Positions 1 to 37,081 of a DNA stretch of 37,081 nucleotides are shown here, piece after piece. The DNA is taken from assembly GCA_017409405.1 (NCBI GenBank), contig JAFQSU010000042.1:1-37081 (forward strand). The letters run 5' to 3'. The first letter of the stretch is position 1. Every line of letters starts with the position of its first letter. Origin of the DNA: Oscillospiraceae bacterium (GTDB taxonomy: Bacteria > Bacillota > Clostridia > Oscillospirales > JAAYXM01). The notes under the pieces were generated by a model. It was not told the origin of the DNA. It ran no database searches and worked only from the letters and a program-made list of their open reading frames with translations. The translations under genes and the position numbers were made by a program.

Positions 1-180
1 CTTTATCGTGCGATAAATCAGCTACCCGAAAAACAAGCAAGGCGTATTTATGCCCACTTTTTTCAGGATATGACAATGACTCAAATCGGCAAAATCGAAG
101 GTGTGAGCAAAATGGCGGTAAGCAAGTCTATAGAGTCGGGAGTGAGAAAAATTGAAGAAATTTTGAAAACAGGATTCTAA
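1..180 (+). CDS. Sigma-70 region 4 protein, C-terminal part (5' end outside window)
   Basis: Frame 1 is open from the window edge to a TAA at 178 and gives 59 residues. It has an HTH of the sigma-70 region 4 type: a basic helix with QARRIYAHFF, then MTMTQIGKIEGVSKMAVSKS as the helix-turn-helix, and a short tail. Such short sigma-like proteins are common on integrative elements and phages of gut Firmicutes, where they are thought to control element genes. That context fits the neighbouring interrupted spoVAD. The N-terminal part, including any region 2, is not visible. It could instead be a phage-type transcriptional activator with a region 4-like HTH. Confidence 0.7.
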   Translation, partial: LYRAINQLPEKQARRIYAHFFQDMTMTQIGKIEGVSKMAVSKSIESGVRKIEEILKTGF

Positions 181-214
181 AAGTATCGCTTTTTGCATAT
201 GAAAGGAAATTTTT

Positions 215-301
215 TTGGCATCGTCTTTATTCGTTGCAAAAAGTGTAGTTATCCTTCTGGAACTCGCTGTGTTTTATGTGATTGTGCGTTATGCTAATTA
301 A
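215..301 (+). CDS. Possible small hydrophobic protein (28 aa)
   Basis: A TTG-started frame begins 34 bases after the sigma-like gene. It encodes a peptide that is almost one transmembrane helix (VVILLELAVFYVIVRYAN at its end). An AAAGGA site lies 7-8 bases upstream, and a strong terminator follows immediately. An overlapping frame, ATG at 199 to TAA at 297, gives a cysteine-rich 32-residue peptide instead. Neither is recognised, and either may be spurious. The hydrophobic frame is preferred for its ribosome binding site and its position just before the terminator. Confidence 0.25.
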   Translation: MASSLFVAKSVVILLELAVFYVIVRYAN

Positions 302-305
302 ATCA

Positions 306-357
306 AAACGGAAATGAAGTTGAATGATTTCAATCTCATTTCCGTTTGTTTTTTTAT
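306..357 (+). terminator. Rho-independent terminator after the sigma-like gene
   Basis: Perfect 12-bp arms AAACGGAAATGA / TCATTTCCGTTT enclose a loop that can itself pair further. They are followed by a G and seven T. It serves the rightward transcript and may also shield the leftward ATPase gene. Confidence 0.8.
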
Positions 358-361
358 TAAC

Positions 362-1588
362 CTATATCATCCAAATTGGTACAATATAGTTATCGCTATC
401 AACCGCAGACAAAGTTTCTCTCATACAGATAATTGCACCTTTTCCTCTTGGTACAGAAGCTTTATCGAGCAGTTTAAAAGGTCTTACGAGTTCCGTTCCG
501 GGGTTTGCAGTTCTCTTTATCTCGATAGGATGAAGCATACCGTCGCTTTCGATAACAAGATCAATCTCATTGCTGTTTGAATCGCGATAGTACCAAATCA
601 AACAGTCTTTAGCATTGTTATGATATGTCTTTATAATTTCCGACACAACATAGTTTTCAAGAATAGCACCGTTTATTGCTCCGTTAGCCAATATTTCAGG
701 AGAAGAATAACGGGTAAGATACGAAACAAGACCTGTATCGAAGAAATACATTTTCGGTGTCTTTACAGTTCTTTTTAATAAATTATTAGAGTACGGACGC
801 AGGAAGAAAATAATATCGGATTTTTCAAGTATCTTCAGCCAACGTGTTGCAGTATCGTTTGATATGCCAACATCCTGTGCAATATCGGTAACATTAAGCA
901 TTTGTCCGGCTCTGCAGGCAGCAGAACGAATAAAATCACCAAAAAGTACAGTATCTTCAATATCTGCAATGTATTTTACATCTCGTTCGATATATGTCTG
1001 AATGTAACTGCTGTAGAACAAATCTCTATCAGTATATTTTTTGCTGACATGACCAGGAAGTGATCCATTCCAGATACGATTGTATATTTCGTTAAGGTCA
1101 GCAGGTGCATTTGTTTTTGCACGAGCTTTAAGTTTATCCATATCAATTGCAAAGGGTTCAGCTTTTCCGGTTCCGTAAATTTCGTGCTGGGAAAGAGGAG
1201 GCATATGAATAATTGCAATTCTACCTGCCAATGATTCCTGTGCAAGTTCCATCAGTTTAAACGGTTGTGAACCGGTAAGCCAGAAAGAACCGGGAGCAGC
1301 ACCTTTATCTATCGCCATTTTTATATAAGAAAACAATTCAGGAGCATACTGAACTTCATCTATTAAAATCGGTGTAGAGTGTGTTTGTAAAAATAGGGCA
1401 GGATCTTTTGATGCAAGCTTGCGTTCTACCATATCATCAAGAGATACTTCCTCACGTTCGTTTCCCATAAGCTGCTCTAAAACAGTTGATTTTCCGACCT
1501 GTCTTGCGCCGGTTATAAGAATACAGGAATATTCTTTTGATGCAGCAATTATTTTTTCTTCTAAATCTCGTTTGATATAATTATCCAT
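362..1588 (-). CDS. AAA+ family ATP-binding protein with C-terminal DUF4143
   Basis: This is a 408-residue P-loop ATPase of the archaeal-type ATPase/DUF4143 group. Walker A is GARQVGKST at residues 27-35, Walker B is ILIDEVQ with D77-E78, and a sensor-like LTGSQ follows. The C-terminal half is the DUF4143 region, where an EIDLVIE...HPIEIKRT pattern near residues 340-360 resembles a PD-(D/E)xK nuclease-fold core. Family members are abundant on accessory DNA of anaerobes, but their cellular role is not established. ATG is preceded by AAAGGAG, and the gene has its own strong promoter. Monocistronic. Confidence 0.85.
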   Translation of the reverse strand: MDNYIKRDLEEKIIAASKEYSCILITGARQVGKSTVLEQLMGNEREEVSLDDMVERKLASKDPALFLQTHSTPILIDEVQYAPELFSYIKMAIDKGAAPGSFWLTGSQPFKLMELAQESLAGRIAIIHMPPLSQHEIYGTGKAEPFAIDMDKLKARAKTNAPADLNEIYNRIWNGSLPGHVSKKYTDRDLFYSSYIQTYIERDVKYIADIEDTVLFGDFIRSAACRAGQMLNVTDIAQDVGISNDTATRWLKILEKSDIIFFLRPYSNNLLKRTVKTPKMYFFDTGLVSYLTRYSSPEILANGAINGAILENYVVSEIIKTYHNNAKDCLIWYYRDSNSNEIDLVIESDGMLHPIEIKRTANPGTELVRPFKLLDKASVPRGKGAIICMRETLSAVDSDNYIVPIWMI

Positions 1589-1620
1589 ACAGATTCTCCT
1601 TTACACTTTCACTTGATAAC

Positions 1621-1649
1621 ATTATACACTAAAACTTTTAAATTGTCAA
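1621..1649 (-). promoter_or_regulatory. SigA-type promoter for the DUF4143 ATPase
   Basis: Read on the minus strand, TTGACA (1649-1644) is followed by a 17-base spacer and TATAAT (1626-1621). This consensus-quality site lies about 30 bases upstream of the ATPase start. Confidence 0.8.
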
Positions 1650-1680
1650 GGCAGATTTACGATACAATCGCAAATCTGCC
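1650..1680 (-). terminator. Hairpin between the transglutaminase and ATPase genes
   Basis: Arms GGCAGATTT / AAATCTGCC with an inner CGAT/ATCG pairing form a stable hairpin. It ends right at the -35 box of the next promoter and has no clear T-run. It may terminate the transglutaminase transcript, or be an operator for the ATPase promoter. Confidence 0.5.
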
Positions 1681-1753
1681 TAAATAGTATATTTCATTTT
1701 CTATTCTTTTATTCAAAAAGTGGCACACTAAATGCACCGCTTCATTTGAAATA

Positions 1754-2800
1754 TTAATTTGTACTTCCCGGAACAAGTAATTCCTTTGCAAAATTTGTTT
1801 TCTGTTTGTTGATATCTGCTCGTGGATAGTTTTTAGGGAACAGGTATTCATCAGTTCTTGCCACATCATAGTAGCTTATATCTGTAGTAAGCCATTCGCC
1901 GTCAACATACACTTCGTTCCATGCGTGAATATCATCAACAACTGATATACATGGAATCTCTGCTCGTTGGCAAAGATAAACAAATGCATCTGCATAAGTG
2001 CCACATACTGCATTGACAGGAGGCGTGCCGATGAATACTTTATTTATTCCTGCAACATTTTCATTCTTATAAGCAACTCTGTCGCAGATATAATCTGCAA
2101 TCCGCTTTACTTTTTCTCTGTCTGTAAGATTGGATATTTCTGCAACAAAACTGTCGGTTGCTTTGTTGGCAGGTTCAAAGTGTTTATGTATCTGTATTTT
2201 GCAGATACGGTAACCGGGATATTGGTATAAATTCTTTATCGTTGGTTCATATCCAAAACCGAAATTATAATAGCCGAACATTGATGCAGTTACCGATTTC
2301 ATCGCCTCAATGGTTTCGCTCAAATTACTCATGGTAGCTTTTTTATCAACTAAATGGGCATAGGTGTAATTGGGATTATAACCATTTTCATCGGTGTTTT
2401 GGGCTATCTCCTTAATATCAACAATAGATTGTCTGATTGCATTATAAGCATCTCTTGTGTATGCCTCATTGAATATATCGGGATTTGCTTTTTGCGAGAA
2501 ATCTTCTCTTGAGTAGGAAGTTCCATCTATGTGAATAGATTTTGTTTTTTCTTCTATATAAGGTTTCTCTGTGTTAATTGAAACAGTATTTGTTTCTGCA
2601 TCATATATAATCTCAATATTTAATGCCTTAGCAATATCCCGAAGCTTCACATAGTTATTATCGTTATAATTGATTGCCGAAATTTCTGTCTTTGTGCCGT
2701 TGATATAAATATCCTGACCTGAAACAATATCCGCTGCAAAAACTTTACTACCAAACAACAACGCTGTTAAAACAATACTAAACACAAATGTTTTCCTCAT
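1754..2800 (-). CDS. Secreted transglutaminase-like protein with N-terminal copper-amine-oxidase-type stalk domain
   Basis: The protein has 348 residues. A signal peptide (residues 1-23, ending FAA) is followed by a short copper amine oxidase N-terminal-like domain of the kind used as a cell-surface module (VNYxD...VKLRDIAKAL, about 30-78). A transglutaminase-like cysteine peptidase-fold domain follows, with the triad visible as C266 (NAVCGTY), H292 (DIHAWNEV) and D307 (TTDISY). Start: an upstream GTG/ATG in frame overlaps the ribosome binding site, so the ATG at 2800, nine bases after AGGAGGT, is chosen. It follows the toxin gene by 21 bases and is probably co-transcribed. Substrate unknown; it may be a protease or cross-linker acting at the surface. 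Confidence 0.85.
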   Translation of the reverse strand: MRKTFVFSIVLTALLFGSKVFAADIVSGQDIYINGTKTEISAINYNDNNYVKLRDIAKALNIEIIYDAETNTVSINTEKPYIEEKTKSIHIDGTSYSREDFSQKANPDIFNEAYTRDAYNAIRQSIVDIKEIAQNTDENGYNPNYTYAHLVDKKATMSNLSETIEAMKSVTASMFGYYNFGFGYEPTIKNLYQYPGYRICKIQIHKHFEPANKATDSFVAEISNLTDREKVKRIADYICDRVAYKNENVAGINKVFIGTPPVNAVCGTYADAFVYLCQRAEIPCISVVDDIHAWNEVYVDGEWLTTDISYYDVARTDEYLFPKNYPRADINKQKTNFAKELLVPGSTN

Positions 2801-2821
2801 GCTATAAGTACCTCCTTGCAA

Positions 2822-3151
2822 TTATTTTTTTCTTGCCTCGTTTAATAATTTAAGTGCATACCCAAGAGCTCTTTTAGTGTCTTTAATATCGTTCTTGTAA
2901 AAAGCGTATAAGAGAATGATATTTTCATCCTGCTTTGAAAAGACAACTCTTGCCATAGTTCTTGATGCCTTCAATCTGATTTCGTAAAGTCCTTTAAATC
3001 GGTTTTGAGAAATATGTCTCACATAAGGTTCACGAAGTTCGTTTTTCTCATTTGAGATATAGGCAAGAATATTTTGAAATTTGTCTTTAAGTTTTTCATC
3101 ATCACTTTCTATAAAATTTTGTACGTTCTGATAAGTATAAATTTTTCTCAA
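2822..3151 (-). CDS. RelE/HigB-type (phage Gp49-like) toxin-family protein
   Basis: The protein has 109 residues and the RelE/HigB/Gp49-like fold signature: EPYVRHI...GLYEIRLKASRTMARVVFS, then IILLYAFYKNDIKDT and a basic C-terminal helix. Family members are ribosome-dependent mRNA interferases or their phage homologues. The start is a TTG (3151), seven bases after GGAGG; no better start exists. In HigBA-like systems a helix-turn-helix antitoxin normally follows, but here the next gene is the secreted transglutaminase, so no antitoxin is recognisable. It may be an orphan or inactive toxin, or use an antitoxin elsewhere. Confidence 0.75.
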   Translation of the reverse strand: MRKIYTYQNVQNFIESDDEKLKDKFQNILAYISNEKNELREPYVRHISQNRFKGLYEIRLKASRTMARVVFSKQDENIILLYAFYKNDIKDTKRALGYALKLLNEARKK

Positions 3152-3181
3152 CTTGACACCTCCGTCTTCTGTAAATAAAAA

Positions 3182-3210
3182 ATGTTAAACTATCACCTCG
3201 CAAAATGCAA
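3182..3210 (-). promoter_or_regulatory. Promoter for the toxin-transglutaminase operon
   Basis: On the minus strand TTGCAT (3210-3205), a 17-base spacer and TAACAT (3187-3182) lie about 30 bases upstream of the TTG start. The -10 box and spacer overlap one arm of the inverted repeat annotated at 3182-3276, so it may be autoregulated. Confidence 0.55.
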
Positions 3211-3276
3211 AATCAGGCTGAAAATCGCATAAATTGTAGAGATTTAGCACATCGCCTTATGGTGTTAGTTTAACAC
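3182..3276. repeat. Inverted repeat pair at the spoVAD breakpoint
   Basis: The 16-mer ATGTTAAACTATCACC (3182-3197, plus strand) matches GTGTTAAACTAACACC (3276-3261, minus strand) at 14 of 16 positions. The second copy is itself a perfect 6-bp-arm palindrome, GTGTTA-AAC-TAACAC. It lies a few bases from the point where SpoVAD homology ends. Such sites at an element end are typical of recombinase, excisionase or repressor binding. No direct repeat core is recognisable with only one end in view. Confidence 0.5.
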
Positions 3277-3901
3277 TTACAGGTGCCATTGCCGCACCCA
3301 TGTTGTTTGCATCGCTTATTCCAGAATCGACTACTGAGCCTAAAGTCGCACATAAAACCTTGGGGTGCTCTTCGTTTCCCTTTGCTATAATGGCGCTTCC
3401 GGCTCCTGTTACGGTTCGCTGAGCAGTCGGCGGACGCTGTCCACCGTACGCAAGAGGGTTGCGGTACTGGCGCTCTGCGGTGCAGAAGTGGGATGAAACG
3501 CTCACTGCCGCATTGTCATAGCTTCCCGAATCAACAAGCACCGCTGCAAGCGCCATTCCCTCTGCAAAGGTAGAGCATGCACCGTACAGACCGAGAAAAG
3601 GGACCCCCATATCACGCCATGCAAAGCTTGATGCAACACACTGATTCAAAAGGTCTCCCGACAGTATGCACTGCAAATCCCCCATGCCGAGATTTGCTTT
3701 CCCAAGCGCAAAGCCGAGTGCGGTATTGTGAAACTTGCTTTCTGCCTGTTCCCATGTCTTTTCACCGTAGCGCCCGTCTGTTATGCACTTGTCGAAATAC
3801 TCTGCCAGAGGTCCTTCACCCTCATTCTTTCCTACTATTGAGCCTGTTGCAAGTATCTTGGGCTTATTTTTAAAGCATATCGTTTCATTTCCTTTTACCA
3901 T
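3257..3901 (-). CDS. spoVAD: Stage V sporulation protein AD, truncated at the C-terminus
   Basis: SpoVAD is a thiolase-fold, dipicolinic acid-binding component of the SpoVA channel that loads Ca-DPA into the developing spore. The 214-residue product matches the family over about 207 residues (KPKILATGSIVGKNEGEGPL, ESKFHNTALGFALGKA, LYGACSTFAEGMALA, SHFCTAERQYRNPL, DANNMGAAMAP). It then ends in seven unrelated residues, VSVKLTP. Family members are about 335-340 residues, so roughly the last third is missing. The start is supported by AGGAGG five bases upstream. It follows spoVAC by nine bases, as in normal spoVA operons, but spoVAE is absent. It is either inactivated or restored by excision of the adjoining element. 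Confidence 0.92.
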   Translation of the reverse strand: MVKGNETICFKNKPKILATGSIVGKNEGEGPLAEYFDKCITDGRYGEKTWEQAESKFHNTALGFALGKANLGMGDLQCILSGDLLNQCVASSFAWRDMGVPFLGLYGACSTFAEGMALAAVLVDSGSYDNAAVSVSSHFCTAERQYRNPLAYGGQRPPTAQRTVTGAGSAIIAKGNEEHPKVLCATLGSVVDSGISDANNMGAAMAPVSVKLTP

Positions 3902-3910
3902 AGCAACCTC

Positions 3911-4345
3911 CTACATAACAAGAAGTATTAAGCCGTATACTACCGATACGGATATACCGATAACAAGCACCGGTCCTGCAAGCTTGAACATATTTGCACA
4001 AAGACCGAGGATATAGCCTTCACTTTTGAACTCAAGGGCTTCCGATACTATTGAGTTTGCAAATCCCGTTATCGGCACAAGCGTTCCTGCACCTGCGTGC
4101 TTTGCAACGGGTGCATACAAGCCAAGCCCGGTAAAGAGCGCAGAAAGACCTATAAGTGTTACGGATGTAGCAGCTGATGCGTTGTCACGGTCAAGCCCGA
4201 AGCCCATGTACATATTTGTGAGAAGCTGACCCAGAACGCATATCGCACCACCTATCACAAAAGCTTTTATGAAGTTTTTAAGATGCGGACTTTTCGGCTC
4301 CGTCTGTTTTACAAACTCCGCATACTCTTTTTTCGACATATTCAT
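3911..4345 (-). CDS. spoVAC: Stage V sporulation protein AC
   Basis: SpoVAC is an integral membrane subunit of the SpoVA complex; the Bacillus protein behaves as a mechanosensitive channel for Ca-DPA release. The 144-residue sequence has several hydrophobic segments and family blocks: KNFIKAFVIGGAICVLGQ, FTGLGLYAPVAKHAGAGT, VPITGFANSIVSEALEFKSEG. Length is close to the family norm. ATG at 4345 is chosen because GGAGAG precedes it by seven to eight bases; an in-frame upstream GTG/ATG extension has no ribosome binding site. First gene of the leftward spoVA operon, divergent from tRNA-Arg. No convincing SigG promoter could be assigned by eye. Confidence 0.93.
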   Translation of the reverse strand: MNMSKKEYAEFVKQTEPKSPHLKNFIKAFVIGGAICVLGQLLTNMYMGFGLDRDNASAATSVTLIGLSALFTGLGLYAPVAKHAGAGTLVPITGFANSIVSEALEFKSEGYILGLCANMFKLAGPVLVIGISVSVVYGLILLVM

Positions 4346-4407
4346 GTATATCACTCTCCACATACGCTATTCTTTTCGTTTGTGCAGATTTTTATACATG
4401 TTTTACC

Positions 4408-4436
4408 TTTACAAAAAAGCTTTCGTTTGTTATACT
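4408..4436 (+). promoter_or_regulatory. Promoter for tRNA-Arg
   Basis: TTTACA (4408-4413), a 17-base spacer and TATACT (4431-4436) place transcription start about 10 bases before the mature tRNA 5' end. Confidence 0.75.
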
Positions 4437-4452
4437 ATTTAAGATAACGAAT

Positions 4453-4529
4453 GCGCCCGTAGCTCAGTTGGATAGAGCGTCAGACTCCGACTCTGAAGGC
4501 CGCAGGTTCGACTCCTGTCGGGCGCGCCA
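4453..4529 (+). tRNA. tRNA-Arg, anticodon CCG
   Basis: This is a 77-base cloverleaf. Acceptor stem is GCGCCCG / CGGGCGC with discriminator G and encoded CCA. The D arm is GCTC...GAGC. The anticodon stem TCAGA / TCTGA encloses loop CTCCGAC, so the anticodon is CCG and reads CGG. The T arm is GCAGG-TTCGACT-CCTGT. A terminator follows directly. It sits between spoVAC and an AT-rich patch; such tRNA 3' ends are common integration sites. Confidence 0.97.
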
Positions 4530-4536
4530 GAAAAGA

Positions 4537-4571
4537 AACCTCTCTTGTCTTGGTAGACAAAAGAGGTTTTT
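4537..4571 (+). terminator. Terminator of tRNA-Arg
   Basis: Fourteen-bp arms AACCTCTCTTGTCT / AGACAAAAGAGGTT with one mismatch and a 4-base TGGT loop, then a T-run. Confidence 0.85.
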
Positions 4572-4610
4572 GATATAATATCTGTTCTAAGCAGAACGGA
4601 TATTATATCA
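4571..4610. repeat. Near-perfect 40-bp palindrome downstream of the tRNA terminator
   Basis: Arms TGATATAATATCTGTTCT / AGAACGGATATTATATCA pair over 18 bp with one wobble and a 4-base AAGC loop. There is no T-run, so it is not an ordinary terminator. The rest of 4611-4725 is AT-rich sequence without a recognisable gene. It could be a dispersed palindromic repeat or a protein-binding site. Confidence 0.6.
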
Positions 4611-4725
4611 TTTAAAGCAAATGATATCGCTACGCCAAATTTTGACAACTACTATTTGCAAATTCAAATAAAAAACAGAAAAATCTGACAGACATAATAT
4701 TGCTTTTTTACATAATAAAAACAGC

Positions 4726-4914
4726 TTATTCGCCTATTTTGTCTGAAGAATTAGTTTTATTTAAATGGTTAAGTGCAAATTCACAACATTGAATAACAAG
4801 TTGATTAAATGATATTCCTTTCTCAGCTGCAATTCTACCTAAAGTATCTATTAAATCGTCTGGCATACGTATTGTACGATTTGAATTTGTTGGTTTTTTT
4901 ATTATAAAGTCCAT
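4726..4914 (-). CDS. Small ribbon-helix-helix (Arc/MetJ-type) DNA-binding protein
   Basis: A 62-residue protein of which most is a ribbon-helix-helix domain. A short beta strand (NRTIRMPDDL) is followed by helix DTLGRIAAEKGISFNQLVIQ and a second helix, CCEFALNHLN. The pattern resembles Arc-type repressors and HicB-tail antitoxins. ATG is preceded by AAGGAGGTG at good spacing. No toxin partner is adjacent: the next leftward feature is the tRNA, and the rightward neighbour is a divergent zinc-ribbon protein. Probably a small accessory regulator; its target is unknown. Confidence 0.7.
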   Translation of the reverse strand: MDFIIKKPTNSNRTIRMPDDLIDTLGRIAAEKGISFNQLVIQCCEFALNHLNKTNSSDKIGE

Positions 4915-5008
4915 AATAAAAGCACCTCCTTTTGTAGTATAATTTTAAACTAATTTAATATTTAATGATACAATCAAAATTGCAAGCAATAATTACGTAT
5001 AAATTTGC

Positions 5009-5037
5009 TTGCAAACAAAAGGGAAATATGTTATCAT
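5009..5037 (+). promoter_or_regulatory. Promoter for the zinc-ribbon membrane protein
   Basis: TTGCAA (5009-5014), a 17-base spacer and TATCAT (5032-5037), about 30 bases before the start codon. Confidence 0.6.
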
Positions 5038-5067
5038 AGAAAAAATACATTAAGGAGGTGAATGTAA

Positions 5068-5382
5068 ATGTATTGCAAACAGTGCGGAAAAGAATTGAGA
5101 GATTCTTCTGCTTTCTGCGAGTACTGCGGTACACGAGCAGGATTCGGAAAAAAACAGGAACCGGTTAATACCATGTCAATAGTGGGAATGATAGTTGCCG
5201 GCATTTCTGTTTTTTTGAATTTTTGGGGACTTGTCGGAATCGCCGCCGTACTTCTCTCTGCTATGGGTTTAATTCAAATTAACAAATCAGGAGAAAAAGG
5301 AAAAGGAATTGCAATAACAGGCATAGCGTTGGGTACATTTTCGATAATCTATGGGTTTTTAATGATTATGTTGTTTATGTGA
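5068..5382 (+). CDS. Zinc-ribbon protein with DUF4190-type double transmembrane domain
   Basis: This 104-residue protein starts with a zinc ribbon (CKQCGKEL...CEYCGTR, residues 3-22). A linker and two hydrophobic segments follow (about 36-68 and 79-104), separated by a basic INKSGEKGKGIAITGI loop typical of DUF4190. ATG follows AAGGAGGTGA. Such proteins are common, small, membrane-bound and of unknown function in Clostridia. Transcribed rightward within the AT-rich patch after the tRNA; the lipoprotein gene 120 bases on may share a transcript. Confidence 0.8.
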   Translation: MYCKQCGKELRDSSAFCEYCGTRAGFGKKQEPVNTMSIVGMIVAGISVFLNFWGLVGIAAVLLSAMGLIQINKSGEKGKGIAITGIALGTFSIIYGFLMIMLFM

Positions 5383-5502
5383 TAAAAGGTGACTTATTTT
5401 GAAAGAATTAAGTATACTACAAGTGCGCATATCCGCTGTAAAATATGAAATGAAGAAGTAGTACAATTATAAACCGGTTAAAATACAAAGGAGAGAAATA
5501 TA

Positions 5503-6192
5503 ATGAAAAAATTATTGTCAATAACTTTAATATTATGCTTAATATTCAATTTTGTCGGATGTAGCGGTTCTTCGGAAAATATAATTGAAACTGTAAAAAA
5601 TATGAAATTGGCAGACTATTCTGACAAGTCAATAGGAAATGCGTTAAAAAATTATTTTAATGATTACGATTTAAAATGGACAGCATCGAAACCGGAGAAT
5701 AATGTTTATACCGTTGAAGCAAGCATTATCGTTGAGGGGGAAAATTATATTGAGTTTAGACCGAATAACATTACCAATGATGTTTTACATATAAAGCAAA
5801 TTTATTTTTCTTTTGACTATAACAAAAAATATAATGTCATTGATACTTATAAAATATACGGTACATTAAACAATAACGGGAAACTGCAGTTATTTGAGAC
5901 AAAGAACGATGATGAAGCATCTTTGTTTTTCAATAGAATTTATGGGGTACAACCAAGTACTTTCAAAAGCTCGAAACAAATAGATGCTTTATATGCTTTA
6001 AAAGAGAAGGTTGAAAAGACAAAAACTAATCAAGAAGCTCGTAATATAGCCGGAAATGATAATACATTCTCTTTAAGTATTTCTTATTTAAATGAGAATA
6101 ATATTACACGAAAAGAAATACTTTCTATCATTGACAGTATGATAAAAACCGAAAAAGAAATAGAGAACCAAAACAAAAATATGTACAAATAG
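5503..6192 (+). CDS. Putative lipoprotein of unknown function
   Basis: The 229-residue protein has a lipoprotein signal peptide: a KK start, a hydrophobic stretch and lipobox FVGC with C20. The mature part is lysine/asparagine-rich, without recognisable domain motifs, and its C-terminal third is predicted helical (EILSIIDSMIKTEKEIENQNKN). AAAGGAG precedes the ATG. Codon use is much more AT-rich than that of the genes to the right, consistent with transferred DNA. Function not recognised. Confidence 0.75.
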   Translation: MKKLLSITLILCLIFNFVGCSGSSENIIETVKNMKLADYSDKSIGNALKNYFNDYDLKWTASKPENNVYTVEASIIVEGENYIEFRPNNITNDVLHIKQIYFSFDYNKKYNVIDTYKIYGTLNNNGKLQLFETKNDDEASLFFNRIYGVQPSTFKSSKQIDALYALKEKVEKTKTNQEARNIAGNDNTFSLSISYLNENNITRKEILSIIDSMIKTEKEIENQNKNMYK

Positions 6193-6300
6193 CGGTATAA
6201 AGAAAAGAACAAGCTCAAAGAAAAGTTTCACTCTGAACGCTTCTCTGAGGTTAAAAGTACCACTTCTATTCTCGTATTAAAATCAGGAATAAGCAACAGA

Positions 6301-6332
6301 AAAAAACGACTTGTTCAGACAAGTCGTTTTTT
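6301..6332. terminator. Bidirectional terminator between the lipoprotein and SDR genes
   Basis: Arms AAAAAACGACTTG / CAAGTCGTTTTTT around a 6-base loop give T-runs on both strands, so it serves the convergent genes on either side. The preceding 6193-6300 shows no gene. Confidence 0.85.
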
Positions 6333-6352
6333 AGGTATATTCACTTGTTAAG

Positions 6353-7069
6353 TCACATGCCGAAGCCGCCGCCGACAGAAAGAGTTTCTCCCGTAACAAA
6401 ATCAGCCGTGGCAAAAAACAGTGCCGCTTGCGCTATCTCCTCCGGCTCTCCTATTCTGCCGAGCGGAGTTTCTTCGCACAGCACTCGTATGTCTTCATCC
6501 GAGAGATGTGCATTCATCTCGGTTCTTATAACTCCCGGTGCAATACAGTTAACCGTTATTCCGGACGGACCGAGTTCTTTTGCAAGCGCGCGTGTAAGCC
6601 CTATTATTCCTGCTTTTGATGCGGAATAGTGACTCTCACAGGACGCACCCACAACACCCCAGACGGATGAAATGTTTATAATCCTTCCAAAGCGATTTCT
6701 TATCATGCCGAAAGATGCAGCCTTTGAACAAAGGAAAACCGACTTGAGGTTTACATTTAAAATGCTGTCCCAGTCCTCACACGTTATGTCAGACAGCAGC
6801 TTAAACTGTGCAATACCGGCATTGTTGATGAGAATATCAACCTCACCGATTTCAGAAAACATTGCATTTACTGACTCCTCGCTCGATACATCACAGCTTA
6901 CGGGTATAAGCGTATACCCTTCTGCATCAAGCCTGTCAGAGAGCTTGGTAAGGGTGTTTTTTGTATTGTGATATGTCGCAAATACGGTGTAGCCGTTTCT
7001 TGCAAAGGCTTCTGCTACAGCAAAGCCTATGCCTCGTGATGCTCCTGTTACAAGCACTTTCTTTGACAT
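6353..7069 (-). CDS. Short-chain dehydrogenase/reductase, FabG-like
   Basis: A 238-residue classical SDR using NAD(P)H. The nucleotide-binding motif is TGASRGIG (8-15) and NNAG is at 82-85. The catalytic tetrad is N107, S135, Y148 and K152 (YSASK). The C-terminus is GETLSVGGGFGM, as in 3-oxoacyl-ACP reductases. ATG at 7069 is chosen, with GAGGAG eight bases upstream, over an in-frame GTG three codons earlier. It is not in a fatty acid operon; it follows a lipoprotein gene by 16 bases on the same strand. FabG-type, but the physiological substrate is uncertain. Confidence 0.88.
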   Translation of the reverse strand: MSKKVLVTGASRGIGFAVAEAFARNGYTVFATYHNTKNTLTKLSDRLDAEGYTLIPVSCDVSSEESVNAMFSEIGEVDILINNAGIAQFKLLSDITCEDWDSILNVNLKSVFLCSKAASFGMIRNRFGRIINISSVWGVVGASCESHYSASKAGIIGLTRALAKELGPSGITVNCIAPGVIRTEMNAHLSDEDIRVLCEETPLGRIGEPEEIAQAALFFATADFVTGETLSVGGGFGM

Positions 7070-7085
7070 ATTCACCACTCCTCAA

Positions 7086-7586
7086 TTATGCCATAAGCGA
7101 ATAGATTACCGTGAGCATCTCGCCGCTCACCTTCACAGAAGTTCCGGGAAGCTCTGTATATGTTGCATAGTAGGTATTATCACTTGCATCATAAATTATC
7201 TGGGTAATTTCGTTCTCCTTATACTTATATGTCGCTACAAGTGCCGGAGTTTCATTGACGGTTTTAAACTCAAACGCCATGAGCTCTATATCCATACCGT
7301 CCTCTTCCATGACGCTTACAAACTCTTCTTCCGTGAAATCGAGGACGTTTCCTTCACTGACTCTGGAGAGGATATTTACATTTGAACCGGTGGTCTCGTC
7401 CATGATTACAAAATCAATATCTGAAGAAAGTGAGGTCGGCGTATAGCTTGCCGGATATGAGACCGTATAACCGTGGTCGGAGGAGAATGTCACCATGTCA
7501 CTCTTCTCAGGCTCATTATCGGCACATCCGCATAAAATCGCCGAAAGCATCAGCAAAATCAGTATAATTGATAAAAATTTTTTCAT
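7086..7586 (-). CDS. Putative lipoprotein with PsbP/DcrB-like domain
   Basis: The 166-residue protein has a lipoprotein signal (AILCGC, C21) and a mature region starting with FSSDHGYTVSYPASYTP, the pattern of small PsbP/DcrB-like surface domains. A central EEEFVSVMEEDG helix and a YATYTELPGT strand region follow. The SDR gene follows on the same strand, so the two are likely co-transcribed from the promoter at 7619-7647. Function unknown. Confidence 0.75.
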   Translation of the reverse strand: MKKFLSIILILLMLSAILCGCADNEPEKSDMVTFSSDHGYTVSYPASYTPTSLSSDIDFVIMDETTGSNVNILSRVSEGNVLDFTEEEFVSVMEEDGMDIELMAFEFKTVNETPALVATYKYKENEITQIIYDASDNTYYATYTELPGTSVKVSGEMLTVIYSLMA

Positions 7587-7618
7587 TGGTTAATAATTCC
7601 TTTCGCTTTTTTACTTAT

Positions 7619-7647
7619 ATTTTAGCAGAAAGTGTCCATAATCGCAA
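7619..7647 (-). promoter_or_regulatory. Promoter for the lipoprotein-SDR operon
   Basis: Minus strand TTGCGA (7647-7642), a 17-base spacer and TAAAAT (7624-7619), about 33 bases before the start. A separate TATAAT at 7696-7701 on the plus strand may be the -10 box of the divergent amidase gene, but no good -35 is spaced correctly. Confidence 0.6.
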
Positions 7648-7730
7648 GGAAAAAAGTTGGCACAATCTTGGCACAAAGTTAATTCCGAAACGTGGTATAA
7701 TACACAAACGATTGCAAGGAGGTGAATATA

Positions 7731-8261
7731 ATGGAAATAATACAGGATATTATCAAAATCGGAAGTGTTAATCGCCCGGGAGCAAAAAACTCGTGCACTT
7801 CCATAACAATCCACGATACCGCCAATAAAAAGGCAGGGGCGAATGCACGGTCTCACGCAAAATACATAAAGACGCTAAACTCCCGTACAAGCTGGCATTA
7901 TACCGTGGATGACAAAGAAATATACAGACATATCCCCGATGAGGAAAAGAGCTATCATACCTCAAGCACAAAAGCAAACGAGAACTCAATATCAATCGAG
8001 CTTTGTGTCAATTCGGACGGCAATTTTGAAAAAACCGTGGACAATGCCGTGTGGCTCGTGCGCGAGCTTATGAGCAAGCATAAAATCGCACCGTCCGCTA
8101 TCCTCTCGCACCGTGACTGGACCGGCAAAAACTGTCCCGAAACTCTTTTTGAGTACGGGTGGGAGGAATTTGTCTCGAGATGTTCGGAGCCGACAGGGAA
8201 ATCCGGCTTTATAACTGTTGACGAGCTCAAAAAGCTGGGCTATGACGGAATTGCTTTTTAA
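7731..8261 (+). CDS. N-acetylmuramoyl-L-alanine amidase (amidase_2 family)
   Basis: A 176-residue zinc amidase that would cleave the bond between muramic acid and L-alanine in peptidoglycan. Zinc ligands are visible as H28 (TIHDT), H127 (SHRDWTGKNCP) and C135, with conserved E90 in SIELC. The protein lacks a signal peptide, as do phage and sporulation endolysins of this family. The C-terminus ends soon after ITVDELKKLGY, which looks like the start of a cell-wall or EF-hand-like repeat but stops early. ATG at 7731 follows AAGGAGGTGA; an in-frame ATG three codons upstream overlaps this site and is rejected. Possibly a domesticated prophage lysin. Confidence 0.9.
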   Translation: MEIIQDIIKIGSVNRPGAKNSCTSITIHDTANKKAGANARSHAKYIKTLNSRTSWHYTVDDKEIYRHIPDEEKSYHTSSTKANENSISIELCVNSDGNFEKTVDNAVWLVRELMSKHKIAPSAILSHRDWTGKNCPETLFEYGWEEFVSRCSEPTGKSGFITVDELKKLGYDGIAF

Positions 8262-8320
8262 CACACACGTGCCATTCTGTGCGACAGTAAAGAATCTCAA
8301 CATCAAACGACATAATACAT

Positions 8321-8349
8321 TTGCAAAACAAGGACAAATAAATTATAAT
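8321..8349 (+). promoter_or_regulatory. Promoter upstream of the leader peptide and phosphoesterase
   Basis: TTGCAA (8321-8326), 17-base spacer, TATAAT (8344-8349). The whole element, including the spacer, closely resembles the promoter at 12658-12686. Confidence 0.75.
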
Positions 8350-8369
8350 GAAGAAAGGAGAATGTAAAA

Positions 8370-8402
8370 ATGTCTTTTAATGACCTGTTTTGGAAGGAGT
8401 AA
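8370..8402 (+). CDS. Possible 10-residue leader peptide (MSFNDLFWKE)
   Basis: An ATG preceded by GAAAGGAGA opens a frame of ten codons ending in TAA, nine bases before the phosphoesterase ATG. The last codons, AAGGAG, double as a ribosome binding site for the next gene. This arrangement suggests translational coupling. Too short to judge by similarity. Confidence 0.35.
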   Translation: MSFNDLFWKE

Positions 8403-8411
8403 TAATTCAGT

Positions 8412-9089
8412 ATGCTGTATATAACAGGAGACATCCACATCCCGACAGAAGATATACAAAAGCTTAACAGCAAACGTTTCCCCGAACAAAAAAATCTCTG
8501 CCGCGAAGATTATGTAATAATATGCGGCGATTTTGGAGGAATCTGGAGCAACAGTGCAGAAGAAAAGTATTGGATAAAATGGCTGGAGAACAAAAACTTC
8601 ACAACATTGTTTATCGACGGAAATCATGAGAATTTTGATTTGCTTGGCGACTACCCCGTTATTTCCTATAAAGGCGGAAGGGCTCACAAAATATCCGACA
8701 ACATATATCATCTGATGCGTGGACAGGTCTTTTCTCTTTGCGGAAAGGACATATTTACAATGGGAGGAGCGAGCTCTCACGACAAAGACTTCCGAACAGA
8801 GCATAAAAACTGGTGTGCTGCCGAAATGGCGTCAGGTGAAGAATACGAAGAAGCCCGGAAAAATCTTTTGAAAAACAAAAATGCTGTTGATATTATCATA
8901 ACGCACTGTGCACCGGCAAGTATACAGGAAAGCTTTTTTTCCGAATATGAGCAAAATCAGCTTACTGAGTTTCTTGAAGAAATCAAGCAAACCTGCTCGT
9001 ACGACAAATGGTATTTCGGTCATTACCATACCGACTGCGACGTGGATACCCGGCATGTTGCTTTGTTTAACAGAATTATGCAGCTCTGA
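8412..9089 (+). CDS. Metallophosphoesterase
   Basis: A 225-residue calcineurin-like phosphoesterase with the full dimetal motif set: D7-x-H9 (GDIHI), GDFGG (39-43), GNHE (70-73), H165 (THCAP) and GHYH (203-206). It fits small bacterial phosphoesterases of unknown substrate that often lie in accessory or phage-linked regions. The ATG follows AAGGAG at a rather long 12 bases, within the end of a possible leader peptide. Single gene ahead of the gntR operon; the promoter is at 8321. Confidence 0.88.
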   Translation: MLYITGDIHIPTEDIQKLNSKRFPEQKNLCREDYVIICGDFGGIWSNSAEEKYWIKWLENKNFTTLFIDGNHENFDLLGDYPVISYKGGRAHKISDNIYHLMRGQVFSLCGKDIFTMGGASSHDKDFRTEHKNWCAAEMASGEEYEEARKNLLKNKNAVDIIITHCAPASIQESFFSEYEQNQLTEFLEEIKQTCSYDKWYFGHYHTDCDVDTRHVALFNRIMQL

Positions 9090-9134
9090 AAGAGTTTGCA
9101 CGATACGAGGGGGATGCCTCCGCTGTGTCCCCTC

Positions 9135-9187
9135 TTGACAAAATTTTTTATTCATGCTATATTAATTGTACTAATACAACTAATACA
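9135..9187 (+). promoter_or_regulatory. Promoter and probable autoregulatory operator of the gntR-ABC operon
   Basis: TTGACA (9135-9140), 17-base spacer, TATATT (9158-9163). Immediately downstream is a perfect tandem direct repeat, ACTAATACA twice (9170-9187), flanked by TTGT and GTTG. YtrA-type GntR repressors bind TA-rich sites of this character over the start of their own operons, so autorepression is likely. Confidence 0.75.
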
Positions 9188-9211
9188 GTTGTGCATCAAG
9201 GAGGTGAGGAA

Positions 9212-9592
9212 ATGATAAATCCGGATTACAAGAGCGGAAAAAGCTTGCACGAGCAGATAGAGGACGAGATAAAACGCCTTATCATAAACGGACATCTTAA
9301 ATCCGATGAACAGCTTCCGAGCGTCCGTGAGCTGTCAATAAGTCTTACGGTAAACCCGAACACGGTTCAGAGAGCGTATAAGCAGCTTGAGCAGGACGGA
9401 TTTATTTACAGCATCAAGGGCAAGGGCAATTTTGTTTCAGACCGTGCATCAGACGGAAGCCGAAGACGCTCAGAAGAGCTTCTTGGCGCGCTTTCTCTTG
9501 CGGTCAAAGAGCTTTCTTTCCTCGGCGAGGAGAAAAAGAAGCTGTATGACATTGTTGATAAAGCATACGCAGACAAGGAGGGGTCGTTATGA
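9212..9592 (+). CDS. GntR family transcriptional regulator, YtrA subfamily
   Basis: A 126-residue protein with an N-terminal winged HTH (LHEQIEDEIKRLIINGHLK, LPSVRELSISLTVNPNTVQR, QDGFIYSIKGKGNFV) and a short helical tail. This is the layout of YtrA regulators, which control ABC exporters responding to cell-wall antibiotics. The ATG at 9212 follows AAGGAGGTG; a longer in-frame start would overlap the promoter. It overlaps the ABC ATPase start by ATGA, so translation is coupled. Confidence 0.93.
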   Translation: MINPDYKSGKSLHEQIEDEIKRLIINGHLKSDEQLPSVRELSISLTVNPNTVQRAYKQLEQDGFIYSIKGKGNFVSDRASDGSRRRSEELLGALSLAVKELSFLGEEKKKLYDIVDKAYADKEGSL

Positions 9593-10488
9593 TAAAGGTA
9601 TCACATGTCACAAAATATTTTGACGATTTTAAGGTTTTGGATGACATATCAATGCATGTCAGACGCGGCACGATTTACGGTCTCATCGGACCTAACGGCG
9701 CCGGAAAAACGACAATAATCAATCATATAAACGGTGTGCTCACGCCAAAGTCGGGAGAGATTACCGTAAACGGTGAAGCCGTTTTTGAAAACGAAAAAAT
9801 CAAGCGCACGGTGCTTAATATTTCCGATGACTGGTTCTATTTCAGCACCTTTACAGTTAAAGAGATGGCAGGCTTTTACCGAGATATATACCCCTCGTTT
9901 GACGAGAAGCGCTACCGTGCCATGGGCGAGATTTTCAAGATTGACGAAAAGCGCCAGCTCCGCAAGCTTTCAAAGGGCATGAAAAAGCAGGTTGCCTTCT
10001 GGCTATGCCTTTCGGCAGTCCCCGATGTGCTTATTTTAGACGAGCCGCTCGACGGGCTTGACCCCGTTATGAGAAAGCAGGTTCTAAACCTCGTTATAGC
10101 CGAGGTTGCAGACCGTGAAATGACCGTGCTTGTGTCCTCGCACAATCTGCGTGAGCTTGAGGACATCTGCGACTGGGTCGGAATCATCCACAACGGAAAA
10201 ATGATTCTCGAAAAACCGCTTGATGACCTTAAGGGAAATGTGCATAAGTTCCAGCTCGTTCTGGATGACGAGGCGGCAGAAAAGCTTCGGAGTGATGCAT
10301 CGGTTCTGCACATTTCAAAAACCGGCTCGGTTTACAGCGTTATTATCCGCGGAGATTCCGGCGATTGCACGGCACGCATGAGCACGCTCTCACCGATGCT
10401 GTGCGACAGAGTAAGTCTTACTCTTGAAGAGGTTTTCATATACGAGTTGGGAGGTTTGGGATATGACTTTAAAAACATCATTTTTTAA
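9589..10488 (+). CDS. ABC transporter ATP-binding protein (YtrB-like)
   Basis: A 299-residue ABC ATPase. Walker A is GPNGAGKT (34-41), the signature variant LSKGM is at 127-131, Walker B is VLILDE (147-152) with D-loop GLD, and the H-loop is H185 in SSHN. The C-terminal 80 residues form a small extra domain, as in YtrB. It pairs with the permease that starts inside its last codons and with the YtrA-type repressor upstream. Predicted to energise an ABC-2 type exporter or lipid/antibiotic-response complex. Confidence 0.93.
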   Translation: MIKVSHVTKYFDDFKVLDDISMHVRRGTIYGLIGPNGAGKTTIINHINGVLTPKSGEITVNGEAVFENEKIKRTVLNISDDWFYFSTFTVKEMAGFYRDIYPSFDEKRYRAMGEIFKIDEKRQLRKLSKGMKKQVAFWLCLSAVPDVLILDEPLDGLDPVMRKQVLNLVIAEVADREMTVLVSSHNLRELEDICDWVGIIHNGKMILEKPLDDLKGNVHKFQLVLDDEAAEKLRSDASVLHISKTGSVYSVIIRGDSGDCTARMSTLSPMLCDRVSLTLEEVFIYELGGLGYDFKNIIF

Positions 10489-12514
10489 CCGAGGTATATA
10501 TAAATCCGCAATACGAAGATACATATGGGGCGCTGTCCTGTACGCCATTCTCCTGTTTATGTGTACATCCATGCCCATTCTGTTCTCAATTGACCCTGAG
10601 ACATATACCATGGGTGTCCGTGACTATGAACGTCAGCTTATCCTTACCGATATATATCTGTATCTTCCGCTTGTAATATCAATTTTCGTGCCTACCGTTA
10701 TGGCGCTTCTCGCATACCGCTTTGTTCACGCAAAGAAAACGTCGGTTTTTCTCCACAGCCTTCCTGTTTCGAGGAGCGCAAACTACATCTCAACCCTTTT
10801 GGCATCGCTCACGCTCATGGCGGTACCAGTTATACTCAACGGCGCAATCCTCTCGGTTTTATCCGCCTGCGGCTATGGAGAGCTGTTTGATTTCACCTCA
10901 TGTCTTATATGGACGGGGCTTAATCTGCTCTCAGTATTTCTCCTGTTCTCCGTTTCAAGCTTTTCGGCGTTTCTCACGGGTTCGAGCTTCGCCCTTGTCG
11001 GAATAAACCTTCTCCTGCACCTCATCGGTTTGATTTTTGCCGCAAGCTTTTCGGCTCTTGCCGATTCCTTTCTCTACGGATATTTTGAAGCAAACTCACT
11101 TATCAACGTGATAACGGAGTGGAATTTCGCAGTATACATATTCAACCTCGCAAACCGATTTGACAGCATACTTCAAACCTTCCCGTTTGATTGGCTGAAG
11201 CTTTGCATTATGCTTATAATCGCACTTGCTCTGTACACTTTTGCGCTTTTACTGTATCGTAAAAGACGGCTTGAAACTGCCGAGGATGTTGCGGCATACA
11301 AGGTGCTCAACCCGATATTCAAATATCTGCTTACCTTCCTCTCCGCTCTCGGCACCTTCGGCATCTGCTGCCATGAGCTTTCAGACGGCGTGCTCTATCC
11401 CGTGTTCCTCGTTCTGACCGTCAGCGCAGTTTCATACTTCGCCCTTGAAATGATTCTCAAAAAGAGCTTTAAAATCTGGCGCTCGTATAAGGGATATCTT
11501 GCTTTTGTTCTGCTTTTCACGGCACTTGTATCGGTCTTTGCGTTCACCGATTTTTTCGGTTATGAAACAAGGGTGCCCACTCCCGAAAACGCAGAGGCGG
11601 TAAGCATTTCGCAAAACCGCCGTTACGATGTCTCGGGATATGTTGCAAACGATGAAATCAAGGAATATGTGACCGAGGTACACAAAGAGCTTACAAGCAA
11701 GGAAAATATATATACCATATTTACATACCCGAGCGAGCGCACTGAGTCCTTGTACATTGACTATAAGCTCAAAAACGGAAGAACGCTTGTCCGCAGATAC
11801 CCCGTTACAAATAAAATGCTCTGCGAGGTTATGGACCCGCTGTACAAGTCCGAAGAGTACAAGGTGAATAACCTTGAGCTCTTCACCGAAAAAATAGGAG
11901 AAATCCACACGGTTGACCTGTCCCACATCGACGAAAACCTCAAAACGGAGGAGATTCCCGAATTTGTGGAGTGCTTAAAGCGTGACCTTCTCGCTCTTGA
12001 CTACACCGAGACGCGCAACCATTCCGCATGGGATTTCGGCATATGGTTATATTATTCCGTGACAGACGAGCTTTCAAAGGACATGCCCGACCGTAGCTTC
12101 AGTCAGTGTCTCCAGTATATAAACCCGAGCTTTAAAAATACGATGTCGTGGCTTTCCGGGCACGGGTATATAAAGAAGATTCTCGACAGCCAGCCGAATG
12201 ACCTAACTGTAATCACCGACGAGCAGTGGCAGAAATTTGAAGAGCACAACACGACATATGAGGTTGGTGAACACGGTGAAAAGGTTGCGGTAACCGAGCT
12301 TCGCCTGTTTGAAAACATCCCCGATGCCGTGAGAATATCAAACAGCGACACGAAGCGAAGGATTTGGGAATACATCTCATCGACGCCCGTAAGATATGTT
12401 CCCGACAAGGAATATTCGTACTATGTCTGTGTGATAAACCCATTTGACAATCACGTTAACATCATTGCGGCGTTCTACGAGGACGCAGATTGGCTTTTGC
12501 AGTTTATAAGCTGA
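10463..12514 (+). CDS. ABC-2 type permease with large C-terminal extracytoplasmic domain
   Basis: The 683-residue protein falls into two parts. Residues 1 to about 345 contain roughly nine hydrophobic segments (e.g. AVLYAILLFMC, LPLVISIFVPTVMALLAYRF), including the VHAKKTSVFLHSLPVSR loop seen in ABC-2 permeases. After a last membrane segment near 360-380 comes a soluble region of about 300 residues, with short repeats of acidic and aromatic sequence. ATG at 10463 follows GGGAGG and overlaps the ATPase gene by 26 bases; an in-frame earlier ATG has no site. Permeases of this design accompany YtrA/YtrB modules in Clostridia. The cargo is unknown. Confidence 0.88.
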   Translation: MTLKTSFFNRGIYKSAIRRYIWGAVLYAILLFMCTSMPILFSIDPETYTMGVRDYERQLILTDIYLYLPLVISIFVPTVMALLAYRFVHAKKTSVFLHSLPVSRSANYISTLLASLTLMAVPVILNGAILSVLSACGYGELFDFTSCLIWTGLNLLSVFLLFSVSSFSAFLTGSSFALVGINLLLHLIGLIFAASFSALADSFLYGYFEANSLINVITEWNFAVYIFNLANRFDSILQTFPFDWLKLCIMLIIALALYTFALLLYRKRRLETAEDVAAYKVLNPIFKYLLTFLSALGTFGICCHELSDGVLYPVFLVLTVSAVSYFALEMILKKSFKIWRSYKGYLAFVLLFTALVSVFAFTDFFGYETRVPTPENAEAVSISQNRRYDVSGYVANDEIKEYVTEVHKELTSKENIYTIFTYPSERTESLYIDYKLKNGRTLVRRYPVTNKMLCEVMDPLYKSEEYKVNNLELFTEKIGEIHTVDLSHIDENLKTEEIPEFVECLKRDLLALDYTETRNHSAWDFGIWLYYSVTDELSKDMPDRSFSQCLQYINPSFKNTMSWLSGHGYIKKILDSQPNDLTVITDEQWQKFEEHNTTYEVGEHGEKVAVTELRLFENIPDAVRISNSDTKRRIWEYISSTPVRYVPDKEYSYYVCVINPFDNHVNIIAAFYEDADWLLQFIS

Positions 12515-12529
12515 CGGTGTTGGATGCCT

Positions 12530-12556
12530 AAGACAAGGGGACGGTTCTATTGTCTT
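12530..12556. repeat. REP-like palindromic element
   Basis: Ends AAGACAA / TTGTCTT pair around GGGGACGGTTCTA. Elements with this core recur in many Clostridia genomes in connection with IS200-like (RAYT) transposases, according to recollection rather than a search. No transposase is near. The rest of 12515-12747 holds only the terminator and promoter listed. Confidence 0.45.
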
Positions 12557-12595
12557 GATGGATAGGAGCATAATCAGCAAGTAATCCGCCCCCCA

Positions 12596-12627
12596 CCACC
12601 CTGATGCGTAACGCATCGGGGTGGTTT
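12596..12627 (+). terminator. Terminator after the ABC operon
   Basis: Arms CCACCCTGATGCG / CGCATCGGGGTGG, 13 bp with one wobble, a 3-base loop, then TTT. Confidence 0.75.
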
Positions 12628-12657
12628 CTGCGTAAAGTACGAAATTTGATAAGCTAT

Positions 12658-12686
12658 TTGCAAAACGTGGGCAAATGAACTATAAT
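12658..12686 (+). promoter_or_regulatory. Promoter for apbE
   Basis: TTGCAA (12658-12663), 17-base spacer, TATAAT (12681-12686), 61 bases before the start. Confidence 0.75.
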
Positions 12687-12747
12687 GAAAGAAAATGGTG
12701 ACGATTATTTATATCAGGCATAAAAATGAAAAAACAGGAGTGCTTTC

Positions 12748-13743
12748 GTGAAAACAAAAAATTTTTTGCTGTTTCTTGCTCTTCTTTGCGTGCTGTGTGC
12801 ATGCGGAGAAAACAAAAGCTTACGAAGTATATATGTAATGGATTCTGTAGCCACTTTGCAGATATATCCGCAAAATGAGGAGCTTGTTGATGAAATGTGC
12901 GGCAAGCTATACGAGATAGACAGAGAGCTTTCGGCATATGACGGTGACATAAAAAATATAAACGACAGCTCGGGCGGTGAGCTTAAAGTTCATTCCGGAC
13001 ATCTGCTTAACGGCTCTCTTGTGCTTTCCGAGAAGACAGGCGGTGCTTTTTCGCCCGTTCTCGGAACAGTTATCGAGCTGTGGGGAATAGGAGAGAAAAA
13101 TGCAGTGCCCAAACAGGACGAGCTTGCTCGTGCAATGAGCACAAGCAAGCTCGAAAATGTCGAGATTGCAGACGGGTGTGTAAGCTTAAAAAACGGAGTG
13201 AGATTGAATTTTGGTGCTGTGGCAAAGGGATATGCTTCGGAAGTGCTCCGTGAAATGCTTGTTAAAAACGGTGTTTCAGGCGCAGTTATATCACTTGGCG
13301 GAAATGTTTATGTACATGGGAGAAAGCCTGACGGGAGCGGATGGAATGTTGCACTCCGCGACCCTCAGGGGAGCCCCAATGACTGGTTCGGCAGTATGCA
13401 TCTGACGGATAGATTTGTCATTTCGTCGGGAGATTATGAAAGGTATTTTGAAAAAGACGGAAAGCGTTTTCATCATATCATAGACCCCGAAACAGGCAGT
13501 CCTGCGGAAAGTGACCTCACCTCTGTCACTGTAATCTGTGAGGACGGGCTTCTCGGCGATGCATATTCCACCGCATTGTATGTGATGGGACGGGATGCCG
13601 CACTTTCGTTCTGGCGCAAAGAGCACGGCTTTGAGCTTGTGCTTGTAGGGCGTGACGGACGGGTTACGCTTACCGAAGGAATAGCCGGAAGCTTCATACC
13701 AAACGAAAGCAGAGGATATATATATGAAGTTGAAAACAGGTGA
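12748..13743 (+). CDS. apbE: FAD:protein FMN transferase (ApbE), lipoprotein
   Basis: ApbE covalently attaches FMN to threonine residues of flavoproteins such as RnfG/NqrC-type subunits outside the membrane. This 331-residue protein has a lipoprotein signal with C19 (VLCACG) and the ApbE blocks MDSVATLQIY, GGAFSPVLGTVIELWGIG, NFGAVAKGYASE, VISLGGNVYVHG, ISSGDYERYF and HHIIDPETGSPA, plus the late D-A-Y-S-T metal-binding region. The start is a GTG with AGGAG upstream. Its 3' end overlaps the NusG-II gene by 20 bases, so the two are coupled. No Rnf or Nqr subunit is in the window, so its target flavoprotein is encoded elsewhere. Confidence 0.95.
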   Translation: MKTKNFLLFLALLCVLCACGENKSLRSIYVMDSVATLQIYPQNEELVDEMCGKLYEIDRELSAYDGDIKNINDSSGGELKVHSGHLLNGSLVLSEKTGGAFSPVLGTVIELWGIGEKNAVPKQDELARAMSTSKLENVEIADGCVSLKNGVRLNFGAVAKGYASEVLREMLVKNGVSGAVISLGGNVYVHGRKPDGSGWNVALRDPQGSPNDWFGSMHLTDRFVISSGDYERYFEKDGKRFHHIIDPETGSPAESDLTSVTVICEDGLLGDAYSTALYVMGRDAALSFWRKEHGFELVLVGRDGRVTLTEGIAGSFIPNESRGYIYEVENR

Positions 13744-14077
13744 TTTCTTTGTAGTCGCGTGCGTTATACTTCTCGCCGCGATTATATGGGCTGCTCCGTT
13801 TTTGCGAAACGGGGAGCGTGGAGCGAGTGTGACCGTTGAATGTGACGGAGCTCTTGTCGGAACATATTTACTTGATGAAGACACCGAGGTGGACGCCGCC
13901 GGCTGCAGGATAAAAATTGAGGGCGGAAAGGCATATGTTGCCGATAGCGACTGCCCTGACAAGGTATGTATAAAGACGGGGGAAATATCACAGCGCGGTG
14001 AGGCTATAATATGCATACCAAACAGAGTTAACATCAAAATATCCGGCGACATGGGGTTTGATGCCATAGTCGGATAA
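13724..14077 (+). CDS. Membrane-anchored NusG domain II protein
   Basis: A 117-residue protein with one N-terminal membrane helix (residues 8-27) and an exported beta-rich domain ending SDCPDKVCIKTGEISQRGEAIICIPNRVNIKI. This is the signature of the NusG domain II-like family (a conserved Cys pair around the CxDKxCxxxG motif). Such proteins commonly sit next to ApbE and Rnf-type or Gx-transporter genes, and may assist flavinylated redox proteins. It overlaps apbE and probably shares its transcript. Function inferred only from that association. Confidence 0.85.
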   Translation: MKLKTGDFFVVACVILLAAIIWAAPFLRNGERGASVTVECDGALVGTYLLDEDTEVDAAGCRIKIEGGKAYVADSDCPDKVCIKTGEISQRGEAIICIPNRVNIKISGDMGFDAIVG

Positions 14078-14080
14078 TAA

Positions 14081-14629
14081 TTATATGCGCACGGGATTTC
14101 CGCTTTTTGAGATACCGAGTACTCCGTAAAGTGTTCCGTTTATTTCGCGCGGAGTCAGAAGACACATGATGTCGGGGCGAGGAAACGGGCGACCTGTGAG
14201 AAGAGGTACGGCGAGCTTTGTGGGAGAAAAGCTGCTGTCGGCAAGGACATCGGTGGATTTTGCGAGCGCACAAACTGCCACATCCTTTGTGAGAATGTCG
14301 GGAAGATGTCCGAGCTTGCGCCACTGCGTTGTGTCGGGCTCACTCCTTTCCGATGTCATTTGTGCGTATGCGTATGTAATGCCGTCGAAGGAAAGACCGC
14401 TGTCTGAAAGTGATGTTTTACTGATGCGTTTTTCTGCCGTAAAAGCACTGCCGTCAGGGGACAGAACACCTATGAGAAGGTTGCCGTCCACGCCACGCAC
14501 ATAGGCACGGCAGATGCCGTCGATTGTCGCATAGGTTTTTGCGGTGAGGCTTACGGTCGCTGATTCCTCGTTGCACACAACAGAGCCGATCACGGATGGA
14601 CCGAGGTACAGCGGAAGAGTTTTTTCCAT
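14081..14629 (-). CDS. Conserved hypothetical protein
   Basis: The 182-residue protein has no signal peptide or membrane segment. It is beta-rich with regular strands (GSVVCNEESATVSLTAKTYATIDG, RAYVRGVDGNLLIGVLSPDG) and a C-terminal REINGTLYGVLGISKSG. No domain recognised. ATG at 14629 follows AAAGGAGGAA. It converges with the NusG-II gene, with only three bases between stops. It lies downstream of another hypothetical gene on the same strand, but a hairpin separates them. Confidence 0.7.
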   Translation of the reverse strand: MEKTLPLYLGPSVIGSVVCNEESATVSLTAKTYATIDGICRAYVRGVDGNLLIGVLSPDGSAFTAEKRISKTSLSDSGLSFDGITYAYAQMTSERSEPDTTQWRKLGHLPDILTKDVAVCALAKSTDVLADSSFSPTKLAVPLLTGRPFPRPDIMCLLTPREINGTLYGVLGISKSGNPVRI

Positions 14630-14650
14630 GTTATTCCTCCTTTGATATAT

Positions 14651-14694
14651 AAAAAAACCGCAAAGCATCGAAGGTACCGAAGCTTTGCGGTTTT
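14651..14694 (-). terminator. Terminator between two hypothetical genes
   Basis: Arms AAAACCGCAAAGC / GCTTTGCGGTTTT with a further TCG/CGA pairing inside; A/T runs on both sides permit termination in either direction. Confidence 0.75.
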
Positions 14695-14714
14695 GTCTTT
14701 ACGTTTGTTCTTAT

Positions 14715-15335
14715 TTACGAAACGGTGTAGGGTCCGCGCACGAGAGCTGTTACATTCGAGGTGGCTTTCACACCGCGACCGTCTACCGTACACAGATAAA
14801 GATGATTTTTCTCAAGCGGCTTTCCGCCGGCAAGGTCGCCGCCGGTCGTCATGTCGATAAGTCCCGGGGTGCCGGAAGATACGCATGTCGCAGTTCCTAT
14901 CCTGAGGAGAATTTCACAGCCGACCTTTGCGGTGAGCGTCTGACCGGAGGAGAGCTTTACGAGCGCAAAGACCGAGCTTGTGCCGGAAGAAGACCCAACC
15001 TTTTCCGAGACCTTTGCGGCTACACTTTCCACAAAAGCATCGGTCACGATTTCGTCAGAGCTTTTTGACGTGTACTGTGAGATTTTATCGTCAATCTCGC
15101 TTGAGATTGAATTTATCTTGCCGTCAAGGTCATCCTCAAGGGAGGCAGTTTTTTCGGCAATAATAGCATCTACTTTTTCGGAAATCTGTGGTGCAAGCAC
15201 GTTGTTTATGTAACTCAGGCTGACCAGTGGGTCGTCCGTTGTTCCATATTCAGCGGCTATGGCAAGCGCGCCGACAACAATGAGTGCACAAAGCAGCAAT
15301 ACCGATGTTATGGTTTTCCATTTCTTCTGTTTCAT
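14715..15335 (-). CDS. Signal-anchored coiled-coil protein of unknown function
   Basis: The 206-residue protein has a KQKKWK start and a hydrophobic segment at 9-27 (signal anchor or signal peptide). A helical, coiled-coil-like stretch follows (about 45-115: ISEKVDAIIAEKTASLEDDLDGKINSISSEIDDKI). The C-terminal domain of about 85 residues is rich in glycine and strands (SSGQTLTAKVGCEILLRIG, VRGPYTVS). Likely external. Proteins of this layout recur in Clostridia, but no function is known to the annotator. A good ribosome binding site (GGGAGGT) precedes the ATG. It follows mazF by 30 bases and may be the last gene of that operon. Confidence 0.75.
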   Translation of the reverse strand: MKQKKWKTITSVLLLCALIVVGALAIAAEYGTTDDPLVSLSYINNVLAPQISEKVDAIIAEKTASLEDDLDGKINSISSEIDDKISQYTSKSSDEIVTDAFVESVAAKVSEKVGSSSGTSSVFALVKLSSGQTLTAKVGCEILLRIGTATCVSSGTPGLIDMTTGGDLAGGKPLEKNHLYLCTVDGRGVKATSNVTALVRGPYTVS

Positions 15336-15365
15336 TTGTAAAGTACCTCCCGTTTTTCTTTTGTA

Positions 15366-15725
15366 TCAGTTTGCCATAAGACCGAAGCTCACGGCAATGG
15401 CGTTATCGACTCTGTGCATGAGGTTGTCATCGAGTCTGCCCATTTTTTCTTTAAGACGGGTCTTGTCAATAGTTCTCACCTGTTCCAGCAGAACAACGGA
15501 GTCCTTTGAAAGACCGAAGTTTTTTCCGCCAAGCTCTATATGCGTCGGAAGCTTGGCTTTGTTTATCTGTGACGTTATTGCAGCGGCAATTACCGTAGGG
15601 CTGTGCTTGTTGCCGACGTCGTTCTGGATTATGAGGACAGGGCGCATTCCACCCTGTTCACTGCCCACGACGGGGCTCAGGTCGGCGTAATAAATATCTC
15701 CACGTTTAATGCTGTAATTCACCAA
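15366..15725 (-). CDS. mazF: MazF/NdoA-type endoribonuclease toxin
   Basis: MazF cleaves single-stranded mRNA at short motifs. The 119-residue sequence has the family core [31 protein letters not shown], followed by [17 protein letters not shown] and [13 protein letters not shown]. It is collinear with NdoA of Bacillus, and as there it follows alr. The start is probably TTG (15725), eight bases after GGAG; GTG three bases on is an alternative. The 128-base gap to alr is too small for an ndoAI/mazE antitoxin and contains only an 11-codon frame (15836-15801, GGAGG upstream). Confidence 0.93.
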
Positions 15726-15800
15726 AATTCACGCTCCGCAGGAATGTAGTAGCCGGAAAAGGATTTCCGACAACTATATTTTTCCACAGGCGAGCATATT

Positions 15801-15836
15801 TTAATCAGCCTTACTGAAATTTCTAAAAATTCTCAT
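15801..15836 (-). CDS. Possible 11-residue peptide between alr and mazF
   Basis: ATG at 15836 with GGAGG four bases upstream opens MRIFRNFSKAD and stops at TAA. It occupies the position of the antitoxin gene in related operons, but is far too short to be one. It may be chance, a remnant or a coupling peptide. Confidence 0.2.
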   Translation of the reverse strand: MRIFRNFSKAD

Positions 15837-15853
15837 TTAACCTCCGCTTTATA

Positions 15854-16993
15854 TTATGCGGACGGGTCAGAGTATGTTCGGACAACACGTCTTGAAACCG
15901 AGGTCAGAAGCTCATAGGAAATTGTACCGGAAAGCTTCGCAAGCTCATCGGCGGAGAGAAAAGCGCCGTTCTGTTCGCCAAAGATAACCGCCTCGTCAAA
16001 CGGATGGACATCAGGAATGTCCGTCACGTCTGCAAGCGTCAGGTCCATGCAGATGTTGCCGAGAATCGGAGCGCGTTTGCCGTTTATCAGGAAGAAGCCT
16101 TTGTTTGACAGTGAACGGTGAATACCGTCGGCATATCCGCAAAGAACAACTGCAACCTTCATATCGTGAGGTGCCGTGAAGTTTCGGTTATAGCTCAATG
16201 AATCACCGCGGCGGATGCTTCGGACATCGGCAATGCGGCTTTTGAAGGTCATTACGGGGCGCAGGTCGAGACTGTCAATCGGGTTGCCGTCGGGCGAGCA
16301 GCCGTAAAGGATAAGCCCGGGGCGTACACAGTTCAGATGCGCTTTCTTATAGTTTACCACAGCTGCGCTGTTTGCGCAATGATAAAATTTGAAAGATAGC
16401 CCACGTTTTTCCAGAATACCGCATACTTCAGAGAATGCGAGAAGCTGTTCTTCGGTAAATGCAGAATCGGGGCTTTCGGACTCTGCAAAATGCGTAAAAA
16501 TACCCTCTGCACGCAGGTTTGAAAGCTTTGTAACCGCTTCGGCTTCATTTGCCGCATCGTTTGCAAAACCGTGGTGGGCGTAAATGCCGAGTCTCGACAT
16601 TCCGGTGTCAAGCTTTATGTGAACCGCAAGGGTCTTGCCGGAGCTTTCAAGTGCATCGTTTAATGCTTTTGCATATTCAAGTGAGTGCACCGACTGGATG
16701 ATTCTGTGCTCAGAAAGGATATCTGCACAGTCGGGCGGTGTGGCACCCAAAATCATGACCGGCATTCTGATACCGCTTTCGCGAAGCTCAAGTGCTTCGG
16801 TAAGACAGGCGACGGCAAGGATGTCTGCACCGAGTGATTCGTATAGCTGCGCAAGACGCACGGCACCGTGACCGTAGGCATTTGCCTTTATGACACAAAT
16901 TATATGAGCGGCCGAGGTCATTCGCCGTATTTCCAGATAATTGTGTTTTGCATTTTCGAGGTTGATAAATGCCTCTGCTCTGTTCGGATTCAT
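15854..16993 (-). CDS. alr: Alanine racemase
   Basis: A PLP enzyme interconverting L- and D-alanine for peptidoglycan synthesis; in spore formers it also affects alanine germinant balance. The 379-residue protein has the PLP lysine K36 in VIKANAYGHG and the second catalytic base Y268 in SLSYNRNF. It also has the conserved GMSRLG, NSAA and GNICMDL blocks and a full C-terminal beta domain. The start ATG is near the lipoprotein stop (2 bases between). Member of the leftward nnrD-lipoprotein-alr-mazF operon. Confidence 0.96.
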   Translation of the reverse strand: MNPNRAEAFINLENAKHNYLEIRRMTSAAHIICVIKANAYGHGAVRLAQLYESLGADILAVACLTEALELRESGIRMPVMILGATPPDCADILSEHRIIQSVHSLEYAKALNDALESSGKTLAVHIKLDTGMSRLGIYAHHGFANDAANEAEAVTKLSNLRAEGIFTHFAESESPDSAFTEEQLLAFSEVCGILEKRGLSFKFYHCANSAAVVNYKKAHLNCVRPGLILYGCSPDGNPIDSLDLRPVMTFKSRIADVRSIRRGDSLSYNRNFTAPHDMKVAVVLCGYADGIHRSLSNKGFFLINGKRAPILGNICMDLTLADVTDIPDVHPFDEAVIFGEQNGAFLSADELAKLSGTISYELLTSVSRRVVRTYSDPSA

Positions 16994-16995
16994 CT

Positions 16996-17565
16996 TCAGT
17001 TGGATTCAGCCCTTTCAAATTCACATTGTATGACACGTTCTCCGTCGGAGAAGATTTCTGCATACAGCGGAGTAAGATTATCTTTTGAAAACCATGAACG
17101 GTATTCCGCATCCGTACCACCGTCGGAGATACGGGATACAAGCATATACGCATCACGGTTATATATGCGTGTTGATGTACATTCCTCAAAGTTTCCGTTT
17201 GTCCATACGGTGATGAGCTTCGGCAGCGCGGAAAACGGTGACAGCCCACTCTCGTCAAGAGACCCGAATTCAAGACGGGCACCGTCAAATTCGATGTGCG
17301 AGCTTTTTTCTGAGTGAGTCATCGAAATGCCCGTAAGCTCTTCGGGGGAAATGACGGAGGCTCGGTCATCGCCGTCTTTTGAATAAACATAATTCAAAGA
17401 AAACTTGACCTCGCGACCGGGAAAGCTTGCCGTTATATGAGCTATGTAATTTGCAGACGGTATTTCACGGATATGCTCTGAGATATCCGTCATAGTGTCT
17501 GTATCCGAGGCGCACGATGAGAGTATCAGAAAAAGAAGAACAAACGAAAAAAGACGGGTTTTCAT
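16996..17565 (-). CDS. Lipoprotein, YdcC/GerS (LolA-like) candidate
   Basis: The 189-residue protein has a lipoprotein signal with lipobox ILSSC (C18). Its mature part alternates beta strands in the manner of LolA-like domains (YIAHITASFPGREVKFSLNYVY, HIEFDGARLEFGS, LTPLYAEIFSDGERVIQCEF). Bacillus places the LolA-like lipoprotein YdcC directly before alr, and Clostridioides difficile places gerS next to an alr gene. Position and fold pattern make this a plausible homologue, but the sequence alone does not prove it. The ATG at 17565 shares its A with the nnrD stop (TAATG), so it is translationally coupled. Confidence 0.75.
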   Translation of the reverse strand: MKTRLFSFVLLFLILSSCASDTDTMTDISEHIREIPSANYIAHITASFPGREVKFSLNYVYSKDGDDRASVISPEELTGISMTHSEKSSHIEFDGARLEFGSLDESGLSPFSALPKLITVWTNGNFEECTSTRIYNRDAYMLVSRISDGGTDAEYRSWFSKDNLTPLYAEIFSDGERVIQCEFERAESN

Positions 17566-18386
17566 TATTTGCAACACACCTGCCCGATAACCGATTTAAG
17601 CGTACACAGCATATCGGTGGGGGTCATGGAATATTCTCCGTACATCTCCGATGCGGCATCACCTGCCGCGCCGTGCAGCCATACTCCAGTATATGATGCT
17701 TCTGTCGGCGGTATGCCCTGACCGACAAGAGAGGTGATTATACCGGCAAGAACATCTCCGCTGCCGCCCTTTGCCATGCCGGGGTTGCCGGTCGTGTTGG
17801 CAAAAAGCCTGCCGTCGGGAGCCGCCGTAATTGTACGGTGACCTTTAAGCACAAGAACACAGCGGTTTTCACGTGCAAAATTTGCGGCAAATTCTTCACG
17901 GCGTGAGCTGTCAAATTCAGGAACAAGACGGGAAAACTCTCCCTCGTGCGGAGTGAGAATAAGTGTCCGCGCCGAATTTTTCAGAGAAAGCCTGTCTTTT
18001 GCGCACAGCGTAATTGCATCGGCATCCAGTATGAGAGGATTTGCATTGGAAGAAAGCTCTCTTTTTACGAGATTAAGGCTTTTTCGGGAAAGACCGATGC
18101 CACAGCCGAGGAGAGTTGCATCAGGTTTGAAGTCGGGGGCTTTTCTGTCCGTAAGTATCGGCTCATTCAGCTTTGCGGCGAGTGTCGGACGGATTTTTTT
18201 CGGAACAGACAAAAAAACAAGACCGCTTCCGGTGTTAACCGCAGCCTGCGCGGAAAAGAATGCCGCACCCGTATACTTTTCGCTTCCGCAGATAAGGAGA
18301 ACTTTACCGAAAGAGCCCTTGTGAGCAAACTTATCACGCACGGGAAGCGAGATGTGGCAGCGGTCTATCTCGGTAATATGTTCCAT
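17565..18386 (-). CDS. nnrD: ADP-dependent NAD(P)H-hydrate dehydratase
   Basis: Repairs hydrated NAD(P)H (NADHX/NADPHX) using ADP. The 273-residue ribokinase-like fold shows HKGSFGKVLLICGSEKYTGAA, LTPHEGEFSRL (145-155), KGHRTITAAPDG and the catalytic loop GNPGMAKGGSGDVLAG with D211. It lacks the NnrE epimerase half found in fused versions. ATG at 18386 follows GAGGTGA; the in-frame upstream extension has no site. First certain gene of the operon leading to alr and mazF. Confidence 0.93.
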   Translation of the reverse strand: MEHITEIDRCHISLPVRDKFAHKGSFGKVLLICGSEKYTGAAFFSAQAAVNTGSGLVFLSVPKKIRPTLAAKLNEPILTDRKAPDFKPDATLLGCGIGLSRKSLNLVKRELSSNANPLILDADAITLCAKDRLSLKNSARTLILTPHEGEFSRLVPEFDSSRREEFAANFARENRCVLVLKGHRTITAAPDGRLFANTTGNPGMAKGGSGDVLAGIITSLVGQGIPPTEASYTGVWLHGAAGDAASEMYGEYSMTPTDMLCTLKSVIGQVCCK

Positions 18387-18411
18387 GGGGTTCACCTCGT
18401 TTGAATATATC

Positions 18412-18888
18412 TTACAGCATATCGGCAATGTTTATGATTTTCTTACCGACCTCTTCGGCATAATTTTTCGTGTAGGCGGTGCCGCTTGCATCGCGCATCA
18501 GATAGCACAGGAGCGTATCGGCGGTATCGACGAGCCTTCTGTTTCGCTCGTGCATACAAAACTGATTGTATTTATCCGAAATATACATGACCTCATCGGC
18601 TTTTTCAAGCACACGCTCGTAACGTCTGCGAGTGGCAGACGGCCATCTTGCCGCCTGGTCACGGCAGGGGAGAAGCATGCAGAGGGAAATGTCGCGGCCA
18701 CGCTCACGTTTTTCAATAACAAGCTCGGCGGCAAGAAGATCAAACCCCATTGCGCCTCCGCTCTGAAACCTTGTTATGCCGCAGTCACAAAGAACATCAA
18801 TAAGCTCGGAAAGCTTCTTGGGAAGAGCTTCGGAATGGATACGGTATATCTGTCTGTGCCCTGAAAAGGAGCATACGGAAGAAGTCAT
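18412..18888 (-). CDS. YpsA/DUF1273-type SLOG family protein
   Basis: The 158-residue protein has the SLOG Rossmann features FSGHR (8-12), GGAMGFD (44-50), the LLPCRDQAARW block and a late YTKNYAEEVGK. Relatives such as YpsA are implicated in nucleotide-ligand sensing and, in some Firmicutes, in cell division; here the role is unknown. ATG at 18888 is preferred by homology to the FSGHR start position. The ribosome binding site (AGGACTG) is weak. nnrD starts 25 bases after the stop, so it may head that operon. Confidence 0.85.
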   Translation of the reverse strand: MTSSVCSFSGHRQIYRIHSEALPKKLSELIDVLCDCGITRFQSGGAMGFDLLAAELVIEKRERGRDISLCMLLPCRDQAARWPSATRRRYERVLEKADEVMYISDKYNQFCMHERNRRLVDTADTLLCYLMRDASGTAYTKNYAEEVGKKIINIADML

Positions 18889-19008
18889 TGAAAAATCAGT
18901 CCTGTTATTGTATAATATGTAATACAAATATTGTAACATACTTTATACATAAAAGTAAAAGCTTTTGTGAAAAAATATTTTAAAAGAGCAAAATTTTTAT
19001 ATAGGGTA

Positions 19009-19037
19009 TTTACATTTCGCAAAATCTGTGGTAAAAT
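19009..19037 (+). promoter_or_regulatory. Promoter for rpsO
   Basis: TTTACA (19009-19014), 17-base spacer, TAAAAT (19032-19037), giving a leader of about 140 bases. Confidence 0.8.
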
Positions 19038-19043
19038 ATCAAA

Positions 19044-19186
19044 GCATGCTAAAGTGCCGAAATTTCGGCCGGCATTATAAACAAACCCACGTCACAGTTT
19101 CCGGACATAACGCCTGCTCCATGCAGGGAGTTCACCCGCCGGATACTTTGATGCAGGGAAATTAAGGAAAGAGAAAGGTGAAAAAC
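19044..19186 (+). promoter_or_regulatory. rpsO mRNA leader, possible S15 autoregulatory structure
   Basis: The long leader contains several pairing segments: CCGAAATTTCGG (19056-19067), CCTGC/GCAGG around TCCAT, GGGAG near the middle, and CCGG segments on both sides. Firmicute rpsO leaders fold into a structure bound by S15, which represses its own synthesis. Location and length fit. The fold was judged by eye and not matched to a specific motif class. Confidence 0.4.
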
Positions 19187-19453
19187 ATGATTCTCAAGGA
19201 AAAAAAGACAGAGGTTATCACGAATAACCGCCTCCACGACACCGACACAGGTTCACCGGAGGTACAGATCGCAATCCTCACACAGCGCATTTCAGAGCTC
19301 ACAGAGCACCTCAAGGTCCATCACAAGGACAATCACTCACGCCGCGGTCTTCTCAAGATGGTTGGTAAGCGCCGCAGCCTGCTCGCTTATCTCCAGAAGA
19401 AGGACATTGAGCGTTATCGCGCAATAGTCGCAAAGCTCGGACTCCGTAAGTAA
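19187..19453 (+). CDS. rpsO: 30S ribosomal protein S15
   Basis: The 88-residue product is the usual S15 length. It has the diagnostic [47 protein letters not shown] and C-terminal LGLRK. The ATG at 19187, preceded by AAAGGTG, matches the family start (MILKEKK); a GTG three codons earlier is ignored. pnp follows, the conserved bacterial gene order. Confidence 0.98.
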
Positions 19454-19463
19454 GTCTGACAAT

Positions 19464-19493
19464 ATCCCTCGGGCGGAGTGCCGTCCGGGGGAT
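19464..19493 (+). terminator. Hairpin after rpsO, weak terminator or attenuator
   Basis: ATCCC-t-CGG-g-CGG pairs with CCG-t-CCG-g-GGGAT around AGTG. Only TTTAAAG follows, so termination would be partial and read-through into pnp likely. Confidence 0.5.
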
Positions 19494-19497
19494 TTAA

Positions 19498-19589
19498 AGC
19501 TTTTTCGCGTATGGTTTTGTTTAGCAGTTGGAGCTTCTGCCAAAGCTTTTGACATAAGCTGCAAATGCTAAACCCACCGCGAAAAAGCT
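19498..19589 (+). promoter_or_regulatory. Large branched stem-loop in the pnp leader
   Basis: A perfect 12-bp outer stem AGCTTTTTCGCG / CGCGAAAAAGCT (19498-19509, 19578-19589) is followed inward by a perfect 8-bp stem GTTTAGCA / TGCTAAAC (19519-19526, 19566-19573). An inner hairpin, AGCTT/AAGCT, sits in the remaining loop. In Escherichia coli a long hairpin between rpsO and pnp is cut by RNase III and mediates PNPase autocontrol. The placement here is the same, but the sequence is not evidently related. Confidence 0.65.
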
Positions 19590-19622
19590 CCGAATCAAAT
19601 AATTTAAAAGGAGCGAAAGAAA

Positions 19623-21758
19623 ATGAAAGAAATGGTTTTTTCCAAGAACAGAGTTTTTGAAACAGAGTTCGCAGGAAGAAAGCTTACCGTTGAAACCGGT
19701 AAGATGGCAGGTCTTGCAAACGGTTCCTGCCTCATCCGCTACGGCGAAACCGTAGTTCTTGTCACAGCGACAGCATCAGACAAGCCCCGTGCAGGTATTG
19801 ACTTTTTCCCGCTTGCTGTTGACTTTGAAGAGCGTCTTTACTCCGTTGGCCGCATCCCGGGCAGCTTCATGCGCCGTGAGGGCAGACCGAGTGAGCGTGC
19901 TATCCTCACATCACGTCTTATCGACAGACCTATCCGTCCGCTTTTCCCGAAGGATCTTCGCAACGATGTTGCAGTTTCCATCACCGTCCTCTCGGTAGAC
20001 AACGACAACGCACCTGAAATCGCAGGTATGGTCGGTACGTCCGTTGCTCTCTCTATTTCCGACATTCCGTGGAACGGACCCATTGCAGGTGTTTCCATCG
20101 GCTATGTTGACGGTCAGTATGTTGTAAACCCGACAAGCGCACAGCGTGAGAAGAGCACAATGAGCCTTACGGTTGCAGGCAGTGCCGAAAAGGTTGTCAT
20201 GATTGAAGCAGGTGCAGACCAGATTCCCGAAGACGTCATGTTTGACGGCATCATGCTTGCACATGAAGAAATCAAAAAGGTTGTAAAGTTCATCTCCGAC
20301 ATTCAGGCTGAAATCGGTCTTCCGAAGTTCGAGTATGAGCATGTTGAGTTTAACGATGAGCTTTTTGAAGAGCTCAAGGCAAACATTCTCGACCGTGTCC
20401 GTGAGTGCATGGACACCGATGACAAGACAATCCGCGACAAGCGCCTCAAGGTTCTTTCCGATGAGCTTATCGCAGAGTACTCTGAGAAGTACCCCGACAT
20501 TGAGCAGTTCCTCGGCGAGTGCCTCTACAAGCTTCAGAAGATTGTTGTCCGCCAGTGGTTGCTTGAGGGCAAGCGTGTTGACGGTCGTGCTCTTGACGAA
20601 ATCCGTCCCCTTGCAGCTGAAGTCGGCGTTCTTCCGCGCACACACGGCAGTGGTATGTTCACACGCGGTCAGACTCAGGTTCTTACCGTTGCAACCCTCG
20701 GTACAATCGCTGACCAGCAGAAGCTCGACACAATCTATGAAGAAGAGTTCAAAAGATATATCCACCACTACAACTTCCCGTCCTACTCTGTTGGTGAGGC
20801 TCGTCCGAGCCGTGGCCCGGGCAGACGTGAAATCGGTCACGGTGCACTTGCTGAGCGCGCTCTTGAGCCGGTTATCCCGAGCGAGGAAGAGTTCCCGTAC
20901 AGCATCCGCTTGGTTTCTGAGGTTCTCAGCTCCAACGGTTCTACCTCTCAGGGCTCTATCTGCGGCAGTACTCTTGCTCTTATGGATGCAGGTGTTCCGA
21001 TCAAGGCACCCGTTGCAGGTATCTCCTGCGGTCTCGTAACAGACGAAGATAAGTGGCTCACATTTATCGACATTCAGGGCGTAGAAGACTTCTACGGCGA
21101 TATGGACTTTAAGGTTGCAGGTACAAAGGCAGGTATCACTGCTATTCAGATGGACCTCAAGACAGACGGTCTCACCCCCGAAATCATCCGCAGCGCACTC
21201 ACAATAACACGCGATGCAAGATATCGTATTCTTGATGAAATCATGCTTCCGTGCATCAACGAGCCGCGTGCAGAGCTTTCAAAGTACGCTCCGAAGATGC
21301 TTCACATGACAATCGACCCCGATAAGATCCGCGATGTTATCGGTAAGGGCGGCAGTGTTATCCAGAAGATTGTTGCAGACACCGGCGCAAAGATTGACAT
21401 TGAAGACGATGGTAATGTTTACATCTCCGCTATCGACTCCGAAGCATGCAAGAACGCTAAGAAGGTTATCGAAACAATCGTTCTTGACCCCGTTGTCGGT
21501 GAGCTCTATTACGGCAAGGTTGTCCGTGTCATCCCGATAGGCGCATTTGTTGAAATCGCTCCGGGCAAGGACGGCATGGTTCATATCTCCAAGCTTGAAA
21601 ACCGCAGGGTTGAAAAGGTTGAGGATGTTCTCAATGTCGGCGATATGACATGGGTTAAGTTCATGGGCGTTGACGATAAGGGAAGAACAAACTTCTCAAG
21701 AAAAGACGCTTACAACGACCTTGCAAAGCGCGAAGCGGAAGAAAAGAAAGAAGACTAA
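19623..21758 (+). CDS. pnp: Polyribonucleotide nucleotidyltransferase (PNPase)
   Basis: A phosphorolytic 3'-5' exoribonuclease of RNA decay. The 711-residue protein has two RNase PH domains (first about 10-210, second about 315-545), joined by a helical segment. The second carries the active-site region with FPSYSVGEARPSRGPGRREIGHG and the conserved aspartates around KAGITAIQMDLKTDG. A KH domain follows with the GxxG loop VIGKGGSVIQKI, then a C-terminal S1 domain (ELYYGKVVRVIPIGAFVEIAPGKDGMVHISKL). The length is typical. A GGAGCG site precedes the ATG. Probably transcribed from the rpsO promoter through the structured intergenic region. Confidence 0.98.
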   Translation: MKEMVFSKNRVFETEFAGRKLTVETGKMAGLANGSCLIRYGETVVLVTATASDKPRAGIDFFPLAVDFEERLYSVGRIPGSFMRREGRPSERAILTSRLIDRPIRPLFPKDLRNDVAVSITVLSVDNDNAPEIAGMVGTSVALSISDIPWNGPIAGVSIGYVDGQYVVNPTSAQREKSTMSLTVAGSAEKVVMIEAGADQIPEDVMFDGIMLAHEEIKKVVKFISDIQAEIGLPKFEYEHVEFNDELFEELKANILDRVRECMDTDDKTIRDKRLKVLSDELIAEYSEKYPDIEQFLGECLYKLQKIVVRQWLLEGKRVDGRALDEIRPLAAEVGVLPRTHGSGMFTRGQTQVLTVATLGTIADQQKLDTIYEEEFKRYIHHYNFPSYSVGEARPSRGPGRREIGHGALAERALEPVIPSEEEFPYSIRLVSEVLSSNGSTSQGSICGSTLALMDAGVPIKAPVAGISCGLVTDEDKWLTFIDIQGVEDFYGDMDFKVAGTKAGITAIQMDLKTDGLTPEIIRSALTITRDARYRILDEIMLPCINEPRAELSKYAPKMLHMTIDPDKIRDVIGKGGSVIQKIVADTGAKIDIEDDGNVYISAIDSEACKNAKKVIETIVLDPVVGELYYGKVVRVIPIGAFVEIAPGKDGMVHISKLENRRVEKVEDVLNVGDMTWVKFMGVDDKGRTNFSRKDAYNDLAKREAEEKKED

Positions 21759-21769
21759 ATAAAGTATCC

Positions 21770-21803
21770 AAAAGGCTTTTCGGAATTTCCGAAAAGCCTT
21801 TTT
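21770..21803 (+). terminator. Terminator after pnp
   Basis: Arms AAAAGGCTTTTCGG / CCGAAAAGCCTTTT around a 6-base loop (AATT core), followed by a T-run. Confidence 0.9.
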
Positions 21804-21868
21804 CTCATACAGCATAATATATTGTTTAAAACAAAGCATTTTACGGAAGAATAAAAACAGGTGATTTT

Positions 21869-22426
21869 ATGAAAAAGCTTGTTTTTATTCTTTTTTTTAT
21901 TTGCCTGATGACAGGGGAAAGCGGTGCAGTGCCCGTAATTGAACGTGAGTTTTACTTAAACAATGAAATGCTTTACGATTCGGATGCAGTGAGGGTTACA
22001 AATATTTTGCCGAGCACATTGCGTCTTACACTGTCTGAGGGAGAAAGCTGTGAGATATATGCAGATGTTATTCCCGAAAATGCGCCCCGTGAGCTTATGT
22101 GGAGCTTGCCTGAGGAGCTCGGAACGATAAACATTTACCCACGAGGAGAATACTGTACGGTATACGGTGCGAAAGAGGGAACGGAGAATATAAAAATAGA
22201 TACGGAAAACGGGAAAGTAAGTGCAACCGTTTCGGTTGAGGTGAAAAGACCGCGCGAAATACGCACTCGCTCGTTTGAATACGATATAGCCGAAGAAGAG
22301 GGCAGTGAGATATTCACAAGTGCGGTAATGCAGTTTATCATAAGATTTTTACTGACGCTTGCGTTTTCTGCACTGCTTGCGGCAGTGTGGATGCTTGTCA
22401 GACAGAGAGGGAAGAAAAGGAAATGA
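21869..22426 (+). CDS. Membrane-anchored protein with Big2-like domain
   Basis: The 185-residue protein has a signal peptide (1-20). An extracytoplasmic region has an immunoglobulin-like bacterial Big2 pattern (LRLTLSEGESCEIYADVIPENAPRELMWSLPEE, then GTENIKIDTENGKVSATVSVEV). A membrane helix at about 150-178 and a basic RQRGKKRK tail end it. The stop overlaps the next start as ATGA, so it is coupled to the TauE/SafE genes. The domain call is moderate; it may be an accessory surface subunit of the transporter pair. Confidence 0.75.
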   Translation: MKKLVFILFFICLMTGESGAVPVIEREFYLNNEMLYDSDAVRVTNILPSTLRLTLSEGESCEIYADVIPENAPRELMWSLPEELGTINIYPRGEYCTVYGAKEGTENIKIDTENGKVSATVSVEVKRPREIRTRSFEYDIAEEEGSEIFTSAVMQFIIRFLLTLAFSALLAAVWMLVRQRGKKRK

Positions 22427-22788
22427 AAATACGTGAGGAAGTAAAATATGTTGTCAGCGGCTCTCTTGCAGGAATTGCCAACGGATTTTTCGGAGCAGGA
22501 GGGGGAATGTTCCTTGTGCCGCTGTTCTGCCGATGGGTCAGAATGGAGGATAAGCGTGCTTTTGCGACATCTCTTGCAGTAATTATGCCGCTGTCCGTGG
22601 TATCGGGAATAGTCTATTTGATAAAAGGTGAAATTGATTTTTTCGCCGCAGTTCCGTATCTTCTGGGAGGGCTTATCGGAGGAATAATCAGCGGATGCGT
22701 GTTCAAAAAAATGTCATCAAAGCTTTTGCGGCGCGTACTTGCTCTGTTTATCATTTACGGCGGCGTGCGTGCCTTACTTGCAATATGA
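22423..22788 (+). CDS. Half-length TauE/SafE family membrane protein (first of pair)
   Basis: The 121-residue protein has about four hydrophobic segments. It begins with the TauE/SafE signature GIANGFFGAGGGMFLVPLF and contains ATSLAVIMPLSVVSG. Full TauE/SafE anion exporters have about 250 residues with two such repeats; this has one. ATG at 22423 overlaps the upstream stop. The second half-size gene follows after 11 bases, so the two products probably assemble as a heterodimer. The transported ion is unknown; sulfite, sulfonates and other organic anions are known in the family. Confidence 0.88.
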   Translation: MKIREEVKYVVSGSLAGIANGFFGAGGGMFLVPLFCRWVRMEDKRAFATSLAVIMPLSVVSGIVYLIKGEIDFFAAVPYLLGGLIGGIISGCVFKKMSSKLLRRVLALFIIYGGVRALLAI

Positions 22789-22799
22789 GGTGAGTTTAT

Positions 22800-23177
22800 A
22801 TGGAATTTGTTCTGAATATGCTTGCCGGAGCTGTTACCGGTATAATAACAGGCTTTGGTGTTGGCGGTGGTACACTTCTTATTCTGTATCTTACCATGTT
22901 TCGGGGAACTTCTCAGCTTGCGGCGCAGGGGATTAACCTTTTATACTTCATGCCTACTGCCGGCTGTGCGCTTGTGTCACACATAAAAAACAAAAGAATA
23001 GTCTGGCGTGCGGTTATTTTCTCGGCATCGGCAGGGCTTGTAACGACCGTTATTGCCGCATTTATCGCCGCAAGGCTTGACATGACGCTTCTCAGACGGA
23101 TTTTCGGAGGTTTTTTGCTGTTCATAGGAGTGTCGGAGCTGTTCAATAAACAAAAGGACAAAAAAACGGAACGGTAA
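22800..23177 (+). CDS. Half-length TauE/SafE family membrane protein (second of pair)
   Basis: The 125-residue protein has four predicted membrane segments. The second copy of the family motif is GAVTGIITGFGVGGGTLLILYL, followed by AAQGINLLYFMPTAGCALVSHIKN. It would supply the other half of a TauE/SafE transporter. ATG at 22800 follows GAGGTGA. Its last codons lie inside the stem of the terminator, with the stop codon in the loop. Confidence 0.88.
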   Translation: MEFVLNMLAGAVTGIITGFGVGGGTLLILYLTMFRGTSQLAAQGINLLYFMPTAGCALVSHIKNKRIVWRAVIFSASAGLVTTVIAAFIAARLDMTLLRRIFGGFLLFIGVSELFNKQKDKKTER

Positions 23178-23191
23178 AACCGTTCCGTTTT
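23163..23191 (+). terminator. Terminator containing the TauE/SafE stop codon
   Basis: Arms AAAACGGAACGG / CCGTTCCGTTTT around TAAAA; the TAA in the loop is the stop codon of the upstream gene. Confidence 0.85.
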
Positions 23192-23210
23192 GAAGTGTCT
23201 GAATACTTAT

Positions 23211-23272
23211 GTTTGTCATTCTGAGCGGAGTGCGGACACAACGTGTCAGCACGCAGTCGAAGAATCTCCCTA
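23211..23272. repeat. Dispersed-repeat-like sequence between convergent genes
   Basis: The stretch begins TTGTCATTCTGAGCGGAG and ends CGAAGAATCTCCCT, a pattern that recurs in intergenic regions of many bacterial genomes (recollection, not searched). Between lies an imperfect hairpin, GAGTGCGGACAC / GTGTCAGCACGC. Its last bases form the lysR stop codon region. Confidence 0.5.
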
Positions 23273-24142
23273 AAGCTTTGCACCTTTTGCGTAGTCTATA
23301 AACTTCATTACATCCGTTGACATGTGGCGTTCCTTGCTCCAGATAAGAATGATTTTTGACTTTATCGGGTCTTTGAGCGGAATGCTTACGATGTCGGGAA
23401 TTGTTTCTGCAATATCACGGAACATAAAGCCGCACGCAAAGCCGGACGAGATAAATTCCTTAATCATATAGAGCTGTGAAGAAAGGTGGACTATGTTCGG
23501 CTCAATACCTGCAGAAGCAAAGGCGGACGTTATAACATCATACTGGATAAAACCCTTGTCAAACAGGATAAGCGGCTCACCTCGCAGAGCGCGGATATCA
23601 ACTGATTTTTCACCTGCAAGGCGATGGTCGGACGGCACGCAGAAGACGGTTTCAACCTCGCCGAGGTCGAGAGAAGAAAAACGTGCGTGGTCAACTACAT
23701 TTGTTGGGATTATTGCAAGATCAAGCGTTTCGTCACGAAGCGAAGCAAGAAGACTGTTTGCGCCAAATTCGTGTGTTGAAAGGCTGACTTCGGGACAGAT
23801 TGACTTAAAACCCCGATAGAGCTTCGGAAGCCTTGAAATGCCGGTCATCGGAGGAATACCGATGCGGATGCTCCGTCTCTCTTCGCTTTTGTCCGACATA
23901 ATAAGAGAAATACGCTCTGCATGCTGCAAAAGCTCTTGCGCATGCTTGAGAAGAGTTTCGCCCTCCTCGGTAAGAGTGAAGCCCTTTTTCAGTCTTCTAA
24001 AAAGGGTTACACCAAATTCAGCCTCAAGCTCTTTTATGGCATTTGAAATGGACGGCTGAGAAATGTGAAGCTCTTCGGATGCACGGGTGATGTTGTTATA
24101 CTTGCACGCCGTACAGAAATATTGCAGCTGTAAAAGCTTCAT
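23270..24142 (-). CDS. LysR family transcriptional regulator
   Basis: The 290-residue protein has an N-terminal winged HTH (LLQLQYFCTACKYNNITRASEELHISQPSISNAIKELE) and a C-terminal effector-binding domain of the periplasmic-binding type (RSIRIGIPPMTGISRLPKLYRGF onward). It lies 23 bases after the second nagA-like gene on the same strand with AGGAGG upstream. It is therefore probably co-transcribed with, and regulates, the deacetylase/oxidoreductase locus. LysR genes are more often divergent from their target, so this placement is slightly unusual. Confidence 0.94.
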   Translation of the reverse strand: MKLLQLQYFCTACKYNNITRASEELHISQPSISNAIKELEAEFGVTLFRRLKKGFTLTEEGETLLKHAQELLQHAERISLIMSDKSEERRSIRIGIPPMTGISRLPKLYRGFKSICPEVSLSTHEFGANSLLASLRDETLDLAIIPTNVVDHARFSSLDLGEVETVFCVPSDHRLAGEKSVDIRALRGEPLILFDKGFIQYDVITSAFASAGIEPNIVHLSSQLYMIKEFISSGFACGFMFRDIAETIPDIVSIPLKDPIKSKIILIWSKERHMSTDVMKFIDYAKGAKL

Positions 24143-24165
24143 AAAATCCCAACCTCCTTTTAATA

Positions 24166-25332
24166 TCAGCCCTCAAATACCACGTTACCGTTGACCATTG
24201 TAAACGATACATTGATGTTGTCATCAAAGATGACAATGTCGGCGAAGTTGCCCTCACGGATTGCGCCGCGATTGTCAAGATGTGCCATGCGCGCAGGATT
24301 TACCGTCGCGAGGCGTACCGCATCAAGAACCGGAAGCTCTGCAAGCTGTACCATGTTGCGCACGAGTCTGTCTGTTGTTGCACAGCTTCCGGAGAAGCAG
24401 CTGCGGTCCGGAACCTTCGCAACGCCGTCTTCGATAATGACATCGGTGAAACCGAGCGTCTTTTCGGCACCGTCCGGGAAACCTGCAAAGCGTGTGGCAT
24501 CCGTTACGACGGAAACACGGTCGAGCCCTTTGTGCTTTACAACAAACTTGAGAAGAGGAGCAGGAAGATGCTTGCCGTCGGCGATAATCTCAACGTCCAT
24601 GCCGTCAAGCATATATGCCGCCTCGACAATACCTGCATAGCGGTATGCGTTTTTACGGTGGACTGTGCTTGTGCAGGAATAGAGGTGGGTTACGCAGTCA
24701 AAGCCGAGACCGTACATTTCCATAACCTCGTCATACTCAGCTTCTGAGTGACCGATAGAAAGCTGTATGCCTGCCTCACGGCAAGCCTTGGCAAAATCCC
24801 TTGCACCGGGAAGCTCGGGAGCGGCACTCCAACGGTTTATGAGGTCACCGTAACGCTCGATGAGCATAGTATACTCTTCTTTGTCATATCCACGGATAAG
24901 CGGACCCTGCGCACCTGCCTGAAGTGGCGAAAAATACGGCGCTTCCATATGAAAACCGGGCATATACGCACCGCGCGGATTTTTATGATTTCTAACCTTT
25001 CTGAAGGTTTCAAACATCTCTACATACTGCTCTGTTGTAGCGGCAGAGGCGGTGGGAAGAAGCGTGGTTGTGCCGAATTGAGCGTGTTTTTCTGCAAGGT
25101 CAAAGAATTCTTCAACCTTGCATTCCTCGAAACGATATCCGAAGCCGCCGTGGACATGGATGTCAATAAAACCGGGAGAGATGTATTTGCCGCCTGCATC
25201 GTGACCGACATCAAACGGACGATCCTCTTTCGTTACCGCAATAATCTTGTCACCGTCGGTATAGACGGCAGTGCCCTCGGGAGCAAGACAGCTTCCGAGA
25301 ATTATTTTGCCGTTATAAAACTTATGTATCAT
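24166..25332 (-). CDS. nagA: N-acetylglucosamine-6-phosphate deacetylase-like amidohydrolase (copy 2)
   Basis: The 388-residue member of the NagA amidohydrolase family has HxH at H59/H61, metal ligands E130 (MEAPYF), H195 (GHSEAEY) and H216 (THLYS), and catalytic D278 (VTDAT). All key residues of NagA are kept. After H216, the usual HLFNAM-type substrate loop is replaced by STVHRKNAYRYAG, so the substrate may differ from GlcNAc-6-P. ATG follows GAGGGG, six bases after the stop of copy 1. The first 60 and last 35 residues are nearly identical to copy 1, while the middle has diverged. Confidence 0.9.
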   Translation of the reverse strand: MIHKFYNGKIILGSCLAPEGTAVYTDGDKIIAVTKEDRPFDVGHDAGGKYISPGFIDIHVHGGFGYRFEECKVEEFFDLAEKHAQFGTTTLLPTASAATTEQYVEMFETFRKVRNHKNPRGAYMPGFHMEAPYFSPLQAGAQGPLIRGYDKEEYTMLIERYGDLINRWSAAPELPGARDFAKACREAGIQLSIGHSEAEYDEVMEMYGLGFDCVTHLYSCTSTVHRKNAYRYAGIVEAAYMLDGMDVEIIADGKHLPAPLLKFVVKHKGLDRVSVVTDATRFAGFPDGAEKTLGFTDVIIEDGVAKVPDRSCFSGSCATTDRLVRNMVQLAELPVLDAVRLATVNPARMAHLDNRGAIREGNFADIVIFDDNINVSFTMVNGNVVFEG

Positions 25333-25338
25333 GAATAA

Positions 25339-26517
25339 CTACCCCTCAAAGACCACGTTGCCGTTTACCATTGTTAACGATACATTGATGTTATCATCAA
25401 AGATAACGATGTCGGCGAAGTTGCCCTCGCGGATTGCACCGCGGTCGCGGAGATGTGCCATGCGTGCAGGGTTTGCAGTCATCATACGCACAGCTTCAAG
25501 CAATGTGCAGTCTGCCATCTCCATCATGTTGCGGACAAGACGGTTTGTGGTAGAGATGCTTCCTGCAAATGCAGTGCCGTCCATAAGCTTTGCAACGCCG
25601 TTTTCAATAACGACCTCATAACCGTTTTTGAGACTTCCGGCAATGAAGGTTCCGCCCTCTGCGCCGCCTGCACCACGGAGTGCGTCGGTGATAAGGGAGA
25701 TGCGGTCAACGCCCTTGAACTTGACAATGTATTTGAGAAGTGAAGACGGGAGATGGCAGCCGTCGGCGATAATCTCAACGTCCATTCCGTCAATCATGTA
25801 TGCAGCTTCAACAACACCGGAATAGCGGTATGCATTCTTGCGGTGAACGGTGCTGCAGCCGGAATAGAGGTGAGTTACAAGCTGATAACCCCAGTCGTAA
25901 GCCTCCATGACCTCGTCGTATTCGGCATCGGAGTGACCGACAGCTACGACAACATCGTGGTCGATGCAAGCTCTTGCAAATTCCTTTGAACCGGGAAGCT
26001 CGGGAGCGGAGCTCCAACGTGCGAGCTTGTCACCGTATTTTTCAAGAAGAAGGTTATAATCCTGAGGCTTTGGCGGAGTGATGTATTCAGGGTTCTGTGC
26101 ACCTGCCTGAGCGAGGGCAAAGTACGGTCCCTCAAGGTGTATACCGGGCATGTATGCGCCCTTTGTGTTCTTGGCGTTTGCTTCGTCAAGAACCTCAAAC
26201 ATACCGATGTATTCTTCTATAACACCCGAAGAAGCTGTCGGAAGAAGAACAGTTGTACCGAATTTTGCATGAAGCTCGGCAGCTTTGAGGAAGGAATCAA
26301 CGGTGCAGTCCATAAAGTCACCGCCACCGCCGCCGTGGACGTGGATGTCAATGAAACCGGGGGATATATATTTGCCGCCGGCATCGTGACCGACATCAAA
26401 CGGGCGGTCTTCTTTCGTTACTGCAACGATTCTGTCGCCGTCGGTATACACTGCTGTACCCTCGGGAGCGATGGTGTTGCCGAGAATAACCTTACCGTTA
26501 TAAAACTTATGTACCAT
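25339..26517 (-). CDS. nagA: N-acetylglucosamine-6-phosphate deacetylase-like amidohydrolase (copy 1)
   Basis: The 392-residue NagA-family enzyme, tandem to copy 2, has H59/H61, E129 (LEGPYF), H195 (GHSDAEY), H216 (THLYS) and D278 (ITDAL), so it is predicted active. It shares the STVHRKNAYRYSG loop. It differs from copy 2 by a glycine-rich stretch (HGGGGGDF) after the HxH and an insertion near 284-300. ATG at 26517 is used because AAAGGTGA precedes it; the GTG three codons earlier lies in that site. It has its own promoter behind a terminator. No nagB or sugar kinase is adjacent. Confidence 0.9.
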   Translation of the reverse strand: MVHKFYNGKVILGNTIAPEGTAVYTDGDRIVAVTKEDRPFDVGHDAGGKYISPGFIDIHVHGGGGGDFMDCTVDSFLKAAELHAKFGTTVLLPTASSGVIEEYIGMFEVLDEANAKNTKGAYMPGIHLEGPYFALAQAGAQNPEYITPPKPQDYNLLLEKYGDKLARWSSAPELPGSKEFARACIDHDVVVAVGHSDAEYDEVMEAYDWGYQLVTHLYSGCSTVHRKNAYRYSGVVEAAYMIDGMDVEIIADGCHLPSSLLKYIVKFKGVDRISLITDALRGAGGAEGGTFIAGSLKNGYEVVIENGVAKLMDGTAFAGSISTTNRLVRNMMEMADCTLLEAVRMMTANPARMAHLRDRGAIREGNFADIVIFDDNINVSLTMVNGNVVFEG

Positions 26518-26549
26518 TTCAATCACCTTTTTTAAAGTTTTGTACTATA

Positions 26550-26578
26550 ATCATAAAACAAATGTACCGAAAATGCAA
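26550..26578 (-). promoter_or_regulatory. Promoter for nagA copies and lysR
   Basis: Minus strand TTGCAT (26578-26573), 17-base spacer, TATGAT (26555-26550). Confidence 0.65.
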
Positions 26579-26590
26579 TAGCATATCGAA

Positions 26591-26618
26591 GAAAATCCTC
26601 CCTTTCGGGAGGATTTTC
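26591..26618 (-). terminator. Terminator after the first leftward oxidoreductase
   Basis: Perfect 12-bp arms GAAAATCCTCCC / GGGAGGATTTTC around a 4-base loop, nine bases after the stop codon; the T-run read leftward is short (TTTTC, TTC). Confidence 0.75.
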
Positions 26619-26626
26619 GGTTAATT

Positions 26627-27514
26627 TTAGAGAGCCGGCTTTCTTACCTTAACTTCTTTTCCTGTGTCAAGAGATTCCTTGATTGCGTTGAGGATGAATA
26701 CCGGTGTGATGAGCTCTTCGTAAGACTCGGGCATACCGCCTGTTCTTACCATGTGTTCAAATCGGCGGAACTCGGAAAGATAGAGGTCCGGAGCTGTGGA
26801 AATGTTTTTGTGATATGTCTGTGTTTTTTCGTAAATTGTTGCAGAATAGCCGTATGTGCCGTAGTGACCTGTTACGTCATAATCTGCATAACGTGCGATA
26901 AATGTAGCAGCATCCTCACGACCGACAGCGAGAATGGATTCAACATCATGACCGAAAACCTCTGTCATAATCTGAACGAGGTGCTGTGAATAGAAGTAGA
27001 AATCGCCCCAGTCATTCTTCATGTTAATCGGAGCAGAGACCGAACCGCCGTATACGCGCTCCATCTTGTCGGAGTTGCGCAGATCCTTCATCTGCTGTGT
27101 GTCATCAACAAAGCCGAGAGTTGAGCCACCGCAAATCGGAACGTTCTTTTCCTTTGCAAGACGTACAAGCTCAAGTGCCTCTTCAGGGTCGATCGTGATG
27201 GGCTTGTCGATGAATGCCGGGATGCCTGCCTCTATGTACTTCTTGACATACTTGAAATGCTTTCCGCCGTGACGTGCAGTAACCATAACTGCGTCAACCT
27301 TGCCTACCCATGCTTCGGGGTTGTCGGAAATTTCAGCCTTGCCGCCTGTGATACCACGGAGAAGCTCGTTTTCTTCAGCACTGTCGCCGTAGAGACCTAC
27401 AACCTCAAAATCAGCGTACGGAACACCGCCGAGAAGGGCGTGACCCTCGTGGATGATTTTTGTAAATGCACGTGCGTGGGAGTTCTCGGTACCGAGAATT
27501 GCTATTTTAAACAT
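26627..27514 (-). CDS. Gfo/Idh/MocA family oxidoreductase (A)
   Basis: The 295-residue protein belongs to the NAD(P)-dependent sugar/cyclitol oxidoreductase superfamily. The N-terminal Rossmann start is unusual (IAILGTENSHARAF, with GTENSHA in place of GxGxxG). The conserved catalytic-region motif appears as FIDKPIT (about 97-103), with DKP instead of EKP. The C-terminal half is a short beta-sheet domain. It has GGAGAG and its own promoter, and it is terminated before nagA. It probably acts with the neighbouring deacetylases; the reaction cannot be assigned. Confidence 0.85.
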   Translation of the reverse strand: MFKIAILGTENSHARAFTKIIHEGHALLGGVPYADFEVVGLYGDSAEENELLRGITGGKAEISDNPEAWVGKVDAVMVTARHGGKHFKYVKKYIEAGIPAFIDKPITIDPEEALELVRLAKEKNVPICGGSTLGFVDDTQQMKDLRNSDKMERVYGGSVSAPINMKNDWGDFYFYSQHLVQIMTEVFGHDVESILAVGREDAATFIARYADYDVTGHYGTYGYSATIYEKTQTYHKNISTAPDLYLSEFRRFEHMVRTGGMPESYEELITPVFILNAIKESLDTGKEVKVRKPAL

Positions 27515-27549
27515 CCTTATCTCTCCAATCTTTTGAATTACTTATACTA

Positions 27550-27578
27550 ATAATAAAGCATAATCACTTGAATTTCAA
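27550..27578 (-). promoter_or_regulatory. Promoter for oxidoreductase A
   Basis: Minus strand TTGAAA (27578-27573), 17-base spacer, TATTAT (27555-27550). Confidence 0.65.
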
Positions 27579-27615
27579 TGGACATTTTTGACGTTGTTTA
27601 GCACTTTGTTGCTTT

Positions 27616-28698
27616 TTATTCAGCTGCAAAGTACTTCTGTACAAGCGGATTCTGACGCTCAATTTCTTCGAAAATCTGAATCTCTGGAATGATATGCTCA
27701 GGCTTGATGAAAAGCTCGCCGCCGTTGACCATATGATTGTAAAGACGACGGTAGTATTCGGCAGTACCGAACTCAAATGCGTCACCGTGAAGCTCAAGCT
27801 CTTCCTTGTGCCACGTGATTTTATCCGTACAGTAGGAGGGATTGCCTTCTGCATCGTGGAGGGACTTATGGTCAAGCTTCGGCTGGGGAGATTCGCTCTC
27901 AAGGTAGTACTGGTACTCAAGCTTTGTGGAGGAAACACGCATTGCACCGCGTGTACCGTATACACGGTAGAGCCAGCCGTCGTTGTACGGGTCGGACGGA
28001 TTTGTTTCGATTTCAAAACGCGGGCCGTTCTCGTACTCTAAAACTGCGAAAACATAGTCCTCGGCATCGCCTCTGGAGTTCCAGATCTCAAGCTTTGAAT
28101 AGATGTTTTTCGGCATCTCATCAGTGCCGGAAAGCCAGATGCACTGCTCAAACGGATGAGGACCGGTGTTTCTCATGTTTCCTGCATCGCGGTAGAGAAG
28201 TGTCTGCCAGTCATAGCGGCGTGAAAAGCCGTTCCAACGACCGCGGACGAGCTTTATATCTCCGAGAACGCCGGACTTCATGATTCTTTCCATATTCATG
28301 AAATATTCTGTAAGGCGTGACTGCTGGTAAATGGTAAAGAGAACGTTGTTCTTCTTTGCAGCAGCAATGAGCTCGCGGAGCTGGTCTGCAGTTTTGCAGA
28401 TCGGCTTCTCGCAGAGGACATTGAAGCCATGGTTTATAAGGTCAAGTGTGGTTGCGTAGTGCATGTCAGAATAAGAAGCATTGACGACGAGATCGATGTC
28501 TTTTCTGTCAAAGAGTGCCTTGTAATCGTTGTAGGTGTCGCAGTTGAAATCAGCCTTTGCCACTGCTTCACGTGCAGGGTCAAGCTCGACTACGGCAACA
28601 ACGTTTACAATGTCGTTCTTCTCTGATTTGAAGAACTTGCTGTGGATGTTGCATCCGCTTCTGCCGTATCCTATTACGGCAACGTTCAGTTTTTTCAT
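27616..28698 (-). CDS. Gfo/Idh/MocA family oxidoreductase (B)
   Basis: The 360-residue typical member has Rossmann motif VIGYGRSGCNIH (GxGxxG) at residues 7-18, the CEKPICKT motif near 98 in the EKP position, and a full C-terminal domain with TGPHPFEQCIWL, containing the H-x-x-E/D-like active-site segment. ATG at 28698 follows AAAGGAG ten bases upstream. It is divergent from oxidoreductase C across a 361-base regulatory gap. Substrate unknown; sugar or amino-sugar oxidation is likely from context. Confidence 0.9.
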   Translation of the reverse strand: MKKLNVAVIGYGRSGCNIHSKFFKSEKNDIVNVVAVVELDPAREAVAKADFNCDTYNDYKALFDRKDIDLVVNASYSDMHYATTLDLINHGFNVLCEKPICKTADQLRELIAAAKKNNVLFTIYQQSRLTEYFMNMERIMKSGVLGDIKLVRGRWNGFSRRYDWQTLLYRDAGNMRNTGPHPFEQCIWLSGTDEMPKNIYSKLEIWNSRGDAEDYVFAVLEYENGPRFEIETNPSDPYNDGWLYRVYGTRGAMRVSSTKLEYQYYLESESPQPKLDHKSLHDAEGNPSYCTDKITWHKEELELHGDAFEFGTAEYYRRLYNHMVNGGELFIKPEHIIPEIQIFEEIERQNPLVQKYFAAE

Positions 28699-28727
28699 AA
28701 TTTCCAGGCTCCTTTTCAATAAAATTT

Positions 28728-28826
28728 CCTTACTTTAGATAAGGATGCTTACCTGCCAATATTATACTGACAGATAAGGAAATAGCCCTTTCGAGTGTAT
28801 TATAGCAAAGTGAAAAGAAAAGTCAA
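28728..28826 (-). promoter_or_regulatory. Promoter and palindromic sites upstream of oxidoreductase B
   Basis: Minus strand TTGACT (28826-28821), 16-base spacer and TATAAT (28804-28799) form the promoter. Downstream lie CTTACCTGCCA (28748-28758) facing TGACAGATAAG (28768-28778), an inverted pair with two mismatches. Then CCTTA...TAAGG (28728-28744) sits close to the start codon. The recurring TAAGG/CCTTA half-sites suggest a repressor operator or a leader hairpin. The rest of the 28699-29059 gap is A/T-rich without a gene. Confidence 0.6.
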
Positions 28827-28972
28827 TAGCTTATGGAAGATATGGGACTGTTTTACAAAAAAAAGGTCACTTTTTTACAAGCGGATTTTATATTTGAAAT
28901 CAAATTTTATATGCTGTGCCATTTTAAAAACATAATTGCTGAAAAAATTTTCTTGAAAAGTTGATTTTGCAA

Positions 28973-29038
28973 TTGAAAAAAATTACTTTACAGTATATAA
29001 TCTCATTAGTACATAAAACGTATCGTTTTTTTGATACG
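28973..29038 (+). promoter_or_regulatory. Promoter and operator of oxidoreductase C
   Basis: TTGAAA (28973-28978), 17-base spacer and TATAAT (28996-29001), followed by the inverted repeat CGTATC / GATACG (29019-29024, 29033-29038) in the early transcribed region. The position suits a repressor site. Confidence 0.7.
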
Positions 29039-29059
29039 AAGATTAAAGGAGAGAAACTT

Positions 29060-30076
29060 ATGAATATAGTATTTGTAGGATTCAGACACAGACACACATC
29101 GGCAATCTTTGAGGAGGCAATGGCAGACCCCAATGTAAATGTCCTCGGCGCATGGGAAGAGACAGAAATCGGACGTGAGCTTGCAGAGGGTACGGGAATT
29201 GAGTTCAACTATTCCTCCCTCGAAGAAGTTCTTGCAGATCCGCGTGTTGATGCCGTAAACCTCGGCGGTTGCTACGGCGACCGCGGTGCACACGCCATTG
29301 CGGCACTTAAGGCAGGCAAGCACGTTTACGGTGACAAGCCCATCTGCACAAGTCTCAGTGAGCTTGACGAGATTGAAAAGCTCGCAAAAGAAAAGAACCT
29401 CAAAGTAGGATGCTATCTCACAATGCGCTTTATGGGCGGCATGAGAAATATCCGTGAAATGATTTCGGACGGTACTCTCGGTGAAATCGGCACAATCAAC
29501 ATGACCGGTCAGCATCCGCTTCAGTACGGCACACGCCCGATGTGGTACTTTGAAAAGGGCAAGCACGGCGGCACAATCAACGATATCGCCATCCACGGTA
29601 TGGATCTTGTCCGCTTCCTTACGGGCTACGGCCTCAAAAAGGTACACGGCGCACGTACGTGGAATCACTTTGCAACAGAAGTTCCCGAGTTCTGTGACTG
29701 CGGTCAGTTCATGGTCGAGCTTGAAAACGGCGCAGGCTTTACTGCTGACGTTTCCTACGCCGCTCCTGCAAGCTGCGGCTTCAGCCTTGAAACATACTGG
29801 AGAACAACCGTTTGGGGAACACGCGGCGTTGCCGAGTACAAGCTCAAGGCAGCAAGTGCCGGCATTGACTCTGATGTAGGTGCACAGCTCATGGTAGCTC
29901 TCGACGGCAGCGACGGTTTTAAGAAGGTCGAGCTTAAAAAGTACGATGTAACGGGCATCGGCGAGTTTGTCCGTGAGATTAACGGTGAGACAGACCTGCT
30001 TATTGATACCGCCGAGGTTATCCGTACCTCACGCGAAATCCTCACAATCCAGGCAGCAGCCGACGCAAACAAGTAA
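29060..30076 (+). CDS. Gfo/Idh/MocA family oxidoreductase (C)
   Basis: The 338-residue protein has an N-terminal Rossmann region that opens NIVFVGFRHRHTSAIFEEA, lacking a canonical GxGxxG as in oxidoreductase A. The EKP-like motif is YGDKPICT near 90. The C-terminal half has GGTINDIAIHGMDLVRFLTG, the family's catalytic D-x-x-x-H-type helix. ATG at 29060 follows AAAGGAGAG; a long in-frame upstream extension crosses the promoter and is rejected. Divergent partner of oxidoreductase B. Confidence 0.9.
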   Translation: MNIVFVGFRHRHTSAIFEEAMADPNVNVLGAWEETEIGRELAEGTGIEFNYSSLEEVLADPRVDAVNLGGCYGDRGAHAIAALKAGKHVYGDKPICTSLSELDEIEKLAKEKNLKVGCYLTMRFMGGMRNIREMISDGTLGEIGTINMTGQHPLQYGTRPMWYFEKGKHGGTINDIAIHGMDLVRFLTGYGLKKVHGARTWNHFATEVPEFCDCGQFMVELENGAGFTADVSYAAPASCGFSLETYWRTTVWGTRGVAEYKLKAASAGIDSDVGAQLMVALDGSDGFKKVELKKYDVTGIGEFVREINGETDLLIDTAEVIRTSREILTIQAAADANK

Positions 30077-30083
30077 AGAAATG

Positions 30084-30117
30084 AAATCCCCACACGGAGT
30101 CCCGTGTGGGGATTTTT
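30084..30117 (+). terminator. Terminator after oxidoreductase C
   Basis: Arms AAATCCCCACACGG / CCGTGTGGGGATTT around AGTC, followed by TT; usable from both sides. Confidence 0.9.
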
Positions 30118-30126
30118 AAATCGTTT

Positions 30127-30462
30127 CTAAAATATAGACATGATTGCGTTGAAGTTTTTGTCTCTCGTTTTGCCTATAATCAGAAAATAGTCAACGATGG
30201 TCATGATTCCGCAAACGCCGAGCGTGAGGAGTTTAAGAACGCCAAGCCCGATGTCGCCGATATAGAAGCGGTCTACGCCGAGATTGCCCAGAACGAGGGA
30301 AAAGACCAGGGCAAGCGTGGGGTCCTTAAGGTCTGAGGCAAGAACGAGCGGGAATTTTGACTCGTCAAGAGACAGAAGCTTTTCCCTGACTACGGGGAGC
30401 TGTTCGGAGCTGAACATACGTGCATTGGCAAGTATATATGAATCAACCTTTTGCATATCCAT
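30127..30462 (-). CDS. TM2 domain-containing protein
   Basis: The 111-residue protein has a soluble helical N-terminus (1-45) and a TM2 domain: two membrane helices with the polar turn GVDRFYIGDIGLGVLKLLTLG and a final IMTIVDYFLI. AGGAGG precedes the ATG by eight bases. TM2 proteins are often encoded beside DUF2752 proteins, as here; the pair's function is unknown. Confidence 0.88.
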   Translation of the reverse strand: MDMQKVDSYILANARMFSSEQLPVVREKLLSLDESKFPLVLASDLKDPTLALVFSLVLGNLGVDRFYIGDIGLGVLKLLTLGVCGIMTIVDYFLIIGKTRDKNFNAIMSIF

Positions 30463-30492
30463 AAGAAAATCCTCCTTTACATATCTGTAAAA

Positions 30493-30521
30493 AGTATATA
30501 TCCAAACTCATTTTATGTCAA
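30493..30521 (-). promoter_or_regulatory. Promoter for the TM2 gene
   Basis: Minus strand TTGACA (30521-30516), 17-base spacer, TATACT (30498-30493). The -35 box overlaps the stop of the preceding DUF2752 gene. Confidence 0.7.
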
Positions 30522-30868
30522 GATATGACGAGGATTCTTAAAAGATTGTACACAAAGCTGAACACGGCGGTAAGTATGCAAAAGACAAGAAGGGGAAGCT
30601 TAAAGCGCCCGAACAGCTTCAGGTGCGGAAAAATAACAAGCATGGCAAGAAGCGGAAGCGCAAAGGGGTTATACGAAAAATAAGCGGCAAAATCACCGCG
30701 CAAGAGCGCAAAAAGCGCCCGTGTAGAGCCACAGCCCGGGCAAGGAAGCCCCGTAAGACGGTTGAACGGACAGTAAATGCGAAAGCGAACGGTTATATAT
30801 AAATAAAGTGCAATAGCAGAAAATACAGCAATATGAAGAATGATAATTTTTACCGCACGACTCCTCAC
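30518..30868 (-). CDS. DUF2752 membrane protein
   Basis: The 116-residue protein has about three membrane helices. It carries the family signature CPFNRLTGLPCPGCGSTRALFALLRGDFAAYFSYNP, with the CPxCGxTRA core. The start is uncertain: GTG at 30868 lies six bases after GAGAGGTG and is preferred over the GTG at 30877 that overlaps that site. Function unknown. Confidence 0.85.
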   Translation of the reverse strand: MRSRAVKIIILHIAVFSAIALYLYITVRFRIYCPFNRLTGLPCPGCGSTRALFALLRGDFAAYFSYNPFALPLLAMLVIFPHLKLFGRFKLPLLVFCILTAVFSFVYNLLRILVIS

Positions 30869-30890
30869 AAAAAACACCTCTCTCGTGAAA

Positions 30891-30924
30891 CGGTCTGTGG
30901 CAAAGCATACTTCGCCACAGACCG
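30891..30924 (-). terminator. Hairpin after the cyclophilin gene
   Basis: Arms CGGTCTGTGGC / GCCACAGACCG, 11 perfect bp around a 12-base loop, ten bases after the cyclophilin stop. The following T-run is short (TTTC). Confidence 0.6.
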
Positions 30925-30933
30925 TCGAACAGA

Positions 30934-31404
30934 TTATTCTATTGTTACCTTCTTCATAACAACGGGGGTCTTCGGCTTGTCGGAATAGTCGGTATCGGAA
31001 GCTGCGATTTCGTCAACGACCTCAATACCCTCAACAACCTTGCCGAAAGCGGCATACTGTCCGTCAAGATGCGGAGCATCCTTGTGCATAATGAAGAACT
31101 GGCTTCCTGCAGAGTTCGGCATCATGGAACGAGCCATTGAGATAACGCCGCGTGTGTGCTTTATTGGGTTGTCAACGCCGTTGGACTTAAACTCACCCTT
31201 AATGGTATGGCCGGGACCGCCGGTGCCCGTGCCGAGGGGGCATCCGCCCTGAATCATAAAACCAGAGATGACTCTGTGAAAGGTAAGTCCGTCATAAAAG
31301 CCGTCCTGTACGAGCTTCTCGAAATTCTCGCACGTGATGGGGGCTGCAGACTTGTCAAGCTCAAGCTTAATCTTTTTGCCGTTTTCCATTTCAATAACTA
31401 TCAT
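30934..31404 (-). CDS. Peptidyl-prolyl cis-trans isomerase, cyclophilin type
   Basis: A 156-residue single-domain cytoplasmic cyclophilin with active-site residues in FHRVISGFMIQGGCP, SAGSQFFIM and HLDGQYAAFGKVV. It lacks a signal peptide, as in PpiB-type enzymes. ATG is preceded by GGAGG at a suitable distance. Transcribed alone from the promoter at 31442. Confidence 0.95.
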   Translation of the reverse strand: MIVIEMENGKKIKLELDKSAAPITCENFEKLVQDGFYDGLTFHRVISGFMIQGGCPLGTGTGGPGHTIKGEFKSNGVDNPIKHTRGVISMARSMMPNSAGSQFFIMHKDAPHLDGQYAAFGKVVEGIEVVDEIAASDTDYSDKPKTPVVMKKVTIE

Positions 31405-31441
31405 AGCTGTAATATCCTCCGTTTTGGTGTTCTATGAGAAT

Positions 31442-31469
31442 ATTATACACGCTTTTGCGGAAAAGTCAA
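31442..31469 (-). promoter_or_regulatory. Promoter for the cyclophilin gene
   Basis: Minus strand TTGACT (31469-31464), 16-base spacer, TATAAT (31447-31442); the -35 box overlaps the tspO stop. Confidence 0.7.
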
Positions 31470-31924
31470 TTTGCAAGGTAAATAAAAAGGTTTAAATATC
31501 CAGCAAAAAGGAGCCACAGAAGATACGGAAGCTGAAGATATGCCGCGAGCTTATCAATTCTAAAAAAGCTTATTATCATAAGAACAACCACTGCAATCAG
31601 GAGAAGAAGCCAGATAAAGGCAAACCCGAAGGCACGCATATTGAAAAAGATAATGCTCCAGAAAAAGTTTACCGCAAGGTTTATTCCGTAAATATAAAGC
31701 GCTTTCGAGCCGGGCTCTTTGAGATACACTCTTGCCGCACCGAGTCCCATAAGTATGAAAAGAATTGTCCAGACAATGGGGAATACTACAGCCGGAGGGG
31801 CAAGGGGCGGCTTTGTTACAGTGTCGAATATATCCATACTGTCTTTTGTGATAAATGCCGAAAGTGCGCCGACACCAAGCGAGATGAGAACGAATATTAT
31901 TTTCGTTTTTAATGTTTTGCGCAT
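31466..31924 (-). CDS. tspO: TspO/MBR family protein (translocator protein)
   Basis: The 152-residue five-helix membrane protein has the family landmarks KPPLAPPAVVFPIVWTILFILMG, a central NFFWSIIFFNMRAFGFAFIWLL and PYLLWLLFAGYLNLFIY. TspO proteins bind porphyrins and related ligands and modulate stress responses. ATG at 31924 follows GGAGAG; the longer in-frame start is rejected. Its ribosome binding site and start codon are buried in a 19-bp-arm hairpin (31915-31959). Last gene of the transporter/ATP-grasp operon. Confidence 0.93.
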   Translation of the reverse strand: MRKTLKTKIIFVLISLGVGALSAFITKDSMDIFDTVTKPPLAPPAVVFPIVWTILFILMGLGAARVYLKEPGSKALYIYGINLAVNFFWSIIFFNMRAFGFAFIWLLLLIAVVVLMIISFFRIDKLAAYLQLPYLLWLLFAGYLNLFIYLAN

Positions 31925-31959
31925 AGAATCACTCTCCCAAAGTAATTCTATGCGCAAAA
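31915..31959 (-). promoter_or_regulatory. Hairpin enclosing the tspO translation start
   Basis: Arms TTTTGCGCATAGAATCACT (31915-31933) and AGTAATTCTATGCGCAAAA (31941-31959) pair over 19 bp with one mismatch and a 7-base loop. In the mRNA the loop holds the GGGAG ribosome binding site, and the 3' arm holds the ATG and first codons. It should block or gate initiation unless opened by upstream ribosomes, a ligand, protein or temperature. No T-run follows, so it is not a standard terminator. Confidence 0.75.
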
Positions 31960-31966
31960 GGTCAAA

Positions 31967-32773
31967 TTATTCCGGTTTCATTTCATTTGTTATATAGTCG
32001 AGATAAAGGGAGACTATATCAATATCATGCGTTGCATAAAGCATGCGTGACCCGACAACATCTTCTATTTCGTTTACCACGGGGCGTCCCTCATGATACA
32101 TTATATCAATACCGCAAAAGTCAAAGTCAAAAAGCTCACACACACGGGACACAAGCGCTTTCTCATCCCCGGAAAGCTTTTTTGCGCAAACCCTTCCGCC
32201 GAGTGAAAAGTTACTGCGAAAGTCACCTTCCGAGGTGCGGAGAACCGCCGCAACGGGACGATTACCGATTATATAAACCCTCATGTCACGACCGGACTCT
32301 GTTGCAAGAGGCTGTATGACATATTCATCCGGCGCAATTGCTTCTCTCGCCGCGCGGTATTCCTCATCGTTTCGTATGAGTGTGACATTTTTGCCGCCGT
32401 GACCGCAGCATGGCTTTATTACAACAGGATACTGTGCGATTTCGGGCGGAATATCTGCCTGATGTGCCGACATCCACGGTATGACGGGAATGTTGTTTTC
32501 ATGGAGATATTCATACGTTCTTGCCTTGTTGTTGCATATGCGTGAAACGTGTGAGTTGTTGAACACACGTTTTCCGAGACCTTCAAGATATTCCGAAATA
32601 TCGGGGCGCATGGCACGCACTATGCAAAAATCGGGAAGCTCGTCGGGAAATCCGTCCTCGCACAGAACAAGTGATATATCAATTCCGCGCTTTTTGCCCT
32701 CTTCAATATACAATCTGATGTATTCACGGTTGCGCCCGGCGCCCTCTTTTTCATAAACAAGCCATGCTTTCAT
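31967..32773 (-). CDS. RimK-like ATP-grasp ligase (second of pair)
   Basis: The 268-residue ATP-grasp protein has ATP-binding lysine segment YPVVIKPCCGHGGKNV (about 121-136), DMRVYIIG, RSNFSLGGR and the metal-binding end GIDIMYHEGRPVVNEIED, the layout of RimK/LysX-type carboxylate-amine ligases. A short pre-ATP-grasp domain precedes it. It starts four bases after the upstream paralogue's stop. Members add glutamate or other amino acids to proteins or peptides; the substrate here is unknown. Confidence 0.88.
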   Translation of the reverse strand: MKAWLVYEKEGAGRNREYIRLYIEEGKKRGIDISLVLCEDGFPDELPDFCIVRAMRPDISEYLEGLGKRVFNNSHVSRICNNKARTYEYLHENNIPVIPWMSAHQADIPPEIAQYPVVIKPCCGHGGKNVTLIRNDEEYRAAREAIAPDEYVIQPLATESGRDMRVYIIGNRPVAAVLRTSEGDFRSNFSLGGRVCAKKLSGDEKALVSRVCELFDFDFCGIDIMYHEGRPVVNEIEDVVGSRMLYATHDIDIVSLYLDYITNEMKPE

Positions 32774-32777
32774 GCCA

Positions 32778-33641
32778 TCACCTGCATTTAGTTATTATAT
32801 GTTCGGCAATAAGCTCTGCGAGGTTGACACCTGTACAGTCATAAGTGCTTTTGAAATGTGCATTTGAGTTGACCTCACACAGGAGAGGACCTCTTTCGCC
32901 GAACAGAATATCAACACCGGCAAAATCGAGACCAAGCCGTTCGGCGGCGGCGAGTGCAAGCTCACACTCCGCATCTGTCGGAGAATACGGAAGAGTCCTT
33001 CCGCCGAGAGTGACGTTTGAACGAAAATCGCCGTTTTCACTCTCTCGAAGCATTGCCGCGCACACCTTGCCACCGACGATGTTTATGCGGATATCGCGGC
33101 CGTAGCTTGAGCGCACAAGCTCCTGAAAAAGAAGCGGAACACGCTCATGCTCACAAGTTATTTTGATAAGCTCGTCCATATTGCTTGCAAGATACACCTG
33201 TGCACCGAAGGAGCCGAAGCACTCCTTCACGACAACGGGAAAGCCGAGAGCTTTTGCAACAGAGCTTAAAAATCCGGTATCGGTGTATCCGATATTCGGA
33301 AATGTTTTTGGAGCAATAACGGTTTTCGGCATGGGAAGACCGCGTAATGCAAGATGCATTTTTGCCTTATCATCGCAGCTTTCAATCGCAGCTGCTGAGT
33401 TAAAGCATAAAATGCCCTGAGCTTCAATCTCCCTTGCAAGACTTATGTCTTTATCCCAGAAAAGCACAAAATCGGGTCTTTCAAGAAACGGAACCTGCTC
33501 ACCAAGCGGATGTGAAAGCTCGGAATTAGTATAGAGCGAGAGTTTGCACCCTCGCTCTGAAAACGCACTTTGAAGCCGCGAGTATATGTCGCGGAATTTT
33601 TCTGCTTTTAAAAATTGGTTGACAACTAATATTCCGTTCAT
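32778..33641 (-). CDS. RimK-like ATP-grasp ligase (first of pair)
   Basis: The 287-residue ATP-grasp protein has FPVVVKECFGSFGAQVYL (lysine and glycine-rich loop), DIRINIVGGKVCAAM, RSNVTLGGRT and DFAGVDILFGERGPLLCEVNSNAHF, a complete RimK-type active site. Residues 1-110 form the N-terminal domain. ATG at 33641 lies two bases after the transporter stop (TGATTATG), so translation is probably coupled; an in-frame upstream extension is rejected. Paralogous to the next gene but clearly divergent. Confidence 0.88.
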   Translation of the reverse strand: MNGILVVNQFLKAEKFRDIYSRLQSAFSERGCKLSLYTNSELSHPLGEQVPFLERPDFVLFWDKDISLAREIEAQGILCFNSAAAIESCDDKAKMHLALRGLPMPKTVIAPKTFPNIGYTDTGFLSSVAKALGFPVVVKECFGSFGAQVYLASNMDELIKITCEHERVPLLFQELVRSSYGRDIRINIVGGKVCAAMLRESENGDFRSNVTLGGRTLPYSPTDAECELALAAAERLGLDFAGVDILFGERGPLLCEVNSNAHFKSTYDCTGVNLAELIAEHIITKCR

Positions 33642-33643
33642 AA

Positions 33644-34906
33644 TCAGCACCAGAAGAGCCATACGAGGATGTATCCGCAAAGCACTGCACAGAGCGTAAA
33701 CGGAATACCGATGCGCATGAAGTCGCCCGTCTTAACCTCGTGCCCTTCACCTCGCAGGATACCGATACCCGTGATGTTTGCAGATGCACCGATGGGTGTG
33801 AGGTTGCCGCCGAGTGTTGCGCCGACGAGAAGACCGAAGCAGAGAAGGGTCGGTTCCATACCGAGCTTGTCTGACATGCTCATAACGACAGGAAGCATTG
33901 TGGCAACATAAGGGATGTTGTCGATAAATGCAGAGAAAAGAACGGATGCCCAGACGATAACGGTATAAATAAGGAACGGGTTATTGCCGAGCTTTAAGAA
34001 GAGACTACTTATCGCAGTTATAACACCGCGGTCTTCAATACCTGCAATGACTACAAACAGACCTGCAAGAAGTCCGAGTGTGAAGAAGTCGATTTCCTTG
34101 AAAACATTCTTGACAATGCTTTTGTTCTTCTTAAAAATGAGTTCACGAAGGATACCGATAATCATAAGCGCAATGCAAATATATCCGTTTGTCTCTGCCG
34201 GCTTGTTCGGAATAAATGAAGCAATAATGAGAAGAACTATTGTGCCGAGAAGAAGTACGGTCGGGAAATAGTCGCTGACAACAGTTTTGCTGTGTGACTC
34301 AATCGGCTGTTTTTCTTTTCTGAAAAGCCACATGAGGATGATGGCTGAAGCAACGGCACCTGCCTGAACGACCCAGAAGAGACCCGGCATGCCGTCATAC
34401 CAGAAAAAGTCAAGGAAGGTCATGTCGAGTGCACCGCCGAGGAGAATGGAAGTGGTATCACCTACAAGAGTTGCCGCACCCTGAAGATTTGAAGAAACTG
34501 CGATAGCTATTATCATGGGAACGGGATTGATTTTAAGTTTTTTCGAGATATCAAGAGCAACAGGAGCTATCATGAGAACGGTTGCAACATTATCTACAAA
34601 TGCAGATATAATTCCGGCAAAAAGCGAAAGCCATACGATTGCCCACTTCACATTCGGGACCTTGTCAATAATAATATCGGCAAGACGGTCGGGCATCTTC
34701 GACTCGATAAAAAGATACACCGTGCCCATCGTACCTGCTATCATCATAAGAACATTCCAGTCAATAGCGCTCCACACATCGCCGAGGTTAAAACCGCACA
34801 TAACCGAGAAAACAACCGCAGAGGCTATTGCGATATAGGGGCGAAACTTTTGAAACGTGAGAAGAAGTACATATGTAACACCAAAAGCTATAAGCGCCGG
34901 AATCAT
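33644..34906 (-). CDS. ArsB/NhaD/SLC13-type (ion transporter superfamily) membrane transporter
   Basis: The 420-residue protein has about eleven membrane segments in two inverted halves. Each half carries the signature hairpin: AFVDNVATVLMIAPVALDISKKL...SSNLQGAATLVGDTTS and AFIDNIPYVATMLPVVMSMSDKL...GGNLTPIGASANI. This places it in the ArsB/NhaD/citrate transporter group. ATG at 34906, nine bases after AAGGAG, fits best. It heads the operon with two ATP-grasp ligases and TspO. Substrate not determined; an anion or Na+/H+ exchange are both possible. Confidence 0.9.
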   Translation of the reverse strand: MIPALIAFGVTYVLLLTFQKFRPYIAIASAVVFSVMCGFNLGDVWSAIDWNVLMMIAGTMGTVYLFIESKMPDRLADIIIDKVPNVKWAIVWLSLFAGIISAFVDNVATVLMIAPVALDISKKLKINPVPMIIAIAVSSNLQGAATLVGDTTSILLGGALDMTFLDFFWYDGMPGLFWVVQAGAVASAIILMWLFRKEKQPIESHSKTVVSDYFPTVLLLGTIVLLIIASFIPNKPAETNGYICIALMIIGILRELIFKKNKSIVKNVFKEIDFFTLGLLAGLFVVIAGIEDRGVITAISSLFLKLGNNPFLIYTVIVWASVLFSAFIDNIPYVATMLPVVMSMSDKLGMEPTLLCFGLLVGATLGGNLTPIGASANITGIGILRGEGHEVKTGDFMRIGIPFTLCAVLCGYILVWLFWC

Positions 34907-34937
34907 TTTAAACATCTCCTTGAAAATAATGCAATAA

Positions 34938-34966
34938 AGTATAGCACAGATTTTTAAAATATGCAA
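34938..34966 (-). promoter_or_regulatory. Promoter for the transporter/ATP-grasp/tspO operon
   Basis: Minus strand TTGCAT (34966-34961), 17-base spacer, TATACT (34943-34938). Confidence 0.7.
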
Positions 34967-34976
34967 ACAAAACTCG

Positions 34977-35378
34977 CTATTTGTCGTTTATCATATCAAA
35001 AAGCTCGTTTATGCGGTCATATCTTCCGAGAAGATAAAGCCATCCGAACAGGGCCTCAAATGCCGTGGCGGCATGATAGGTCTCGGGAGTTGCATGCTTT
35101 GGCAGGGTGTTGACCTTAGCGTTTCGGCCACGCAGATAAACCTCGTGTTCCTCTTCTGTCAGATGCGGCAGAATTATTTCCGAGGCCTTTTCCTGGGCAG
35201 CCGCCGAGACTGACAGGACGGTGCTTTTATGAAGTTCACGCACTTTGCGTATGCCGCTTTTTGAGAGATTTGCTCTGACCATAAGTTCAAATACGGCATC
35301 GCCGACGTGGGCGAGAGCAGTAGAGCTCATTTCGAGTATTTCGTTTTTGTCAAGTGTTGTATGAAAAAAATCCTGCAT
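34977..35378 (-). CDS. mrnC: Mini-ribonuclease III
   Basis: The 133-residue RNase III catalytic domain lacks a double-stranded RNA-binding domain, as in the Firmicute Mini-III that matures 23S rRNA. Active-site residues are D27 and E31 in HVGDAVFELMVR and the late glutamate in TAFEALFGWLYLLG. ATG at 35378 follows GGAGGAA; a longer in-frame start is rejected. In many Firmicutes the gene lies beside cysS; here it diverges from the V-type ATPase operon. Confidence 0.95.
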   Translation of the reverse strand: MQDFFHTTLDKNEILEMSSTALAHVGDAVFELMVRANLSKSGIRKVRELHKSTVLSVSAAAQEKASEIILPHLTEEEHEVYLRGRNAKVNTLPKHATPETYHAATAFEALFGWLYLLGRYDRINELFDMINDK

Positions 35379-35406
35379 AATTCCTCCGTAATTCGGTTTT
35401 TTATAT

Positions 35407-35435
35407 ATTTTAAGACAGAATATAATAAAAGTCAA
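35407..35435 (-). promoter_or_regulatory. Promoter for mrnC
   Basis: Minus strand TTGACT (35435-35430), 17-base spacer, TAAAAT (35412-35407). Confidence 0.7.
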
Positions 35436-35500
35436 ATCATATACTAATGTTAATTGTAAGTTAAATGTGCCAAAGCTTGAATATTTTCCATCTACGGAGA

Positions 35501-35529
35501 TTGAAAATTGCGGAAAATTATGGTACAAT
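35501..35529 (+). promoter_or_regulatory. Promoter for the V-type ATP synthase operon
   Basis: TTGAAA (35501-35506), 17-base spacer, TACAAT (35524-35529), 40 bases before the first start codon. Confidence 0.65.
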
Positions 35530-35568
35530 AATCAAAATGTGTTATTACATGTAAGAGGCGGTGAGAAG

Positions 35569-35883
35569 ATGGCTCAGGATGCCGTCAAAAAGGTTATATC
35601 GGCTGAAAAGTCCGCAGAGGATAAAATTGCTCTTGCGCGTGAGCGTGCAAAGACGATTGTTGCCGAGGCAGAAAAAACGGGACGCGAAATGCTCGCAGAG
35701 GCAGAGTCTTCTGCAGAGGCAGAGGTTAAAAGCAGGCTTTCCCGTGCTGACGGAGAGGCTGAAAGGCTTGCCGGAGAAATCCAAAAAAAGGCTATTGATG
35801 AGGCAGAAAAGCTCAGAACGCTTGCGGCAGGAAGAATGGATAAGGCAGCAGCGTTTATTGCAGAAAGGGTCGTGAAAGGATAA
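35569..35883 (+). CDS. V-type ATP synthase peripheral stalk subunit (AhaH/NtpF-like)
   Basis: The 104-residue, almost wholly helical protein is rich in alanine, glutamate and lysine (IALARERAKTIVAEAEKTGREMLAEAE). It matches the coiled-coil subunit H/G of archaeal-type ATPases that forms the peripheral stalk. ATG at 35569 follows an AGGCGGTGAG site. One base separates its stop from the subunit I start, so it is the first gene of the operon. Sequence alone is low in complexity, so the call rests also on its neighbour. Confidence 0.88.
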   Translation: MAQDAVKKVISAEKSAEDKIALARERAKTIVAEAEKTGREMLAEAESSAEAEVKSRLSRADGEAERLAGEIQKKAIDEAEKLRTLAAGRMDKAAAFIAERVVKG

Positions 35884-35884
35884 T

Positions 35885-37081
35885 ATGTCTATTGTCAGAA
35901 TGAAACGGCTTCGCATGCTGGCTATGGCGGAGGATCGCGAAAAGCTCTTACGTCTGCTTGCCCATTACGGCGTTGTTGAGATAAGTGAAACGACGGCAGA
36001 TGACGGTTTTTCGCAAGACGCTCCGACAGACGCAGAAAAGCTCCGCGAAAACCTTTCCGTTGTTTTATCTGCACAAGGCACAGCGCGAAAGTACGGAAAA
36101 TTTAAAAAAGGCTTATTCACTCCGCGACCACAGATGGCTGAGGGCAAGTTTTTTTCATCAGAGCTTGTGCTTGAGGCACTCCGTGACGCAGAACGCATAA
36201 ATGCAAGCGAGAGTGAGATGATGAGGCTCAATGCCGAAAAGGCAAGGCTTTTGACTCTCCGCGAAACATATGCTCCGTGGAAAAGCTTGAATGTTGCACT
36301 TGACCCACCGTCGGGCAGGTTCTACAAAACTACGCTCATGACGGTGCCGGCTGCAGTTTCCGAAGAGACGATAGCGCAGGCGATAAGCTCGGTAAGCGAC
36401 GCGGCAGAGTATTTTACGGTATCGTCGGACAGAGAGCTCAGATACATTTTGCTTATAAGCCTTGCAGAAGATGCCGGGCGTGTGCGTGATGAGCTCAGGC
36501 AGCTTGGCGGTGCGATTGTCTTGTTCCGGGGCGTAAAGTCATCTGCCCGTGACAGGATGAAAGAGCTTGACCGTGAGATAAGCGACATAGAGCTGAAGCT
36601 CAAAGAGGTTGCAGAGGGCATAAGTATAACGGTCGAGCAGTATGACAGGCTTCTTGCGGCAGAGGATGTGCTCTCAACTCGGCTTGAGTGTGCAAATGCC
36701 GCAGATATGGGCATAACCACAAAGCATGCGTTTTACATTGAGGGCTGGTGCCCTGCCCGTGAAGAAAAAACGCTTTCGCAGTTTTTCGAGGCAAACGGAT
36801 GCGCTTATGAGTTTGCAGAACCGGGAGAAGGTGAAGTTCCCCCGACACTGACATATAATTCGAGAGTGGTTTCACCTTTTAATATGATAACGAATATGTA
36901 CAGTCCGCCGGCATATACCGGAATTGATCCGAACCCGACGATGGCACCGTTTTTTGCATTGTTCTTCGGAATTATGCTTTCTGATGCAGGTTACGGATTG
37001 CTGCTTATGCTTGCAGGAATATTCGCTCTGAAAAAGCTTAGTCCGCGCGGAGGCTTTAAAAGCTTTATGCAGCTTGCGGTA
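35885..37081 (+). CDS. V-type ATP synthase subunit I, 5' part (3' end outside window)
   Basis: Open from ATG 35885 to the window end (399 codons, no stop). Subunit I/a couples ion flow through the membrane rotor. Residues 1 to about 330 are the soluble N-terminal arm with heptad-like helices (DRMKELDREISDIELKLKEVAEG) and two small alpha/beta lobes. The family hinge GWCPAREEKTLSQFFE lies near 282. The first membrane segment begins at PFFALFFGIMLSDAGYGLLLMLAGIF near 360. The ion-translocation half is beyond the edge. Coupled to the stalk gene upstream. Confidence 0.95.
   Translation, partial: MSIVRMKRLRMLAMAEDREKLLRLLAHYGVVEISETTADDGFSQDAPTDAEKLRENLSVVLSAQGTARKYGKFKKGLFTPRPQMAEGKFFSSELVLEALRDAERINASESEMMRLNAEKARLLTLRETYAPWKSLNVALDPPSGRFYKTTLMTVPAAVSEETIAQAISSVSDAAEYFTVSSDRELRYILLISLAEDAGRVRDELRQLGGAIVLFRGVKSSARDRMKELDREISDIELKLKEVAEGISITVEQYDRLLAAEDVLSTRLECANAADMGITTKHAFYIEGWCPAREEKTLSQFFEANGCAYEFAEPGEGEVPPTLTYNSRVVSPFNMITNMYSPPAYTGIDPNPTMAPFFALFFGIMLSDAGYGLLLMLAGIFALKKLSPRGGFKSFMQLAV

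Follow-up and report, generated by a model that had tools for sequence, protein, structure and literature searches.

In phage T4, the genes e, soc, 49 and I-TevI have their start sequestered in a long early transcript by a structure whose 5′ strand contains a late promoter, leaving the late mRNA free; for gene e, the repression of the long transcript is about 100-fold (PMC3014915). In Bacillus subtilis, sigG (spoIIIG) lies behind spoIIGA-sigE, and a hairpin of 20 or more bp has been proposed to keep read-through mRNA of the upstream operon from being translated; the mRNA that sigG's own sporulation promoter makes cannot form it (PMC5942855). As for tspO, the subject of the present analysis, the part of PMC3789822 available to us reports that the Clostridioides difficile gene (CD2445) has a sigma-E promoter and stands at 0.07 in a sigE mutant, and it gives ATA as the −35 element of sigma-E promoters, for example in ATA-N16-CATATATA; a start hairpin at this gene is not mentioned in that part. 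Where genes are closely packed, transcription can run from one into the next, a general difficulty for developmental genes, which have to be kept off in growing cells. How does the tspO locus described here compare with these systems?

The window, by which we mean the whole stretch of 37,081 nt that was analysed, comes from a gut bacterium and carries tspO 42 nt behind an ATP-grasp gene on the same strand, with no terminator between the two (Table 1). The initial annotation had placed a hairpin over the tspO start at 31915-31959, and RNA folding together with shuffled sequences confirms the structure at exactly these coordinates. It had been described with arms of 19 bp and a loop of 7 bases, which is the same structure with the two innermost pairs left uncounted: the RNA fold in mRNA sense gives a 21-bp stem including G-U pairing, a loop of GGG, and an outer helix of 5 bp flanking the stem (31966-31962 / 31912-31908). 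The start codon is indeed buried in the stem, while the ribosome binding site, supposed to be in the loop, has only the GGG of GGGAGAGTGA there and its other bases in the stem. The assignment of the ATG is supported by same-genus homologues of about 70% identity, whose alignment begins at residue 1 or 2. With a minimum free energy of −31.7 kcal/mol, a z-score of −8.3 and none of 200 shuffles as good, the hairpin is the strongest start-sequestering one among the 1281 predicted genes of the genome, bar one at a spurious-looking ORF. Two other identities of the hairpin were rejected. An intrinsic terminator does not fit, as the stem has no T-run behind it on either strand, and neither does a dispersed repeat or mobile palindrome, as the arm pattern has, besides its own two arms, matches with two mismatches only in the 1.94-Mb genome, in about the number found for the control pattern.

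Table 1. Features around the tspO start in the window
Feature	Position	Strand	Basis
tspO, TspO/MBR family, 152 aa, ATG at 31924-31922	31466..31924	-	Pfam PF03073, 144.5 bits; start aligned with same-genus relatives
RimK-like ATP-grasp gene upstream of tspO, presumed source of read-through	31967..32773	-	Pfam PF08443, 80.1 bits
Putative −35 element ATA, overlapping the ATP-grasp stop codon	31968..31970	-	Sequence; motif enrichment; consensus in the available part of PMC3789822
Putative −10 element CATAGAAT	31945..31952	-	Sequence; CATAnnnT peak before starts; complement test
Expected start of the sigma-E transcript	31936..31940	-	About 5-9 nt past the −10
5′ arm of the start hairpin, containing the −10	31939..31959	-	RNA fold, z −8.3
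Hairpin loop GGG, where the Shine-Dalgarno (SD) region begins	31936..31938	-	RNA fold
3′ arm: remaining SD bases, ATG and first tspO codons	31915..31935	-	RNA fold
SD region GGGAGAGTGA	31929..31938	-	Sequence; position matches GGAGGTGATT-type SDs of relatives

What, then, is the 5′ arm? Within 31970-31945 of the minus strand lies a promoter motif, ATA-N15-CATAGAAT. Its −10 is an exact reverse complement to ATTCTATG (31929-31922), the octamer that closes with the start codon. CATAnnnT recurs 25-30 nt ahead of the start in tspO relatives, with ATA 15-17 nt farther upstream, and ATA-N14-17-CATAnnnT, which has the form of sporulation sigma-E promoters (PMC3789822), is present in 42 of 104 tspO upstream regions, compared with 2 of 304 other genes at these loci and 0.7% of the shuffled sequences. 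Among promoters placed at tspO and cwlD genes with a slightly relaxed −10, spacers of 15, 16 and 17 occur in 10, 40 and 14 cases, respectively, and the spacer of 15 at the tspO gene of the window is at the short end of this range. The host genome encodes sigma-E (TIGR02835, 363 bits, cut-off 348.6) as well as SpoIIR, SpoVAC, PdaA and SpoIVA, each above its family cut-off. Judged from sequence, the tspO gene of the window thus carries what appears to be the motif of the sigma-E regulon, ATA and CATAnnnT at 15-17 nt, in a host with sigma-E, and it is most likely a mother-cell sigma-E sporulation gene whose own promoter forms the 5′ arm of the hairpin.

Transcription from sigma-E promoters starts about 5-9 nt after the −10. 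Because the start in the window is therefore expected at or beside the loop, the sigma-E mRNA would not contain both arms, and since the 5′ arm looks like a sigma-E-type promoter, the switch is most likely the promoter that made the mRNA. In the mechanism we propose, the promoter sits at the junction of the ATP-grasp stop and the tspO start, its −10 region doubling as the 5′ arm. Sigma-E RNA polymerase would start approximately at the loop and make an mRNA with a very short leader, free of the 5′ arm and translatable, and transcripts running in from the ATP-grasp gene would hold both arms, fold into the 21-bp stem and stay untranslated. In the folding model, the unpaired probability of the AUG is about 0.001 in read-through RNA at 37 °C, and the accessibility of SD and AUG together goes from 0.10 in read-through RNA to 0.45-0.59 in the short RNA. 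It is probable, in our estimation, that the hairpin acts as a translational insulator, silencing read-through mRNA while sigma-E mRNA is translated; in related species the place is taken by a terminator or a different hairpin, or the neighbouring gene is divergent. The translational gating suggested by the initial annotation is retained in so far as a transcript with both arms should hide the start, while the triggers it had suggested for the gate (temperature, ligand, protein or upstream ribosome movement) found no support.

By the folding model, an upstream arm would hide start and/or SD when the transcript is the longer one, and by its motif a developmental promoter would lie inside this arm, as in systems of the T4 gene e and B. 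subtilis sigG type. With T4 gene e, the locus would share a start hidden in the long transcript and a promoter in the 5′ strand, and with sigG a read-through hairpin that should be missing from own-promoter mRNA. Unlike the early/late switch of the phage, tspO would depend on a bacterial developmental sigma factor and have a neighbouring gene as the source of the long transcript. Unlike sigG, which is one regulatory gene under a sigma-F/sigma-G promoter, tspO encodes a membrane protein behind a sigma-E-type promoter, has a −10 in exact pairing with its start codon, and is one of several sporulation genes, in many species, at which similar hairpins are seen. C. difficile tspO belongs to the same gene family and has a sigma-E promoter (PMC3789822).

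Could the hairpin be opened by ribosomes that translate the ATP-grasp gene, making tspO output proportional to that of its neighbour? The two genes are on the same strand, and the ATP-grasp stop codon (31969-31967) is only 8 nt before the 5′ arm, as such coupling would suit. However, a ribosome halted at this stop would, by the usual footprint, open approximately the first 4 of the 21 stem pairs, which also speaks against upstream ribosome movement as the trigger; besides, the design recurs behind other neighbours at distances of 40-280 nt, and coupling has no need of the sigma-E-type promoter found in the arm. Translational coupling is thus quite unlikely. A similarly small chance is given to a role of the palindrome in DNA as an operator for a dimeric regulator, or in read-through RNA as an RNase III site. 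A plus-strand fold and an inverted-repeat search were also run at the hairpin, a near-perfect inverted repeat does span the promoter, and an RNA duplex of 21 bp could be cut; but the arms of different species, and those of different genes in one genome, are unrelated in sequence, contrary to what an operator would require, and cutting by RNase III would supplement insulation, not replace it.

The proposed read-through insulation can be followed in relatives, where gene starts were chosen by simple SD rules and a strong start-sequestering hairpin was defined by a z-score below −3 and at least 7 bases of −16 to +3 paired upstream. Such hairpins are present in 24-25 of 104 tspO genes versus 5 of 304 control genes of the same loci, and many motif-bearing tspO relatives have none. 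Their arm sequences are unrelated between species. The −10 pairs with the start codon in the window and in four relatives (L064, L017, L039 and L043), and the SD is paired instead in L021, L103, L107 and L114. With native arms, a gain of −12 kcal/mol or better is reached in 23% of cases versus 3.3% with arms swapped between species. It might still be that a CATAnnnT −10 near a TATG start simply pairs by chance, without any function: CATA and TATG are complementary, partial pairing is common, and seven of eight bases of −10 and start are complementary in 19 genes versus 17.6 expected. The 7-of-8 count was set aside because it is no commoner than after swapping, and the evidence on −10 and start is drawn only from the 8-of-8 count and the energy tests. 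Full complementarity of all eight bases, however, is seen at 10 of 75 genes, against 2.6 expected by swapping, a count that none of 2000 shuffles reached, the 21 pairs at the tspO gene of the window extend well past the −10, and many hairpins pair the SD, not the start. Together with the recurrence itself and its link to read-through exposure, these observations make a functionless by-product very unlikely. An environmental switch in the tspO leader, namely a thermometer, a riboswitch or a protein-bound RNA, is the least probable explanation and hardly credible, since a very stable hairpin hides the start but the AUG is modelled as still paired at 70 °C (unpaired probability below 0.01) with no melting of the start region up to that temperature, no Rfam model of a riboswitch or leader family matches at E up to 1, and the leader is not conserved between species, the arm sequences differing completely, so that temperature, ligand and protein all lack support as triggers.

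If the hairpins are insulators against read-through, they are expected to be commoner where a close, same-strand neighbour lies upstream without a terminator, and this prediction held. With exposure defined as a same-strand neighbour within 150 nt and no terminator, start hairpins of five sporulation genes are found at 34 of 73 exposed loci versus 23 of 131 other loci; stratified by gene, the link has an odds ratio of 3.6 and p = 2.5e-4, similar at other thresholds, although p-values are optimistic for species that are related to each other. Control genes show no link to exposure, with hairpins at 5 of 129 loci with close same-strand neighbours versus 2 of 88 with divergent ones. At pdaA, the hairpin is not linked to exposure, and some hairpins occur at genes with divergent neighbours.

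Within the genus, the context of tspO was compared in three genomes (G001, G002 and G003), a fourth (G004) being left out as its contig end is too close. In the genome of the window, the ATP-grasp gene lies 42 nt ahead of tspO with no terminator between them, and the hairpin is present; G002 also has the ATP-grasp gene upstream, with a terminator between and without a strong start hairpin; and G001 and G003 have divergent neighbours and again no strong hairpin. Base-for-base conservation of the tspO hairpin was thus not found in the genus, where relatives lack it. The initial annotation had named arms mutating independently in relatives as evidence against its proposal, and had looked to conservation of pairing as support. 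Formally, the arms do behave in this unfavourable way within the genus, and pairing is not conserved there; the loss of the hairpin in these relatives goes along with lost read-through exposure, and more distant species show unrelated arms with their complementarity preserved.

Similar pairing is not confined to tspO. A gain of −12 kcal/mol or better is reached in relatives at 17 of 29 cwlD genes, 9 of 29 spoIIR, 5 of 21 pdaA and 4 of 30 spoVAC genes, and for comparison at 1 of 28 genes for the housekeeping truB. Promoter and hairpin occur together in 26 tspO and cwlD cases, and every one of them has its 5′ arm ahead of the expected transcription start, a result to which the selection itself partly leads. 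In the host genome itself, of which 1.71 Mb was read as stretches, a start hairpin is present at 4 of 16 genes with the motif versus 30 of 1225 genes without it. The four are tspO, one CwlD-like and two SpoVB-like genes, the latter three scoring under the NCBIfam cut-offs of their best families, and other hairpin genes include spoIIR, spoVAC, a SpoIIQ-like M23 gene and a YabP-family gene. From these sequence comparisons, similar locks seem to have arisen independently in many relatives at several sporulation genes. We give about an even chance to the wider proposal that sporulating Clostridia have a general insulator that arose repeatedly at those sporulation genes which are exposed to read-through, in which the promoter region is the anti-start arm and promoter choice decides translation throughout the regulon; as part of this proposal, and with confidence evenly balanced, the −10 CATAnnnT would often pair with the start codon, or else a neighbouring stretch would pair with the SD.

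The principle is already known from T4 gene e and B. subtilis sigG; what appears to be new is how widely it occurs at sporulation genes, together with the link to exposure and the exact complementarity of −10 and start. In the openly accessible literature, we found no report of a read-through hairpin for tspO or throughout the regulon; subscription papers were mostly uncovered, and single genes may have been treated in older work. If the proposal is true, the context of the start would by itself be an aid in predicting sporulation genes, and their start sites, in uncultured Clostridia; start hairpins otherwise taken for thermometers or riboswitches would be explained; and RNA-seq coverage of sporulation genes during growth would not have to imply that protein is made.

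Several other loci came up in the survey. The window also contains spoVAC (3911-4345, minus strand; TIGR02838, 172.9 bits), whose leader, at about 4346-4400, has a start-sequestering hairpin (z −5.3) overlying an apparent sigma-G/F-type promoter (GTATAAA ... AAGAATA). A DUF2752 gene with a GTG start (30518-30868, minus strand) has a terminator-like hairpin upstream (GGTCTGTGGC...GCCACAGACC), after which a second, small hairpin covers the start. Elsewhere in the genome, on L156, the SpoIIQ-like M23 peptidase gene (15848-16615, minus strand) has a sigma-F-like promoter (GGTATAC ... GGGCTAAAATA) inside an SD-hiding hairpin (z −5.8). Finally, a gene on L189 (contig C74, 1668-2036, minus strand) encodes a protein of 122 aa with no Pfam match and has its SD in a hairpin of CCTCCGAATTG / CAATTCGGAGG with the loop GAATAGAATAA (z −7.4); it is possibly an unrecognised sporulation gene.
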